Positions 1 to 61,272 of a DNA stretch of 61,272 bases are shown here, in pieces. The position numbers were made by a program, and so were the translations under genes. The notes beneath the pieces were generated by a model that was given only the letters and a program-made list of their open reading frames with translations, had not been told where the DNA came from and ran no database searches. The stretch's first letter is position 1. Every line of letters starts with the position of its first letter. The stretch is from Clostridia bacterium (GTDB lineage Bacteria > Bacillota > Clostridia > Oscillospirales > CAG-272), in assembly GCA_017451915.1 (NCBI GenBank), contig JAFTNJ010000022.1, positions 1 through 61,272 on the forward strand, read 5' to 3'.

Positions 1-457
1 AGAGAAAACAAGTTCTCTGCCGACATTTTGTGCCAATCATTTCTCCGCTAAGAATGCAGAGAGAACGCGGGTGCGCTTTTTTGTTGATGGTCTAACTTTA
101 CGAGTCGAGCTCTGCAAATCCGAGCCTGCGAGGATTGTGCCATAGCGTGCGCGGAGAAGGAAGAAAGGCATTGCAGTGAATTAGAGCGCACGCTTGAGTT
201 CAGACTCTCCGATGGGTTCTAAACATCACAAATCCGAACGGTTTTACAAATCGAAATTGGTTCGGATTTGTTTTTTGCTATTAAACGATCATAATCTTCG
301 AGCTCATAATTTGACTTTCTTCTCATTTTGTGTTAAACTGTCACTGTAAATATTGAAGCACGAGTTGAATTGCATTGGTAAAATGCTTGGTGTAAGAATC
401 CCAAAATAATGTGTATAATGAGGGTACAAAAGCGCTTTTGAATGATCACAAAGGAGA
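1..457. other. Non-coding upstream region with inverted repeats
   Basis: No credible gene was found in the first 457 bases. The stretch holds an inverted repeat, AGCGTGCGC near 144-152 and GCGCACGCT near 187-195, separated by about 33 bases. It also holds a small hairpin at 1-18 (AGAGAA/TTCTCT). A strong intrinsic terminator follows at 228-276. This could be the 3' part of a structured RNA or of a gene cut by the window edge; I do not recognise the family. A TATAAT hexamer at 414-419 probably serves the regulator gene that follows, with only a weak -35. Confidence 0.4.
228..276 (+). terminator. Intrinsic terminator
   Basis: A 12-bp stem (ACAAATCCGAAC at 228-239 paired with 260-271) is followed by a run of six T at 271-276. 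It ends whatever is transcribed from before the window or from bases 1-227. Confidence 0.8.
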
Positions 458-463
458 ATGATG

Positions 464-1519
464 ATGTCTATTGGAACCACAATCAAAAAACTGCGCCGTG
501 ACAAAAACATCACGCAGGAGAAGCTTGCCGAATTGCTTGGGGTATCTACCAATGCCGTTTCCCAATGGGAGTGCGATAAGACCGCCCCCGACATTTCGCA
601 TCTTCCTGTATTGGCAAACATTTTTGAAGTCAGTGCGGATGTCCTGCTTGAAATTGATATTGCCAAAAGCAAAAAGCAATCCGAGATCAAAGCATTTACA
701 GCCAAGTGCTCCGAGCTTCACAGCCAAGGAAAAACGGAGGAACGATTAAAGCTCTGCCGCGAAATGCAAAAGAAATATCCGAATGATGAGACCGTGCGCT
801 ATTCCTTGATGCGCGTTTTGCAAAACGGATATATGGACGAAAGCTTTGACGAGGTCGTTATGCTTGGGGAACAGCTTTTGCAATCCACAAATATGGAGTA
901 TCGAACCGGAGCGATTCGTGGTTTGTGTTTCACCTATCTGGAACAAGGTGACCGAGCCAAGGCTTTGCAGTATGCGGATATGATCCCTCCCGCCGAGGAT
1001 CTCCACGTTCATGTGCTTGAGGGAAATGCGCTGGTAGAGCATTGTCAAAATTATTTTTGGAAGGCTTGCGACCGTATGTATCTCTATATGAAATACTTGA
1101 TCGATTGTAAGGCGGCCGGCTACACCCACGAAGAAAAGCATACAATGTGGAAATCTCTTTACGATATGCTCCATATCATCTTTTCGGATGCGGATTTTGG
1201 ATTTTACAATGATCGTCTAACAAGAATAAGCTTTTTTATGGCACTTGAGAGTGGCAAGGCGGGAGAATTTGAAAGAGCAATCGAGGAACTTGAAAGCATG
1301 GTACTGTACTGCGAAAAATTTAAGAACCTCACAGAAATGGACCATTCGTCTTTGCTTGTTCATAAGATCAAATTCAGCCGAAAGGACGTTTCAAAGCACC
1401 GCGAGGAATCGCTCGGGTACGCTTGTTTGAGATATCTTAACAACCATGATTCGGTGTTTGCTTCGATCAAGAGCGCGCCTCGTTATATGAGTGTCAAAGA
1501 ACGGCTTTTGAATCTGTAA
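464..1519 (+). CDS. XRE-family HTH regulator with helical C-terminal region
   Basis: This is a 351-residue DNA-binding regulator. Residues about 5-60 form a Cro/CI-type helix-turn-helix (ITQEKLAELLGVSTNAVSQWE is the recognition region). The remaining 290 residues are helix-rich and look like TPR-type repeats, as in regulators that sense peptides or ligands, but I cannot name the ligand. Three ATG codons lie in a row at 458-466. I chose the third because AAGGAG at 451-456 is then correctly spaced. It converges on the leftward ABC exporter genes and may regulate them, which is only an inference from position. A related architecture occurs at 49867-50655. Confidence 0.85.
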   Translation: MSIGTTIKKLRRDKNITQEKLAELLGVSTNAVSQWECDKTAPDISHLPVLANIFEVSADVLLEIDIAKSKKQSEIKAFTAKCSELHSQGKTEERLKLCREMQKKYPNDETVRYSLMRVLQNGYMDESFDEVVMLGEQLLQSTNMEYRTGAIRGLCFTYLEQGDRAKALQYADMIPPAEDLHVHVLEGNALVEHCQNYFWKACDRMYLYMKYLIDCKAAGYTHEEKHTMWKSLYDMLHIIFSDADFGFYNDRLTRISFFMALESGKAGEFERAIEELESMVLYCEKFKNLTEMDHSSLLVHKIKFSRKDVSKHREESLGYACLRYLNNHDSVFASIKSAPRYMSVKERLLNL

Positions 1520-1572
1520 ATCCTCGCCCCGTCTCTGCAATCGTCCGCTTTATTTTTCCTTCTCCGGCAGCC

Positions 1573-2304
1573 TTACTGCTTCTTCCTTTGCCCGAGGAAG
1601 AAGAACACGGCAACCACGGTTATCAATGCACTGTATAGAAGAATTGGCAAAAGGTGCTCCGCGGCCAGGAAGAGGTTGCCTTGAAATAACGCCTTTTCCA
1701 TTTCTGCTGCGTGCACAAAGGGAAGGGCGTTGGCGATCTTTTCAAAGACGCCTCCCACCAGCGTTAAATCGAACCATACTCCCGAAAGCCAGGCAGAAAG
1801 ATTGGTGAGCAACGCGCCGCAAATACCGCCCACCTGCTTAACTCCCAAAATACTGCCGCACAAAAGTCCGAGCGCAATATTGAAAACAGCCATAGGGATT
1901 ATGCCGAGAACCGCAGAAAGAATATTTACGCTGAACGTCAGCCCCAGGGGGATCGCAAACAGATAGCAGATCACCGTTTGCCCGAGGGCGATGGGCAACA
2001 GGGGAAGCATATACCCCATGATAAAGTCGATTCCCGTAAGGGGCGTTGTGTATAATCTCTGCAAGAGGGCGCTTTCCCGATCCCTGGCAATCAGGGTGGC
2101 GGAAAACAGCGTCATGAACGACAGTCCGAATACGGTAATGCCGGGAGTTAAGGTGTCGATCTCGAACAGGCTTACGGGAATGTTGGCCTGCATCGCGCTG
2201 AGAAGCAGCAACAAGACCAAGGGAAAGCCCAGGCCGAAGGCAAGATTGATGGGATCGCGCAGGATCTCTTTTGCGCACCGTTTGGCAAAGGTCATCATTT
2301 TCAT
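1573..2304 (-). CDS. ABC-2 type transporter permease
   Basis: This 243-residue membrane protein has about six hydrophobic segments, including residues 20-40, 50-70, 95-115, 125-150 and 215-237, and a basic C-terminal tail. Its size and pattern fit ABC-2 permeases of the multidrug/antibiotic exporter type. Its start overlaps the stop of the upstream ATP-binding gene by four bases (ATGA), so the two are translationally coupled and should form one exporter. The substrate is unknown. Confidence 0.88.
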   Translation of the reverse strand: MKMMTFAKRCAKEILRDPINLAFGLGFPLVLLLLLSAMQANIPVSLFEIDTLTPGITVFGLSFMTLFSATLIARDRESALLQRLYTTPLTGIDFIMGYMLPLLPIALGQTVICYLFAIPLGLTFSVNILSAVLGIIPMAVFNIALGLLCGSILGVKQVGGICGALLTNLSAWLSGVWFDLTLVGGVFEKIANALPFVHAAEMEKALFQGNLFLAAEHLLPILLYSALITVVAVFFFLGQRKKQ

Positions 2305-3029
2305 ACCGTCCCCTCCTTTACAATGGTGACAAAGGCCGTTTCAAAATCGGATGCTCCGGCCTTCCTCTTCAATTCCTCCACCGTTCCCACCGCCAGGAGC
2401 CGACCGTCTTTCATAATGCCAATGCGGTCGGAAAGAGCCTCGGCCTCCTCCATATAGTGGGTGGTCAATAGGATCGTTACGTTGCCCTTCAGGGCTCGAA
2501 TCGTTTCCCAGAGCCCGTGCCGGGCAATCACGTCCAGCCCCAGCGTCGGCTCATCCAAAAACAGAATTTTGGGCTCGCTGATCAAAGCCATGGCAATGCT
2601 GACGCGGCGTTGCCAGCCGCCGGAGAGCTTGCCCGCTTTTCTTTGCAAAACGTGCTCCAAAGCGAATGTTTTGGAAAGCTCCCGGATCTTTGCCCGCGTT
2701 TTTTCTTTGGCGAATCCGTGGATCCCGCAGATCAACTCCAGGTTTTCCTTTACGGAAAGATTGGGCGCAACGGCGGTCTCCTGGGGCGATACTCCAATCA
2801 GGCGTTTTACCTTTTCCGGTTCCTTTGTAACGCTGTATCCGCCAACAACAGCGTCCCCCTCGGTGGGTTGGGTCAGGCAGGAAAGCATTTTGACGGTGGT
2901 GGTTTTTCCCGCACCGTTGACCCCAAGCAGAGCGAAGAATTCCCCCTGCTTTATTTCCAGGTCGAGCTTGTCAACGGCAATCAGATGCCGATACCGCTTG
3001 CCAAGGGAAAATGTTTGAATGGCTTGCAT
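2301..3029 (-). CDS. ABC transporter ATP-binding protein (drug-exporter type)
   Basis: This 242-residue ATPase has a Walker A motif at about 36-43 (GVNGAGKT), the signature LSGGWQRR near 135-142, and Walker B LFLDEP near 157. The single N-terminal ABC domain resembles DrrA/CcmA-type subunits that pair with ABC-2 permeases. AAGGAGG sits just upstream of the start, and a TATAAT -10 element lies at 3068-3063 on the minus strand. It is the first gene of a two-gene operon with the permease. The substrate cannot be read from the sequence. Confidence 0.92.
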   Translation of the reverse strand: MQAIQTFSLGKRYRHLIAVDKLDLEIKQGEFFALLGVNGAGKTTTVKMLSCLTQPTEGDAVVGGYSVTKEPEKVKRLIGVSPQETAVAPNLSVKENLELICGIHGFAKEKTRAKIRELSKTFALEHVLQRKAGKLSGGWQRRVSIAMALISEPKILFLDEPTLGLDVIARHGLWETIRALKGNVTILLTTHYMEEAEALSDRIGIMKDGRLLAVGTVEELKRKAGASDFETAFVTIVKEGTV

Positions 3030-3163
3030 ACGTTGTATCCTCCTTGTTTATTTGCGAGTACCATTATAGCAAACCAAAAGGGAGAAATGTTGATTTTTGT
3101 CTGATCGGTCGTTTTGGGCGTCTTATCGGTTGTGGTTTTTCGATTTTTCAAGACCATAAGAAA

Positions 3164-3194
3164 CACCGCCGAGAATTCATGATTCTCGGCGGTG
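3164..3194 (-). terminator. Terminator-like palindrome after the sigma-factor gene
   Basis: A near-perfect palindrome with arms CACCGCCGAGAAT/ATTCTCGGCGGTG lies just downstream of the sigma-factor stop. On the minus strand it is followed by a short T-rich run. A very similar palindrome follows hslO at 4945-4973. Confidence 0.7.
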
Positions 3195-3204
3195 CTTTGA
3201 TAAA

Positions 3205-4839
3205 TTATTCTATGGGATCGTAAACCAACACGACGGGAGGGCAGCAGAAATCCACATCCTTTAAATGCAGACCCTTATCGTAAGCCTCACGGACGATGGC
3301 CATTACGAAATAGGTGGTGGCCTCGTGGTATTGGAACAGCGCGGGAACCGAGGTGAGGTGCTTGGGAATCGGCGTCTTCATGGAGGCAATGAAGGTTGTG
3401 AATTCTTCTCCGATTGCCGCTTTTATTTCTTCGGTCGCGGTTTTCATTGCCGCACACACTTCATCGTATTCCGTCTTCTTTAACACGGGGATCTTAACAC
3501 ACAGCTGATCCGCTGTGTGTCCTAACACGCCCAGGCGTTCGAGGGTTGGGGTATAGGAAATAAACTCGTTTGGAATGTCTGATGCTTCAAGGGAAATGCC
3601 GTCATAGATACTCCACAGCAAGGGAATGATATGCTTAAAGTACAGTTTATATGCTCCGCCGTAACGGTGAGGACTATCCCATAACGTGGTATCAAATTCA
3701 TAAAAGCGAATGCGTTTGGTTCGACCCACGGCAACCGCCTCCGAAGTGCGGTGGCCACCGTGGATGCAATATTCAGATGCTTTATTGTACTTTTTCCTAT
3801 TGTATCCCGCATCAAACGCGGTTGCCTGCGCAAACCACCGTCCTCCATCCTTTCGTTTGGGAAAATTCGGTGCTGGAATCTTACCCGTGCCGTAATGCTG
3901 AAAATCCTGCAGCGCCTTCAAAACGGCGTAGCGGTCCAGCTTGATCTTTTCTTCGGTTCCCATCTTCTGCACAAAGGGCATTTTGGAAATCGCGTCGGAC
4001 ATTTGTTGGAGCTTTTCCCAAACGGTGTTAAAATGCTTGTGGGCAAAGGCAAGCTGAGGTTGAAAGCCCTGCAGCACGGTTTGTGGCTTTGTGATAATAA
4101 AATCGGTATAGACTTTACCGCCGTCGGTCTGTGCCATCAGCTCACCGTCGGTCAGCTTTTGAATGATAGGCTCCAGATAAGCGGCGGGAATCCCGATGGC
4201 TTTGGAAAGCTCCCCGATTGACATCGGTTTTTCGTAGGCAAGGATCAAAAGGTTTTGCGCGATCAGATCGCCTTCCACCAGGGAGAGGGGCTCGCCCCTC
4301 CGCCCCTCCGAGCCGCCAAACGCCAGGTACAGCTCTCCGGGCAAATGATTTTCTCTTGTTTCCATTTCTTCCAGTCCTTTCTTCATCTGAATGCGGCCTG
4401 CGGACAAACGGCTTTTGACCGTCCCTTCGGGAATATGCAGCTCCGCGGCGATCTCCGCAACGCTTTGATTTCCAAAATAAAAGCGGATCATTGCCTCGCG
4501 GGTGATATGGCTAAGATGATTCAGCTCCCGCCGCACCCGGGAGGCTTCCTCCGAGGCGCGGTATTCCTCCTCTTCTTCTTCCGCAATCTCCAGTCCCTCG
4601 TCCAGACACACCGTTACGGGATGTCGGTATTTTTTACGCAGGGCATCGTTGTGCTTGTGGCAAAGTGTGTTTGCAAGCCAGGTTTTGGGATGCTCAATGC
4701 TCCCGCCTCGGTGTAGATAGGCAAAGGCCGCAAGCATGGTGTCGCTTACCAGATCCTCGGCATCGGTGCGCGAGGCACATTTAGAGACGGCAAGCCGCAT
4801 CAGAGAATCGTAATTTTGAATGATTTCATCGGTTGTCAT
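3205..4839 (-). CDS. Sigma-70 family (ECF-like) factor with large C-terminal extension
   Basis: This 544-residue protein starts like an ECF sigma factor. Region 2 lies at about residues 8-75 (DAEDLVSDTMLAAF, then TWLANTLCHKHNDALRKKYR). An acidic linker of E residues follows near 85-95. Region 4 with its helix-turn-helix lies at about 105-160 (SVAEIAAELHIPEGTVKSRL). A second winged-helix-like segment sits near 190-255. About 290 further residues match no family I know. ECF factors are usually about 190 residues, so the rest is a fusion that may sense a signal or replace an anti-sigma factor. The start at 4839 is chosen because sigma homology begins there; the frame is open upstream, but that stretch includes the terminator palindrome. 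Confidence 0.82.
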   Translation of the reverse strand: MTTDEIIQNYDSLMRLAVSKCASRTDAEDLVSDTMLAAFAYLHRGGSIEHPKTWLANTLCHKHNDALRKKYRHPVTVCLDEGLEIAEEEEEEYRASEEASRVRRELNHLSHITREAMIRFYFGNQSVAEIAAELHIPEGTVKSRLSAGRIQMKKGLEEMETRENHLPGELYLAFGGSEGRRGEPLSLVEGDLIAQNLLILAYEKPMSIGELSKAIGIPAAYLEPIIQKLTDGELMAQTDGGKVYTDFIITKPQTVLQGFQPQLAFAHKHFNTVWEKLQQMSDAISKMPFVQKMGTEEKIKLDRYAVLKALQDFQHYGTGKIPAPNFPKRKDGGRWFAQATAFDAGYNRKKYNKASEYCIHGGHRTSEAVAVGRTKRIRFYEFDTTLWDSPHRYGGAYKLYFKHIIPLLWSIYDGISLEASDIPNEFISYTPTLERLGVLGHTADQLCVKIPVLKKTEYDEVCAAMKTATEEIKAAIGEEFTTFIASMKTPIPKHLTSVPALFQYHEATTYFVMAIVREAYDKGLHLKDVDFCCPPVVLVYDPIE

Positions 4840-4944
4840 AAATTTTCCTGCTTTCCGGAAGGCGTTTGAACGTTCACCCATATAGTCGTGGCCGAGAGCG
4901 TTTGGTTCGGACTTGGATATAAATTTTTTCATTTTTACAACGAA

Positions 4945-4973
4945 ACCGCCGAGAATCATGGGTTCTCGGCGGT
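4945..4973 (-). terminator. Terminator-like palindrome after hslO
   Basis: Arms ACCGCCGAGAA and TTCTCGGCGGT at 4945-4955 and 4963-4973 lie just past the hslO stop in its direction of transcription and are followed by a T-containing stretch. The sequence closely matches the palindrome at 3164-3194. Confidence 0.7.
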
Positions 4974-4981
4974 GCTTTTGG

Positions 4982-5866
4982 TCAAAACATGTTATCAATA
5001 TCTGCCCGATTGTAGTACTGCTTCTTGTCGCAGAAGCGGCAGGCCACCTCCAGGCGTTCGGGCTTGCCCTCGGATACCTGCTCCTCCAAAAGGCCCAACA
5101 GGTCGGGCTTGCCCAGGGTGATCAGAGCCTTGGTGGTGCGTTCACGGCTGCAGTTGCAGCGGTAGCCCACGTCCAGCTCGTCAAACACGTCAAAGGGGAT
5201 ATCCCGCAGCGCGATCTTGGCAATTTCCTCGTTGGAAAGTCCCGCGTCGAACAGACGGGAAACGTTGGTAAGATCGGCGGCGTTGCGCTCGATGAGGTCG
5301 ATGGTGTGATTGTCGGCAAAGGGAAGGAGCTGAACCAACACACCGCCCGCCGCGCGGCAGGTACAGTCGGTGTCGATGAGCACGCCCAGGGCGCAGACCG
5401 TGGGAATCTGCTCGCTTTGCGCGTAGTAGGCGGCAATGTCCTCGGCCACCTCACCGCTTACCAGCCGGATCGAGCCGTTGTAGGGCTCGTTTCCCCCTGT
5501 GTCACGGATGATGTTGAGCAGTCCGTGTCCCACGGCACCGCCAACGTTCAGCTTGCCGTTGGGCTTGAGCGGGAGATCCACTCCCGGGTTGCGAAGATAG
5601 CCGCGCACGTTTCCAATATAGTCGGCCACGGCTACTACGTGGCCCGCAGGGCCGTCGCCGGCCAGGGTCACGGTAATGGAATCGGTCTTTTCTCCCAGCA
5701 TACAGCCCATCATGGAGGTGGCGGTCAGGAGCCGTCCCAGGGTGGCGGATGCGGTGGGGGTGGTATTGTGAATGCGGATCGCCTCGTTGACGATCTCGGT
5801 GGAACGGATGACGTGGATACGCGCGCTGCCGTCGGCGGTCATGGCGCGCAGAATGGTGGATGACAT
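4982..5866 (-). CDS. hslO: Hsp33 family redox-regulated chaperone
   Basis: This 294-residue protein has the length of Hsp33. The N-terminal substrate-binding domain is recognisable (residues near 60-110 with [18 protein letters not shown] and [11 protein letters not shown]). The C-terminal redox switch keeps all four cysteines, CNCS near 237-240 and CRFC near 270-273, that bind zinc when reduced. On oxidation they form disulfides that unfold the switch and activate holdase function in the cytoplasm. The start at 5866 has AAGGA upstream and begins MSSTILRAM. It is the last gene of the yerC-methyltransferase-hslO operon, 35 bases after the methyltransferase. Confidence 0.95.
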
Positions 5867-5901
5867 AGGGGGAATCCTTTCTTGGGAAATGATAAGTGAT
5901 T

Positions 5902-6699
5902 TTACGGTTTGATGGCGCGGGCGCAGAAATACCAGCGCTCGGTGGTCTCGGTTACGGGGGAGAACTGCCAATCCGACCAGACGCCGAGGAGCTCCAGATG
6001 GGCTGCCTCCAACGCGGCGCGGATCTCCTCCATGGAGTAGCAACGCTCCTGCTGATGCTCGTCCGAGCGGCGGTAGGAGCCGTTCTCCAGCTCTTCAAAG
6101 AGGGAAAGGTCAAAATCGCAGATTCGGGTTGCGGGATCAAAGTGATTCTGCCAGCCGCAAAATACGGCGGCGCGCTCCTCGGTGGGGCCGCCCTCGTCCC
6201 AAACCAGCTCGTCCTCCAAAATGTAGGCGTTATTGCCGTAAACGTTTTGGAATTTGTAGGGCGTGTTCATATCAAAGAGAAAGAGACCGTTGGGATCCAG
6301 ATAGTTGTGCACGCAGGCAAAGCAGCGTTGCAGATCCGGGAGGGTCAAAAGATAGTTCAGGCTGTCCAGGCAGCAGGTAATGGCTCCCACCGTGCCGTAG
6401 AGCTCAAAGGAACGCATATCCTGCAGCAGCCATAAAATGCCGGGGATCTCTTCGGCGCGGGCATAGGCCTCGGCCAGCATCTCGGCACTGCCGTCCACGC
6501 CGATCATGTCGTAGCCGCGGCGGGCAAGGGGAAGGGTCATGCTTCCGGTGCCGCAGGCAAGATCCAGCACCAGCTCGGGGCGGGTCGGCAAAAAGCGGTC
6601 AAAGCAACGCTCAACAAATTCTGCCCAGGTCTCGTAGTCGATCTCGGCGTTGAGCTTGTCGTAGACCCGCGCAATGGCACCGTAGCCCTCGCAGCCCAT
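5902..6699 (-). CDS. Class I SAM-dependent methyltransferase
   Basis: This is a 265-residue Rossmann-fold methyltransferase. The SAM-binding motif I is [17 protein letters not shown] near residues 43-59, followed by an acidic loop [11 protein letters not shown] near 66-76. The N-terminal [22 protein letters not shown] resembles the ubiE/YbaJ-like group found next to hslO or yerC in clostridia. The substrate is unknown. Its start overlaps the yerC stop (TAATG), so the two are co-translated. Confidence 0.9.
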
Positions 6700-6998
6700 T
6701 AGTGATGCTCCGCCTTTTCCAGGCGATCCAGGATCTGCAGGTAGCCGTCCCCGTTATACTTCAGGCAGCGGTTGACGCGGCTGATGGTAGCGGTGGAAAG
6801 ACCGGTCTGCTCGGCGATCTCGGAGTAAACGTAGCCCCGCTTCAGCATTTTGGCGGCGCGCAGACGGCGCGCCATTTCCTGCAGCTCGGAGGCGGTGCAA
6901 AGATCGTTCAAAAAGCTGCGACATTCTTCGGGGGTGTGAAGCATTAAGATGGCGTGGTAAAGGTATTCCAGGCTCGTATCCAGTTCTTGGTTATCCAT
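6699..6998 (-). CDS. yerC: YerC/YecD family TrpR-related regulator
   Basis: This 99-residue helical protein matches the TrpR-like YerC/YecD family. The DNA-binding helix-turn-helix is near residues 57-80 (YSEIAEQTGLSTATISRVNRCL). The family is related to the Trp repressor fold; its regulon is poorly defined. The start at 6998 is preceded by AAGGAG at good spacing. It is the first gene of a three-gene operon driven by the promoter at 7045-7072. Confidence 0.9.
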   Translation of the reverse strand: MDNQELDTSLEYLYHAILMLHTPEECRSFLNDLCTASELQEMARRLRAAKMLKRGYVYSEIAEQTGLSTATISRVNRCLKYNGDGYLQILDRLEKAEHH

Positions 6999-7044
6999 GG
7001 CACTCTCCTTATCGGTTTTCCAGTCTTGGAATTTTTCAACTCTT

Positions 7045-7072
7045 ATTATACCACATTTGCATAAAAAAGCAA
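7045..7072 (-). promoter_or_regulatory. Promoter of the yerC operon
   Basis: On the minus strand TTGCTT (7072-7067) is separated by 16 bases from TATAAT (7050-7045). The start codon of yerC follows about 45 bases downstream. Confidence 0.75.
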
Positions 7073-7155
7073 GAGCGGGACGAAAATTTTTTTGCATTTT
7101 TCCAAGGACTTCACAAACATTTACAAAAAAGTTGCAACCGTGAAGGTGTCCTCTC

Positions 7156-7184
7156 TTGACAAGCGGGGAATGTTCGATTATAAT
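7156..7184 (+). promoter_or_regulatory. Consensus promoter, divergent from yerC
   Basis: TTGACA at 7156-7161 and TATAAT at 7179-7184, with a 17-base spacer, form a perfect housekeeping promoter 36 bases before the start of the membrane-protein gene at 7220. Confidence 0.9.
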
Positions 7185-7219
7185 AGAGATGTATTTTGTA
7201 ATAAAGGAGGAGATCGTTT

Positions 7220-7888
7220 ATGGCACTGTTGAATTGGCTCCTGGCCTGCCTGAATGGCGAGGTGCGGGGATGGTTTGCGGCGGTAGAACGCTTTCACACG
7301 GACGTGATCGACGGGAGCGCCGCGTATTTGGGGATCTCTGCCACGGTCTTGTATATTGTCGGCATCGTTTGCGCGGTGCTGATCGGCGTGCTTGCTTATC
7401 GGTTGGTCAAGCTCTTTTTGGCTCTTTTGGGAGGCGGATTGGGATATTTGATCGGCACCCAGCTCTTTTGGGAGGTTCGCACCGAGGCCATGCCCGAGTG
7501 GCTGGCTTACGTATTTGGCGGCGTTGTGGCTTTGGCCTTTTTGTGGTTGACCTTTGGCCGTGCCTCGTATCTTTGGTTTGGGATCATGGCGGTGGTCGGC
7601 TTTTGCGCCGTACGCTTCTGGCTCACCGAGGATCTGTGGATCGGTGTGGGCGGCGGCTTCTTATTGGCAATTCTGTCCATGCGCTTCTTCCGTCTCTTCT
7701 ATATGCTGACCACCGGCCTTGGCTGTGGATTTTTGGCGGCGGGTTGCTTGGCGGCGGTGCTGCCGGAGGTGGCGGTGTTGCAACCGGCATCCGATAACGT
7801 TGGCTATTTTGCTATCTCGCTTGGAGCGGCCGCAGTATTTTGCCTGGCGCAGTACCTGCTCCACCGCCGTCGCAGACGCCGGGCGTGA
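7220..7888 (+). CDS. Multi-pass membrane protein, TMEM198/DUF4203-like
   Basis: This 222-residue protein has about seven hydrophobic segments between residues 40 and 215, with Gly-rich helices such as LALLGGGLGYLIG and GVGGGFLLAILS, and an Arg-rich end (RRRRRRA). The pattern resembles DUF4203/TMEM198-like membrane proteins, whose function is not established. AAAGGAGG precedes the ATG. It is the first gene after a consensus promoter and probably starts the transcript that continues into the DUF5685 and J-domain genes 70 bases downstream. Confidence 0.75.
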   Translation: MALLNWLLACLNGEVRGWFAAVERFHTDVIDGSAAYLGISATVLYIVGIVCAVLIGVLAYRLVKLFLALLGGGLGYLIGTQLFWEVRTEAMPEWLAYVFGGVVALAFLWLTFGRASYLWFGIMAVVGFCAVRFWLTEDLWIGVGGGFLLAILSMRFFRLFYMLTTGLGCGFLAAGCLAAVLPEVAVLQPASDNVGYFAISLGAAAVFCLAQYLLHRRRRRRA

Positions 7889-7957
7889 TACCATCTTGCA
7901 ACAGACTGTCCTTGGTTGCGGCAGTCTGTTGTCATTTTTTGAGAAAGGGGAACAAGG

Positions 7958-8848
7958 ATGCTGGGGTATATTCGAACCGACGCCAAGGAGCTGCGCCTGC
8001 GGGAGCATGAAAGCTACCGCGCCCTGTACTGCGGACTTTGCCGCCGTATGGGCAAATGCACCGGACAATGCTCACGCTTTTCCCTGAGCTACGATTTTGT
8101 TTTTCTGGCGGCGTTGCGCTATTCCTTTGGTCGGGAGATCCCCGAGATCGAGAAGCGACGCTGTCCGGTGCATCCCCTGCGCCCCCGTCCCATGGCAAAG
8201 CCCTCGGAGGCCCTGACCTACTGTGCCCACGCCTCGGCGTTGCTGACCTATCACAAGTGCCGGGACGATTGCCGCGACGAGCGGGGAGGACGGCGGTTGC
8301 GCGGATACCTGGCACGGGGCTTCTTCCGTCCTGCTTACCGAAAGGCAAAAAAAGCCCTTCCGGAGCTGGATCTGGCCATTCGGGAATCCCTTTCGGCACT
8401 TTCGGACTATGAGAATACCCCCGACGCCGTACCGTCTGCCGACCGTCCCGCGGCGCTGTTTGGGGAGCTGATGGCCACCGTCTTTTCCTACGGCCTTTCC
8501 CCCTCGGATGCTCGCGTGGCCGCCGCCATGGGGCGTGCCGTGGGGCATTGGATCTACCTGGTGGACGCCGCCGACGATCTGGTGGAGGATCAAAAAAAGG
8601 GACGCTTCAATCCCTTGCTGCTTCTGTTTGAGAATTCTCCCACGTCCGAGGACCTGGAGCGGGTCAAGCTTTCCCTCACGGGTCAGCTGATGCGCGGGGA
8701 GCAGGCACTTTTGTTGATGGATTCCTTTGCTACCCCCGAGATCAAGGAGATCATTTATAATATTTTCTATCTGGGCTTGCCCTCCTGCGCCGAGCGGGTG
8801 CTGGAGAAGGCGGAAAAACAATTGTCACAGGAAAAGAGAGACCCATGA
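7958..8848 (+). CDS. DUF5685 family protein
   Basis: This 296-residue protein fits DUF5685, a clostridial family of unknown function. Visible features are clustered N-terminal cysteines (Cys25, 28, 34, 38), Cys69, Cys89 and an acidic, Cys-containing helix KCRDDCRDE at 100-108. A second Asp-rich helix DAADDLVED lies at 203-211, followed by KKGRFNP. The two Asp-rich helices in an all-helical protein recall the paired DDxxD motifs of isoprenoid synthases; that link is my inference. It is not predicted to be membrane-spanning. Its stop overlaps the next start (ATGA), coupling it to the J-domain-like gene. Confidence 0.7.
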   Translation: MLGYIRTDAKELRLREHESYRALYCGLCRRMGKCTGQCSRFSLSYDFVFLAALRYSFGREIPEIEKRRCPVHPLRPRPMAKPSEALTYCAHASALLTYHKCRDDCRDERGGRRLRGYLARGFFRPAYRKAKKALPELDLAIRESLSALSDYENTPDAVPSADRPAALFGELMATVFSYGLSPSDARVAAAMGRAVGHWIYLVDAADDLVEDQKKGRFNPLLLLFENSPTSEDLERVKLSLTGQLMRGEQALLLMDSFATPEIKEIIYNIFYLGLPSCAERVLEKAEKQLSQEKRDP

Positions 8849-9450
8849 ACGATCCGTATTACATCCTTGGAGTATCCCGCGATGCCACCGACCGTGAGCT
8901 TCGCGCCGCATACAAACGACGAAAAAAGCAATACCGTTCCCCAACGCTGGGGCAGAGGGATCTGCGTGATTTGACCGATGCGCGGAAAAAGCAGATCGAC
9001 GAGGCGTACCGACAGATCCGTCGGGCACGGCGGTCAGAGCCCGCGCTTTCCTTTGCCGAATGCGTCCTGCCGGATCCTACTCTCGGGGCGCAGGTGCGTG
9101 TCCTTTTGGAGGAAGGGAATTTTGGAGAGGCCGACGCCCTCCTTCGGCGCGCCCCGGTTTCGGCACGGAACGCCGAGTGGTATTTTTTGATGGGGCGGGT
9201 CCAGGAGCAACGGTCGTATTTTCTGGATGCGTTGCATATGATGGACAGCGCTCTGCGCATCGATCCCGGCAATGCCGAGTATCGCACGGCCCGCGAGACC
9301 CTGAAGCAAACGCTCGAAGAGCAGGGAATCTCCTGCAAACGGAGCCGCAAAGGGAGATGGAGCAAGGCCGATTGGGGCGAATGCTGCTGTGAATGTGTTG
9401 GAGAGATTGGATGCGAATGCTGTTGCGAGGTCTGTGACGGACCCTGCTGA
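8845..9450 (+). CDS. Degenerate J-domain protein with TPR-like middle and Cys-rich tail
   Basis: This is a 201-residue protein. Residues 4-55 align with the J domain of DnaJ (PYYILGVSRDATDRELRAAY), but the HPD tripeptide that stimulates DnaK is replaced by RSP, so it should not activate Hsp70 in the usual way. Residues about 75-160 form TPR-like helices. The last 25 residues hold ten cysteines in CCC and CxC groups, suggesting metal or iron-sulfur binding or acylation. It is paralogous to the next gene along its full length. Its start overlaps the DUF5685 stop by four bases. Confidence 0.8.
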   Translation: MNDPYYILGVSRDATDRELRAAYKRRKKQYRSPTLGQRDLRDLTDARKKQIDEAYRQIRRARRSEPALSFAECVLPDPTLGAQVRVLLEEGNFGEADALLRRAPVSARNAEWYFLMGRVQEQRSYFLDALHMMDSALRIDPGNAEYRTARETLKQTLEEQGISCKRSRKGRWSKADWGECCCECVGEIGCECCCEVCDGPC

Positions 9451-9491
9451 CCGTAAGTTGATTTTTTGGAAAGGTTGAGAGTAAAAACGAG

Positions 9492-10112
9492 ATGAGAGAT
9501 CCGTATCAAGTACTGGGGGTATCCCCGCAGGCCACCGATGAGGAGATCAAGCAAGCCTACCGCGCTCTGGCGCGCAAATATCACCCCGATAAGTATCGGG
9601 ACAGTGATCTTGCCGATCTTGCCGGCGAGAAGATGAAGGAGATCAACGCCGCCTATGAGGAGATCCAGAAGATGCGGGCGGCAGGGAACCGCTCCGGCGG
9701 AGGTTCTTCGGGCTTTGGCGGCAATCCCCGTACGGGAAGCAACGCCGGAAGCCGCTTTGCCGAGGTGCGCCGCCTGATCAATAGCAACGCCTTTTACGAG
9801 GCCGAAAAGCTGCTTCAGCAAACCCCGCCCGACCAAAAGGATGCCGAGTGGTATTTTTTGACGGGGTGTATTCTTTACAAGCGCGGGTATTTTCTGGATG
9901 CCTCCCGAATGTTTGACCGCGCCTGTTCCATGGATCCCTACAACCAGGAATACAAGACCGCGCGGGATAGCCTGCGCGCCCAAACGGCAGGCTACGGTGG
10001 AGGATACCGCACCTCCAATTCCTCGGACTGTATGTGCGATGCCTGCACCTCTTTGATCTGTGCCGACTGCTGCTGTGAGTGCATGGGCGGGGATTTGATC
10101 TCCTGCTGCTAA
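9492..10112 (+). CDS. J-domain protein with TPR-like middle and Cys-rich tail
   Basis: This 206-residue protein has an intact J domain at residues 3-60 ([21 protein letters not shown], with HPD in KYHPDKY), so it should stimulate a DnaK partner. A Gly/Ser-rich linker at about 70-90 leads to TPR-like helices at 92-165. The last 28 residues hold ten cysteines ([16 protein letters not shown]). It lacks the DnaJ zinc-finger and substrate domains, so it is a specialised type III J protein. Its neighbours, DUF5685 and a degenerate paralogue, suggest a dedicated client or membrane/metal-linked complex. Confidence 0.85.
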
Positions 10113-10129
10113 CGAAAGGCGGCGACGGT

Positions 10130-10660
10130 ATGAATCAACGCAGTATGCGGATCAAATACGTGGCCGTGAGTGCCATGCTTTGCGCCCTGGGGGTCATCCT
10201 TCTCGGTGTGGGAGCCGCGGTGGAGGTTTTGGACCTGAGCACAGCGGTGTTGGCCTCCTTGCTCTGTATCTATGCGGTCATTGAGATCCGAGGCATCTAT
10301 CCTTGGCTGATCTGGCTGGGGACCTCTATTCTCGCCCTGCTTCTCCTGCCGCTAAAGACCCCGGCACTCTTTTACGCCCTCTTTGCCGGCTTTTACCCCA
10401 TTTTGAAGGAAAAGCTGGAGCGCCTGCCCCGGATTCCGGGATACCTGCTCAAGCTTTTGGTTTTTCACCTTTCTCTGGGAGGGATCGTGCTGGTGCTCAA
10501 GTTCTTTCTTCCCGAGGCTCTGGAGTCCTACGGCATGACCTGGATGCCTTGGGTACTATACGGCCTTTGCCTGCTTTGCTTTGTAATCTACGATATTGCT
10601 TTGACGCGATTGATTACCCTGTATCTTCTCCGTTTTCGCCGCTATTTCCGTATCCGTTGA
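10130..10660 (+). CDS. Small multi-pass membrane protein
   Basis: This 176-residue protein has five or so hydrophobic segments (residues about 10-33, 40-58, 65-85, 110-130 and 140-165) and a basic C-terminus. It vaguely resembles small ECF-transporter S-type or DUF2232-like proteins, but I cannot assign a family. The start at 10130 is chosen for the GAAAGG ribosome-binding site upstream; the longer reading frame overlaps the previous gene. It is the last gene of the group before a strong terminator. Confidence 0.65.
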   Translation: MNQRSMRIKYVAVSAMLCALGVILLGVGAAVEVLDLSTAVLASLLCIYAVIEIRGIYPWLIWLGTSILALLLLPLKTPALFYALFAGFYPILKEKLERLPRIPGYLLKLLVFHLSLGGIVLVLKFFLPEALESYGMTWMPWVLYGLCLLCFVIYDIALTRLITLYLLRFRRYFRIR

Positions 10661-10684
10661 GGCTTGGTGGGGAAGAACCCAATG

Positions 10685-10724
10685 AAAAAGAACCGCAGAT
10701 CGTTTGTGATCTGCGGTTCTTTTT
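10685..10724. terminator. Bidirectional intrinsic terminator
   Basis: A 15-bp GC-rich stem (AGAACCGCAGATC and its complement) is flanked by A-run and T-run. It can end both the rightward J-domain group and the leftward gene ending at 10736. Confidence 0.9.
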
Positions 10725-10735
10725 ATGTATGACGT

Positions 10736-11677
10736 TTATTCGCCCCATTCCAGGCGAATACCCTGGATCCTGGCGCATTTTTCTTTTTTCTTTTTTCCCT
10801 TGCCGATCAGCGATGCGGCAATCACGGCCACCACACCAACCACAGCCGCGGCGGCAATGGCCTTGGGATTGGTTTTTACCGATACCTTTACACCGTTGGC
10901 ACTCTTTTTCAGATGCTTCATACAGCAACATTCGGGGGCCTCTTCGGCAGGGGCTTCGGTCTTTGCTGCCATTTTTTCCAGCTCCAGCGCGTAGGCCTTG
11001 ATGGTGACGTCGGCCAATTCGCTCTCCAGCAGCTCCTGCTTTTCGGCCTCGTAGTGCGCGTGGTCTGCGGCCATCTGCTTGGCAATGGCGGCGTTGGCGC
11101 GTGCGGCACGGTGAAGCAACAGGGCAATGACGGTAAAGAGAAGCAACGCACCTGCGTTCACAAGGATGCCCCACCAAGAGAAGGGAAGACCCATCAGCTC
11201 CTCCCGGGTGAGCAGGAGGTATGCGATGCAGCCAAAGAGGCTGGCAAACGCACCGGCGTAACCAACGATCTTGGAGAATACACGCAGGGTTTTGGCTTTT
11301 TTGGCGTAGCCGTGGCCGTTTTGGGGTGCCTCGGCATCCTCGGCGGCAGCGTCAGGGGAAAGCAACTCGGCACTGTATTCGGCCTCCAGAGTCTCCAATT
11401 CAGCGGTCAGCTTGGCAATCTCCTTGCGGGAAAGCTCCGCGCGGAGAAGACCTTCCATGGCAAACAGCTTGCGCAAAAGGATCCGCAGGCGGGCGGCTTG
11501 TTGATTCAGGCCCTTTTCATTGGCTTTTACAATCGCCTCCGCAACCGTGTTTTTCATGCTCTCGGTCTTGTCCAAGGAGGCTTGCAGCTCGGCAAAGGCC
11601 TCGTCGGAAATATCCACGGCGGGCGTGTGGTCGAGCGCGTCGGCGGTGGGAGCGAGGGACGTTACTTTTTCTTCCAT
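10736..11677 (-). CDS. Membrane protein with long helical regions, unknown family
   Basis: I do not recognise this 313-residue protein. Residues about 20-115 are charged and helical with a coiled-coil look. Two hydrophobic segments lie near 135-155 and 165-190. A second charged helical part follows, then a Cys triplet (CCC near 250), a hydrophobic Ala/Val-rich segment near 275-292 and a Lys-rich stretch. It is monocistronic with GGAGGA before the start and a consensus-like promoter at 11735-11763. Function cannot be inferred. Confidence 0.7.
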   Translation of the reverse strand: MEEKVTSLAPTADALDHTPAVDISDEAFAELQASLDKTESMKNTVAEAIVKANEKGLNQQAARLRILLRKLFAMEGLLRAELSRKEIAKLTAELETLEAEYSAELLSPDAAAEDAEAPQNGHGYAKKAKTLRVFSKIVGYAGAFASLFGCIAYLLLTREELMGLPFSWWGILVNAGALLLFTVIALLLHRAARANAAIAKQMAADHAHYEAEKQELLESELADVTIKAYALELEKMAAKTEAPAEEAPECCCMKHLKKSANGVKVSVKTNPKAIAAAAVVGVVAVIAASLIGKGKKKKEKCARIQGIRLEWGE

Positions 11678-11734
11678 AGGGGTTCCTCCGATCCTGGTGT
11701 TCTCTATCCGGGTGAACCGGTATTTCTACTTAAT

Positions 11735-11763
11735 ATCATACCATGAAAACGCGCGGATGTCAA
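11735..11763 (-). promoter_or_regulatory. Promoter of the gene at 10736-11677
   Basis: On the minus strand TTGACA (11763-11758) and TATGAT (11740-11735) are separated by 17 bases. Confidence 0.8.
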
Positions 11764-11800
11764 CAGCACGGGATCAATTTTTTTACGAATTCTTTGGAAA

Positions 11801-12517
11801 TCAGCTGATCTGCAGGGCAAAGACCACGTTGTCCAGCTTTTGAAGCTTTTCCAGCTTGTTGCGCATGGAGACCTTGGCGGGAATGCGGATCAGTGCCTCC
11901 ATTCCCACGTGCATGGGGGTACCGCTGCGGGCGGGGGTGACCTGGATCTCTACGGCACCGAACTGGTCGGAAAGCTGTGCCGACATCTTCCTTACGGCGT
12001 CAACCGAATTCAGCTCCAGGTAGATGAACACGCGCTGACGCTTGCGGTTCATCAGTGCCTCCACGTGGGACATCAGCGTAAAGGCCATCATGACCACTAT
12101 GACCGTGACAAAGGCAGGGATGTACAGACCGTAGCCTACGGCAAGACCGATGGCCGCCGTTGCCCAAAGCCCTGCGGCGGTGGTCAGACCCGTGATCTGG
12201 GAGTTGCTCTTTTTGAACAGAATGGTGCCTGCACCGAGAAAACCGATGCCGCTCATTACCTGGGCGCCGGTACGCTGCACGTCGGATACCACACCGTAGG
12301 TTTCATACATCATCACACTCAGGCTTACGCCAATGATCGCCGTCAGAGCGGCACCAAGGCTGACCATCATGTGGGTTCGCAGGCCTGCTGCGCGGCCGTG
12401 ATACTCTCTTTCAAAGCCGACCATTCCGCCGGCAAGACCGGCCAGCAGAACACGCAGGACCATTTCAAAAATGTCGTGATCCAGCAAATAATCTCGAATC
12501 GTTTCCCAAATTGCCAT
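11801..12517 (-). CDS. MgtC/SapB family membrane protein
   Basis: This 238-residue protein matches MgtC/SapB. It has about five N-terminal membrane segments with the family motif GLAGGMVGFEREYHGRAAGLRTH near residues 27-50 and GFLGAGTI near 95-103, and a C-terminal cytoplasmic ACT-like domain (FIYLELNSVDAVRKMSAQL onward). MgtC proteins are linked to survival at low magnesium and to regulation of membrane ATPase; the precise role here is unknown. The start at 12517 is set by GGGAGGAAC upstream. The transcript from the promoter at 12664-12692 carries a leader of about 140 bases. Confidence 0.9.
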   Translation of the reverse strand: MAIWETIRDYLLDHDIFEMVLRVLLAGLAGGMVGFEREYHGRAAGLRTHMMVSLGAALTAIIGVSLSVMMYETYGVVSDVQRTGAQVMSGIGFLGAGTILFKKSNSQITGLTTAAGLWATAAIGLAVGYGLYIPAFVTVIVVMMAFTLMSHVEALMNRKRQRVFIYLELNSVDAVRKMSAQLSDQFGAVEIQVTPARSGTPMHVGMEALIRIPAKVSMRNKLEKLQKLDNVVFALQIS

Positions 12518-12663
12518 CGTTTGTTCCTCCCTAAAAATTGCATTGCGTTGCGAAAAATAAAAAACACGGAAAGCCGAATTCGCGTCGCACACGGGGCGCA
12601 GTACGAGTCAAATTCTGATTTCCGAAACCTTGAAGATATTTCGTATTCGCATCAAGATAAACA

Positions 12664-12692
12664 ATTATAGCACACTCCCGTGGGATTGTCAA
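12664..12692 (-). promoter_or_regulatory. Consensus promoter of the MgtC-type gene
   Basis: On the minus strand TTGACA (12692-12687) and TATAAT (12669-12664) with a 17-base spacer. Confidence 0.9.
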
Positions 12693-12783
12693 GGGGTTTT
12701 TCTTGTTAAATTTTTATCTTTTGGAACCGTCTGCATTCTGTTCCAAATGCTTGAAAAAAGGGCTTTTTTTCGTTGCTTGTGAA

Positions 12784-12812
12784 TTGACAAGCCCTCGGGA
12801 ATGTGCTATAAT
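12784..12812 (+). promoter_or_regulatory. Consensus promoter of the GH2 gene
   Basis: TTGACA at 12784-12789 and TATAAT at 12807-12812 with a 17-base spacer, 48 bases before the start codon. Confidence 0.9.
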
Positions 12813-12859
12813 GAAACCAACTCTATGTTAGTATATCTTATTTACAGGAGGAATGTTTT

Positions 12860-14605
12860 ATGTTCAGACCCGAATATCCCAGACCCCAACTGGTGCGCCA
12901 GAACTGGATCAATCTCAACGGTGCGTGGGAATATCAAACCGACCGTGTCAACTCCGGCTTGGATCGCAAGCTCATGGAGCCCGACGCGCCCTTTACCGAA
13001 ACCATCAACGTCCCCTTCTGCCGCGAGAGTGAGCTTTCCGGTATTGGAGACAAGGAATTTTGCGACTGCGTCTGGTACCGCAAAAAGATCACTCTTCCCG
13101 AAAATTGGGCGGGCAAGCGCGTCCTTCTTCACATTGGTGCCTGCGACTTTTACACCACCCTTTGGGTGGACGGCAAAAAGGTGGGCGATCACCGCGGCGG
13201 CTTCTCCTCCTTCTCCTTTGAGCTGACCCCCTATCTGGAGGGCTCCGAGGCAACGCTGGTTCTGCGTGCCTTTGATGATATCCGTTCCAGAAAGCAGGCC
13301 GCCGGCAAGCAGAGCAAAAAGTACTATTCCTACGGTTGCTCCTACACCCGCACCACGGGCATCTGGCAAACCGTTTGGCTGGAGGCGGTGGAGCAAAGCT
13401 ACATTACCGAAACCAAATACTATCCCGACATTGACGCGAGCAGCGTAACGGTGCAAGCCACCGCCGACAATGCCGACGGCATGATTCTCACCGCAAAGGC
13501 CTTCTACAAAGGAACGCCCGTGGGGGAGGCTTCCGCCACCGTGCACGCCAAATCCGCTACGTTGACCATCCCCCTTTCCGAGCTGCATCTGTGGGAATGC
13601 GGAAAGGGCAGACTTTACGATCTGGAGCTGACCCTTGGGGACGACCGCGTCAAGAGTTATTTCGGCATGCGTAACATCGGGCTGAAGGACGGAATCTTCT
13701 ATCTGAACAACCAGCCGGTCTTCCAGCGTCTGGTGCTGGATCAGGGCTTCTATCCCGACGGAATCTTCACGGCTCCCTCCGAGCAGGCACTGATCGATGA
13801 CATCGAGCGCTCTATGGCACTGGGCTTTAACGGCGCGCGGTTGCATCAAAAGATCTTCGAGCCCGTATTCCTCTATCACTGTGACCGCTTGGGCTACATC
13901 GTTTGGGGTGAGCACGGAAACTGGATGCTGGATATCAGTGCTCCCGATGCTTGGAAGGCATTTTTGCCCGAATGGCTGGAGACGGTCAAGCGTGATTTCA
14001 ACCATCCCGCCATCATCGGCTGGTGCCCTCTGAACGAAACACAGGCGGACGAGGATCCCGAATTTGTAAAATTCCTTGCCGACGTGACCCGCGCCTACGA
14101 CTCCACCCGTCTTTATATCGAGACCTCGGGTTGGTATCACATCTCGGGAATTGCCGATATTGTGGACGTTCACGATTACGAGCCCGATCCCGCCAAGCTG
14201 GTTGAAAAATACGAGCCGCTGGCGCGTGGCGAGGAGGTGCCGATCCGCCTGCCCAAGAAGTGGAAGGATCTGGAAAAATCCGGCAAGCCCACCTTTGTCA
14301 GCGAATACGGCGGCATCTACTGGAACCCCGAAGAAGAACACGGCATTGATGCCAACCACGTGGGAAGCTGGGGCTACGGCGACGCTCCCAGAACCCAGGA
14401 AGAGTTTGTGGAGCGCTTCAAGGGACAGACCGAAGCCCTCCTCTTCCATCCCCGTATGGGCGCCCTCTGCTATACCCAGCTCACCGACGTGGAGCAGGAG
14501 CAGAACGGCCTCTATACCTACAACCGCGTCGCAAAATTTGATCCCGCCATCTTCCACGCCATCCTGACGCAACCCGCCGCCATCGAAAAGAAGAAGGAGA
14601 ATTGA
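12860..14605 (+). CDS. Glycoside hydrolase family 2 protein (beta-galactosidase/glucuronidase-like)
   Basis: This 581-residue enzyme has the GH2 order: an N-terminal sugar-binding jelly roll (residues about 10-170, with WYRKKITLP and LHIGACDFYTTLWVDGKKVG), an immunoglobulin-like domain (180-270), and a TIM barrel (about 275-575). The acid/base pair is Asn392-Glu393 (PLNE) and the likely nucleophile is Glu482 (FVSEYGG). No signal peptide is present, so it should act in the cytoplasm on imported glycosides. The exact sugar is unknown. GGAGG precedes the start. It is followed four bases later by a tautomerase-like gene. Confidence 0.92.
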   Translation: MFRPEYPRPQLVRQNWINLNGAWEYQTDRVNSGLDRKLMEPDAPFTETINVPFCRESELSGIGDKEFCDCVWYRKKITLPENWAGKRVLLHIGACDFYTTLWVDGKKVGDHRGGFSSFSFELTPYLEGSEATLVLRAFDDIRSRKQAAGKQSKKYYSYGCSYTRTTGIWQTVWLEAVEQSYITETKYYPDIDASSVTVQATADNADGMILTAKAFYKGTPVGEASATVHAKSATLTIPLSELHLWECGKGRLYDLELTLGDDRVKSYFGMRNIGLKDGIFYLNNQPVFQRLVLDQGFYPDGIFTAPSEQALIDDIERSMALGFNGARLHQKIFEPVFLYHCDRLGYIVWGEHGNWMLDISAPDAWKAFLPEWLETVKRDFNHPAIIGWCPLNETQADEDPEFVKFLADVTRAYDSTRLYIETSGWYHISGIADIVDVHDYEPDPAKLVEKYEPLARGEEVPIRLPKKWKDLEKSGKPTFVSEYGGIYWNPEEEHGIDANHVGSWGYGDAPRTQEEFVERFKGQTEALLFHPRMGALCYTQLTDVEQEQNGLYTYNRVAKFDPAIFHAILTQPAAIEKKKEN

Positions 14606-14608
14606 ACA

Positions 14609-14953
14609 ATGCCCTTTATTGATACCAAGCTGAATATTCGCTTGAGCGAGGAGAAGGAAAAGATCCTCAAAACCCGTTTGGGCGAGGCCATCTCCAACTT
14701 CCCCGGGAAGAGCGAATATTGGCTCATGCTCCGGTTTACCGACAACGCCCGGATGTGGTTCCGCGGCTACAACAATTTCCCCATTGCCATGGTGGAGGTA
14801 AAGCTTTTTGGCCAGGCGGAGGAGGCGATCTGCAACCGCATGACCAAGATCCTGTGCGATCTCTACCATGAGGAATTGAACATTTCCCCCGAGCACATCT
14901 ACGTCAAGTACGAGTTTTGCGAGCGCTGGGGCTGGAACGGCGAGAATTTTTGA
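14609..14953 (+). CDS. MIF/tautomerase-superfamily protein
   Basis: This 114-residue protein resembles the macrophage migration inhibitory factor branch of the tautomerase superfamily. Pro2, which becomes the N-terminal catalytic proline after Met removal, is present (MPFIDTKLN). The length is typical, and the C-terminal EHIYVKYEFCERWGWNGENF matches the conserved MIF end. Members tautomerise keto-enol substrates such as phenylpyruvate; the substrate here is not known. AAGGAG lies upstream and only three bases separate it from the GH2 stop, so the two are co-transcribed. Confidence 0.85.
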   Translation: MPFIDTKLNIRLSEEKEKILKTRLGEAISNFPGKSEYWLMLRFTDNARMWFRGYNNFPIAMVEVKLFGQAEEAICNRMTKILCDLYHEELNISPEHIYVKYEFCERWGWNGENF

Positions 14954-14986
14954 CCCGATTCCGATCATAAAACAAGGAGTTTAAAC

Positions 14987-17467
14987 ATGATGAAAAAGCA
15001 ACTGTACGTAATGCGACTGCTTTGTTTACTGCTGGCAAGCCTCTTTGTGTTGGCCTCCTGCGGAGGTGGGAGCCAGGGCGGCGCAACAACGACCCAAGCC
15101 CCCGCAACCACCGAGGCTCCCGACGTGGTGGAGGAGGGAGAGCTGACTCTGACCTGGCACTACGGCCGCGTCTTCTCCGGCGAGGAGGGGGACGGCAAGC
15201 GCGGCGAGATCCGGGACGGCGTGGAGTTCTATTCTTATACCGACATCTTCTGTATCCCCGAGGCGGGGACCACCATTTCCTTCCTCGATGACGACAGCAA
15301 CTCCGGTGGCGACAAGGGCTATGCCGACGCGGCCACCATGGTGCTTTCTACCTGGATCGAAAAGGACGGACAATGGGTCTTTGATCCCTACGGTGCCAAT
15401 TATTACAGCTCCTCCGCGCCTAAGTCGGATATCGTGACCTATGGCAAGAACGGCGGCATCGTTTACACCTACACCACCCATCAGGACAACGAGTACATCC
15501 GTCTGTGCTATCGTTCCGGGCAAACGGCCACCTTTACGCCGGATCCCTTTGTAACGGTAACGGTGGAAAAGACCGGGGAGCAGGGAACGCTTTCCGAGGA
15601 CCTTTCCTATCTGACCTGGCTGCGCAAGAGCGCCGAGAATAGCTACTATCCCATTCTGGAGGGCATCACCATCAACGCCATCGGCGATAGCTACATTGCT
15701 CCCTCGTCGACCATGAAGATGTGGCCCGACCTGCTGGTGGATAAGTATTTTGGTGAGCTGAACAACTACGGCATTGGGGGAAGCACGGTGACCAACTACG
15801 TTACCAACAAGAACCCCATGTGTGACCGTTACACCTCCATGAAGCGGAATTCCCCCGATATCGTGATCCTGGAGGGCGGACGGAACGACTACACCCGTCT
15901 GGCACCCATCGGTACCATCAACAGCACCGATACCACCACCTTTATGGGGGCATTGAACGTGATCATCACCGGGCTGAAGGAAAAATATCCCGATGCCATG
16001 ATCGTTTGCATTACTCCCTGGAACTTCCCCGGCACCAATGATCTCGGTTTGCAGTATCACGATTTCGTCAACGCCATGATGCAGGTGGCCGAGGCCAGAG
16101 GTGTGTACTGCATCAACGCTTCTTTGCCCGACGTGATGGGCGTGGATATGTCAAACGAGGGCTTCCGTGCCGCGTATTGCTTGAATCCCAATGATAACAG
16201 CCACCTGAACCAGAGCGGCATGAAGCTGGTAATGCCCGCCTTTGAAAAGCAGCTTGCCGAGTGCTACGAGGATTTCCTCAAGACCGGCGGCCCCCAAACG
16301 GCCGGCCCCGAGACCCTGGAGCTGAAGTGGAACTATGGCTACGTTGCCTCGGCCACCCATTCCTCCACGCCCAATCAGTTGGTCCCCAACGGAGGCGGGT
16401 ATTCCTATACCGACGTTTTCTGTATCCCCCGGGCGGGAACCACCATCGTATTCAAGGATGACAATACCAACTCCAACAACGAGGTCAAGTATGCGTCGGC
16501 CTCGGCTTACGTGATCTCCTCCTGGAAGGAGGTCAACGGCGCCTGGGTGCTGGATACCGACGGTGCCAACTACGCAGGCTCGGGCACCAACACCTCGTCA
16601 ATTCTGACCTCCTACGAAAACGGTACGGTGACCTACACCTACACTACCACCTTGGATAATGAATGCCTGCGGTTGTGCTTCCGCTCGGGCGAGACCTCTT
16701 CCTTCAAGCCCGCAGCTTATCCCACGGTTACGGCGGAGCTGACCCTGCAGGAGGGAACTGCCATGGAGAAGCTGTATCTGGAAAAATGGATCGAGGACAG
16801 CAAAAAGAATTACTATAACGCGGTGCTGGAGGGCCTGACCGTCAACGCCATCGGCGACAGCTATTTTGCCGGCAACGGGTTGGAATCGGGACACGTCTGG
16901 ATCCAGCTGCTGGCCAAAAAGTACGGCCAGGATATGAATAACTACGGCAAAAACGGTTCCATGGTGTCCAACTACACCGGTACCAACAATCCCATGTGCC
17001 TGCGCTACGGCAGTATGGCCAACAACAATCCTGCCATCGTTCTCATTGAGGGCGGAAAGAACGACTACAACCAGGGAACGCCTCTGGGCACGGTGGACAG
17101 CCATGACAACAAGACCTTTATGGGCGCGCTGAACGTGATCATTGAGGGAGTCAAGGCCAAGTATCCCAACGCCATGATCGTTTGTATCACCCCCTGGAAC
17201 TTCACTAACACCCGCAGCCATCCTCTGGTTTCGGTGGACTACGCCAACGCCATGAAGGCGGTGGCCGAGGCCCAGGGCGTGTATTGCATCTACGCGTACG
17301 ATACCGAGATCTCGGGAGTGGATATGACCAACGAGGACTTCCGTGCCAAGTATTGCATGAAGCCCAGCGACGTCAGCCATCTGAATCTGGATGGAATGAA
17401 GATCGTTATGCCCCGCTTTGAAAAGCTGCTGGCAGAGTTCTATACCGATTTCCTGGCAAAGAAATAA
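14987..17467 (+). CDS. Lipoprotein with two tandem SGNH/GDSL hydrolase domains
   Basis: This 826-residue protein begins with a signal peptide ending in the lipobox LASC near residues 22-25, so it should be anchored outside the cell membrane. A Thr/Ala-rich linker follows. Two homologous halves then repeat: a beta-rich module (near 45-200 and 440-590) and an SGNH hydrolase domain. Catalytic serines are Ser235 and Ser625 in IGDSY, 390 residues apart. Each domain has the block III GGxND (EGGRND, EGGKND) and the block V SHLN. Likely activity is removal of acyl groups from carbohydrates or other esters. It may be co-transcribed with the upstream genes and ends at a strong terminator. Confidence 0.88.
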   Translation: MMKKQLYVMRLLCLLLASLFVLASCGGGSQGGATTTQAPATTEAPDVVEEGELTLTWHYGRVFSGEEGDGKRGEIRDGVEFYSYTDIFCIPEAGTTISFLDDDSNSGGDKGYADAATMVLSTWIEKDGQWVFDPYGANYYSSSAPKSDIVTYGKNGGIVYTYTTHQDNEYIRLCYRSGQTATFTPDPFVTVTVEKTGEQGTLSEDLSYLTWLRKSAENSYYPILEGITINAIGDSYIAPSSTMKMWPDLLVDKYFGELNNYGIGGSTVTNYVTNKNPMCDRYTSMKRNSPDIVILEGGRNDYTRLAPIGTINSTDTTTFMGALNVIITGLKEKYPDAMIVCITPWNFPGTNDLGLQYHDFVNAMMQVAEARGVYCINASLPDVMGVDMSNEGFRAAYCLNPNDNSHLNQSGMKLVMPAFEKQLAECYEDFLKTGGPQTAGPETLELKWNYGYVASATHSSTPNQLVPNGGGYSYTDVFCIPRAGTTIVFKDDNTNSNNEVKYASASAYVISSWKEVNGAWVLDTDGANYAGSGTNTSSILTSYENGTVTYTYTTTLDNECLRLCFRSGETSSFKPAAYPTVTAELTLQEGTAMEKLYLEKWIEDSKKNYYNAVLEGLTVNAIGDSYFAGNGLESGHVWIQLLAKKYGQDMNNYGKNGSMVSNYTGTNNPMCLRYGSMANNNPAIVLIEGGKNDYNQGTPLGTVDSHDNKTFMGALNVIIEGVKAKYPNAMIVCITPWNFTNTRSHPLVSVDYANAMKAVAEAQGVYCIYAYDTEISGVDMTNEDFRAKYCMKPSDVSHLNLDGMKIVMPRFEKLLAEFYTDFLAKK

Positions 17468-17476
17468 GGCCGGGGA

Positions 17477-17520
17477 ACAAAAAGCACGCCCGCGACAAAC
17501 GTCGCGGGCGTGCTTTTTGT
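17477..17520. terminator. Bidirectional intrinsic terminator
   Basis: A GC-rich stem (AGCACGCCCGCGAC and complement) flanked by AAAAA and TTTTT lies between the convergent SGNH lipoprotein and rnhA genes and can serve both. Confidence 0.9.
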
Positions 17521-17523
17521 TTG

Positions 17524-17958
17524 TTACAGCTGATCCGCGTAGGCGGTGGCCAGCTGATCACAACGCTCGTTATAGGGGTGGCCGTTGTGGCCCTTGACCC
17601 AAACCAGGGTTACCCTGTGTATGGCAAGCAGCTCCAGGAGGCGCTCCCACAGATCGGGGTTGAGGGCAGGGGAGCGGTCGGCCTTTTTCCAGCCGCGGGC
17701 CCGCCAGGATTCGGCCCAGCCAAGGGTAATGGCGTCGGTGAGGTATTTGGAGTCGGAGGTCAGGGTCACCTCACAGGGCTCCTTCAGGGCGGCAAGCGCC
17801 TCAATGGCGGCGGTTAGCTCCATGCGGTTGTTGGTGGTCATGGGCTCTCCTCCCGAGAGCTCCTTTTCCCGTCCGCCGTACACCAAAACAGCCCCCCAGC
17901 CACCCTTTCCCGGGTTGCCGCGGCAGGCACCGTCGGTGTAGATATCCACGTGCTTCAT
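17524..17958 (-). CDS. rnhA: Ribonuclease HI
   Basis: This 144-residue enzyme cleaves the RNA strand of RNA-DNA hybrids. All four catalytic acidic residues are visible: Asp9 (IYTDGAC), Glu47 (RMELTA), Asp69 (SDSKY) and Asp134 (ERCDQLA), plus His124 in KGHNGHP. They correspond to D10, E48, D70 and D134 of the E. coli enzyme. The length is that of a minimal type 1 RNase H. The start at 17958 is set by AAAGGAGG upstream. It is monocistronic from the promoter at 17997-18025. Confidence 0.96.
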
Positions 17959-17996
17959 GGAATCCCTCCTTTGCATCCTTGATCGTCAATAGCATT

Positions 17997-18025
17997 ATTA
18001 TACAATACATTTCCCCTTTTTGCAA
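17997..18025 (-). promoter_or_regulatory. Promoter of rnhA
   Basis: On the minus strand TTGCAA (18025-18020) and TATAAT (18002-17997) with a 17-base spacer. Confidence 0.75.
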
Positions 18026-18131
18026 TCGCTCGGGAGGATTTTTCTTGCCTTTTTTTCGTCTTTTTTCTGCCCGTTTCCATGAAATTTTGCAAAAACCAAA
18101 AAAATTTACATCTGTAATTTGATCAAATCTA

Positions 18132-18160
18132 TTGACTAATTGTTAAGTTTTCTTTATAAT
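18132..18160 (+). promoter_or_regulatory. Promoter of the E2-like acyltransferase gene
   Basis: TTGACT at 18132-18137 and TATAAT at 18155-18160 with a 17-base spacer. Confidence 0.8.
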
Positions 18161-18216
18161 AAATACGAATATCCACCCCGCATCCGCGGGAAACGATGAA
18201 AAAGGAAGGGTATCTT

Positions 18217-19107
18217 ATGCCGGAACAAAAGAAAAGACGCCGTCGCTTTGGCGATCGCTCCGACGGACGCAAGCTGCGTACCATCAACCCCATGAATAAA
18301 TTTATGCCGTACATCATGCCCCAGCGTTGCGATGCCTGCAACACCTATGCGGATATGTTCGACATTACCAAAACCGATAAATTCTGCCGCCAGAAGGTGA
18401 GAGAGGGCAAAACCAGCTTTGGCTTTTTGCACGTCATGCTGGCAGCCTACATCCGTATGCTTTCCCAGCGTCCTGGAGTCAACCGCTTCGTGAGCGGACA
18501 GAAGATCTATGCCAGAAACGACATTCAGATCGTCATGACCATCAAGAAAACGCTGTCCATCGAATCCCCCGATACCTGCATCAAGGTGCGGTTCAATCCC
18601 GACGATACCATTGATGAGGTGTACGAGAAATTCAATAAGGTGGTTGCCGAGGTACAGTCCAAGCCCGAGGAGGTCAACTCCTTTGATAAGCTCAATAAGC
18701 TGCTGTCTCTCATTCCCGGTCTGCTCTGCCGCTGGACGGTCAAGCTGTTGAATTTCCTGGATTATTTCGGACTCCTGCCCAAAAAGCTGCTTTGGCTCAG
18801 CCCCTTCCACGGCTCCATGATCATTACCAGCATGGGCTCCTTGGGCATTCGTCCCATCTATCATCACATTTACAACTTTGGTAACCTGCCCGTGTTCCTG
18901 GCCTACGGCGGACGTCGCTCGGTGGTTGCCTGCGATGCCGACGGCAAGGCATACACCAAAAAGTACATCGAGCTCAAGGCCGTGACCGATGAGCGCATTT
19001 GCGACGGTTATTACTATGCGTCGGCCTTCAAGCTGATCAAGCGTTACGTGGAGAACCCCGAGCTTTTGGAGACCAAGCCCGAGCAGGTGGTCGAAGACAT
19101 TGATTAA
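18217..19107 (+). CDS. Stand-alone 2-oxo acid dehydrogenase E2-like acyltransferase
   Basis: This 296-residue protein has the chloramphenicol acetyltransferase/E2 fold. It has no lipoyl or peripheral-subunit-binding domain. The fold is suggested by FGFLHVMLAAYIRMLSQRPGVNRF and the C-terminal TDERICDGYYYA, which corresponds to the catalytic DHRxxDG of E2 enzymes. Glu replaces the usual catalytic His, so normal acyl transfer is doubtful. I recall similar free-standing proteins in Lachnospiraceae and relatives. A Lys/Arg-rich N-terminus precedes the domain. AAGGAAGG sets the start at 18217. The next gene, DUF2500, follows after 21 bases. Confidence 0.75.
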   Translation: MPEQKKRRRRFGDRSDGRKLRTINPMNKFMPYIMPQRCDACNTYADMFDITKTDKFCRQKVREGKTSFGFLHVMLAAYIRMLSQRPGVNRFVSGQKIYARNDIQIVMTIKKTLSIESPDTCIKVRFNPDDTIDEVYEKFNKVVAEVQSKPEEVNSFDKLNKLLSLIPGLLCRWTVKLLNFLDYFGLLPKKLLWLSPFHGSMIITSMGSLGIRPIYHHIYNFGNLPVFLAYGGRRSVVACDADGKAYTKKYIELKAVTDERICDGYYYASAFKLIKRYVENPELLETKPEQVVEDID

Positions 19108-19128
19108 GGAAGAAAGAGAGGCTCTCCC

Positions 19129-19485
19129 ATGTCTATCGCTTTGTTTATGGGCTTTTTCTGGCTCGTTTTTGCCTTTGTATTCGGCGTAATTATTTTTACC
19201 GTCATCCGTTCCCTGACGCAATGGAATAAGAACAATCATTCCCCCCGCCTGCGCGTGGAGGCCACGGTGGTGGCAAAGCGCATGGACGTGCACCGTCATC
19301 ACCATGCAGGGGAGCATCATCACCACTCGGTGCATCAAACGTATTACGTTACCTTCCAGGTGGAGAGCGGAGATCGCATGGAGCTGATGGTGGAGGGAAG
19401 TCGGTACGGTCTGCTCGTGGAGGGCGACCGCGGAATGCTTTCCTTCCAGGGGACCCGATTCCTGGATTTTGAACGGGATTTTTAA
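19129..19485 (+). CDS. DUF2500 domain-containing membrane-anchored protein
   Basis: This 118-residue protein has one N-terminal membrane segment (residues about 5-28) followed by a small beta-rich domain with the DUF2500 pattern VEATVVAKR, TYYVTFQVESGDRMELMV and EGDRGMLSFQGTRFLDFER. A His-rich loop (HRHHHAGEHHHHS near 54-66) may bind metal. Function is unknown. It lies 21 bases after the E2-like gene and ends at a terminator. Confidence 0.85.
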   Translation: MSIALFMGFFWLVFAFVFGVIIFTVIRSLTQWNKNNHSPRLRVEATVVAKRMDVHRHHHAGEHHHHSVHQTYYVTFQVESGDRMELMVEGSRYGLLVEGDRGMLSFQGTRFLDFERDF

Positions 19486-19493
19486 TCGAATCT

Positions 19494-19537
19494 AAGAACC
19501 ACGGCCGCCCTTTTGGGATGGTCGCGGTTCTTTTTTT
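19494..19537 (+). terminator. Intrinsic terminator
   Basis: Arms AAGAACC and GGTTCTT, extended by imperfect pairing toward the loop, end in a run of seven T. Confidence 0.8.
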
Positions 19538-19547
19538 GAGTCCCCTA

Positions 19548-19576
19548 TTGACAACCGTAACGCGCTATGCTATAAT
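19548..19576 (+). promoter_or_regulatory. Consensus promoter of the ABC operon
   Basis: TTGACA at 19548-19553 and TATAAT at 19571-19576 with a 17-base spacer. Confidence 0.9.
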
Positions 19577-19704
19577 AAATTAACAATGGTACAGTTAATA
19601 CAGTTTTGACGGCTTGAAAAAATTCAAAAAATTGTGTAACCTTTGGAATTTTTTGGCGACATATTGTACGTAAGAAAAAACGATTCAACAAAGGAGGAAA
19701 GCGT

Positions 19705-20385
19705 ATGCATCGTTTTTGGAAGAAGGTCAACCGCGGACTTCTGCTGGGAGGCATCCTTTTGCTGGGTCTGGCCGTGTTCATTGCGGTCAAGGAGGCACAG
19801 TTCAAAAAGGAGATCCCTGCCATCCGGGAGAACGTGGAGGGCTGTATGCAGGAGCTGTTGGAGATCAACCTCACCCCCGAAGGGGTGGAGCCCGGAGATT
19901 ACCTCACCGAGGAGCAAAGGGCCGAGTGCCGTGCCGCCCTGGAGGCCTGGTTTGATCGCTACTGGGATCCCTCGTCGATCGACGAGCAGGTGGAGTTTTG
20001 TGACGCCGACGAGCTTCGCTCCCGCTATCTGGCCGTGCTGGAGGAGATGGTGCTGGACTGCTACTATGACGTGCAGTTTTCCATCACCGATCAGGACATT
20101 GACGTGGTGCCCAGCGGGCCGGATTACGCCACCGTAAGTTTGTTTTCCGACACCGTAAAGGCTACGTATCGGGGCTTTACCGCCGATAGCCTGTTCCTCA
20201 GTCAGCGCAACGTGTACGTTGAGATCGAGGAGGGGGAGGTCTGCGACCCCACCGTGTTCGAGGGAGTGTATAACGTTCACGCCCAGATCGAATTCAAGCG
20301 GGTCAACGGGGAGTGGAAGATCGTTGGCTTTGTCGGCAATGCCTGGCATCGGAATTCCCATACCAAGGAAGGGGTGAGCGCATGA
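19705..20385 (+). CDS. Membrane-anchored protein of an ABC transporter operon, unknown family
   Basis: I do not recognise this 226-residue protein. One membrane segment is at residues about 11-28, and the rest is predicted outside as an acidic domain with Cys47, Cys72, Cys95, Cys115 and Cys177 or near. It is the first gene of an operon with an ABC-2 transporter, its stop overlaps the ATPase start (ATGA), and AAAGGAGG precedes its ATG. Position suggests an accessory or sensor of the transporter; this is inference. Confidence 0.7.
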   Translation: MHRFWKKVNRGLLLGGILLLGLAVFIAVKEAQFKKEIPAIRENVEGCMQELLEINLTPEGVEPGDYLTEEQRAECRAALEAWFDRYWDPSSIDEQVEFCDADELRSRYLAVLEEMVLDCYYDVQFSITDQDIDVVPSGPDYATVSLFSDTVKATYRGFTADSLFLSQRNVYVEIEEGEVCDPTVFEGVYNVHAQIEFKRVNGEWKIVGFVGNAWHRNSHTKEGVSA

Positions 20386-21332
20386 GCAACGTGGTATTGC
20401 ACATTGAGCATTTGAATAAGACCCTGGGCAAGCGGCAGATCCTGCACGACATCTCCTTTGATACCTACGCCGGGGAGGTCTTTGGGTTCTTAGGACCCAA
20501 CGGTGCGGGAAAAACCACTACCATCAAGATCGCCGCAGGCCTTTTGACCCTGGACGAGGGGGAGATCTCGATCTGCGGCTTTGATATGCGTCGGCAATTC
20601 GAGCAGGCCATGGCCCAGGTGGGGGGAATCGTGGAGAATCCCGAGTTCTATAAGTATATGACGGGGCTGGAAAATCTTCGCCTGTACGCCAATATGCGGG
20701 AGGGGGTCACCGAGGAGCGCATCCGTGAGGTGGTGCATCTGGTGGGCCTGGACAACCGCATCGGCGAAAAGGTGGGACGCTATTCCCTGGGTATGCGTCA
20801 GCGCTTGGGCGTGGCGCAGGCCATCCTGCATCGCCCTCGATTGCTGATTTTGGATGAGCCCACCAACGGGCTGGATCCCGCTGGTATCAAGGATCTGCGA
20901 GATATTTTAAAATCCCTGGCCCATGAGGAAGGGGTGGCGGTCATGGTGTCCAGCCATCTGATGAGCGAAATGGAGCTGATGTGCGACCGCGTGGGCGTGA
21001 TCGTCAACGGACGGCTGCACAGCGTGCACACCATTGAGGAAATGGTGGCTGCGGCGGCGCCCGATCACGCCGAGTACCTCATTTCGGTCAACGATCCCCA
21101 ACGGGGGATGGCCCTCCTGGAGGGCATGGCGGTGGAGTCGCATCTCACCGAGCAGGGGCTTTTGAACGTGGTTCTGGCGGGAGAGCAGGTGGAGGAACGC
21201 CTGGCCGAGATCAACCGCGCCTTGGTCACCGAGGGGCTTTCCCTCTACACGGTGTCCAAAAAGGAGAACCGAAAGCTGGAGGACGTATTCATTGAATTGA
21301 CGCAAGCAGAGGGAGGTGGACAGATTGCGTAA
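20382..21332 (+). CDS. ABC transporter ATP-binding protein
   Basis: This 316-residue ATPase has Walker A GPNGAGKT at residues 38-45, the signature YSLGMRQRLGVAQAI near 128-142, Walker B LLILDEP near 151-157 and a C-terminal extension of about 90 residues, as in bacitracin/lantibiotic-type (BcrA) ATPases. The start at 20382 follows AAGGAAGG and overlaps the preceding stop. With the next gene it forms an ABC-2 transporter whose substrate is unknown. Confidence 0.92.
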   Translation: MSNVVLHIEHLNKTLGKRQILHDISFDTYAGEVFGFLGPNGAGKTTTIKIAAGLLTLDEGEISICGFDMRRQFEQAMAQVGGIVENPEFYKYMTGLENLRLYANMREGVTEERIREVVHLVGLDNRIGEKVGRYSLGMRQRLGVAQAILHRPRLLILDEPTNGLDPAGIKDLRDILKSLAHEEGVAVMVSSHLMSEMELMCDRVGVIVNGRLHSVHTIEEMVAAAAPDHAEYLISVNDPQRGMALLEGMAVESHLTEQGLLNVVLAGEQVEERLAEINRALVTEGLSLYTVSKKENRKLEDVFIELTQAEGGGQIA

Positions 21333-22743
21333 GTTCTTTCGACTGATGAAAAACGAGTGGAGAAAGCAGCTCCGCAAAAAAGCAACCTGGGTCATGCTCA
21401 TTCTTTTGGCAATCTGCGCCGTGGGCTATAGCCTGATCGTGGTACAGGATACCAAAACGCGTTATGGGGGTTACTACGATTACTACACTCTGGAGGAGGA
21501 TTGCCAGGATCGCATCAAGGAATACAGCCAATTCGTGGACGAGGTGGATGCCAACGGCGAGCTTACCGAGTTTGCCCTGGAATGTCGCCGCACGGTGGAA
21601 TACTGTGAGTTTCTGATTTCCATTGGTGCCACCTGGGACGATTGGCGCTACACCGAGGGCCTGACCGACGCTATGCTGGATGCTAAAGGACTTGGGGACG
21701 AGGCGACCTATCTCCGTTTGCGCTCGATTCTGGAGGAAAAGGACGTCAAGGGCTATTTCACCTTCATGAAGGAGCAGGCCGCCGAGACCTACGCTCATGA
21801 TCCCGAGCGTCTTGCTATTGAGACGGCGCACTACGATTACTGCATTGCCCACGGTCTGCAGCCCACCACCCGGGATTGGCGCTTTCAGCAGATCTCGGTG
21901 GTTACCACCAGCAAGAGCGCGATCCTGTTGTTGGAGCGCTCCCGGGATAGAGGGGAGCAGATCGACGAGGCCTCTTTGGAAAAGGCCAGAAATCAACTGG
22001 CGGTGGCCGAATACCGCCTGGAGCACGATCTGGAAACCAATCCCGAGGAATGTCTGGAGGCCGGGTTGATGGAGGGATACAGCAATGAGAGCTCCTTCTG
22101 GAGCGCCATGGCCGCCTCCGACGATCTGGTCACCGCCATCGGCGTGTTCCTTATCGTCATCGCGGGGAGCATCGTTGCCAACGAGTTTTCCCAGGGCACC
22201 ATTAAGTTCTTGCTGATCAATCCCGTCAAGCGTTGGAAGCTGTTGATGGCAAAATACGCCACCGTGCTCACCTTTGGCGCACTGATGACCCTGGTGCTGT
22301 TTGTTTTTTCCTTCCTGACCGCGCTGCTCTTTGGAGATGCCTCTCACGTCACGGCTCCCATTGTGACCGCGGAGCAGGGCGTGGTGCATACCCAATCTCC
22401 CATGGCGCAGGTGCTGCTGCAGTATCTGCTGGCCGGCGTAGAGATACTGGTCATGTCCACCATGGCCTTTGCCATTTCCACCCTCATGCGGGGCTCGGCC
22501 CTGGCCATTGGCATCAGCTTGTTCTCCATGCTCAGCGGATCCCTGCTGGTGATGCTGCTGCAGTCCTTTGAGTTGGATTGGGGAAGATACCTTCTGTTTG
22601 CCAACCTGGATCTGGACGCCATTGCCCAGGGGGCTTCCATGTTCCCACACCATTCTCTTGGTACCGCTCTGGTCATCGTGATCCTCCACATGGTGGTCTT
22701 TCTTTGGACCGCGCTGGACGGATTCGTGCGCCGGGAGGTGTAA
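21325..22743 (+). CDS. ABC-2 family transporter permease
   Basis: This roughly 472-residue membrane protein has a membrane segment near residues 20-40, a long extracellular-looking acidic and Tyr-rich domain (about 45-255), and five more membrane segments between 265 and 470. The layout fits BcrB/ABC-2 permeases with a large soluble loop. The start is uncertain: TTG at 21325 is best spaced from GGGAGGTGG, GTG at 21316 is possible and ATG at 21346 is a third choice. It overlaps the ATPase stop. The operon ends at the terminator at 22781. Confidence 0.85.
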   Translation: MRKFFRLMKNEWRKQLRKKATWVMLILLAICAVGYSLIVVQDTKTRYGGYYDYYTLEEDCQDRIKEYSQFVDEVDANGELTEFALECRRTVEYCEFLISIGATWDDWRYTEGLTDAMLDAKGLGDEATYLRLRSILEEKDVKGYFTFMKEQAAETYAHDPERLAIETAHYDYCIAHGLQPTTRDWRFQQISVVTTSKSAILLLERSRDRGEQIDEASLEKARNQLAVAEYRLEHDLETNPEECLEAGLMEGYSNESSFWSAMAASDDLVTAIGVFLIVIAGSIVANEFSQGTIKFLLINPVKRWKLLMAKYATVLTFGALMTLVLFVFSFLTALLFGDASHVTAPIVTAEQGVVHTQSPMAQVLLQYLLAGVEILVMSTMAFAISTLMRGSALAIGISLFSMLSGSLLVMLLQSFELDWGRYLLFANLDLDAIAQGASMFPHHSLGTALVIVILHMVVFLWTALDGFVRREV

Positions 22744-22780
22744 CAAAAGGACCCGCGTCCGGGATTTTTGATTTTCTTTC

Positions 22781-22826
22781 GGGGTGTCCCCAATGCTTTT
22801 TGCATTGAGGATGCCCCTTTTTTTAT
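22781..22826 (+). terminator. Intrinsic terminator of the ABC operon
   Basis: A stem formed by GGGGTGTCCCCAATGC and GCATTGAGGATGCCCC, with few mismatches, is followed by a run of T. Confidence 0.85.
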
Positions 22827-22875
22827 ATTCTCTAAATAAAAATGGTAAAAAAATTGTAAAATATGGGCGTAAGTG

Positions 22876-22912
22876 TTTACAAACGAAAAAAAGTATGCTA
22901 TACTTTTATAAT
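22876..22912 (+). promoter_or_regulatory. Promoter region of gdpP
   Basis: TTTACA at 22876-22881 with TATACT at 22899-22904 (17-base spacer) is followed at once by TATAAT at 22907-22912, giving two candidate -10 boxes. A leader of about 110 bases precedes the start codon. Confidence 0.65.
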
Positions 22913-23024
22913 AGGGTAATTGTGCAACCTTTTGGATGTACCGACCCGAACTCCGAGAATAACGAAGGGTCCAAATCCCCCTTCGATGAACCTTGTTTGC
23001 TTTGGAAAGGAGGAGTATGATACT

Positions 23025-25136
23025 ATGCAAGACAAACGAAAAACCATCTATCGAACCGATCTGCGCCCGGCGTTGATCACCTCGTCGGTCGTTGGCCTGA
23101 TCCTGCTGGTTATGGGTCTTGGAATCCCGTTTTTGGTCAACGAGGAGCAGGTGCTTTCTTTTGAACTGGCGATCCTGGGTGTGTATATCGTTGTGGTGGG
23201 CAGTATTCTGGCGGCCTATCTGGTTCGTTACCGCCGCATCAGCCTTGCCAACGATGCGGCACGTCAGCTGTCTACCGAGATCGGGGATATGTTCCGTTAC
23301 GTGGTGGACGTGCCCTACGCCATCGTCAATGAGGAGGGCGTGGTGCGCCTGGTGAGCGGTGCCCTGCAGGAGATATTGCAGCTGCGGTCCCCCATTTGCA
23401 ACCTTCCCTTGGGAGGCTTTTGCTCGATCCCCATGAAGGACATCATTGCCTATGCGCAAAACGGCGGACCTGTAAAGGACATCACCGTTACCGAGGATGG
23501 GGTGCCCATTGACAACAGCAAGCCCATGCTTTGCGAGATCGACGGAAAGAAATACGCGCTTCAATGCTATATTTTCCGCTCGGCAGGGAAGGAATACTAC
23601 TTTGTGATGTTCAACGACACCACCGAGCTTTTGGAGATCCGCCAAAAGAAATATCGGGAGGAGCCGGTGGTGGCGTATATCGTCATCGACAGCCTCCAGG
23701 AGCTGGCACAGTACATCCGCGTCAGCTACCGTACCGCGGTGAGCGAGATCGAGCTTAAGCTCAAGGAGTGGGCGGCAAGCTTTGGCGGTATGCTGCGGGA
23801 ATACGAGCGGGAAAAATACCTGCTGATCTTCCATCGCGAGGCGTTGGACAAGTGCATTGAGAACAAGTTCAATATTTTGGACATCGTCCGTGGCATCAAG
23901 CTGGGGGACAATAGCTTCCCCGTTACCATTTCCATCGGCGTTGGCGCGGTGGACGGTAGCTTTGAGGATAAAGAGCGGGCGGCCAGTGACGCCTTGGATA
24001 TTGCTCTGCAAAAGGGCGGCGACCAGGTGGCGGTAAACGACGGAAAGTCCATCACCCCCTACGGCGGTCGGGTCAATACCATGTACGGCTCTACCACCAT
24101 TACCTCCCGCGTCAATTCCACCCATCTTTGCAAGCTCTTCCGCGAGGCGGGTAACGTGCTGATTATGGGTCACCGCGCTCCCGACTACGATTCCATCGGC
24201 TCCTGCGTGGGTCTGGCACGTTTGGCCATCTGCGCGCGGAACGGGGATTTCTCCAAGATCCGCATCGTGGTCAATCGCGATCACCTGAACTTCCGTACCT
24301 GCTACGATCTGCTGGCGCACCTGCCCGAGTACCGTTCCATGTTCGTTGGAGGCGACACCGCGCTGGACGCCGTGCGCTCGGATACCCTGTTGGTAATGAC
24401 CGACGTCAACAACGTCTATAACACCGAAACGCCGCGGTTGCTCAAGTGCGTGAAGAACATCGTGATCGTCGACCACCACCGTCGGCAGGATCAGCTGTAC
24501 GATTTCAAGCCCTTGATGACCTACATTCGTCCCGCCGTTGCTGCCGCCAGCGAGCTGGTGAGCGAGATGCTGGAGTTCAGCCCCTACCGGAGCGCGCTGC
24601 TCAAGGAGGAGGCCAACCTGATGCTGGCGGGCCTGATGCTGGACACCAAGAACTTTACCCAGAGCGCGGGAATGCAGACCTTCTCGGCCGTGCACTATCT
24701 CTACGAGCGCGGCGCCCACGCCAATACCATCCGCACCTTCTTTACCGAGTCCATGTCCAACCTCTTTACGGCCTGCGATATTGACAGCCGCACCCGTACC
24801 TATCGGGAAAAGATCGCCCTCACCTGGTTGAGCGTGGATCATCCCGCCACCGAGGAGGATAACATTGCCGTGGCCAAGGCGGCGGACAAGCTGATGACCA
24901 TTGCCGGCATCGAGGCGTCCTTTGCTCTGCTTCGCGCCGACAGCACCGTCACCATTTCCGCCCGCTCCAGAGATAAGATCAACGTGCAGATCATCATGCA
25001 ACGCCTGGGCGGCGGCGGTCACTTTGACATGGCCGGCACCAAGCTGACGCATACCACTCTGGAAACGGCCTGTATGCAGCTGAAAACGGTACTGGACGAG
25101 TATCTGGATAACGAGTACGAAACCACCGTGCGCTAA
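23025..25136 (+). CDS. gdpP: Cyclic-di-AMP phosphodiesterase GdpP (DHH family)
   Basis: This 703-residue protein hydrolyses cyclic-di-AMP, the messenger that controls potassium and osmotic balance. Two membrane segments are at about 20-65. A PAS domain follows (90-190), then a degenerate GGDEF domain (230-330, no GGDEF motif seen), then DHH/DHHA1 domains. The DHH metal site is visible: PDYDSIG near 384, TDVN near 463, VDHH near 481, and GGGGHFDMAG near 663. The usual length is about 650-680. The start at 23025 is set by AAAGGAGG. It opens the gdpP-rplI-dnaB-tilS-hpt-ftsH operon. Confidence 0.94.
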   Translation: MQDKRKTIYRTDLRPALITSSVVGLILLVMGLGIPFLVNEEQVLSFELAILGVYIVVVGSILAAYLVRYRRISLANDAARQLSTEIGDMFRYVVDVPYAIVNEEGVVRLVSGALQEILQLRSPICNLPLGGFCSIPMKDIIAYAQNGGPVKDITVTEDGVPIDNSKPMLCEIDGKKYALQCYIFRSAGKEYYFVMFNDTTELLEIRQKKYREEPVVAYIVIDSLQELAQYIRVSYRTAVSEIELKLKEWAASFGGMLREYEREKYLLIFHREALDKCIENKFNILDIVRGIKLGDNSFPVTISIGVGAVDGSFEDKERAASDALDIALQKGGDQVAVNDGKSITPYGGRVNTMYGSTTITSRVNSTHLCKLFREAGNVLIMGHRAPDYDSIGSCVGLARLAICARNGDFSKIRIVVNRDHLNFRTCYDLLAHLPEYRSMFVGGDTALDAVRSDTLLVMTDVNNVYNTETPRLLKCVKNIVIVDHHRRQDQLYDFKPLMTYIRPAVAAASELVSEMLEFSPYRSALLKEEANLMLAGLMLDTKNFTQSAGMQTFSAVHYLYERGAHANTIRTFFTESMSNLFTACDIDSRTRTYREKIALTWLSVDHPATEEDNIAVAKAADKLMTIAGIEASFALLRADSTVTISARSRDKINVQIIMQRLGGGGHFDMAGTKLTHTTLETACMQLKTVLDEYLDNEYETTVR

Positions 25137-25186
25137 CGCACGGAATTACCATTACAATTCCCAATAGAAAACGGAGAGAGAACACC

Positions 25187-25633
25187 ATGAAAGTAATTTT
25201 GCTTGCTGACGTTAAGGGTCAGGGAAAAAAGAACGACGTGATCGAGGTATCCGACGGCTACGGTAAGAATTTTTTGATTCCCCGTAAGCTGGCAAAGCCT
25301 GCGGATGCCCAGTCCTTAAATGACGTAAAGGTCAAGGAGGCGGCACGCCTGTACCGCATTGAGACCGAAAAGAAGGAGGCTCTGGCTCTGGCCGAGACGC
25401 TGAAGGGGATCCTGGTAAAGATTCCCGCGTCCAGCGGTGCTGACGGCCGTTTGTACGGCTCGGTAACCACCAAGGACATTGTGGAAAAGCTGCAGGCCGA
25501 CCACAAGATCGTTCTGGATAAGCGCAAGCTGGTGCTCAGCGACCCCATCAAGGCATACGGCAAGTATGAGGTGGAGGTCAAGCTTTACACCGAGGTCAGC
25601 GGAAAGATCAACGTTCTTGTTTGCGAGAAATAA
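25187..25633 (+). CDS. rplI: Large ribosomal subunit protein bL9
   Basis: This 148-residue protein is bL9, which binds 23S rRNA near the L1 stalk. The N-terminal signature MKVILLADVKGQGKKNDVIEVSDGYGKNFL is followed by the connecting helix and the C-terminal domain. The length is typical. GGAGAGAG lies upstream. It sits three bases before dnaB, the usual clostridial arrangement. Confidence 0.97.
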   Translation: MKVILLADVKGQGKKNDVIEVSDGYGKNFLIPRKLAKPADAQSLNDVKVKEAARLYRIETEKKEALALAETLKGILVKIPASSGADGRLYGSVTTKDIVEKLQADHKIVLDKRKLVLSDPIKAYGKYEVEVKLYTEVSGKINVLVCEK

Positions 25634-25636
25634 GCC

Positions 25637-26977
25637 ATGCAGGACGAATTGATTCGAAAATTGCCCTTCTCCATGCCGGCGGAGCAGTCCCTGCTCGGCT
25701 CGGTTCTCATCGATCCCGCTTCTCTTACCGAGATCGCGGGTCTGATCCACGAAGGGGATTTTTATCTCACCGAGCATCGGCAGATCTATCTTGCCATGCT
25801 GGAGCTCTTCCGCGCCAACAATGAGATCGACGTGGTCACCCTCATCGATATGCTGGTGGTCAAGGGCATTTACGATAAGTCGGGCGGTGAGGATTACATC
25901 CGCACCCTGACCGAGGTGGTGCCCGATGCCCTGAACATCAAGGACTACGCCCGCATCGTTAAGGAAAAGAGTGTTTTGCGTCAGCTCATCGACGCCTGCG
26001 GAACCATTTCCGAGGCCGCCTATTCCGAGCAGGAGGCGGTGACCTCGATTCTGGATCACGCCGAGAATCTGATCTTCAATATCGCCCAGGGAAGGGACAC
26101 CAAGAACTTCCGTCACATCCGTGACGTTCTCAAGGACGTGTACGGCCATTTGCACGAGCTGAACACCAACAAGGAAGCCACCCAGGGTACCCGCACGGGC
26201 TTTTCTGCCCTTGACCGCGTGTTGGCGGGAATGGGAAAGAGCGACCTGGTGCTGGTGGGTGCCCGTCCCGGTATGGGTAAGACCTCCTTTGCGCTGAACG
26301 TAGCCACCAACGTGGCAAAGCAGACCAAAAAGGCGGTCTGCATCTTCTCTTTGGAAATGTCGGCAGATCAGCTGGTCAACCGCGTGTTGGCAAGTGAGGC
26401 CCTGGTCAACAGCTACGCGCTGCGTACGGGTGAGCTTAAGCCCGAGGATTGGGAGCATCTTGCCGTGGCGGCGGGAGAGCTTGCCGGATGTGATATCCTG
26501 ATCGACGACACCTCGGGTATGACGGTAACCGCCATGAAGGCAAAGCTGCGCCGCGTGCAAAATCTTGGCCTGGTGGTCATCGACTACCTGGGTCTGATGC
26601 AGGGCGACGGACACCGGGATAACCGTGTGCAGGAGGTTTCGGAGATCTCCCGTTCGCTGAAGATCATGGCCAAGGAGCTGATGGTTCCCGTCATCTGCTG
26701 TGCTCAGCTGTCCCGTGGACCCGAGTCGCGCCAGGGCAATAAGCCCATGCTTTCCGACCTTCGAGATTCGGGTGCCATCGAGCAGGACGCCGATACGGTT
26801 ATTTTCCTTTACCGAAGCGAATACTATAAAACCGATGAGGCGGCCAATCAGGACACCAGTATTGCCGAGATCATCATTGCCAAAAACCGTCACGGCTCCA
26901 CGGGCACCGTAAATATGGGCTGGAACGGTCAGTTTACCAAATTTATCACGATCGAAAACGATCAGGAAGCCGAATAA
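25637..26977 (+). CDS. dnaB: Replicative DNA helicase DnaB
   Basis: This 446-residue hexameric helicase unwinds DNA ahead of the replication fork. The N-terminal domain (PAEQSLLGSVLIDP, residues about 12-115) is followed by the RecA-like helicase domain. Walker A is GARPGMGKTSF near 209-219, Walker B region is LVVIDYLGLMQ near 313-323, and SLEMS and GAIEQDAD are also present. The length is standard, with no intein. Three bases separate it from rplI, and its stop overlaps the tilS start (TAATG). Confidence 0.97.
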   Translation: MQDELIRKLPFSMPAEQSLLGSVLIDPASLTEIAGLIHEGDFYLTEHRQIYLAMLELFRANNEIDVVTLIDMLVVKGIYDKSGGEDYIRTLTEVVPDALNIKDYARIVKEKSVLRQLIDACGTISEAAYSEQEAVTSILDHAENLIFNIAQGRDTKNFRHIRDVLKDVYGHLHELNTNKEATQGTRTGFSALDRVLAGMGKSDLVLVGARPGMGKTSFALNVATNVAKQTKKAVCIFSLEMSADQLVNRVLASEALVNSYALRTGELKPEDWEHLAVAAGELAGCDILIDDTSGMTVTAMKAKLRRVQNLGLVVIDYLGLMQGDGHRDNRVQEVSEISRSLKIMAKELMVPVICCAQLSRGPESRQGNKPMLSDLRDSGAIEQDADTVIFLYRSEYYKTDEAANQDTSIAEIIIAKNRHGSTGTVNMGWNGQFTKFITIENDQEAE

Positions 26978-28374
26978 TGCAGCTACCGTTTGTTTCACCC
27001 CATCGGCTGGCCGGGCAGGACTCCCACACTCCGGTGCTTCTGGCCTTTTCGGGCGGTGCCGATTCCCGCGCCCTGCTTCATCTTCTTGCCGAGGATGCCA
27101 AGGTCGTGGGCTATCCCTTGCTCCTGGCGCACGTCAACCACGGGATCCGTGGGGTGGAGGCGTTGCGTGACCGCGACTTTTGTCAGCGTGTGGCGCGGGA
27201 GTACGGTCTGGAGCTCTGCCTTTTGGAGGTCGACGTTCCAAGGCTTGCCAAGGAGCACGGCCGTGGCTTGGAGGAAGAGGCACGAGCGGTGCGGTACGAG
27301 TTTTTTTCTGCCCTGATGCAGGAGCGGGGAATCCCGATTCTGGCTACGGCACACCATGCCGACGATCACCTGGAGACCCTTTTGTTCCGTCTTTCCAGAG
27401 GAACCACCCCCAAGGGCATGGGCGGGATTTTGCCCGCACGTCCCTTTGAAACGGGGAGCCTGGTTCGTCCCTTGCTGAAAGCCACCCGCCGTCAGATTCT
27501 GGAGTTTTGCGCGGCGCAGGGATTGGAATACGTGACCGACAGCACCAACGGCGATCCCGCGTATGCGCGGAATCGGCTTCGTGCCGAGGTGATCCCGGTT
27601 CTGGAGGAGCTGTTTGCCCGCCCGCAAGAGCGCGCCCTGGAGCTTTCGGCCATGGCACGGCAGGATGAGGACTATTTTGAGGCTTGTGTAGAGCAATTTT
27701 TGAATGCCCATGCCGAGACCGATGGCGTGACGCTGGAGGCTCTGCGCCGGGCGGCCCCTTCGATCCGTCGCCGGGCGGTTGCGGCTTACGTGCAGGAGAA
27801 GATCGGGCAATCCCCCGAGCAGATCCACGTCCGCGAAATTCTGGAGCTGATCGACCAAGGACACAACGGTGGCTGTTGCTCTCTCCCAAAGGGGTGGGAG
27901 GCGGTGACCGAGGGACGGTGGCTTCGGCTGTTGCCTCCCGTGGCAGAGGAGGGGAGCTTCCCCCAACGCCTGGCTTTTTCCACGGGCACCTTTCCCATTC
28001 CCGGAACGGATTTTTCCATTTGCGTGGAAAAGTGGGAGAAAAATACAAAAGTTCACAATTTATCTACAACGCAGTATATAATTTTAAATTTTGATTTTGA
28101 TATAATAGACGGGAGCTTATTTTGGCGACTGCGTCGGGAAGGCGACACCCTTCCCATGGGAGGCATGACCCGAAGACTGCGCAAGCTCTATAATCAAAAG
28201 CAGATCCCTCCGCGTCTGCGGGAGCGTCTGCCTCTGCTTTGCGACGGTGCGGGCATCCTCTGGGCTCCCTTGGTGGGAGCGCGGGACGGCATCCTGTCCG
28301 ATCCGTCCAAGGACGGCTATTTCATCACGTTAAAAATGTCCGAGGGATCCCTGCGGGGTGAATCGGAAGGATAG
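26977..28374 (+). CDS. tilS: tRNA(Ile)-lysidine synthetase
   Basis: This 465-residue enzyme attaches lysine to C34 of the CAT-anticodon isoleucine tRNA using ATP. The PP-loop SGGADS at residues 25-30 and HHADDHLETLLFRL near 126-139 form the N-terminal domain, and TilS substrate-binding and C-terminal domains follow. The family is normally 400-470 residues. A short AT-rich island at 28035-28110 encodes residues about 353-378, unlike the GC-rich remainder, and lies between domains. The start overlaps the dnaB stop. Confidence 0.94.
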   Translation: MQLPFVSPHRLAGQDSHTPVLLAFSGGADSRALLHLLAEDAKVVGYPLLLAHVNHGIRGVEALRDRDFCQRVAREYGLELCLLEVDVPRLAKEHGRGLEEEARAVRYEFFSALMQERGIPILATAHHADDHLETLLFRLSRGTTPKGMGGILPARPFETGSLVRPLLKATRRQILEFCAAQGLEYVTDSTNGDPAYARNRLRAEVIPVLEELFARPQERALELSAMARQDEDYFEACVEQFLNAHAETDGVTLEALRRAAPSIRRRAVAAYVQEKIGQSPEQIHVREILELIDQGHNGGCCSLPKGWEAVTEGRWLRLLPPVAEEGSFPQRLAFSTGTFPIPGTDFSICVEKWEKNTKVHNLSTTQYIILNFDFDIIDGSLFWRLRREGDTLPMGGMTRRLRKLYNQKQIPPRLRERLPLLCDGAGILWAPLVGARDGILSDPSKDGYFITLKMSEGSLRGESEG

Positions 28375-28394
28375 AGAAGGGAGAAACTACACCT

Positions 28395-28952
28395 ATGTAT
28401 ACACCACTTGAGCAGGACATCGAACTGGTTTTGGCGGATGAGGCGACTTTGTCCGGAATCTGTGACCGCTTGGCGGCGCAGATCACCCTGGAGTATCAGG
28501 ATTCCGGCAGAGAATTGATCTTTGTTGTCATTTTAAAGGGCTCGGTCTTTTTTGCCACCGATCTGATCCGTCGGATCCCCTTTGCAACGACCATGGAGTT
28601 TATGAAGGTCTCCTCTTACGGCAAGGGGACCGAGACCTCGGGCTTTATTCAGGTACATCTCGATCTCAAGCGCGACGTCAAGGACGCCGACGTGATCATT
28701 ATTGAGGACATCATCGACAGCGGGCGCACGCTGGAGAAGCTGACCCATCTGTTGGCTGACCGTGGAGCGCACAGCGTCAAATGCTGCACGCTTTTGGATA
28801 AGCCCGAGCGCAGACAGGTGGCGATGGATGCCGATTACGTGGGCATGGAGATCCCCGACGCCTTTGTGGTTGGCTACGGCTTGGATTATGATGAAAAGTA
28901 CCGCAATCTCCCTTACGTAGGCATCTTAAAGCCGTCTGTCTACGAAAAATAA
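28395..28952 (+). CDS. hpt: Hypoxanthine phosphoribosyltransferase
   Basis: This 185-residue enzyme converts hypoxanthine and guanine plus PRPP to nucleotides in purine salvage. The PRPP motif is VIIIEDIIDSGRTL near residues 99-112. The flexible loop SSYGKGTETSG lies near 73-83, and the C-terminal VGYGLDYDEKYRNLPYVGIL is typical. AAGGGAG precedes the start. The tilS-hpt-ftsH order is conserved in Firmicutes. Confidence 0.96.
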   Translation: MYTPLEQDIELVLADEATLSGICDRLAAQITLEYQDSGRELIFVVILKGSVFFATDLIRRIPFATTMEFMKVSSYGKGTETSGFIQVHLDLKRDVKDADVIIIEDIIDSGRTLEKLTHLLADRGAHSVKCCTLLDKPERRQVAMDADYVGMEIPDAFVVGYGLDYDEKYRNLPYVGILKPSVYEK

Positions 28953-28985
28953 ACGCGCAGAATTATCTTTGAACGGAGGAATCCA

Positions 28986-31022
28986 ATGAAAAAAAGAAGC
29001 TTTTTACACGACATTCTCTTCTACGCCGTGATCGTGGCGTTGATCGTCGTCGTGCTGTCGGCACTCTTTTCCGAGGGCAACGGCGCCGATCAGCCTACGT
29101 ATGACGACGTGCTCAATTATTTCCATAATGAGCAGGTAAGAGAAGTCGTGATCACCCCCAAGAACGTCCTGCAGATGAAGATCTACAACGAGGCGCATCC
29201 CCAGGGAACCGTGGTATCTTACAAGCTCAAGAGCTTTGAGATGTTCCACGCCGATCTGGCGGATCTGGTGCAGGAGCAGGTCAACAAGGGGATCATTACC
29301 TATTACGAGCCCCAGCCTGCCACCGAGTTCCCCTGGTGGGTCAGCATGCTTCCTTGGCTCCTGATCCTGGTGGTTATCATCGTCATCTACGTGATCTCGG
29401 TCAAGCAGCTCAGCGGCAAGGGGGGCGGAAAGTTCAATTCCTTTGGCAAGGCCCGGGTACACGTGCCCAATCCCAACGATAAGAGCAAGGTACTCTTCCG
29501 TGACGTGGCCGGTGCCGACGAGGAGAAGGCCGAGCTGGAGGAGATTGTGGAGTTCCTCAAAAATCCCGCCAAGTTCACCAAGCTGGGAGCCAAGATTCCC
29601 CACGGCGTACTGCTGGTGGGCCCTCCCGGTACCGGTAAGACCCTGCTGGCCAAGGCGGTTGCAGGAGAGGCCGGCGTACCCTTTTATTCGATTTCCGGAT
29701 CGGACTTTGTGGAAATGTACGTTGGTGTGGGTGCCTCCCGTGTGCGTGACCTCTTTGAGAACGCGCGGAAATCCCCCGCATCCATCATCTTTATCGACGA
29801 GATCGACGCCGTGGGCCGTCACAGAGGCGCAGGCCTTGGCGGTGGACACGACGAGCGCGAGCAGACCCTGAACCAGCTGCTGGTGGAGATGGACGGCTTT
29901 GGCTCGCACGAGGGGATCATCGTGATGGCGGCCACCAACCGTCCCGACATTCTCGATCCTGCGCTCCTTCGTCCCGGACGCTTTGACCGTCAGGTTACCG
30001 TCAACTATCCCGATATGAAGGGCAGAGAGGAGATCCTCAAGGTTCATGCCCGCAACAAGCCCCTGGAGTCGGGTGTGGACTTCCATAAGGTAGCCCAATC
30101 CACCGTCGGCTTTACCGGTGCGGATCTGGCCAACCTGCTTAACGAGGCGGCTCTCTTGGCGGCCAAAAAGAACAAGTCCCTGATCGGCATGGAGGACATT
30201 GAAGCGGCTTATATGAAGGAGCTTCTCGGTCCCCAGAAGAAGACCAAGGCGCGTTCCGAAAAGGACAACAAGCTGGTAGCTTACCACGAGGCGGGACACG
30301 CGGTGGTGACTTACTATTGCAAGCACACCGATCCCGTAAAGCACATTACCATCATTCCCGCAGGACGTACCGGCGGCGTGACCATTCGCGTTCCCCTGGA
30401 GGATCAGCTGGGCTCTACCCGCGGCGAGATGATGGACGATATTCGCATTTCTCTTGGCGGACGCATTGCCGAGGAGCTGATCATGGAGGATATCTCCACC
30501 GGTGCGTCCTCGGATATTCAAAAGGCCACCCAGGTGGCGCGCAAGATGGTTACCCAGTACGGTATGAGCGACAAGCTCGGCACCGTGCTCTACGGATCGG
30601 GTCACTCCGAGGTCTTCCTGGGACGTGACTACGGCACCGGCAAGGATTATTCCGAGCAGACCGCCGCCGCCATCGACGGAGAGATCCAGCGCATCATTGG
30701 GGATTGCTATGCCGATGCCAAGCAGATCCTTAGCGAGCATATTGACAAGCTGCACTTTGTAGCACAGTACCTGCTCAAGCATGAGAGCATGGACGGCGAT
30801 CAGTTTGCTGCCGCCATGAAGGACGGTGCCACCGAGGAGGAGCTGGACGCCATCGCTGCCGAGAAGGAAGAAAAGAGCCGCCGCGACAATGAGGAGCGAC
30901 AGGCCGCGCAAAAGGCTGCCGAGGAGGCCGCAAAGACCTCGGACGAGGGAACGGAGGAGGTCTCGGATGCAACCGAGGATCCCACCAACGCATCGCAAAA
31001 CGATTGGCCCCACATCAATTGA
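28986..31022 (+). CDS. ftsH: ATP-dependent zinc metalloprotease FtsH
   Basis: This 678-residue membrane-bound hexameric protease degrades membrane and regulatory proteins. Two membrane segments are at about 9-26 and 118-140. The AAA domain has Walker A GPPGTGKT near 211-218, Walker [12 protein letters not shown], and a GRFDRQ arginine-finger region. The zinc site is HEAGH near 435-439. The C-terminal tail is acidic and Lys/Glu/Ala-rich. The length is typical. GGAGGA lies upstream. Confidence 0.97.
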
Positions 31023-31088
31023 TTTTTCCGGAGGACCGCAGAAAATGCGGTCCTCTTTTTCGTATTGGCTCGTCGGGAAATTTTTTCC

Positions 31089-31118
31089 TTGACAAACCCT
31101 ACCTACCTGTGGTATAAT
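31089..31118 (+). promoter_or_regulatory. Promoter of the phosphoribosyltransferase-like gene
   Basis: TTGACA at 31089-31094 and TATAAT at 31113-31118 with an 18-base spacer, 25 bases before the start codon. Confidence 0.85.
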
Positions 31119-31142
31119 AAAAAAAAAGGAGTCTTTTTCATC

Positions 31143-31784
31143 ATGCCTACCAGTAACTCTTACAAGATCCGCACCAAGCACCGTAATCTCTTTCTGCGCG
31201 TGGCCAAGGGACATTTTGCAACCAGCCATAGCCATATCAATTATTATATCGACGTGACCACGCAAAAGACCCGTTTGTCCGAGGCCAAGGCCGTTGCCAA
31301 GGAGTTGGTTTCCTACTATTCCGCCAACACCATTGTGGATACGGTCCTTTGCTTGGATGGTACCGAGGTCATTGGCGCGTGCCTGGCCAACGAGCTGACC
31401 AAGGGTGCGTTTATGAACCTGAACGCCCACCAAACCATTTATATCATTACTCCCGAGCATACCACGGGAAGCCAGCTGTTCTTCCGTGATAATATTTTGC
31501 AGGCGATTGCGGGAAAGCACGTTTTGATCCTTGCCGCGTCTGTTTCCACAGGATATACGGCAAAGGCGGCGGTGGAAGCGATTAAGTATTACAACGGTCA
31601 TGTATCGGGCATTTGCTCGATCTTTGCCACCGTTGATGAGTGCGCGGGATATCCCGTTCACTCGGTGTTCGATCCTAAGGATCTTCAGGATTACGCATCC
31701 CATCCCTCTCACGAGTGCCCCATGTGCAAAAAGGGTGAGAAGATCGACGCCCTGGTCAATAGCTTTGGATATTCGAAGCTGTAA
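31143..31784 (+). CDS. Phosphoribosyltransferase-fold protein with altered PRPP motif
   Basis: This 213-residue protein has the type I phosphoribosyltransferase layout of orotate phosphoribosyltransferase. A conserved VLCLDGTEVIGACLANELT precedes HVLILAASVSTGYTAKAAVEAI near residues 122-143. That segment stands where a PRPP motif of the type DDxxTTG is expected, but the acidic pair is replaced by AAS. A C-terminal HECPMCKKGEKIDAL may bind zinc. It may therefore be a regulator or a binding protein and not an enzyme. AAAGGAG sets the start at 31143. It is monocistronic, ending at a strong terminator. Confidence 0.75.
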   Translation: MPTSNSYKIRTKHRNLFLRVAKGHFATSHSHINYYIDVTTQKTRLSEAKAVAKELVSYYSANTIVDTVLCLDGTEVIGACLANELTKGAFMNLNAHQTIYIITPEHTTGSQLFFRDNILQAIAGKHVLILAASVSTGYTAKAAVEAIKYYNGHVSGICSIFATVDECAGYPVHSVFDPKDLQDYASHPSHECPMCKKGEKIDALVNSFGYSKL

Positions 31785-31796
31785 TTTTTATAAAAA

Positions 31797-31831
31797 GAAA
31801 AAAGACGCAACCGCGGTTGCGTCTTTTTTTT
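31797..31831. terminator. Intrinsic terminator
   Basis: A stem AAAGACGCAACCGCGGTTGCGTCTTT with flanking A-run and run of eight T follows the phosphoribosyltransferase-like gene. Confidence 0.9.
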
Positions 31832-31923
31832 GTTTGGATAACCAAATTAATCCCCAGTTCTACTTGGGTAGCGGAAAACGAGCGGAGCGACGACAAAATG
31901 GGTAGCTACCAGCAAGCCCAAAA

Positions 31924-32027
31924 GAAAGCCTCTCCCTTAGGGAGAGGTGGATTGCGGAGCAAGACGGAGAGGGAAAGAGCCCCTCTCACCCGCTGACGCG
32001 GGAGCTCTCCCAAAGGGAGAGCCTTTC
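31924..32027. repeat. Imperfect palindromic repeat element
   Basis: The ends are inverted copies of each other (GAAAGCCTCTCCCTTAGGGA at the left and a near-complement at the right), and each end is itself a small palindrome. The middle carries another hairpin (CCCGCTGACGCGGG). The 104-base size and structure fit a non-autonomous repeat, and I recall similar repeats scattered in clostridial genomes. Confidence 0.65.
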
Positions 32028-32129
32028 TGATAAACCCCGTTTACGGGGGGCAGTGCGTGTGATGCGATGATATAATTCGGTGCCCCTTTTAGGGGTTAAG
32101 CCGGTAATAGCCCCTTACAGGGGCTGTGC

Positions 32130-32155
32130 AAACCACCGGTTGAACCGGTGGTTTT
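32130..32155 (-). terminator. Terminator-like hairpin after the P-II-like gene
   Basis: The palindrome AACCACCGGTTGAACCGGTGGTT lies six bases past the stop of the leftward P-II-like gene. The T-run on the minus strand is short, so termination may be weak. Confidence 0.55.
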
Positions 32156-32161
32156 GATTGT

Positions 32162-32893
32162 TTAATCCTCATCCTGATCAAAGCGGCCAATGCCGATCAG
32201 GGAGTCCACGGGAAGGGAGAAGAGCACGGCGCCGCCGTCGGTCTTCAGGCCTGCGTTTTCGCGGATGGCTTCCATGATTTGCGCTTTGTATTCGTGGGAG
32301 GTCAGGAAGGCAATGGTGTCGGTCTCCTGCTTAAAGGAGGTGCCGATCAGCTGCTCTGCCTGCTTGTTGTTGATGCTGCGGGTGTGGAGAATGGTAGCAC
32401 CGGTGGCACCTGCCGCGCGGCTGCAATCCAGCACCTTGTCGGTATATTTTTGATTCACTACGGCAACGATCAATTCATGCATTTTCTTTGTGCGCTCCTT
32501 TTCCGATGTGTTTTTAGAAGGGTCGGCAACCGATTCCTCCCGGAAAGGGGTATTGAGAATCGCGTTGCTGATGATGCTGGAGATTCCCGAAAGGGGAATG
32601 GTAAAGGCAATTCCGTTGCCCATAAGATAGAGCTTTAAGCGTTTGTTGATGGCGCGCAGGACCTGGGATTGGCAGTAATTGGGGATCAAGGAATATACAA
32701 CGCGCTTTTCGATCTCGTCCAATCCCAAATAGCTCATGTAGTGGGAGGTCGCCGTTCCATAGCCGAGAGAGGAGAAGTGAAGGGAAACACAGCACTCGTT
32801 GCAAACCTCGGTCAAAGCCATCTCATCCTCCTTGCGAAGGATGCAGACCAGCAGCTTTGCGCGTTTTTCAAATGGAGTTGTTTTCTTTGCCAT
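32162..32893 (-). CDS. P-II-like signalling protein paired with DUF1538
   Basis: This 243-residue protein appears to be two fused P-II-type ferredoxin-like domains. The first half is near residues 12-105 (LLVCILRKEDEMALTEVC). The second is near 135-240 (HELIVAVVNQKYTDKVLDCSRAAGATGATILHTRSI and GGAVLFSLPVDSLIGIG). No DUF1538 or membrane segment is in it. Genes like this accompany DUF1538 membrane proteins, as here, where the start overlaps the DUF1538 stop (TGATG). It likely gates or regulates that transporter, but this is inferred from context. Confidence 0.75.
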   Translation of the reverse strand: MAKKTTPFEKRAKLLVCILRKEDEMALTEVCNECCVSLHFSSLGYGTATSHYMSYLGLDEIEKRVVYSLIPNYCQSQVLRAINKRLKLYLMGNGIAFTIPLSGISSIISNAILNTPFREESVADPSKNTSEKERTKKMHELIVAVVNQKYTDKVLDCSRAAGATGATILHTRSINNKQAEQLIGTSFKQETDTIAFLTSHEYKAQIMEAIRENAGLKTDGGAVLFSLPVDSLIGIGRFDQDED

Positions 32894-34440
32894 CAGCGGT
32901 TCACCTCCTGGAGTTCTTGCATACTTTCAAATACCGATTCGCTGTAGTCCAGGATCACTTCCTGCTCGGTGGTAAAGCGGCTGATCGCGCGCTTTGCCTT
33001 CAGGCTATACAGCAATCCGCAGATCTGAATGGAAATGATGGGGGTCAGGGCCACAAAGGACACGCATCCAAAGGCCTGGGTCATAATGTCAACCCCCAGG
33101 GTGGAGCAGGCACCAATGGCCAGGGGAAGAACGAAGGCGCTCATCATGGCACCGCTGGCCACTCCGCCCGAGTCAAAGGCGATGCCGGTAAAGAATTTGG
33201 GAACGAAGAAGGAAAGTCCCAAGCAAATGATGTAACCGGGAATCAGAATCCACAAAATCGAGATCCCCGTAAGAATACGAAGCATGGAAAGACCCAACGC
33301 GGCACACACACCAATGGAGAGGGTGAGGCGCATGGTGTCGGCGGAAATGGCACCGGCGGTGATCTGCTCAACCTGCTTATTCAGCACGTAGACCGCAGGC
33401 TCGGCATTGACGATGAAGTAACCAATGAGCATACAAATGGGAACCAACAGCTCGCCGCCGCCAATGTTGGCCAGGGACTGTCCCAAGGCCAGACCCGTGG
33501 GGCGGAAGCCCTCATTGGCACCGGTCAGGAAGATGACCAGACCAACGAAGGTATAAACGATACCAACACCGATACGGATCAGCTTCGTGGTGCTAAAGGC
33601 TTTGGTGACCAGCTGAAAGAGGACCGAAAAGACGATGGTGGGAAGCAGTGCGATGCCCACGTCGGCGGCGTGATCCGCAAAGCCGTGGAGGTAGTGGGAC
33701 ATTCCCTCGCGGGTATGCTCTACCTGGGTGATCATGTCGCCCATATCGTAGTCGCCGCCCTCCAGGCGGAAGCAGATGCCAAGGATCAGCACCGAGAGAA
33801 TGGGACCAATGCTGCAAAGGGCAACCAAACCGAAGGAGTCGTCCTGTCCGTCGTCGGAGCGGATGCGGGAAATACCGGCACCAATGGACATGATAAAGGG
33901 AACCGTCATAGGCCCGGTGGTCACTCCGCCCGAGTCAAAGGACACCGACCAGAATCCCACGGGAACGAAGAAGCAGAGCAAAAAAGCAATGGCGTAAAAG
34001 ATGCCCAGCAAGAGGGCCAGATTGACGTGGAAAACAATGCGGAGAATGGCAATGGCCAAAAAAATGCCAACGCCAACCGACACCGTCAGGATCAGCAGCA
34101 TATTGGGAACTCCCGATACCTGATCTGCCAGGATCTGCAGGTCGGGCTCGGAAATGGTGACCAGAATACCGATCACAAAGCTGATCAGGGCGATCAGCCA
34201 GATCTTTCCCGAGGCGGCCAGGGAGGAACCCAATTTGGCGCCCAAAGGAAGCATCGACATCTCCGCGCCCATGGTAAAGATCGCAAGACCCGCGATCAAA
34301 CAGAGCACGCCCAAAAGGAACATCAAAAAGGTTCCGGGCTCCAAGGGGGTGACGGTAACGCTGAGGAGCATTACGATCGCCGCGATGGGGAGGATCGACG
34401 TAAGGGATTCATGAAATTTCGCTTTAATCAGGTTTTTCAC
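32893..34440 (-). CDS. DUF1538 domain membrane protein (tandem repeat)
   Basis: This is a 515-residue protein of two homologous halves, each with about five or six membrane segments. The repeated motif is FDSGGVTTGPM in the first half near residue 155-180 and FDSGGVASGAMM in the second near 430-445. DUF1538 proteins are predicted transporters of unknown substrate. The GTG at 34440 is chosen as start because AAAGGA precedes it at normal spacing; an upstream ATG at 34479 lacks a ribosome-binding site. It is the first gene of the pair with the P-II-like protein. Confidence 0.85.
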   Translation of the reverse strand: MKNLIKAKFHESLTSILPIAAIVMLLSVTVTPLEPGTFLMFLLGVLCLIAGLAIFTMGAEMSMLPLGAKLGSSLAASGKIWLIALISFVIGILVTISEPDLQILADQVSGVPNMLLILTVSVGVGIFLAIAILRIVFHVNLALLLGIFYAIAFLLCFFVPVGFWSVSFDSGGVTTGPMTVPFIMSIGAGISRIRSDDGQDDSFGLVALCSIGPILSVLILGICFRLEGGDYDMGDMITQVEHTREGMSHYLHGFADHAADVGIALLPTIVFSVLFQLVTKAFSTTKLIRIGVGIVYTFVGLVIFLTGANEGFRPTGLALGQSLANIGGGELLVPICMLIGYFIVNAEPAVYVLNKQVEQITAGAISADTMRLTLSIGVCAALGLSMLRILTGISILWILIPGYIICLGLSFFVPKFFTGIAFDSGGVASGAMMSAFVLPLAIGACSTLGVDIMTQAFGCVSFVALTPIISIQICGLLYSLKAKRAISRFTTEQEVILDYSESVFESMQELQEVNR

Positions 34441-34614
34441 GAGGAGCGTCCTTTCTGTAAAAAATGTTACCTTATTCATTATATCATAGATTTATTTTTA
34501 TTTGTGTCTTTTTTTGAAAAAAATAAAAACAAAATTTTTCGGCGCAGTAATCAAAAAATTGTCACTCCCGTCGAATTGTTAACAACAAGATTTGATTTGT
34601 TCACAGTTTGTATA

Positions 34615-34643
34615 TTGATTCTCGCGCGGGAATCGGCTATAAT
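34615..34643 (+). promoter_or_regulatory. Promoter of the CorC-type gene
   Basis: TTGATT at 34615-34620 and TATAAT at 34638-34643 with a 17-base spacer. Confidence 0.8.
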
Positions 34644-34649
34644 ATGTAG

Positions 34650-34824
34650 GAATGGATCTCTCTCCCCATCCCGTGGAGTGAGAAGTATGGAAGAAAGGAG
34701 AACCAGTGTAACATGGACGGCGGATCTGCCCCTGACGGAGACCGAACGACTCCCCCTGAATAGAAATGCTCGTTGTGACTTGAAATCTTCCCAAGGAGGG
34801 GAAATAGCAAGTCCTATTTTTGTG
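34650..34824 (+). promoter_or_regulatory. Candidate structured 5' leader with intrinsic attenuator
   Basis: The leader contains several GC-rich blocks (GGCGGATCTGCC near 34719-34730, GGAG/CTCC near 34737-34754). It ends in a hairpin GACTTG (34777-34782)/CAAGTC (34808-34813) with an inner TTCCC/GGGAA, followed by CTATTTTTG. This looks like an intrinsic terminator 80 bases before the gene. TCCCC at 34751-34755 could pair with GGGGA at 34798-34802 to disrupt it. The arrangement resembles a riboswitch, but I do not recognise the class. It does not match the M-box or the yybP-ykoY core by eye. Confidence 0.5.
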
Positions 34825-34894
34825 TCTGTTTGTCAAAAAGAAATTGCGACCCATTTTTATTCATAATTTATAAAGGAGTTTTTCATTTTTCGTC

Positions 34895-36271
34895 ATGGAA
34901 ATATTTTTTCGATTATTTGTTCAAGTTGTATTGATTGCGTTAAATGCGTTTTTTGCCGCTTCGGAGCTGGCGTTGGTCTCGGTCAACGAGGCAAAGCTGC
35001 GCCGTCAAGCCGAGGCAGGAGACGATAAGGCTGCCAAGCTGCTCAAGATCGTAGAGAAGCCCACAGGCTTCCTTTCCACCATTCAGATCGGTATCACCCT
35101 GGCCGGCTTCCTGGGCTCCGCATTTGCGGCCGAAAGCTTTGCCGGTGGGTTGGCCCATTGGCTGTACGTTACCTGCAATCTCACCTTCTTTTCCGAGAGC
35201 GTGTGGGAGACCATTGCCGTGGTGCTGATTACCATTATTCTTTCCTATTTTTCGTTGATTCTCGGCGAGCTGGTTCCCAAGAGAGTTGCCATGCGGAATC
35301 CCGAGGGCTTTGCCCGCAAGGTCTGTGGCGTGATCTCGGGCCTGGCACGGGCACTCAAGCCCGTGGTATGGTTCCTGTCGGTCAGCACCAACGGTGTGCT
35401 GCGGATGCTGGGCATGAACCCCAACGAGAACACCGAGGCGGTGTCCGAGGAGGACATTATGGGCCTGGTGGACGCCGTTGAGGAGCAGGGCGAGATTGAT
35501 AACGAGACCAAGGAAATGATTGAGAACGTGTTCGAGTTTGACGACACCCGGGTTTCCGAGATCATGGTTCGTCGCTCGGAGATGAAGGTTCTTTACGAGT
35601 CGGATACTCCCGAGGAGGCTCTGAACACCATGCTGGAGAGCGGACTTTCCCGTTTCCCGGTTTGCGGCGAGGATACCGACGACATCAAGGGCATTGTGCT
35701 TGCCCGTGAGTATTTGTTTGCGGTACATCAAAATCCCGAGTGTCGGATTTCGGATATGATCCAAAAGGTGAAGTTCGTTCCCGAGAGTCTGCCCACCAAC
35801 GTGCTTTTGCGGGAAATGCGCCAGAGCAAGGTGCATATGGCCATTGTGGTGGACGAATACGGTCAAACGGCGGGTCTGGTTACCATGGAGGACCTCCTGG
35901 AGACCATTGTTGGTAATATTTATGATGAGACCGACGCCCCTGAGGTTCCCGAGTCCGAGGAGGTGGAGCCCAACCATTGGCACATCGTTGGCTCGATGAC
36001 CGTAGAGGATGCCGAGGAGCTGATCGGCGTGTTCCTTTCCGACGAGGAAAGTGCCTACGATACGGTAGGTGGCTTCGTATTCTCCAACCTGGCGTATATC
36101 CCCGAGGAGGGCGAAACACCGGAGTTCACCTACAAGAATCTGCAGGTAAAAGTTTTGACGGTAAAGGATAAGCGCATTGAGCTGATCGACGTGATCAAGC
36201 AGGATGTGGAGGACGAGGAAGGTGCCGTGGCGGCCAATGCCGAGGTGGACGCAGAGGAAGGATCGAAATAA
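34895..36271 (+). CDS. CNNM/CorC-type (DUF21-CBS) ion transporter
   Basis: This 458-residue protein has a DUF21 membrane domain (residues about 1-190, ending near LARALKPVVWFLSVSTNG), a pair of CBS domains (about 205-330) and a CorC_HlyC domain (about 350-440). Family members export magnesium, cobalt or sodium and are sometimes annotated as hemolysins. The C-terminal tail is Glu-rich. The ATG follows AAAGGAG by an unusually long 16 bases, which may limit translation. The leader upstream holds a possible attenuator. It lies 59 bases before the sodium-pump gene. Confidence 0.9.
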   Translation: MEIFFRLFVQVVLIALNAFFAASELALVSVNEAKLRRQAEAGDDKAAKLLKIVEKPTGFLSTIQIGITLAGFLGSAFAAESFAGGLAHWLYVTCNLTFFSESVWETIAVVLITIILSYFSLILGELVPKRVAMRNPEGFARKVCGVISGLARALKPVVWFLSVSTNGVLRMLGMNPNENTEAVSEEDIMGLVDAVEEQGEIDNETKEMIENVFEFDDTRVSEIMVRRSEMKVLYESDTPEEALNTMLESGLSRFPVCGEDTDDIKGIVLAREYLFAVHQNPECRISDMIQKVKFVPESLPTNVLLREMRQSKVHMAIVVDEYGQTAGLVTMEDLLETIVGNIYDETDAPEVPESEEVEPNHWHIVGSMTVEDAEELIGVFLSDEESAYDTVGGFVFSNLAYIPEEGETPEFTYKNLQVKVLTVKDKRIELIDVIKQDVEDEEGAVAANAEVDAEEGSK

Positions 36272-36330
36272 GATCGGATGGATCCATTCGATCTTTTGCG
36301 ATAAAAAACCATTTAAGAAAGGTAAAAGCA

Positions 36331-37455
36331 ATGGATAAGTTAAGTTTTTTGTACAGCAGTTTTGAATGGTTGGTTCAAAATGACGGTTGGAAGAATGTGA
36401 TCATGTGGATCATTGGCGGCGTTTTGATCTATCTGGCCATTAAAAAGCAGATGGAGCCCACCCTGCTTCTCCCCATGGGCTTTGGTGCCATTCTGGTCAA
36501 CATTCCCATGGCCGATGCAGTTTTGGAGCACGGACCCATTACCACCCTTTACAACGCGGGTATTGCCAACGAGCTGTTCCCCCTGTTGCTCTTCATTGGT
36601 ATTGGTGCTATGATCGACTTTGGCCCCCTGCTTTCCAATCCCAAGCTGATGATCTTTGGCGCGGCAGCACAGTTCGGTATCTTCTTTACCCTCTGCCTGG
36701 CTTCGATCTTCTTCCCCAACATTAACGACGCAGCTTCCATTGCAATTATTGGTGCGGCCGACGGCCCCACCGCCATTGCGGTATCCCAGGCCTTGGAATC
36801 CCAATACCAGGGTGCCATCATGGTGGCGGCTTACTCCTACATGGCCTTGGTGCCCGTAATTCAGCCTCCTGTGATTAAGCTGATGACCACCAAGAAGGAG
36901 CGTCAGATCCGTATGCCTTACGCTCCCAAGAGCGTTTCCAAGCTCACCCGTATTCTGTTCCCCATCGTAATCACTCTCATTGCCGGCATTTTTGCTCCTT
37001 CCGCCGTTTCTCTGGTTGGATTTTTGATGTTCGGTAACTTGATCCGTGAGTGCGGCGTTCTGGATTCGCTGTCCGAGACCGCCCAAAAGGTGCTTGCAAA
37101 CCTGATCACCATTTTCCTTGGTATTTCCATTGCCTTCCAGATGCAGGCCGATAAGTTCATTGACCTTGCCACCATCATCATTCTGGTACTGGGTCTGTTC
37201 GCCTTCGTATTTGATACCGTGGGCGGCATCCTGGTGGCAAAGCTCATCAATCTCTTCTCCAAGAAGAAGATCAACCCCATGATCGGTGCGGCAGGTATTT
37301 CCGCGTTCCCCATGTCGGGACGTATCGTACATAAGATGGGTCTGGAGGAGGATCCTCAAAACTTCCTGCTCATGCACTCCATCGGTGTTAACGTTTCGGG
37401 CCAGATCGCGTCGGTAATCGCCGGCGGTATGATCCTGAACTTCTTCCTGAAGTAA
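36331..37455 (+). CDS. Sodium-ion-translocating decarboxylase beta subunit
   Basis: This 374-residue membrane protein matches the beta subunit of oxaloacetate/methylmalonyl-CoA/glutaconyl-CoA decarboxylase sodium pumps. About nine or more membrane segments are visible. The re-entrant conserved region GAADGPTAIAVSQAL near residues 145-159 carries the essential Asp. GISAFPMSGRIVHKMG near 318-333 is also conserved. No alpha (carboxyltransferase) or biotin subunit gene lies nearby. AAAGG precedes the start. A 52-residue gamma-like gene follows after 25 bases. Confidence 0.92.
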   Translation: MDKLSFLYSSFEWLVQNDGWKNVIMWIIGGVLIYLAIKKQMEPTLLLPMGFGAILVNIPMADAVLEHGPITTLYNAGIANELFPLLLFIGIGAMIDFGPLLSNPKLMIFGAAAQFGIFFTLCLASIFFPNINDAASIAIIGAADGPTAIAVSQALESQYQGAIMVAAYSYMALVPVIQPPVIKLMTTKKERQIRMPYAPKSVSKLTRILFPIVITLIAGIFAPSAVSLVGFLMFGNLIRECGVLDSLSETAQKVLANLITIFLGISIAFQMQADKFIDLATIIILVLGLFAFVFDTVGGILVAKLINLFSKKKINPMIGAAGISAFPMSGRIVHKMGLEEDPQNFLLMHSIGVNVSGQIASVIAGGMILNFFLK

Positions 37456-37480
37456 GCGGGATCGAGAAAGGAGAATTGCT

Positions 37481-37639
37481 ATGTTTGAAGAAATGATCAA
37501 TAATATCAATCCCATGAACTTTATCAACAACATTGGCTACATGGGCGCGGGAATGCTGGGAATCTTCGTTGTGATCGGTCTGATCGTTTTGACTACCGTT
37601 GCATTGAATAAATTCACCTCTCCCAAAGAAAAGAAATAA
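37481..37639 (+). CDS. Small OadG-like (gamma subunit) membrane peptide
   Basis: This 52-residue reading frame has AAAGGAG seven bases upstream and follows the beta subunit closely. One membrane segment (MGAGMLGIFVVIGLIVLTTVAL, residues about 21-42) and a charged Lys-rich end are visible. The position and topology resemble decarboxylase gamma subunits, which have a single helix but are usually longer. It may help assemble the beta subunit. It was too short for a standard search and has no independent evidence beyond its position. Confidence 0.65.
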   Translation: MFEEMINNINPMNFINNIGYMGAGMLGIFVVIGLIVLTTVALNKFTSPKEKK

Positions 37640-37654
37640 ACACGAATCCACCGG

Positions 37655-37697
37655 CGGACGGTCTCAAAATTGCCCTTTGAGACCGTCCGTTTTTTTT
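37655..37697 (+). terminator. Intrinsic terminator of the sodium-pump genes
   Basis: CGGACGGTCTCAAA pairs with TTTGAGACCGTCCG and is followed by a run of eight T. Confidence 0.9.
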
Positions 37698-37711
37698 GAG
37701 AACTTTTAGGA

Positions 37712-37740
37712 TTGACAAAGGTATTTTTTTGTGATAAAAT
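37712..37740 (+). promoter_or_regulatory. Promoter of the Na+/Ca2+ antiporter gene
   Basis: TTGACA at 37712-37717 and TAAAAT at 37735-37740 with a 17-base spacer. Confidence 0.8.
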
Positions 37741-37772
37741 AGCAATGATAATCCCAAAGAAGGAGATTGAAA

Positions 37773-38765
37773 ATGCTTGTAAATGTTTTGTTGTTTATCG
37801 TAGGACTTGGAATGCTTATTAAGGGCGGTGATTGGTTTGTGGACAGCGCCTCTGGGATCGCGCGGCGCTTTCGATTGCCCGAGCTGTTGATTGGTGCCAC
37901 GGTGGTCTCCATTGGCACCACCCTTCCCGAGGTGATGGTGTCGGCCCAGGGAGCCATGGCGGGATCGGGAGGCATGGCGTACGGCAATGCCATTGGATCC
38001 ATTATTTGCAACACGTCGCTGATCGCGGCCATTACCGTTGCCATTAAACCGGGACGGGTGGAGCGTAGTGCTTTGATTATGCCGGTTTCCTTTTTCTTTG
38101 TTGCCGCCACGCTGTATATGGCGGTGGCATATCTCACCGGCCAATTCAGCCGTATGATTGGTATCGTTCTTTTGGCGTTGTTTTTGACGTATATGATTGC
38201 CACCTTCCTGCAGATGAAGAAGACCCCTGCCGCTGAGCTGGACGGCTACGTGGAGGAGGAGCCTCCCGCCCAGGAGATCACCGAAAAGAAGGGCTCCTTG
38301 GTCAAGGAGATCCTGCTTTTGGTGATTGGCGCCGCCCTCATTGCCTTTGGGGCCAATTTGTTGGTGGACAACGGAACCGCCATTGCCGAAAAGCTGGGTG
38401 TGCCCGATACGGTAATTGCCCTGACCTTTGTGGCTCTTGGAACCTCGCTCCCCGAGCTGGTAACTGCCATTACGTCGTTGATCAAGGGACACGGTGCTTT
38501 GTCGTTGGGGAACATCATTGGAGCCAATCTGTTCAATCTGGTGCTGGTTGGCGGTGTTTCCACCGTAATCTCGCCCTTCCCGGTCCCCTCCGAGTCCACC
38601 ATTGGAGGAATGCCCGCATCCTTGGTGCTGGATCTGCCCGTAATGCTGGGCGTGATGCTGATCCTGATTCTTCCCACCCTCATTTGCGGCAAGCTCTCCC
38701 GCGCGCAGGGCATTGGATTGCTGTGCGTTTACGTCACCTTCTGTACTCTGCAGTTTGTGATGTGA
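37773..38765 (+). CDS. Calcium/sodium antiporter (CaCA family)
   Basis: This 330-residue protein is a YrbG-type member of the cation/calcium exchanger superfamily. Two inverted repeats carry the alpha motifs VVSIGTTLPEVMVS near residues 48-61 and VALGTSLPELVTAI near 225-238, whose acidic residues bind the ions. About ten membrane segments and a central charged loop (near 150-180) are visible. It probably extrudes calcium at the expense of sodium. AAGGAG sets the ATG at 37773. It is monocistronic and ends at the hairpin at 38767. Confidence 0.93.
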   Translation: MLVNVLLFIVGLGMLIKGGDWFVDSASGIARRFRLPELLIGATVVSIGTTLPEVMVSAQGAMAGSGGMAYGNAIGSIICNTSLIAAITVAIKPGRVERSALIMPVSFFFVAATLYMAVAYLTGQFSRMIGIVLLALFLTYMIATFLQMKKTPAAELDGYVEEEPPAQEITEKKGSLVKEILLLVIGAALIAFGANLLVDNGTAIAEKLGVPDTVIALTFVALGTSLPELVTAITSLIKGHGALSLGNIIGANLFNLVLVGGVSTVISPFPVPSESTIGGMPASLVLDLPVMLGVMLILILPTLICGKLSRAQGIGLLCVYVTFCTLQFVM

Positions 38766-38766
38766 G

Positions 38767-38796
38767 AAAAGCACCTACCTCGGTAGGTGCTTTTTT
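38767..38796 (+). terminator. Intrinsic terminator
   Basis: A short strong hairpin (GCACCTACC/GGTAGGTGC) flanked by AAAA and six T. Confidence 0.9.
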
Positions 38797-38886
38797 AAAA
38801 AATTTGATCTTCTCATGGTGCGTTTTGCCAAATGAATGCGTCTTTATAGGTGAAAGGCCTTTTAGAAATGGGAAAGGAGGACGTTT

Positions 38887-39444
38887 ATGGAAGACAGCTT
38901 GATCATTGCCCTGTTTCAAGAGCGCAACGAGGACGCGCTGCATCAAACCATGGAAAAATACGGCGCGTATTGCCACGGCGTGGCCTACAATATCCTGCGG
39001 AGCCACCAGGATTCCGAGGAATGTGTCAACGATACGCTATTGCGGGTCTGGAATTCCATTCCGCCCCAAAGGCCCCTTTGCCTGCGGGCGTTTTTGGGAC
39101 GCATTGCCCGAAACCTTGCCATTGATCGCTTTCGAAGTCAAAAGGCGCGGAGCAGCGTCTGTGAGGGGGCGGTTGCCCTGGAGGAGCTGGGGGAGTGCGT
39201 GAGTGACACTGCCACACCTTTGGAGGAGGCCGAGGCCGCCCGTTTGCGAGAGAGCATCCAAGGATTTTTGTCCGGGCTTTCCCGGCGGGATCGGGAGATC
39301 TTCCTGTGCCGGTATTTCTACTCCTACACCGTGGCCGAGATCGCCAAGGCGCGGGGGATGAAGGAAAATTACGTGCGCAATCTGCTTTCCCGCACACGGC
39401 AAAAGCTAAAACAGTACTTAGAGAAGGAGGGCTTTGCCCTATGA
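38887..39444 (+). CDS. ECF-type sigma factor
   Basis: This 185-residue protein has sigma region 2 at about residues 20-90 (DSEECVNDTLLRVWNSI and AFLGRIARNLAIDRFR) and region 4 at about 125-175 (LSRRDREIFLCRYFYSYTVAEIAKARGMKENYVRNLLSRTRQKL). The length is standard for an ECF sigma factor. GGAGG precedes the ATG. Its stop overlaps the start of the next gene (ATGA), so the membrane-anchored partner is made together with it as a likely anti-sigma factor. Confidence 0.92.
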   Translation: MEDSLIIALFQERNEDALHQTMEKYGAYCHGVAYNILRSHQDSEECVNDTLLRVWNSIPPQRPLCLRAFLGRIARNLAIDRFRSQKARSSVCEGAVALEELGECVSDTATPLEEAEAARLRESIQGFLSGLSRRDREIFLCRYFYSYTVAEIAKARGMKENYVRNLLSRTRQKLKQYLEKEGFAL

Positions 39445-40625
39445 AAAAAGAAGATCTTTTTCGCGCCCTCGAGGGGGCGTCGGACGCCGATTTGGAGAGT
39501 GCTGCGGCGTCCATGACAGCGCCCGTTACCGCAGCGACCACCCACAAAAAAGGGGGTTCCGTCTTGCACCGGAGGGGCCCCCGCAACTGGATTTCGGCCG
39601 CCTGCATACTGCTGTCGGTCAGCATCCTGGCGGTGACCCTGCTCCTGGGCAGTATGCATGGCTTTCATTTGGGGCCGTTGGACACCGAGTACGAGGTGCC
39701 CGAGAAGGTCATGGAGGAGCTGCGTAACATGGCGCAAAAATCCTTTCAGGATATGCCTTGGGACAGTGATACCGATACGATTCGAGCCTATGCCGCAGAG
39801 CAAGGGTGTTTAGTATTGGATAAGTATCAGATTTTGGAAGGAGCGGATCTTTTAGAAGCATTTTATGAGCGCACCAAACAAGGGGAGCAACTTACTCTCA
39901 ATTTTATTAATCTAAAATATAGAGATATGAAAGCAGGGCTTTTATATTTTGATGGTGACCGTTATCATCGCCTGTATATTTGGAATGACGGCTGGGAATA
40001 TTGTGAGAGCTCTATTTATTTGCTACGATTTGAAAGAACTGGTGAGGATGAAAAAGGAGCCTATACCGACACGGCTTACTATATGGGTGATCTTGAATTG
40101 ACGGAAATCGAAGACGAACTTTTTGGGGAGATATTTGTTCATGTGGAATATGACAATGGAATCCTGTCGTTTTTTAACATTAAAGAAAATTCAGATAAGT
40201 ATGAATTTTTTACTTTTGAAATTGTTGGGATGGTGCGAACCTATATCGAAGAGGACGATTCCAATTCGGTTTTTCTCCAATACGATCAGGACACGGATTG
40301 CTTTGTGATCGTGTATTCGGATGGCAGAAAGGAAACCTACCGCGAGTGCGATCTTTTTACGGTGATACGGGATGCCTTGCATGGGGATTATATTACCGAT
40401 CCTTTTTCCAGCGCCGTTCCCGAGGGGTTCTATATTGCCAGCTTTGAAACTCCCGTAAAATTGTCCCCGGTAGACCCGGAGACGCTGGATATTGATTCGT
40501 TGCCGTCGCCCTTTTCGAACAAGGACAATGAAGCAATGTTCATGTCGGAGAGTTGCTTGTGGCTCAAAATCGGCACCGACTGGTATGCCTGTGCGCGCGA
40601 AAATCTTCCTTGGGTAAAAAAATAA
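39441..40625 (+). CDS. Putative membrane-anchored anti-sigma factor
   Basis: This 394-residue protein has a short cytoplasmic N-terminus (residues 1-48), one membrane segment near 50-70 and a long acidic extracellular region. Coupled translation with an ECF sigma factor gene suggests it holds that factor. The name is by position, since no ZAS-type zinc motif is visible. Base composition changes sharply: the first 300 bases are GC-rich like the neighbours, and the rest, from about 39760, is clearly AT-richer. This may mark a horizontally acquired or fast-evolving sensor part. Confidence 0.7.
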   Translation: MKKEDLFRALEGASDADLESAAASMTAPVTAATTHKKGGSVLHRRGPRNWISAACILLSVSILAVTLLLGSMHGFHLGPLDTEYEVPEKVMEELRNMAQKSFQDMPWDSDTDTIRAYAAEQGCLVLDKYQILEGADLLEAFYERTKQGEQLTLNFINLKYRDMKAGLLYFDGDRYHRLYIWNDGWEYCESSIYLLRFERTGEDEKGAYTDTAYYMGDLELTEIEDELFGEIFVHVEYDNGILSFFNIKENSDKYEFFTFEIVGMVRTYIEEDDSNSVFLQYDQDTDCFVIVYSDGRKETYRECDLFTVIRDALHGDYITDPFSSAVPEGFYIASFETPVKLSPVDPETLDIDSLPSPFSNKDNEAMFMSESCLWLKIGTDWYACARENLPWVKK

Positions 40626-40686
40626 AACCCACTGTGTTGTTAAAAAACAATTTCTAAAAGCGATTCTATGTTTCGGATAAAAAAAC

Positions 40687-40710
40687 GCCCCCTCTCCACG
40701 GAGAGGGGGC
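40687..40710. repeat. 24-bp palindrome, copy 1
   Basis: The palindrome GCCCCCTCTCC/GGAGAGGGGGC is repeated exactly at 40955-40978. Each copy is a hairpin that could act as a terminator or as a repeat-element end. Confidence 0.7.
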
Positions 40711-40954
40711 GAAGATTACTGACAAACCCTTATTTTGAAAAAACAGTTTGTCAAAATGTATAAACTTGTTAGTCGCTTTTTCTTTGCAGGAAAGAGGCGC
40801 AAAGAAAAAGCTAGCAAAAAGAAACGCCGTAAAGATATTTCGCCCGTTGCGACGGGCGAGGAGGGCTACGCGCCCTCCACTGCGCAAGCTTTTGAAAAAG
40901 CTTGACCAAAACTTTTCGTCAAAATGTCAGCGCGAACACCTTTGTTGGCAAGTA

Positions 40955-40978
40955 GCCCCCTCTCCACGGAGAGGGGGC
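40955..40978. repeat. 24-bp palindrome, copy 2
   Basis: This is an exact copy of the palindrome at 40687-40710, lying just past the end of the amino-acid ABC operon and possibly serving as its terminator. Confidence 0.7.
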
Positions 40979-40986
40979 AGCTTGCT

Positions 40987-41775
40987 TTATAATACCTTGC
41001 TCAAAAATTCCTTGGTACGGGGGTTTTGGGGATTGCCAAAAAGCTCGGCGGGGGGCGCAGATTCCGCAATTACGCCGCCGTCCATAAACAGAATGCGGTC
41101 GGATACCTCCCGGGCAAAGCCCATCTCATGGGTCACAATCACCATGGTCATGCCCTCATCGGCCAGCTCCTTGATCAGATCCAGCACCTCACCTACCATC
41201 TCGGGGTCCAGCGCCGAGGTGGGCTCGTCAAACAACAGCACCTGGGGGTTCATAGCCAGGGCGCGCACAATGGCAATTCTCTGCTTCTGTCCGCCCGAAA
41301 GGGTAGAGGGGTAGGCGTTTGCCTTGTCCTCAAGTCCAATGCGGCGCAACAGCTGCATGGCCTCTTTCTTGGCCTCCTCCCGAATGGCCGCCTTGGTGGC
41401 ACGGGACGCAAAGAGTCCCCCCGCATCCTTGATGCGCAAATGTACGGGGGCTAACATGATGTTCTCCAGCACCGTTTTGTTGTGAAAGAGATTGAACTGC
41501 TGAAAGACCATACCCATGTGACGGCGGTGCTTGTTGATGTCTACCTTTCGGTCGGCAATGTCCTCGCCGCCAAAGAAGATCGAGCCACCGTCGGCGTCCT
41601 CCAGGCAATTCAGGCAACGCAAAAAGGTGCTCTTTCCGCTGCCCGAGGGGCCAATGATAGAGACCTTCTCACCCTTGTGAATGGTTTCGTCAATGCCGTT
41701 GAGCACCACCAGGTTGCCAAACCGCTTGACCAGGCCCTTGACTTCGATGAGGGGCGTTTTATTTTCTGCGTTCAT
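40987..41775 (-). CDS. Polar amino-acid ABC transporter ATP-binding protein
   Basis: This 262-residue ATPase energises amino-acid import (GlnQ/HisP type). Walker A is GPSGSGKS near residues 41-48, the signature LSGGQKQR is near 159-166 and Walker [12 protein letters not shown] near 179-189. An insertion with [20 protein letters not shown] near 110-130 is somewhat longer than usual. It overlaps the permease gene by 17 bases. It is the last gene of the operon binding protein-permease-ATPase. Confidence 0.95.
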
Positions 41776-42580
41776 TTTTTGCCAATCTCCTTTCCATCAG
41801 CTTCACCAATCCGGCAATCACGGCAACGATCACAATGTAGAGCAGAGCCATGACCAGATAGGGGATCATATACTCGTAGGAGTTGCTTCCCTGGTCTTGG
41901 AAGGCCTTGGTAATATCCATGGCACCCACGTAACCAACAATGGCGGTCTCCTTGATCAGGGCAATGAACTCATTGCCCAGGGTGGGCAGGATGTTCTTAA
42001 TGGCCTGGGGAACCACGATCTTGAGCATGGAAACCGGGAAGGAAAGTCCCACGGCGCGGGCGGCCTCCAGCTGTCCCGCATCCACCGAGTTGATACCGCC
42101 GCGCATGATCTCGGAGATATACGCGCCGCTGTTCAAGCCGAAGATGAGCATACAGGAGGTGACGGGGGGAAGGGAAAGACCGATCAGGGGAAGCAGGATG
42201 TAATATCCCACCAAAAGCTGAACCACAATGGGGGTTCCGCGGAAGAAGGCCACGTACACGTTGCACACCTTTTGTGCGTAGCGGGTGACCTTTTTGTAGG
42301 GGGGGATCACCTTGATGATGGCGATCACCGTACCGATCACAATACCGATCAAAAGACCCAGCACCGAGATCAGAGCGGTATTCTTCATACCCGTCAAAAG
42401 ATCCTTATAGCCCCGATTGGTTACAAAGTAATTGTAGAAGATACCCCACTTTTTTGCAAAATTAAAGCGGGTATAAACGCTTACGGCCAGCAGGATCACC
42501 AGGGCAATGACGGCAAGAATTGCCAACACGTCCATCCAGTGGTTTTTCCAGAAGCCTTGTTTTTTGGATGCTTGTTCCAT
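41759..42580 (-). CDS. Polar amino-acid ABC transporter permease
   Basis: This 273-residue membrane protein matches HisM/GlnP-type permeases. An N-terminal segment is at residues about 18-37. The core five helices run from about 65 to 265, and the EAA loop [25 protein letters not shown] near 172-196 docks the ATPase. It should work with the ATPase that overlaps it downstream and the binding protein upstream. A hairpin between the binding-protein gene and this one could lower its expression relative to the binding protein. Confidence 0.95.
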
Positions 42581-42611
42581 TCTATCGTCCTTTCAGAAAG
42601 TAGAAAACGCA

Positions 42612-42643
42612 AAACCAGGGAGAGTAGCTCTCCCTGTGTTTGC
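42612..42643 (-). promoter_or_regulatory. Hairpin between binding-protein and permease genes
   Basis: On the minus strand CAGGGAGAG pairs with CTCTCCCTG around a three-base loop and is followed by a T-containing run. Such hairpins commonly stabilise the upstream binding-protein message or partly terminate. Confidence 0.6.
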
Positions 42644-42657
42644 ATATTGGTTGATGA

Positions 42658-43557
42658 TTAAGCGTTGGCGTCGTTGATCTTTGCTACGATGGCCTTTGCG
42701 GGACCCTCGTCGATCACCACGTACTTCACGTTGCCGTTGATGATGTTCTGAACGGCCAGCGCGCCGGTGTTATAGCTGGTGGTGGTAAAGCCAAAGCCGT
42801 CAAATTCCCACTCGGCGTCGCCCTTGCAGTACTTCTGACCGGTGGTGCCGCTCTGAACGCCAACGGCTACGTCGGAGCCCAGGGTCTTGAGAATGGCCTC
42901 CACGTCAGCGGCAGTCTTGCAGGAGTCAAAGGTGGTATCGTCGGCAGCAACGATCAGCATCTGGGATGCGTTGTAATAGGAATCGGTGAAGTCCAGGATC
43001 TGCTTACGAACGTCGTTCACGGTCAAGCCGGCAGCGGCAACGTCGCAGGTACCGCCGGCAACGGTAACTTCCTTACCGCTTTCGTCGGTGTAGGTACCGC
43101 CGGCAGCGGAAACGGCCAGGCAAACGGCGTCAAACTCCATGTTGTTGATGTAGAGCTCCTTGCCAAGATACTCGGCAAACAGAGCCATGATCTCCATATC
43201 TACGCCGTAGTAGTTCTCGCCAACCTTGTATTCAAAGGGCTCAAACGCGGCGTTGGTGGCAACGATCAGCTGGCTGCCGTCGGTCTTCATTTCCTTAGCG
43301 GAGGTCACCGCGGTGGGGGTGCCGTCACCAAAGTACTTGTTGATGATCTCGTCGAACTTACCGTTGTCCTTGATCTCCTTCATAAAGGTGTTGAGCTGAT
43401 TGAGCAGCTCGGTGTTGCCCTTCTCAACGGCAAAGGCGTACTCTTCCTCGGTCAGAGCAATGTCGATGACCTTTACCTTGCCGGTCTGGCTGCCGCAGGA
43501 AGCGAAGCATGCAACCAACAAAATAGCTGCGAGAAACAGGCTTGCAATCTTTTTCAT
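42658..43557 (-). CDS. Amino-acid ABC substrate-binding lipoprotein, apparently circularly permuted
   Basis: This 299-residue protein has a signal peptide with lipobox FASC near residues 17-20 and should be anchored outside. Its family is the bacterial extracellular solute-binding family 3. The usual order is altered. The segment normally at the C-terminus (VKVIDIALTEEEYAFAVEKG then DEIINKYFG, here about 25-78) comes first. The usual N-terminal ligand segment LIVATNAAFEPFEY comes next near 96-109. The protein ends at NVKYVVIDEGPAKAIV, which normally leads into the LTEEEY segment. The regions between stay in standard order. RBS GGAGG sets the start at 43557. Confidence 0.85.
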   Translation of the reverse strand: MKKIASLFLAAILLVACFASCGSQTGKVKVIDIALTEEEYAFAVEKGNTELLNQLNTFMKEIKDNGKFDEIINKYFGDGTPTAVTSAKEMKTDGSQLIVATNAAFEPFEYKVGENYYGVDMEIMALFAEYLGKELYINNMEFDAVCLAVSAAGGTYTDESGKEVTVAGGTCDVAAAGLTVNDVRKQILDFTDSYYNASQMLIVAADDTTFDSCKTAADVEAILKTLGSDVAVGVQSGTTGQKYCKGDAEWEFDGFGFTTTSYNTGALAVQNIINGNVKYVVIDEGPAKAIVAKINDANA

Positions 43558-43590
43558 AACTAAATCCTCCAAAGTTTTTATGATGCTGCT

Positions 43591-43619
43591 ATTATAACGC
43601 ATAAATATTCATTTGTCAA
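43591..43619 (-). promoter_or_regulatory. Consensus promoter of the amino-acid ABC operon
   Basis: On the minus strand TTGACA (43619-43614) and TATAAT (43596-43591) with a 17-base spacer. Confidence 0.9.
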
Positions 43620-43806
43620 GGGCTTTTTTGAATATTTTTGCATTTTTACGAAATATTGCATTTTGCTGCCGCCTAATAGATATATTTTGGACATTCTGAC
43701 GGCCTCCTCGTTTTTCTACATTATAATAGGGAATCCGCTCCGCCTCCTATATGATATGAAAATGAATAAAAAGGAGCAAAGGATGAATAAATGAATAAAA
43801 ATACAA

Positions 43807-43834
43807 AATGCCGGCAACCTTGATTGCCGGCATT
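43807..43834 (-). terminator. Terminator-like hairpin after the DUF1015 gene
   Basis: Arms AATGCCGGCAA and TTGCCGGCATT; on the minus strand the following bases are TTTTGTAT. It lies just past the DUF1015 stop. Confidence 0.75.
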
Positions 43835-43838
43835 GGGG

Positions 43839-45101
43839 TTATTTGATCTTTCTGCACTCCAGGTAATAGCGCTTGTCGGGGGCGTGGCCCATGGAGAAGG
43901 TTTTGCGGGGAAGGGCGCCGTCGTAGATCACGGTGCGGAACAGCTCATCCTTTCGCATCCCGTCAAAGAGGAAGCCCACGGTGTTGCCGTCGGTGATCAG
44001 GGAGCGCAGGGAGTCCTCGCCGTGGATGTAGTCCACCTCCACCTCGGGGTGGCTTTGGAGGTAATCGTCCAGGAATCGCTGGAGGGTTCCCACCGTCAGC
44101 TGTTGCGTGGGATGGGGAACCGTTACGTCGCCCTCCTCCACCGCGGTGATGTAGCGAAAGGTCTGGGCGGGGGCGGTGCCGTGAAGCTCCGAAAGGGAGG
44201 TCTTCAGGGACGTCAGCAGATCGGCGGGATCGCAGTGGAAGACCACGCGGTAGATCGGCTCAAACTGAAGAGCTGCGTCGTGAAGATTGACCACCTCTAC
44301 CAGAGCATAGCGGGCGGGGTGGGTTTTGGCGGGCTCCTCACCAATGGCGGCCTTGACCTCCTCGTAGGCGGCCTTGGCCGAGGCCAGGGAATGGTTTCCG
44401 TCGCCTACGGCAAAGAGAAGGGGGGCCAGGGCGGGATCGCCGTAGCACTCCTGCAGAGCCGAGGGGGTGATCAGGGATGCCAGTCCCTCCTTTACGTTGG
44501 CCTGCTGGCGGGGATTGAGGGCATAGGCGCGTACGTGTCCGCCGCCCAGCATCAGGTCAAAATCGTAGAGGGGCTCCTCGCCCTGACAGTCGGTGAGGGT
44601 GGGCTCGATGACCGTGTGATGAGGATCGTCGATGAGGAGCATGACATGGGGAAGCTCCAGGGGCGCGTTGCGCCGAACCGCCACCCGTGGGGGAATGCGC
44701 TCCAGCACGGTGCCCTCGGTGGCGCGAATCAGAGAGTCCGAGCCCTTGCGGTAATCGTACTGCTCCAGGTCCACCGCGCCGATGAGGCCAAGGCGGACGC
44801 AACCGTCGGATTGGGTGCGCTCCAGGGCGATCATGGCACCGGGATGGGATACCAAAAGGGTATCCAGAAGCGTTTGCATACTTTGGTTGATGCGGGGGAT
44901 CCGCTTCTCGGTCTCACTCAGATAGACCTCGGGCAGGATCATGGAGAGGGTCGAGGGGGCATCGCCAACCGTGGCGGCAACGGCCTCCCAGTAGGCGGGC
45001 TCGCTGGTGTATTGATCGCAGGCGACCACCGACCAACGGGTGCCGTCGATCTGATTAAAATTGGGCAGCAGGATCTCTGCGCTGTCAAATCCAATATTCA
45101 T
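43839..45101 (-). CDS. DUF1015 family protein
   Basis: This 420-residue protein matches DUF1015, a soluble family of unknown function widespread in anaerobes. Conserved stretches include WSVVACDQYTSEPAYW near residues 23-38, the central LLIDDPHHTVIEP near 150-162, and FAVGDGNHSLASAKAAYE near 232-249. The last stretch has a GDGNH motif that suggests a binding or catalytic site. AAGG precedes the start. It is 45 bases downstream of the PHP-domain gene on the same strand and is probably co-transcribed. Confidence 0.88.
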   Translation of the reverse strand: MNIGFDSAEILLPNFNQIDGTRWSVVACDQYTSEPAYWEAVAATVGDAPSTLSMILPEVYLSETEKRIPRINQSMQTLLDTLLVSHPGAMIALERTQSDGCVRLGLIGAVDLEQYDYRKGSDSLIRATEGTVLERIPPRVAVRRNAPLELPHVMLLIDDPHHTVIEPTLTDCQGEEPLYDFDLMLGGGHVRAYALNPRQQANVKEGLASLITPSALQECYGDPALAPLLFAVGDGNHSLASAKAAYEEVKAAIGEEPAKTHPARYALVEVVNLHDAALQFEPIYRVVFHCDPADLLTSLKTSLSELHGTAPAQTFRYITAVEEGDVTVPHPTQQLTVGTLQRFLDDYLQSHPEVEVDYIHGEDSLRSLITDGNTVGFLFDGMRKDELFRTVIYDGALPRKTFSMGHAPDKRYYLECRKIK

Positions 45102-45146
45102 AGGGGAAGATACCTTTCCTTGGAATGGTTCATTATTTTTTGGGAC

Positions 45147-46178
45147 TTATGCCAGGGGAGGCAGTTCGTCCAGGAAGTACGCCCGGGTGTTGGCGTGATA
45201 ACCGCGGGGATCGGTGACCGTGAGGCGGATGTAGATGGCATCGGCAGGAAGCACAAAGGAGGCCTCCTCCAGCAGCTCCCCGTTTTGGCTGTAGGCCGCG
45301 TAGGCGCGACGCTTGCCCGTGGTCAGGCAGATCTTTTGTGCGCCTGAGCAGGTGATGTGAAGCACGCCGTCCTCGATCCACAGATCGTGGATCTTGGGTC
45401 CCTCGGAGGCGTAGAAGTCTCCGTTCTGCAGAGCCTTGGTGACGGTGCGGTACTCCAGGCGGTCGGCCTTGATCATAACGAACCCGCCAAAGGAATCCCA
45501 GCGTCCCGAGGTTTCGGGATGTCGGTTGTGGTTATCGTCAGCGGAAACGCAATAAATGCGTTCTCCTGCGCGGAGCATATCGTCGTAGACTCGCTCGTTG
45601 TACTCGGGATAGCCCTCGGAAAAGGCGGAGAAGTTGCTGATCTCCATGGCGTCCATGCCGTGGTAGGCGGTGTAATCCCCAAAGTCCTCCAGGGACCAGG
45701 TGGGATGATTGTAGGTGACAAAGAAGCCGTTCTCCTTGCCCAGGGCGATCATTTCATTGATGCATTCGGGGGTGTAGGAGCGCACGTAGTCGGGCTTGCT
45801 CTCATCGTATTTCAGCTGGTCGCGGTAACTGGGGGCGTTCCCAAAAAGATATTTTTCCCGATGGTAAAAGGGCATGGTCAGCTGATCGGGCTCCAGAGCG
45901 ATATAGCAGAGGTGGCAGGTCTTGCGCACCTGGAGACCGCTTTCCTTGGGAACCATCACCTCGGCCTCAAAGCCGTTGAGGGGAAGAAACTGTTCGTCGG
46001 CCAGCTCGGGGTGGGCGATCAGTACGTCGTGATCGGTAAAGGCGACCACCGAGTAGCCGTGGGCGAGATACATCTCCTTGACCTCGGCCGGGGTTTTTGC
46101 GCCGTCCGACACGGTGGTGTGACAGTGGAGATTGGCTTTGTAATATTGACCGTTTTCGGGCAACAGATGGATTTTCAT
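45147..46178 (-). CDS. PHP-domain metal-dependent hydrolase-like protein
   Basis: This 343-residue protein has PHP-domain metal motifs: NLHCHTTVSDG near residues 16-26, YSVVAFTDHDVL near 42-53, TYNHPTW near 153-159 and SADDNH near 204-209. Members hydrolyse phosphoesters such as histidinol phosphate; the substrate here is unknown. The C-terminal 100 residues look beta-rich. The start at 46178 has GGGAG upstream. It begins a two-gene transcript with DUF1015 and diverges from the HAD gene. Confidence 0.88.
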   Translation of the reverse strand: MKIHLLPENGQYYKANLHCHTTVSDGAKTPAEVKEMYLAHGYSVVAFTDHDVLIAHPELADEQFLPLNGFEAEVMVPKESGLQVRKTCHLCYIALEPDQLTMPFYHREKYLFGNAPSYRDQLKYDESKPDYVRSYTPECINEMIALGKENGFFVTYNHPTWSLEDFGDYTAYHGMDAMEISNFSAFSEGYPEYNERVYDDMLRAGERIYCVSADDNHNRHPETSGRWDSFGGFVMIKADRLEYRTVTKALQNGDFYASEGPKIHDLWIEDGVLHITCSGAQKICLTTGKRRAYAAYSQNGELLEEASFVLPADAIYIRLTVTDPRGYHANTRAYFLDELPPLA

Positions 46179-46215
46179 GACGTTACTCCCGTTGCATTTT
46201 ATTTTTGTGCCTATT

Positions 46216-46244
46216 ATTTTAGCACGGAACGGGAAAAATGTCAA
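46216..46244 (-). promoter_or_regulatory. Promoter of the PHP-domain gene
   Basis: On the minus strand TTGACA (46244-46239) and TAAAAT (46221-46216) with a 17-base spacer. Confidence 0.85.
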
Positions 46245-46327
46245 TCCCAAAGGCGTACTTTTTCCGCCGTGCCGTTCCCGCTTTCGCGGATTGGGGATAA
46301 AAATATGAAAAAAAAGACAAAAAGTGA

Positions 46328-46356
46328 TTGTATTTCCAAGGGATTTGTGATAGAAT
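46328..46356 (+). promoter_or_regulatory. Promoter of the HAD gene
   Basis: TTGTAT at 46328-46333 and TAGAAT at 46351-46356 with a 17-base spacer, 35 bases before the start codon. The hexamers are imperfect. Confidence 0.55.
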
Positions 46357-46391
46357 AAAAACATCTACTTACTCGCTTTTGGGAGGGCGTT

Positions 46392-47060
46392 ATGCTTCGC
46401 GCGGTTTTATTTGATATGGACGGTACCGTTTTTGATACCGAACGGATTTATTGCTCTTGCCTTGCCGAGGTGGCGAAGGGAACTCCTTTGGCCGCGGAGA
46501 TGCAGGCGGTGTTGTTGGATATTTCGGGAAGAAACCGAGCCGACATCTACGCTTACCTTCACGGTCGGTACGGGGCCGATTTTCCCGCCCGGGAGATCTT
46601 TGAGGCGCGGGACGTCAAGGTAATGCAGGAGATCTACGCCCACGGCGTTCCCTTTAAGCCGGGATTCCCCGGGGTGTTTGCCACGTTGCGTGAGATGGGA
46701 TTGCTCGTGGCCATCGTCACCTCTACCCACCGTGCACGCATGGAGGAATACCTGCAAATGACCGGCATGGGAGCCGCCCTGGACTATATCAAAACCGGCG
46801 AGAGTGTGGAGCACAGTAAGCCGGCGCCCGATATCTTTTTGCAGGCCGCCGAGGCCATGGGATGCCTTCCCGAGGAGTGCGTGGTGGTGGAGGATTCCCG
46901 CAACGGCGTTCTGGCAGGGATCGCCGCAGGAATGCGGGTGGTCATGATCCCCGATCAACAGCCCTGCACCCCCGATCTGCGTTCTGCGCTCTGGCACTGT
47001 TTGCCCACGGTAGACACCCTGCCTGCGTGTATTGAAGAAGAAAATCAAAAATTAAGATAA
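46392..47060 (+). CDS. HAD-superfamily hydrolase, beta-phosphoglucomutase-like
   Basis: This 222-residue enzyme has HAD motif I FDMDGTVFDTE near residues 7-17 (nucleophile Asp8, acid Asp10). Motif II is IVTSTH near 110-115, motif III is SKPAPDIF near 137-144 and motif IV is CVVVEDSRNGVLAGIAAG near 158-175. The KPAPD and VVVEDS features place it in the beta-phosphoglucomutase/phosphatase subgroup. The substrate cannot be read. GGGAGGG precedes the start, and the TldD-type gene begins 16 bases after it. Confidence 0.92.
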   Translation: MLRAVLFDMDGTVFDTERIYCSCLAEVAKGTPLAAEMQAVLLDISGRNRADIYAYLHGRYGADFPAREIFEARDVKVMQEIYAHGVPFKPGFPGVFATLREMGLLVAIVTSTHRARMEEYLQMTGMGAALDYIKTGESVEHSKPAPDIFLQAAEAMGCLPEECVVVEDSRNGVLAGIAAGMRVVMIPDQQPCTPDLRSALWHCLPTVDTLPACIEEENQKLR

Positions 47061-47076
47061 ATTTCAGGAGGTTATT

Positions 47077-48456
47077 ATGATTTCAAGAGCATTAACGGAA
47101 TCGGTCCTGACCTGTGCCATGAGCACCGGAGCGGATTTCGTTGAACTTTACGGGGAGATCACCCGTAACAACGCCATTGCTATGGTGGACGGAAAGATCG
47201 ACCGCGTCAGCGACAATCTGGTGTCGGGCGTGGGCATTCGTGCCTTCCTGGGCACCCGCACGGTATTCGCGTCCACGTCGGATATGTCCCGCGAGGGTCT
47301 GCTCAAGTGCGCCGCCTCGGTTGCGGCTGCCATGGGTGAGCTGAAAAAGGACGTGAGCGTGGTTCTGAACGAGCGGATGTTCCCCAACATTCATCCCGCC
47401 AAGGTAATTCCCACCAGCGTGGATGCCAAGGTGAGAGCCGACCTGCTGCGCACGGCTTGCTTTGCCGCAAAGGAATACGACGAGGCCATTTCTCAGGTCT
47501 CGGGCTCCCTGGCAGGCGTTGACCATACCATTCTGGTGGCCAACACCGAGGGACTTTATACCACCGACCGTCACGTACGTACCCGCATTGCCGTTTCCTC
47601 GGTGGCCAGCAAGGACGGCGAGACCCAATCCGGCTCGGATGCTCCCGGCGCGGGCATGGGTCTGGAATTCTTTGATATCGTTGATCCCGCCGCCGTGGGA
47701 CGCGAGGCGTCCCGTCAGGCCATGGTGAACCTGCGCGCCAGCTACTGTCCCGCCGGCACCATGATGGTTGCCATTGAGAACGGCTTTGGCGGTGTCATCT
47801 TCCACGAGGCCTGCGGCCACTCCCTGGAGGCGACCTCGGTAGCCATTGGCGCGTCGCAGATGGCAGGCAAGCTGGGCCAGCAGATCGCCAATCCCAAGGT
47901 GACCGCCATTGACGACGGCACCATTCCCGGTGCCTGGGGCTCGGTCAACATCGACGACGAGGGTACGCCCACCCAGCGCAACGTGCTCATCGAGAACGGT
48001 ATTCTCAAGGGCTACCTCATCGACCGTCTCGGCTCCCGCCGTATGGGTATGCCCATGACGGGTAGCGGCCGCCGTCAGAGCTACACCTACGAGGCAACCT
48101 CCCGTATGACCAATACCTTTATTGCCAACGGCCCCGACAAAAACGAGGACATCATCGCTTCTATGGAGAACGGTCTGTACTGCCGCAAGATGGGCGGCGG
48201 CTCGGTCAACCCTTTGACCGGTGCCTTCAACTTCTCGGTTACCGAGGGATACCTGGTAAAGAACGGTAAGATCTGTGAGCCCGTCCGCGGTGCGTCCCTG
48301 ATCGGTACCGGCTCCGAGATCCTGCAGAACATCGATATGGTGGGCCAGAACCTGGAAAGAGCCCAGGGTATGTGCGGCTCTGCCAGCGGAAGCGTTCCCA
48401 CCGACGTGGGACAGCCCCTGATCCGCGTTTCCACTATTACCGTAGGAGGTCGTTGA
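47077..48456 (+). CDS. tldD: TldD/PmbA family metalloprotease, TldD-type
   Basis: This 459-residue protein is the catalytic subunit type of the TldD/TldE complex. The metalloprotease motif HEACGHSLE lies near residues 245-253. The conserved region RDGVRR-like is replaced by GTPTQRNVLIENGILKGYLID (about 292-312), and GGGSVNPLTGAFNFSVTEGYLVKNG near 375-400 is typical. In E. coli TldD/E trims peptide precursors such as microcin B17 and CcdA; the target here is unknown. AGGAGG precedes the start. The TldE-type gene follows one base after the stop. Confidence 0.94.
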   Translation: MISRALTESVLTCAMSTGADFVELYGEITRNNAIAMVDGKIDRVSDNLVSGVGIRAFLGTRTVFASTSDMSREGLLKCAASVAAAMGELKKDVSVVLNERMFPNIHPAKVIPTSVDAKVRADLLRTACFAAKEYDEAISQVSGSLAGVDHTILVANTEGLYTTDRHVRTRIAVSSVASKDGETQSGSDAPGAGMGLEFFDIVDPAAVGREASRQAMVNLRASYCPAGTMMVAIENGFGGVIFHEACGHSLEATSVAIGASQMAGKLGQQIANPKVTAIDDGTIPGAWGSVNIDDEGTPTQRNVLIENGILKGYLIDRLGSRRMGMPMTGSGRRQSYTYEATSRMTNTFIANGPDKNEDIIASMENGLYCRKMGGGSVNPLTGAFNFSVTEGYLVKNGKICEPVRGASLIGTGSEILQNIDMVGQNLERAQGMCGSASGSVPTDVGQPLIRVSTITVGGR

Positions 48457-48457
48457 G

Positions 48458-49798
48458 ATGAGATTTGAAGAAATGAAGCAGGCCCTGATCCGTGCCGCAG
48501 AGCAGGCAGGACTGAAGGAATATGAGATCTATTACCAGATGGACGAGAGCGTGAGTGCCGAGACCCTGAAGGACGAGATCAGCTCGTTCTCCTCCAGCGT
48601 GGGCGGCGGCGTGAACTTCCGTTGCATCGTGGACGGAAAGATGGGCTATGCCTCGGGCGAGCTGATGACCGAGGAGGCCATGGAGGAGCTGGTAAGCAAG
48701 GCCATCTCCAATGCCCGTTGCATCGATAACGATGACGAAGTGTTTATTTTCGCGGGCTCTCCCGCCTATGCTAAGCTGCCCGAGCGCAAGGTGGAGCTTA
48801 CGGACGCCAATACCGTGCGTGACCTGGCGCTGCAGCTGCAAAGAGATACCTACGCCCAGAGCGAAAAGGTAGGAGACGGTACCCAATCCGTGGCCCTTTC
48901 CTCGGTGGTAGAGATCGTGCTGTATAACTCCAACGGACTCTCCCTTTCCAACCGCGCGGGAATTAGCGCGGCCTACGCGGCTCCCGTTTGCCGTGACGGC
49001 GAGGAGGCCCAGGAGAACTTTGAGGTTGGCGTGGGTGCTACCTACGAGGAGCTCAAGGATCTTCCCGGCAAGGCCGTACAGGGCGCTCTGGATAAGTTTG
49101 GCGCTACCCTGGTGGATTCCGGAAAGTATGACGTGGTCTTTGACGGTTCCCAGTTCCGTTCCTTCCTTTCGGCCTTCTCCTCTGCGTTCTCGGCCAAGAG
49201 CGCCCAGCTGGGACTTTCCCGCCTGGCAGGGAAGGAGGGCGAGGTCATTGCGGCTCCCTGCGTGACCGTGGTGGACGATCCCATGCGTGAGGGCTCCCCC
49301 ATGCAGACCAACTTTGACGGCGAGGGTGTTGCCACCGCCAAGAAGAACGTTATCGAAAACGGCGTGCTCAAGACCTTGCTCTACGACCTGACCACCGCAA
49401 AGAAGGGTGGCGTGGAGTCTACGGGCAACGCGCAGAGAGGCTATTCCTCTCCCGTGGTCATCGCTCCCTACAACTTTGGAATTCAGGCAGGAAGTGACAG
49501 CCGCGAGGATCTGTTCGCCGCCATTGGAAACGGTATTTTCATTAACCAGTGCAAGGGCTTCCATGCGGGCGCCAACTCCGTGACCGGAGATTTCTCCATT
49601 GAGAGCGCGGGCTTTATGATCCGCGACGGTAAGCGCGCCGAGCCCATCAAGTCCTTTACCGTTGCCGGAAACTTCTTTGAGCTGCTGAAGCAGATCGACC
49701 GTCTGGGCAACGAAATCCATTGGGGCATTCCCGGTGGCTTTACCGTGTTCGGTTCTCCCGACGTGCTGGTTCGCAACGCCAGCATTGCAGGTAAATAA
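48458..49798 (+). CDS. tldE: TldD/PmbA family protein, TldE-type
   Basis: This 446-residue protein is the PmbA/TldE partner. It lacks the HExxxH motif seen in the neighbour, as non-catalytic TldE subunits do. Conserved stretches include NGVLKTLLYDLTTAKKGGVESTGNAQRG near 302-329 and GDFSIESAGFMIRDGKRAEPI near 380-400. The adjacent, almost overlapping TldD gene makes a heterodimer very likely. The transcript ends at the terminator at 49817. Confidence 0.93.
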   Translation: MRFEEMKQALIRAAEQAGLKEYEIYYQMDESVSAETLKDEISSFSSSVGGGVNFRCIVDGKMGYASGELMTEEAMEELVSKAISNARCIDNDDEVFIFAGSPAYAKLPERKVELTDANTVRDLALQLQRDTYAQSEKVGDGTQSVALSSVVEIVLYNSNGLSLSNRAGISAAYAAPVCRDGEEAQENFEVGVGATYEELKDLPGKAVQGALDKFGATLVDSGKYDVVFDGSQFRSFLSAFSSAFSAKSAQLGLSRLAGKEGEVIAAPCVTVVDDPMREGSPMQTNFDGEGVATAKKNVIENGVLKTLLYDLTTAKKGGVESTGNAQRGYSSPVVIAPYNFGIQAGSDSREDLFAAIGNGIFINQCKGFHAGANSVTGDFSIESAGFMIRDGKRAEPIKSFTVAGNFFELLKQIDRLGNEIHWGIPGGFTVFGSPDVLVRNASIAGK

Positions 49799-49816
49799 AA
49801 TAGCTCCAAACGTAAC

Positions 49817-49859
49817 GCGTGGAGAAGAAGCCATAATGACTTTTTCTCCACGCATTTTT
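49817..49859 (+). terminator. Intrinsic terminator of tldDE
   Basis: GCGTGGAGAA and TTCTCCACGC form a stem followed by ATTTTTA. It lies between tldE and the convergent XRE gene. Confidence 0.85.
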
Positions 49860-49866
49860 ATTGAGA

Positions 49867-50655
49867 TCAGGACAGTTGGGAAAGCAGGGGCAGGAGTTGC
49901 TCCCGCGGATCCGCATCGAGGGAGGAGATGGGATCTTGCGCAGACCGCCGCAGGGCACGTTCCAACCCTTGGGCATAGAATTTCAAATTTTGTTCCTGCA
50001 AACGGCGGTACTCCTCGGAGCGCGGATCCCACCCAATGGAGGGGGTGTATTTGGGAAAGTAGGTACAAAGGAGCACCTTCTTGGCATGATCGCGGGAGAG
50101 GGCTAGGTTCTTTTCGTAGTCGGGGGAATCAAAGGGCGTTTCACAATAGTAAATTGCCAGGAGATAATTTGCGTAGCTGCGCAGCTCGTCATCACGGGAG
50201 GTATCCAGAACATGGCTCGCGCACGAAACGATTCTTTCATTGACCGCGCGGTGTTGACGGTTGTTTTCCGCGGTGTCGTGCATCTGCTCCAGCAGGCGGA
50301 GGCGAAGCATCATTACCCGATCGTCGGAAAGCACGGGCTCCCCATCCCGCAAAAGGTCTTGATAGAGCTGCTCCAAGGAGGAAAAAGAGGCTCCCTCCGG
50401 GGCGGCGTATTGTTCGGTGAGGGTGCGGATCAGCACTTCCTTGGAGGATTCCTCCAGACCGCAAAGGCCGTCAAGGGAGGTGTCAAGAAGCTTGCAGAGG
50501 GTTACCAGCGTAACAATGTCGGGAAGGGTAGTGCCACTTTCGTATTTTGAGATCATCTGATGGGAGACGCACAGCCGATCGGCCAGCTGACTTTGGGTCA
50601 TTCCTTTTTCTCGGCGAAGCCGTTTGATGTTGGCTCCGATCTGATCACACAGCAT
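49867..50655 (-). CDS. XRE-family HTH regulator
   Basis: This 262-residue regulator has an N-terminal helix-turn-helix at about residues 5-60 (MTQSQLADRLCVSHQMISKYESG) and a helical, probably TPR-like C-terminal region of 190 residues. GGAGG sets the start at 50655. A promoter at 50683-50711 drives it. It is divergent from the rhamnosidase gene and may control that island, which is inference. Confidence 0.86.
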   Translation of the reverse strand: MLCDQIGANIKRLRREKGMTQSQLADRLCVSHQMISKYESGTTLPDIVTLVTLCKLLDTSLDGLCGLEESSKEVLIRTLTEQYAAPEGASFSSLEQLYQDLLRDGEPVLSDDRVMMLRLRLLEQMHDTAENNRQHRAVNERIVSCASHVLDTSRDDELRSYANYLLAIYYCETPFDSPDYEKNLALSRDHAKKVLLCTYFPKYTPSIGWDPRSEEYRRLQEQNLKFYAQGLERALRRSAQDPISSLDADPREQLLPLLSQLS

Positions 50656-50682
50656 AATCAGTACCTCCGCGTTTTTTCTTTT

Positions 50683-50711
50683 ATTATAGCAGGCGCGGAG
50701 CGGTTTGTCTA
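50683..50711 (-). promoter_or_regulatory. Promoter of the XRE gene
   Basis: On the minus strand TAGACA (50711-50706) and TATAAT (50688-50683) with a 17-base spacer. Confidence 0.8.
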
Positions 50712-50763
50712 TATCCTTGTAGGAAAGTTGCGGCAAAGGTTGGTTGCAATTTTCCTTTTTCGG

Positions 50764-50792
50764 TTGACTTTTTTGGGGAACTGTGATAAAAT
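50764..50792 (+). promoter_or_regulatory. Promoter of the carbohydrate island
   Basis: TTGACT at 50764-50769 and TAAAAT at 50787-50792 with a 17-base spacer, 45 bases before the GH78 start. Confidence 0.8.
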
Positions 50793-50836
50793 GAAACCAA
50801 CATTATTTTTGCCCTTGGAAAGGAGCTTGTCAGTAA

Positions 50837-53062
50837 ATGAATAAACGGTTTATTAAGGCCACGGAGGAGTGGTGCAGCTTCGATCATCACGTTCCAGCCC
50901 CCTATTTGCGAAAGTCCTTCACTCTGGATTTTGTTCCCGAAAAGGCCGAGATCTCGATCTGCGGTCTGGGCTTTTACGTTCTGTATATCAACGGTGTAAA
51001 CGTGACCAAGGGAATGCTGGCCCCCTACATCAGCAACGTGGACCATTATTGCTATTATGATACCTACGATATAAAAAAGCACCTGCGGCAGGGCGAAAAC
51101 GTCATTGGCATCTGGCTGGGCAACGGCTTTATGAATCCCTTTGGCGGTGCCGTATGGGATTTTGATCAGGTGGATTGGCTGGGCGCTCCCCGCGTGGCAC
51201 TGGAGTGTGTTATTACGGACGGGGAAAAGGAACTGTCCTTTGATGCCGATCAAAGCTTCCGTACCCATCCCTCCCCCGTGATCTTTGACGAATACCGCAT
51301 GGGTGAGTATTATGACGCTACCCGGGAGATCCCGGGCTGGAACCTCCCCGGCTTTGACGATTCTGCCTGGAACACCGCCCTTTCCGCCGAGATGCCTCGC
51401 GGTGAATTGAAGCAATGCACCGCCGAGCCCATCCTGATCCAACGGGAGATCAAGCCCGTGTCGGTTCAAAAATACGAGAACGGCTACCTCTATGATTTTG
51501 GTATCAACACGGCGGGACTCTGCCGTCTGCAGCTGAAGAACGCCAAGGCGGGACAGAAGATCACCATGCTTCACAGCGAGCGTCACAAGGATGGAAAATT
51601 TGATATTTCCAACGTTATTTTTTCCTCTCCCGCGCGTCTGGAAAAATATCCTTTTTACAAGACCTATCCCCAGAAGAATATCTACATCGCCAAGGGAGCG
51701 GAAGAGGAGACCTATCTGCCTCAGTTCGTCTATCACGGCTTCCGCTACGTGCTGGTGGAGGGCATTACCGAGGAACAGGCCACCGAGGATCTGCTCACCT
51801 ATTGCGTCATGCACTCGGATATCAAGCCCTTGGGCGGCTTCTCCTGCTCGGAGGAAAATCTGAACAAACTCTATCGCATGATGCAGAATTCGGTGCTTTC
51901 TAACTTCTATTACTTCCAGACCGACTGCCCTCACCGGGAAAAGAACGGCTGGACCGGCGACGCCTCCATGTCTTCCGATTACGTGGCGCTGATGTATGAC
52001 GTAACCAACAGCTGGCGGGAGTGGCTGGCCAATATCCGCAAGGCCATGAACGACGCGGGCGCACTTCCCGGCATCGTTCCCACGGGTACGTGGGGCTTTG
52101 ATTGGGGCAACGGCCCCGCGTGGGATAGCATCATCTTCAATCTGCCTTATCAGCTTTGGCGTCTGCGGGGCAACACCGATCTGATCCGCGAGAACGCCCA
52201 TTGCATGGTGCGTTATCTGGAATACGCCATGACCCGTCGGAGTGCGGACGGCACCATTGCCATCGGCCTTGGAGACTGGGTTCCCGTGGGCAAAAAGGCC
52301 TCCAGATACGACGCCCCCCTGGCCCTGACCGATACGGTTCAGGTCATGGATATTGCCGGCAAGGCACAGGAAATGCTTGACGCCATTGGATATACCAATC
52401 AGGCACTCTTTGCCGGCGCGGTCTGCGAGGATTTGAGAGAGACGATCCGCCGTGAGCTGATTGACTTTGATACCATGACCGTGGCGGGCGATTGCCAGAC
52501 CTCCCAGGTTCTGCCCATCTACTACGGTGTCTTTAACGAGGACGAGGAAGCGGCAGCCTTTGAAAAGCTCTTGGAGATCATCCACCGCGACGGCGACAGC
52601 TTCACCAGCGGATTCCAAGGAATGCACACCCTGTTCCACGTCCTTTCCGCCTTTGGCGAGAGCGAATTGGCGTATCATATGATCACTAAGCACGAGTATC
52701 CCTCCTACGTGCACCTTTTGGATCTGGGCTTTACCTCCATGCCCGAGGAATTCCAGCCCGACGGCGCGGAGTGCGGCTCCCATAACCATCACTTCCTGGG
52801 AGACGTTAACCGTTGGTTCACCTGCTGCCTTGCGGGCCTGAACATTGTTGATCCCACCCATGTTCGCGTCGCACCCCATTTTGTTCAGACGTTGAACTAC
52901 GCCGAGGCCTACTACGATCTGCCCGCAGGTCGCGCGGCGGTCAAGTGGGAACGGGGAGACGATGCCATCCTGCTGACCGTAGAGGTTCCCGCAGGCGTGG
53001 AATGCACCGTGGATCTGCCCGAGGACGCGCCTGCGGTGAAGATCCTTCAAAAGAGAGGGTAA
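50837..53062 (+). CDS. GH78-family alpha-L-rhamnosidase-like enzyme
   Basis: This 741-residue protein has N-terminal beta domains (residues about 10-330, including FGINTAGLCRLQL) and an (alpha/alpha)6 barrel catalytic domain (about 335-660). The catalytic-region signature is TDCPHREKNGWTGDASM near 363-379, where Glu/Asp residues act as acid. SMPEEFQPDGAECGSHNHHFLGDVNRWF near 635-662 is also typical of family 78. A C-terminal beta domain follows. It has no signal peptide, so it likely acts in the cytoplasm on rhamnose-containing glycosides. It begins a four-part carbohydrate cluster and is followed by GH127-like two bases later. Confidence 0.92.
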   Translation: MNKRFIKATEEWCSFDHHVPAPYLRKSFTLDFVPEKAEISICGLGFYVLYINGVNVTKGMLAPYISNVDHYCYYDTYDIKKHLRQGENVIGIWLGNGFMNPFGGAVWDFDQVDWLGAPRVALECVITDGEKELSFDADQSFRTHPSPVIFDEYRMGEYYDATREIPGWNLPGFDDSAWNTALSAEMPRGELKQCTAEPILIQREIKPVSVQKYENGYLYDFGINTAGLCRLQLKNAKAGQKITMLHSERHKDGKFDISNVIFSSPARLEKYPFYKTYPQKNIYIAKGAEEETYLPQFVYHGFRYVLVEGITEEQATEDLLTYCVMHSDIKPLGGFSCSEENLNKLYRMMQNSVLSNFYYFQTDCPHREKNGWTGDASMSSDYVALMYDVTNSWREWLANIRKAMNDAGALPGIVPTGTWGFDWGNGPAWDSIIFNLPYQLWRLRGNTDLIRENAHCMVRYLEYAMTRRSADGTIAIGLGDWVPVGKKASRYDAPLALTDTVQVMDIAGKAQEMLDAIGYTNQALFAGAVCEDLRETIRRELIDFDTMTVAGDCQTSQVLPIYYGVFNEDEEAAAFEKLLEIIHRDGDSFTSGFQGMHTLFHVLSAFGESELAYHMITKHEYPSYVHLLDLGFTSMPEEFQPDGAECGSHNHHFLGDVNRWFTCCLAGLNIVDPTHVRVAPHFVQTLNYAEAYYDLPAGRAAVKWERGDDAILLTVEVPAGVECTVDLPEDAPAVKILQKRG

Positions 53063-53063
53063 C

Positions 53064-54341
53064 ATGAGCCGATTGGAATTGACCTGTGAGGAATTACGGG
53101 AGCGCATTGGGCGCAATCACAGCCGACTGTTGGATCCCTATTACCAGATCGGTGAGATCTATCAACCGTTTGATGCCAAGTGGCCGGGGGACAAGGAGGG
53201 GAGAGCCCTGCTCGCCTTTGTCAACCACGCCAACATGACCGGCTTTGAAAATCCCTGTATGGAGCCCTTTTTGGAGCAATATCCCCAAAGGATCAACGAA
53301 AAGGGATATCTTGGCCCGATTGCAAAGGACGCTCTGTTTGAGCAACAGCTCTCGGGACACAGCTGGATGCTGCGCGGTCTTTGCGCCCACTATGAGCGCT
53401 ACCAAAACGAACGGTCTCTTTCCTACGCCAAGGACATCGTAAACGGACTGTTCCTGCCCACACGGGGGGCGTACGCCACCTATCCCATCCAACGGGACCA
53501 TTCGGAGGGCGGCGTTTCGGGGAACAGCATCGGCGTTTTGAACGGCTGGAGAATCTCCACCGACATTGGTTGCGCCTTTATGAGCATCGACGGTCTTTCT
53601 CACTACTACGTTCTCACAAAGGAGTGTGCGGTAAGGGATCTGTTGGACGAGATGATCGAGGTCTATTCCTCCATTGATAAAGAAAAACTCAAGGCCCAGA
53701 CCCACTGTACCCTCACCGCCGCCCGGGGTATGCTTCGCATGTACGGAGCCACCGGGGAGACGGGGTACCTGGACAAGGCCAAGAAGATCTACACGCTGTA
53801 CACCACCTCGGGCATGACCCTGACCTATCAGAATCTCAACTGGTGGGGACGTCCCGACAGTTGGACCGAGCCCTGCGCCATTGTGGATTCTCTGATCCTG
53901 GCGGGGGAGCTTTACCGCATTACGGGGGAGGCGTCGTATCGCCGTATGGCGGCGCGGATCTTTCACAACGGTCTGGCTTCGTCCCAACGTCCGGGCGGCG
54001 GCGCGGGCACCGACAGCCTGGTGCTGCAGGGACAGCCTTACCTGTTTCAAAAAAAGCCCGAGGCATATTTCTGCTGTACCATGCGTCTGGCCGAGGGCCT
54101 GCAATATGCCCTGGAGCATCGGGAGATGCTTTATGCCGAGTGTAGCGGCGTCCCCACGCGCGATGCCTATGGCCGCTACATGGACGGGGATATCCTCTAT
54201 GCCAAGCCGATTTATTCCGACGGAAGAGCAGGGGAGCTGTTGCCTTTGGTGAAATATTTCCGTCAAGACACCGCGGTAAGTGACACCTTGCGTCAGCAGA
54301 TTATTTTTGAAAACGAAGAAAAGGAAACAACGCTGTGTTAA
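53064..54341 (+). CDS. GH127-like glycosidase
   Basis: This 425-residue protein looks like an alpha-helical barrel related to beta-L-arabinofuranosidase (GH127). Residues TEPCAIVD near 272-279 and YFCCTMRL near 337-344 place Glu, Cys, Cys, Cys in the order of the zinc-Cys site of that family. It is shorter than most GH127 enzymes (about 600-660). It has no signal peptide. The start is two bases after the rhamnosidase stop and the stop overlaps the transporter start by seven bases, so the three genes are coupled. Confidence 0.75.
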   Translation: MSRLELTCEELRERIGRNHSRLLDPYYQIGEIYQPFDAKWPGDKEGRALLAFVNHANMTGFENPCMEPFLEQYPQRINEKGYLGPIAKDALFEQQLSGHSWMLRGLCAHYERYQNERSLSYAKDIVNGLFLPTRGAYATYPIQRDHSEGGVSGNSIGVLNGWRISTDIGCAFMSIDGLSHYYVLTKECAVRDLLDEMIEVYSSIDKEKLKAQTHCTLTAARGMLRMYGATGETGYLDKAKKIYTLYTTSGMTLTYQNLNWWGRPDSWTEPCAIVDSLILAGELYRITGEASYRRMAARIFHNGLASSQRPGGGAGTDSLVLQGQPYLFQKKPEAYFCCTMRLAEGLQYALEHREMLYAECSGVPTRDAYGRYMDGDILYAKPIYSDGRAGELLPLVKYFRQDTAVSDTLRQQIIFENEEKETTLC

Positions 54342-56053
54342 AACGATTTTTAAGCTATTACAAGCCTCACAAAAAGCTCTTTGCTTTGGATATGAGTGCC
54401 TCCCTGATCGTAGCACTCATCGGCATCATTTATCCCGTGGTCACCCGCTCCATGCTCAACGATCTCATTCCCAACCGTAAATACGAGCTGATCGTGTACG
54501 CCGGGGTTGGCGTGTTGCTCCTCTACCTGATCCGTATGCTTTTGAACTACTTCATTCAGTACCAGGGGCACATGATGGGCGTGCGAATGCAGGCCCAGAT
54601 GCGGAGCGACCTCTTCAACCATTTGGAAAAGCTGCCCTTCTCCTTCTACGATAAGCACGAAACGGGTAAGATCATGTCCCGCATGACCACCGATCTGTGG
54701 GAGGTGAGCGAGCTGGCCCACCACGGCCCCGAAAATCTGATCATTTGCAGCGTTTCGGTGGTGATCTCCTTTGCCTATCTCATTTCCATTGACCTCTGGC
54801 TTTCTCTCATCGTTTTTGCCTGCGTGCCCTTTTTGATCGCAGTGTCCCTCATTACCCGAAAGCGGATGCGGGATGCCTTTCAAAAAAGCCGTCAGTCGGA
54901 GGCCGAGATCAACGCCGCTCTGGAGAGCAGCGTTTCGGGCATTCGCGTAACCAAGGCCTTTACCAATGCCGAGAAGGAGGCCGAAAAATTTGAGGTGGGG
55001 AACGCCAAATTCCGTGAGGCACGCCGCGGTGCCTACAAGGCCATGGGGCAGTTCCATTCGGCCACCAGCTTTATTACCGACGTATTCAACGTGGTATTGC
55101 TGATCGCCGGCGGTCTGTTCATGTACCACGGAAAGATCAATTTTGCCGATTATTCCGCATTTATCGTATCGGTGAACCTGTTCCTCAACCCCGTCAATAC
55201 CCTGATCCGTTTTATGGAGCAATTCCAAAACGGAGCCGCGGGCTTTGAACGCTTTGTGGAGATTATGGATACTCCCCCCGAAATGGACGGCTCCCATGCT
55301 TCGGAGGTGGCTCGCCTGGAGGGACGTATTGAGTTTTGCGGCGTGACCTACGGCTACAACGAGGACCGCGACGTCCTGAAAAACGTGAATTTGAAGATCG
55401 AAGCCGGCAAGACCTTTGCCCTGGTCGGTCCCAGCGGCGGAGGTAAGACCACCATCTGTCATTTGATCCCCCACTTTTATAACGTGCAGGAAGGACAGAT
55501 CCTCATCGATGGCACCGACCTGCGGGAGATCACTCTGGAATCCCTGCGCCGCAACATCGGTATTGTTCAGCAGGATATTTATTTGTTCAACGCCAGCGTG
55601 CGGGATAATATTCTTTACGGACGGCTGGATGCCACCGAGGAGGAGGTCATCGAGGCGGCCAAGCGTGCCAACATTCATGAGTACATCCTCTCCATGGAGA
55701 ACGGCTATGATACCATCATCGGCGAGCGGGGTGTGCGCCTCTCGGGCGGACAAAAGCAGCGGTTGTGTATTGCCCGCGTATTTTTGAAGAATCCCCCCAT
55801 CCTGATCCTGGACGAGGCCACCAGTGCCCTGGACAACACCACCGAGATCCTGATCCAGCAGGCGCTGGACGAGCTGTGTAAGGGAAGAACCACCCTGGTG
55901 GTGGCGCATCGCCTCTCCACCATCAAGAATGCCGACGAAATTGCCGTCATTGCCGATGGCAAGATCCTGGAGCAGGGCGACCACGCCGCGCTGATTGCCA
56001 AGAACGGTATGTACGCCAAGCTTTATCAGCAGCAGTTCCGAGAAGAAGAGTAA
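54335..56053 (+). CDS. ABC exporter (fused permease/ATPase)
   Basis: This 572-residue half-transporter has six membrane segments in residues about 15-300 and an ATPase domain beginning near 335. Walker A is GPSGGGKTT near 364-372, the signature LSGGQKQR near 469-476 and Walker B ILILDEATSALD near 489-500. It fits MsbA/lipid or multidrug-type exporters. The start is GTG at 54335, inside the preceding gene, with AAGGAAAC upstream. The substrate is unknown. Only one half-transporter is present, so it probably acts as a homodimer. Confidence 0.9.
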   Translation: MLKRFLSYYKPHKKLFALDMSASLIVALIGIIYPVVTRSMLNDLIPNRKYELIVYAGVGVLLLYLIRMLLNYFIQYQGHMMGVRMQAQMRSDLFNHLEKLPFSFYDKHETGKIMSRMTTDLWEVSELAHHGPENLIICSVSVVISFAYLISIDLWLSLIVFACVPFLIAVSLITRKRMRDAFQKSRQSEAEINAALESSVSGIRVTKAFTNAEKEAEKFEVGNAKFREARRGAYKAMGQFHSATSFITDVFNVVLLIAGGLFMYHGKINFADYSAFIVSVNLFLNPVNTLIRFMEQFQNGAAGFERFVEIMDTPPEMDGSHASEVARLEGRIEFCGVTYGYNEDRDVLKNVNLKIEAGKTFALVGPSGGGKTTICHLIPHFYNVQEGQILIDGTDLREITLESLRRNIGIVQQDIYLFNASVRDNILYGRLDATEEEVIEAAKRANIHEYILSMENGYDTIIGERGVRLSGGQKQRLCIARVFLKNPPILILDEATSALDNTTEILIQQALDELCKGRTTLVVAHRLSTIKNADEIAVIADGKILEQGDHAALIAKNGMYAKLYQQQFREEE

Positions 56054-56067
56054 GTCACCAAAACATC

Positions 56068-56112
56068 AAAGCAGCGACGCTCCCGACTTTGGTCGGAAAC
56101 GTCGCTGCTTTT
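56068..56112. terminator. Bidirectional intrinsic terminator
   Basis: AAAGCAGCGACG and CGTCGCTGCTTT flank a loop that contains a further small stem; the run of T is present on both strands. It separates the convergent transporter and isomerase genes. Confidence 0.85.
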
Positions 56113-56125
56113 GCGTGGAAAAGAT

Positions 56126-57067
56126 TTATTTCGTCTGTAATTCGTTGCGGAAATAGTCGCCAATCTTATGGATGGTGTCCAGAAAGACCGGAACCAACGG
56201 CGCGGGCAGTCGTTTTCCGCTGTACTGTGCAAAGGTTTCAAAGCTCAGATCCCCCGCGTAGCCGATGCGCTTCAGCTCGTTGAGAAAATCCTCCCAGAAG
56301 ATCGAGCCCGCATAGGGCATCAGATGGCTGTCGGCCTTTTGATCGTTGTCGTGAATGTGAAGCGCGATAATGCGGTTCCCAAGGATTGGAATAAAGGTGC
56401 GCAGACTCTTGCGGAGCAGATTGACGTGCCCCGTGTCCAGACAGAAGCCGAAGCAGGTCTGCCCGGCTTGCTCGTTCAGGCGGTCCACCCATGTGGCGGC
56501 CTCGTAGGGATTGGAGCAAACGCCCTCCCAGTAGTCGGCCCCCAGACGCTTGGGACCCGAAAAGAGATTTTCCAAACAAACGGTAACGTTTCCAACCTCC
56601 TGCAGCACCGGGATCAAACTGCCGTAGAGCCGCATATTCAGCATCTCGTAACGCTCCAGCGTCATGTCGGGTTCCCCTTCCACCATGGAGATGCCGTGAA
56701 TGATCAGGCGAGGGCAGCCCACCGCCGAGCAAAAGCGGATCATGGATTGGTAGATGGAGATGGCGTAGTCCAAAACATCCTCCCGATAGGGAACGTAGGC
56801 ACCAAAGGGGGCGTGAGCCTGGGAGATGACCAGGCCGTTTTGGCGGATGTGGGAAAGCTCTTCCTCATAATGCTCCAGAATCTCCGGCAACGATTTTTCA
56901 AAGACACAAAGGTCCTTCAGCTCCGAGGCTGCGGTAACCACTTTAAATTTCCAGGCCTTGTCCAGATTCCAGTCAATGGCTTCAAAGCCGGCTTCTTTGA
57001 TCATGCGGTAGGCATTTTCGATGCCAAAGCGCTCCACCAGATTTTCGGATTGAATACAGAGTTTCAT
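56126..57067 (-). CDS. Sugar phosphate isomerase/epimerase-like TIM barrel protein
   Basis: This 313-residue protein has the xylose-isomerase-like (AP endonuclease 2 family) pattern. Metal or substrate residues are suggested by VCLENL near 166-171, CLDTGHVNL near 207-215, IALHIHDND near 236-244 and LSFETFAQ near 284-291. Such enzymes isomerise or epimerise sugars in catabolism. AAAGGAC lies upstream of the start and a promoter is at 57100-57128. It is convergent with the rhamnosidase cluster and may act on its products. Confidence 0.88.
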   Translation of the reverse strand: MKLCIQSENLVERFGIENAYRMIKEAGFEAIDWNLDKAWKFKVVTAASELKDLCVFEKSLPEILEHYEEELSHIRQNGLVISQAHAPFGAYVPYREDVLDYAISIYQSMIRFCSAVGCPRLIIHGISMVEGEPDMTLERYEMLNMRLYGSLIPVLQEVGNVTVCLENLFSGPKRLGADYWEGVCSNPYEAATWVDRLNEQAGQTCFGFCLDTGHVNLLRKSLRTFIPILGNRIIALHIHDNDQKADSHLMPYAGSIFWEDFLNELKRIGYAGDLSFETFAQYSGKRLPAPLVPVFLDTIHKIGDYFRNELQTK

Positions 57068-57099
57068 AGGAGAGAGTCCTTTCTGATTTTGATGTTCCT

Positions 57100-57128
57100 A
57101 TTTTAGCACAGACGGTGGAGAAAATCAA
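57100..57128 (-). promoter_or_regulatory. Promoter of the isomerase gene
   Basis: On the minus strand TTGATT (57128-57123) and TAAAAT (57105-57100) with a 17-base spacer. Confidence 0.7.
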
Positions 57129-57174
57129 GAAAAAGGGAATAAAAAAATAAAATAAAGAAAATACTAAAAAGGAC

Positions 57175-57203
57175 TTGACAAAGTGAAAAAGGTGTGATAT
57201 AAT
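57175..57203 (+). promoter_or_regulatory. Consensus promoter of the tRNA pair
   Basis: TTGACA at 57175-57180 and TATAAT at 57198-57203 with a 17-base spacer, 33 bases before tRNA-Leu. Confidence 0.92.
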
Positions 57204-57235
57204 AAGTGATGCGAACCGATGGGGAGCGAATTCTT

Positions 57236-57324
57236 GCCGGTGTGGCGGAACTGGCAGACGCCCGGGACTTAAAATCCCGTGATGCGAAAGCATCGTACCG
57301 GTTCGATCCCGGTCACCGGCACCA
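57236..57324 (+). tRNA. tRNA-Leu (anticodon TAA)
   Basis: The acceptor arms are GCCGGTG and CACCGGC, with discriminator A and an encoded CCA at 57322-57324. The anticodon loop is CTTAAAA, giving TAA and hence leucine. A long variable arm (GATGCGAAAGCATC) is visible, as expected for a class II tRNA. The total is 89 bases. It is the first of two tRNAs from the promoter at 57175. Confidence 0.96.
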
Positions 57325-57358
57325 CGTTTGTGGTAAAGGGAAGGGAAAAAACAAATAT

Positions 57359-57436
<78 letters not shown>

Positions 57437-57443
57437 AATAAGG

Positions 57444-57485
57444 AACAGTAGATTGATACAATCGTATCGACCTACTGTTTTCTTT
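57444..57485 (+). terminator. Intrinsic terminator of the tRNA pair
   Basis: AACAGTAG (57444-57451) pairs with CTACTGTT (57472-57479) and is followed by TTCTTTTT. Confidence 0.8.
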
Positions 57486-57596
57486 TTATCGTTAAAAACT
57501 GACCCAAAGTCCTTGTAAATCAAGGGCTTTTTTGCTTTGGTGGTGCATTTCGGTATATGCGGTGCCTGTATCTTGTACTTCGGATGCCTCAAAATG

Positions 57597-57632
57597 CAAA
57601 AAAGCACTACTCCCCACCAAGGTGTAGTGCCT
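57597..57632 (-). terminator. Intrinsic terminator of the Sel1-repeat gene
   Basis: On the minus strand GCACTAC pairs with GTAGTGC and is followed by a run of six T. It lies about 115 bases past the stop codon. Confidence 0.75.
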
Positions 57633-57744
57633 TCCTATCGTTAAAAGACCGCTATTCGTTAAAAGGCTGATAATGCTTTTTAGTGACAGATTTTCTTATC
57701 GTTATTTCGAGATATTGTAATATTTAGCAATGTGTAAGATTATT

Positions 57745-60700
57745 TTAAAATTTCTTTGAGACCGTAACACTGATCGATTGCAATTTTTTCTCACTATTCT
57801 GGTATACGACGGTAACGATCATTTCAACATTTTCCTCATATAAATTTGTCGGAATATCGAAAGAAGTTATACTTTTACGCAATGTCGATAGCTTATGCTC
57901 ATGTTGAGCGTTTTTACCCTTTATTTTTGCAGTGACGCTATATATTTCTAAATCTTTTGGGTTTTCAATTGATACGTCCAGACGGAAATTTAGCATGGAA
58001 GTCTTTTTGAAAAAGCCCTTAGTGAAAAAACCATTGCCATCCAAAAGAGCTGCTGTTAACGTTAGATTTTTATCAGCAACAATCTCCTTTTCCCTTCGTT
58101 GCTTTACGCGGTTATCATCGTAGCAACCTAAAATTCCTTTTATTCTTTCCTCAGCCTTGAGAGACCATGCCCTTGCCTTTTCACTTGGTTGCACGCCGGC
58201 AATAGCTTCGTAACAATCTAACATAAACTTAGCACTCTCCTGTCCTTGTTTTGCTGCCTTAGTAAACCACTCTACGGCCTTTTCACAAGATTGTTCTATA
58301 CCATTCCCATTAAGATAACACGTAGCTAAACAATACTGGGCCTCCGCGTTTCCTTTCTTAGCTGCCTTGGTATACCATTCTGCCGCCTTTCTATGTGATT
58401 GCTCTACGCCCTTGCCATATTCATAGCAACATGCTAAATTAAACTGAGCTTCCGCATGTCCTTTCTCCGCTGCCTTGGTATACCACTTTGCCGCCTCTTC
58501 GTATGATTGCTCTATGCCTTCGCCATGTTCATAGAACACAGCTATATCAAACTGAGCAGTCGCATGTCCTTGCTGCGCCGCCTTGATATACCACTCCAAC
58601 GCTTTTTTATGAGATTTCTCTACGCCTTCGCCTTTTTCATAGAACAAAGCTAATTCATACTGAGCTTTTGAATATCCCTGTTGAGCTGCCTTGGTACACC
58701 ATTCTGCTGCCTTTTCATACGATTTCTCTACTTCATAGCACAAAGCTAATTCATACTGAGCTTCCATATGTCCTTGTTGCGCCGCCTTGGTATACCACTC
58801 TACAGCCTTTTTTAATGACCACTCTACGCCTTTACCCCTTTGGTAGCACAAAGCTAAATTATACTGAGCGTTTGCATCTCCTTGTTCAGCAGCTTTGATA
58901 TACAACTCTGCTGCCTTTTCATGCAAATTCTCTAAGCCCTTGCCATATTCATAGCTCTCTGCTGTCTCAATACTATAATTTTTAGCTGTAGCGAGTAGTG
59001 AATCCAACGTAGACTGAGCTTCCGCATGTCCTTGCTTTGCCGCCTTGGTATACCACTCTATAGCCTTTTCGTATGATTGCTCTACGCCACGGCCATATTC
59101 ATAGTAGGAACCTAAATGAAACTGAGCTCCTGCATGTCCTTGCTCTGCTGCCTTAGCAAACCACTTTGCAGCCTTTTCATCATCATCCAATAAATAGCAC
59201 AAACCTAAATTAAACTGAGCTTTTACGTGTCCTTGCGCAGCCGCCTTAGTATACCACTCTATAGCCTTTTCCTCTGATTCCTCTACGCCTTCGCCATGTT
59301 CATAGCACAAAGCTAAATCAAACTGAGCTTCCGCATGTCCTTGCTCTGCTGCCTTGGTATACCAATTTACAGCCTTTTTATGAGATTGCTCTACACCCTG
59401 ACCATAATAATAGCACAAAGCTAAACTAAACTGAATGTCTGAATCCCCTTTCTCTGCCTCCTTGATATACCACGCTATCACTTTTTTATAGGATGGATCT
59501 TCACTTTCGCAATGCCACAGACACAAATTATCATGAGATTCTGTATCGCCTTGGTCCGCCGCCTTGATGTACCACTCTGCCGCTTTTTCGTACGATTGCC
59601 TTACGCCTACGCCATCGTAATAGCACCATGCTAGATTACGCTGAGCGTTCACATGTCCTTGCTCCGCGGCTTTGGCATACCATTCCACCGCTTTTTCCTT
59701 CGATTCTTCTATACCTTTACCGTTATCATAGCACCAAGCCAAAACAAACTGAGAAGTCACATGTCCTTGTTCCGCTGCTTTAGTATACCACTCTACCGCT
59801 TTTTCAAATGATTTTTCTGTACCTATACCATTATAATAGCACCCAGCCAAATTAAACTGAGAAGTCACATGTCCTTGCTCAGCTGCTTTAGTATACCACT
59901 CTACCGCTTTTTCAAATGATTTTTCTATACCTAGACCATTATAATAGCAAAAAGCCAAATTAAACTGAGAAGCCACATGTCCTTGCTCAGCTGCTTTAGT
60001 AAACCACTCCACCGCCTTTTCAACCGATTTATCTACACCTTCGCCATTGTAATGGCACAAAGCCAAATAATACTGTGAAGTCACATGTCCTTGCTCAGCT
60101 GCTTTAGTATACCACTCTACCGCCTTTTCAACCGATTTATCTACACCTTCGCCATTGTAATAGCATACCGCTAAATTGTATTGAGCCTCCGAATCTCCTT
60201 GCGATGCAGCCATGGCATACCATTTTGCCGCCTCTTCATGCGATTGTTTTACACCCGTGCCATTTTTATAACAAATGGCTAAATTAAATTGAGCATCCAC
60301 ATTCCCTTGCTCTGCTGACCTGATATACCATTCTACCGCTTTTTCATATGATTGCGCTATACCTTCTCCATTTTCATAGCAGGTAGCCAAAATAACCTGA
60401 GCTTTTGCATCTCCTTGCTCCGCAGCCTTGGTGAACCATTTTATCGCCTGTTCATGCGATTGCCTTACGCCTACGCCATCGTAATAGCACCATGCTAGAT
60501 TACGCTGAGCGTTCACATGTCCTTGCTCCGCGGCTTTGGCATACCATTCCACCGCTTTTTCCTTCGATTCTTCTATACCTTCACCGTTATCATAGCACCA
60601 TGCTAAACTACTCTGTGCATTCGCATATCCTTGCTCTGCTGCTTTAGTATACCACTCTACCGCTTTTTCATCGGACTTTTTTACACCATAGCCATAATAG

Positions 60701-60954
60701 AACATTGATCCGATGATCCATTGAGCATATACATCCTCATTTTCTGCGAGGCACATTATACCTTGGTAATGTTCAGTAAAAATCCGAGCTGCTTTTTCTT
60801 TATCCTTTTCCACGAAATAACCTTGATCATAGAACACGCCTATACCATAAAAGCATCTTTCATCCCCGGCTTCTGCCCCATTTTTATATAATTCAAATGC
60901 TTCTTGGTACTTGCTGTTTTCTTGGTAGGATCTCGCTTCGATGTAATAATTCAT
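57745..60954 (-). CDS. Large Sel1-repeat protein
   Basis: This is a 1069-residue protein of about two dozen Sel1-like repeats of 36 residues (consensus AVEWYTKAAEQGHxxAQFNLAxCYYNGEGVxxS). Sel1 repeats are TPR-like alpha-solenoids that bind proteins. The last 110 residues form a separate beta-like domain (LTAALLDGNGFFTKGFFKKTSMLNFRL onward). It has no signal peptide or membrane segment. A CDS of lower GC than its neighbours suggests acquisition. Two exact 125-base repeats (59593-59717 and 60457-60581) show recent internal duplication or conversion. The start at 60954 follows AAGGAG; the frame is open further upstream without a site. Confidence 0.9.
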   Translation of the reverse strand: MNYYIEARSYQENSKYQEAFELYKNGAEAGDERCFYGIGVFYDQGYFVEKDKEKAARIFTEHYQGIMCLAENEDVYAQWIIGSMFYYGYGVKKSDEKAVEWYTKAAEQGYANAQSSLAWCYDNGEGIEESKEKAVEWYAKAAEQGHVNAQRNLAWCYYDGVGVRQSHEQAIKWFTKAAEQGDAKAQVILATCYENGEGIAQSYEKAVEWYIRSAEQGNVDAQFNLAICYKNGTGVKQSHEEAAKWYAMAASQGDSEAQYNLAVCYYNGEGVDKSVEKAVEWYTKAAEQGHVTSQYYLALCHYNGEGVDKSVEKAVEWFTKAAEQGHVASQFNLAFCYYNGLGIEKSFEKAVEWYTKAAEQGHVTSQFNLAGCYYNGIGTEKSFEKAVEWYTKAAEQGHVTSQFVLAWCYDNGKGIEESKEKAVEWYAKAAEQGHVNAQRNLAWCYYDGVGVRQSYEKAAEWYIKAADQGDTESHDNLCLWHCESEDPSYKKVIAWYIKEAEKGDSDIQFSLALCYYYGQGVEQSHKKAVNWYTKAAEQGHAEAQFDLALCYEHGEGVEESEEKAIEWYTKAAAQGHVKAQFNLGLCYLLDDDEKAAKWFAKAAEQGHAGAQFHLGSYYEYGRGVEQSYEKAIEWYTKAAKQGHAEAQSTLDSLLATAKNYSIETAESYEYGKGLENLHEKAAELYIKAAEQGDANAQYNLALCYQRGKGVEWSLKKAVEWYTKAAQQGHMEAQYELALCYEVEKSYEKAAEWCTKAAQQGYSKAQYELALFYEKGEGVEKSHKKALEWYIKAAQQGHATAQFDIAVFYEHGEGIEQSYEEAAKWYTKAAEKGHAEAQFNLACCYEYGKGVEQSHRKAAEWYTKAAKKGNAEAQYCLATCYLNGNGIEQSCEKAVEWFTKAAKQGQESAKFMLDCYEAIAGVQPSEKARAWSLKAEERIKGILGCYDDNRVKQRREKEIVADKNLTLTAALLDGNGFFTKGFFKKTSMLNFRLDVSIENPKDLEIYSVTAKIKGKNAQHEHKLSTLRKSITSFDIPTNLYEENVEMIVTVVYQNSEKKLQSISVTVSKKF
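59593..59717. repeat. 125-bp exact internal repeat, copy 1 (Sel1 gene)
   Basis: The sequence at 59593-59717 is identical to 60457-60581 and resumes identity for about 18 bases after one mismatch. It covers just over one 108-base repeat unit. Confidence 0.85.
60457..60581. repeat. 125-bp exact internal repeat, copy 2 (Sel1 gene)
   Basis: This is the second copy of the 125-base identical segment, 864 bases (eight repeat units of 108) from the first. Confidence 0.85.
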
Positions 60955-61072
60955 AATTGCACTCCTTATAAATTGAATTTTTTCAACCGTATTCAAATAA
61001 TCCCGTTCCTTATTTGTTGAAAAACATTTTTGCTTTCTATTGACGGTCAAAGTTATTTTGATATTTTAAAGT

Positions 61073-61101
61073 ATTATATCACACTTTTATAAATTTTTCA
61101 A
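61073..61101 (-). promoter_or_regulatory. Promoter of the Sel1-repeat gene
   Basis: On the minus strand TTGAAA (61101-61096) and TATAAT (61078-61073) with a 17-base spacer, about 120 bases before the start codon. Confidence 0.7.
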
Positions 61102-61182
61102 TACATTCACGCAAAAAGAGCCGACTGTTACATGTTGTGTTACAATAGAAGTGAGACTGAAAGTAAAAAAAGAATAGAAAAA

Positions 61183-61245
61183 GTGATTGAGTTCTGTTAA
61201 AATAAAGTCACCACAACTCAAACCTAACAGAAAGGACTCAATCAC
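61183..61245 (+). repeat. Long inverted repeat before a possible transposase
   Basis: GTGATTGAGT (61183-61192) pairs with ACTCAATCAC (61236-61245), and an inner CTGTTA (61194-61199) pairs with TAACAG (61225-61230). The hairpin lies directly before a start codon, as at the ends of some insertion sequences. Confidence 0.6.
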
Positions 61246-61248
61246 TTC

Positions 61249-61272
61249 ATGAAACATTATACCACAAATAAA
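61249..61272 (+). CDS. Partial gene, possible transposase start
   Basis: ATG at 61249 opens a frame of eight codons (MKHYTTNK) that runs off the window. GAAAGGAC lies 13 bases upstream. The long inverted repeat just before it makes an insertion-sequence transposase plausible, but eight residues cannot be assigned. Confidence 0.35.

What the first reader, a model, noticed from the sequence alone, without database searches (positions are those of the whole stretch)
42658..43557. Amino-acid binding lipoprotein with circularly permuted domain order
The sequence shows the family-3 C-terminal segment (LTEEEYAFAVEKG to INKYFG) directly after the lipobox, followed by the canonical N-terminal segment LIVATNAAFEPFEY. 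The protein stops at YVVIDEGPAKAIV, which in ordinary members continues into that LTEEEY segment. Bases after the stop hold a hairpin and no leftover C-terminal coding, so this is not a simple duplication. It looks functional: it has a strong promoter, RBS and lipobox and an intact permease and ATPase behind it. I do not know of a described natural permutation in this family, but I cannot exclude one.
Basis: partly seen in the sequence, partly recalled or inferred. Interest (0 to 1): 0.75.

Follow-up and report, generated by a model that had tools for sequence, protein, structure and literature searches.

The report
Circularly permuted amino-acid binding lipoprotein
A bacterium related to gut Clostridia makes an amino-acid-capturing surface protein whose chain starts where its normal relatives end, and many related bacteria carry the same or another rotation of this protein, so evolution seems to have cut and rejoined it in new places more than once without breaking it.

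Summary
Window 42658-43557 (-) encodes a 299-aa lipoprotein of the SBP_bac_3 family. Its canonical C-terminal segment (residues 28-79) comes first, then a linker, then the canonical N-terminal and middle segments. Each segment occurs once and nothing is left over. All three have the same nearest canonical relative, L062 (C 65%, N 50%, M 61% identity), as a true circular permutation predicts. AlphaFold2 gives a confident model (pLDDT 92.2); GlnBP matches it in chain order only over residues 4-172. At least 25 of 118 related genomes, own included, carry a complete copy in this order and at least 10 of 118 a second rotation. On de-rotated sequences, AU tests reject a single clade for either order. 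In an even draw from the class, 7 of 75 family-3 loci in 30 other genomes look permuted (hand count). The cut points that I mapped fall in the small lobe, so the lipid anchor moves from large to small lobe. A circularly permuted sugar-binding lipoprotein is published (Tp0684); ten text searches found no family-3 case. Ligand and docking are untested.

The parts
42658..43557 (-). Circularly permuted family-3 amino-acid-binding lipoprotein gene (299 aa + stop)
43591..43619 (-). Sigma-70-like promoter TTGACA-17-TATAAT (12 of 12)
   Evidence: consensus match only
43566..43570 (-). Ribosome-binding site GGAGG
   Evidence: read from sequence
43495..43557 (-). Signal peptide with lipobox ...FASC, Cys21 the expected lipidation site
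   Evidence: Cys21 invariant in 32 of 32 aligned C-N-M proteins; lipobox rule recalled
43321..43476 (-). Segment C (residues 28-79), canonical C-terminal segment moved to the front; maps to GlnBP about 173-223
43273..43320 (-). Linker (residues 80-95) that joins the old C-terminus to the old N-terminus
42877..43272 (-). Segment N (residues 96-227), canonical N-terminal segment
42664..42876 (-). Segment M (residues 228-298), canonical middle segment, now at the C-terminus
42616..42636 (-). Intergenic hairpin with T-containing tail between binding protein and permease
41759..42580 (-). Amino-acid ABC permease (HEQRo_perm_3TM, 76.6 bits, cut-off 42.2)
40987..41775 (-). ABC ATPase of the amino-acid type (GlnQ-like; 298.9 bits, equivalog cut-off 379 not reached)

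Best explanation
This is a working, lipid-anchored binding protein of a polar amino-acid ABC importer. Its two-lobed Venus-flytrap fold is circularly permuted. The old C-terminus is joined to the old N-terminus by a linker of about 16 residues. New termini were opened in the small lobe, between the helix after VVIDEGPAKAIV and the strand VKVIDIA. Shown here: the order of the segments, one copy of each, a confidently predicted fold, conserved hinge and ligand residues, an operon with permease and ATPase, many relatives of the same order, purifying selection, and permuted orders that do not form single clades. Inferred: it captures an L-amino acid between the lobes and hands it to the permease; the permutation came from an in-frame tandem duplication followed by loss of the outer parts; and its main structural effect is that the membrane anchor leaves from the small instead of the large lobe.
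Against: No binding or transport data exist. The ligand cannot be named: GlnBP's side-chain residues Asp10 and Lys115 (the latter recalled) are replaced by N102 and Q235, and Gly119 by T239 (my mapping), and no specific NCBIfam equivalog passes its cut-off. The second rotation could not be modelled well (pLDDT 69.1). Ten of the 50 rows shown start at model residue 48-50, that is, they also place part of the front segment in chain order; what they pair it with was not examined.
Confidence: 0.88

Rival explanations
1. Standard topology with an extra N-terminal repeat of the C-terminal segment (partial duplication).
For: Tandem family-3 binding domains exist and give C-N contiguity, as in GlnPQ 6h30 and in multi-domain ORFs of relatives.
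Against: The protein ends at AKINDANA. No C match lies after M in any frame, and none of the 32 aligned proteins has a second C segment after M.
Confidence: 0.01
2. Sequencing, assembly or binning artefact, or a decaying pseudogene.
For: The window genome is a draft of 79 contigs, 87.09% complete.
Against: The order recurs in at least 25 of 118 relatives, own included, and in 34 of 56 named loci. One of these 34, L048, is cut at a contig end; L067 is a further fragment; several loci appear in both sets. Single-contig genomes G304, G333 and G458 also carry it. dN is below dS.
Confidence: 0.01
3. Chimera: the front segment was captured from another binding-protein gene rather than moved from the same one.
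For: Paralogues are common in these genomes, so exchange is possible; separate trees of the segments were not made.
Against: Among 56 canonical sequences all three segments have the same top hit, L062, and the seven best hits of all three include L070.
Confidence: 0.06
4. One ancient permutation followed by reversions, instead of repeated independent permutations.
For: Canonical rows L062, L063, L064, L066 and L070 lie inside the window-type clade, and the tree has no firm root. Label changes cannot tell gain from loss.
Against: AU tests reject one clade for all C-N-M (p 1.1e-5), all M-C-N (2.7e-5) and groups b with c (2.6e-5), a with b (0.00105) and a alone (0.00118). Groups b and c each pair with a different canonical sister, L192 and L189, on starred branches. 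Subgroups a, b and c were named after the first tree, which weakens their p-values.
Confidence: 0.25

Closest known systems
SBP_bac_3 / PF00497 amino-acid-binding proteins (GlnH, ArtJ, AncQR; type II, cluster F as recalled)
   Same: Sequence family, predicted fold, main ligand and hinge residues, operon with HEQRo-type permease and GlnQ-like ATPase.
   Different: Segment order is C-N-M instead of N-M-C; termini and lipid anchor map to the small lobe.
Tp0684 (MglB-2) of Treponema pallidum, 'Type Ic / Cluster Bc' (PMC4990184; passages read)
   Same: A natural circular permutation in a lipid-anchored ABC binding protein, with relatives in Gram-positive and gut bacteria; binding retained in that case.
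   Different: A type I sugar-binding fold, not family 3. The paper proposes one permuted subclass; here there are two rotations that do not form single clades. The terms 'type II' and 'cluster F' do not occur in its text.
GlnPQ tandem substrate-binding domains (PDB 6h30)
   Same: Head-to-tail family-3 domains give the same C-linker-N junction.
   Different: There the junction joins two canonical domains; here it lies inside one re-cut domain.
Circularly permuted PDZ domains (CIRPIN preprint PMC12667903; passages read)
   Same: A domain that exists in nature in several rotations.
   Different: Unrelated fold. The words transporter, periplasmic and solute do not occur in that text.

Membership tests
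SBP_bac_3 (PF00497) amino-acid-binding proteins | Pfam score over the gathering cut-off | tested here: met
   86.7 bits against 26.4, in 3 stretches
SBP_bac_3 (PF00497) amino-acid-binding proteins | Collinear N-to-C order of the domain | tested here: not met
   Profile pieces come as 85-131, 1-54, 53-96; it is a circularly permuted variant of the family, not a standard member
SBP_bac_3 (PF00497) amino-acid-binding proteins | Two-lobed fold of the family | tested here: met
SBP_bac_3 (PF00497) amino-acid-binding proteins | Residues that hold the amino acid's alpha group and the small-lobe aspartate (GlnBP Gly68, Thr70, Arg75, Asp157) | tested here: met
   G177, T179, R184, D283 invariant in 32 of 32; residue roles from PMC7400645
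SBP_bac_3 (PF00497) amino-acid-binding proteins | Binding of an amino acid | not testable with these tools
   needs ITC or DSF
GlnH equivalog (NF007029) | Score over the equivalog cut-off | tested here: not met
   93.8 bits against 303; glutamine specificity not claimed
Type Ic / Cluster Bc (Tp0684-like) | Type I sugar-binding family with permuted N lobe | tested here: not met
   SBP_bac_3 is the only Pfam family found; the best PDB matches by sequence and fold are amino-acid-binding proteins and their cyclohexadienyl dehydratase kin
Polar amino-acid ABC importer operon | Permease with HEQRo_perm_3TM and ABC_tran ATPase next to the binding protein | tested here: met
   76.6 against 42.2 bits; ABC_tran 124.5 against 25 bits

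The most novel reading that the evidence does not exclude
Family-3 binding proteins of Clostridia are a natural circular-permutation series. At least two rotations arose repeatedly, always by opening the small lobe and closing the large one, because this moves the membrane tether or the permease fusion point from the large to the small lobe. That would change how the flytrap docks on its permease, and would be convergent adaptation by permutation rather than drift.
Probability: 0.35. Interest if true: 0.78.

Novelty: new variant of a known kind. Interest (0 to 1): 0.62.

Why it matters
Circular permutation of binding proteins is widely engineered for sensors (recalled), while the searches here turned up one published natural case in binding proteins, Tp0684. 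A common family with three natural orders, close canonical sisters (for example L192 beside group b, L189 beside group c, L070 beside C-N-M rows) and clear cut points lets one test how permutations arise, what they cost in folding and what they change in transport. Profile tools that assume collinearity split these proteins (Pfam gives three stretches here), so annotation of amino-acid uptake in Clostridia may be affected.

Tried and rejected
Rejected: extra N-terminal repeat, artefact or pseudogene, chimera from different paralogues (not by separate trees), one clade for each order (reversion is not excluded).

Led nowhere or partly: the AlphaFold2 model of the second rotation (Lachnospira L071, 20-row mixed alignment A2) was poor, pLDDT 69.1 with low confidence over the M region, and was not searched. 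A phylum-wide protein search found 2 of 398 genomes at E<=1e-25, the window's own and one of its class, so the close window-type form looks largely confined to that class. Three relatives titled Bacilli or Erysipelotrichaceae (L058, L059, L061) do occur among named MAGs. The paper searches returned nothing. One search gave one paper, whose listing shows one use of each term. Searches listed no paper whose title or abstract start is on a permuted family-3 protein (listings only; one search listed 12 of 23). One search gave the Treponema paper, another the CIRPIN preprint. Subscription journals are mostly not in that library, so absence from print is not shown.

Counting notes: the 77 and 68 locus counts were made by hand from the printed rows over the cut-off (85 and 72 rows), merging pieces of one ORF. 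Only doubtful or known permuted loci were read further: 15 regions (L212 and L215 gave no ORF above my threshold) and 5 (L221 and L223 gave none). Loci matched end to end by the profile were taken as canonical without reading. Row drops: L138, L076 and L048 were left out of the tree; the tree used 72 of 176 unique rows, chosen by me. Weakly recognised rows are L138 (C 9 bits), L149 and L150 (M 16 and 23 bits) and L137. The match lists were cut or only partly fetched, so genome counts from them are lower bounds.

Full report
Observation. The ORF at 42658-43557 (-) gives a 299-aa protein. Residues 1-20 are a signal peptide and Cys21 is the lipobox cysteine. phmmer against PDB chains aligns residues 96-216 with GlnBP 4-107 and residues 25-78 with GlnBP 170-223. 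The Pfam profile appears in the order 85-131, 1-54, 53-96. I call the three segments C (28-79), N (96-227) and M (228-298); canonical proteins are N-M-C and this one is C-N-M. In a six-frame scan of window 41000-45200 each segment profile has one positive match, so nothing was duplicated or left behind.

Source of the segments. Against 56 canonical (N-M-C) sequences, C, N and M of the window protein all have the same best hit, L062 (65%, 50% and 61% identity). L062 reads VVIDEMPAKQIVETSN, a short loop, then KKVKVISVPLTEEEYAFAV, through the point where the window protein has its stop and its start. That is what a circular permutation predicts and a chimera does not. Separate trees of the segments were not made.

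Function. The permease passes HEQRo_perm_3TM (76.6 against 42.2 bits) and the ATPase passes ABC_tran (124.5 against 25). GlnBP's ligand residues Gly68, Thr70, Arg75 and Asp157, its hinge (85-89, 181-185) and its domain limits (large 5-84 and 186-224, small 90-180) are taken from PMC7400645 (passages read). By the alignment and my motif mapping they become G177, T179, R184 and D283, invariant in 32 of 32; Y40 and Y194 of the hinge are also invariant in 32 of 32. Against a plain glutamine binder, Asp10, Lys115 (recalled as a contact) and Gly119 are N102, Q235 and T239 here (each 32 of 32), so glutamine should not be assumed. dN is below dS in C, N and M for six pairs, one M value being undefined.

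Distribution. In 118 genomes (own included), 97 match at E<=0.001. By segment analysis at least 25 of the 118 hold a complete window-type C-N-M protein (L001-L023, L025, L026) and one a truncated copy (L024). At least 10 of the 118 hold a second rotation, M-C-N (L027-L030, L135, L136, L139-L142). Of 56 named loci, 34 hold a C-N-M ORF (L048 cut at a contig end), one is a C-N fragment (L067) and 3 are M-C-N in Lachnospiraceae (L071-L073, two of them named Lachnospira isolates); the rest are canonical, multi-domain or incompletely recognised. In the class draw 84 of 391 genomes match at E<=1e-20, in any order. Over everything fetched by then, 195 ORFs passed my threshold: 97 C-N-M, 31 M-C-N, 56 canonical and 11 incomplete or multi-domain; 176 of the 184 fully ordered ones are unique (89, 31, 56). 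These sets are biased toward permuted forms by the query. A less biased count comes from PF00497 itself: in 31 genomes of the class (own included) I count 77 loci over the cut-off. Reading 15 regions gives 8 permuted loci in 5 genomes, three of them with only two of the three segments recognised (L208, L210, L211). Without the window's genome this is 7 of 75 loci in 4 of 30 genomes, three of the seven in one genome (G134) and two in another (G146). In 31 genomes drawn from the phylum it is 1 of 66 loci in the 30 other genomes (L219, M-C-N, 17 bits for M).

Neighbours. Among loci with at least 700 nt downstream, a permease like the window's is next to or fused with the binding protein in 90 of 95 C-N-M, 29 of 31 M-C-N and 52 of 55 canonical cases; loci found by two searches count twice, and four of the five C-N-M exceptions have such a permease elsewhere on the same strand of the locus. 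With at least 2500 nt the ATPase is found within my distance limit in 28 of 29 C-N-M loci, 0 of 3 M-C-N and 5 of 8 canonical. For the three M-C-N loci of that set an ATPase-like ORF does exist elsewhere in the locus.

Number of origins. On de-rotated sequences the quick tree of 173 rows needs 14 changes of order and the careful tree of 72 rows needs 8, with at least 5 for C-N-M and 2 for M-C-N forced by starred branches. AU tests reject one clade for all C-N-M (p 1.1e-5), all M-C-N (2.7e-5) and C-N-M groups b+c (2.6e-5), for a (0.00118) and a+b (0.00105). Groups a (window type), b (L112, L113, L132, L133) and c (L118, L124, L125) were named after the first tree. Canonical rows lie within the window-type clade, so reversions are possible and the counts do not show direction; many forks are open.

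Cut points. Window-type proteins open at about GlnBP 169/170, before the strand VKVID. Most M-C-N proteins open before a motif like SIxSxxDLxG, and the L027-L030 type opens just before IGVQxGTTG. By my mapping these are about GlnBP 100 and 110. All three lie in the small domain, while canonical termini (5 and 224) lie in the large domain. So each of these forms closes the large domain and moves the anchor, or the permease fusion point (L071-L073, L120, L130 for M-C-N; L025, L057 for C-N-M), to the small domain. That this is adaptive is a hypothesis.

Route. Permutation through tandem duplication is the usual route (established knowledge, recalled). Supporting it here, multi-domain ORFs of relatives repeat these domains in M-C-N phase after one signal peptide (L202 MCNMCN, 748 aa; L199, 1224 aa, and L201, 750 aa, with some M pieces below threshold). 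L076 has a canonical-phase tandem instead (NMCNMC, weak M). In a genome of the window's genus an M-C-N gene is followed by a lipoprotein-permease fusion that keeps M and, by eye, the tail of N (L030). No direct intermediate was found.

Known work. The Treponema glucose-binding lipoprotein Tp0684 is circularly permuted and was proposed as Type Ic/Cluster Bc, with a suggestion that permutation may suit tethering (PMC4990184, passages). It is a different fold class. Ten text searches (nine on permutation, on GlnBP residues) found no family-3 case in an open-access library; that does not prove it is unpublished. I rate it a new variant of a known kind.

Noticed in passing
L030:1180-3325 (genome G014, same genus): An M-C-N binding-protein gene is followed by a lipoprotein fused to the permease that keeps segment M and, by eye, the tail of segment N, like a decayed second binding domain.
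   Followed up: partly
L199:617-4288, L202:1058-3301, L201:1374-3623, L204:2-3040: Very long ORFs (748-1224 aa) with two or more family-3 domains repeated, read as M-C-N phase behind one signal peptide, ending in permease-like sequence by eye.
   Followed up: partly
L071, L072, L073 (Lachnospira pectinoschiza, L. multipara, Lachnospiraceae MAG): M-C-N binding domain fused directly to the permease behind an N-terminal membrane helix without a lipobox found by my pattern.
   Followed up: partly
window 43054-43104 (-), residues about 152-168: Insertion of about 17 residues (GGTYTDESGKEVTVAG) in segment N, present in the closer relatives and absent from more distant C-N-M proteins.
   Followed up: no
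G000:C16:2944-3597 (L195): The only other SBP_bac_3 locus found in the window's genome is in canonical order and diverged.
   Followed up: no
window 42616-42636 (-): Hairpin with a weak T tail between binding protein and permease, possibly lowering permease expression relative to the binding protein.
   Followed up: no
L219:876-1829 (genome G511, listed as same phylum only): A diverged M-C-N protein outside the window's class, opened just before the IGV strand.
   Followed up: partly
L083:3608-5932 (Pseudomonadales MAG): A 775-aa ORF with segments in the order C-N-N, so C-N contiguity also occurs outside Bacillota; not worked out.
   Followed up: no
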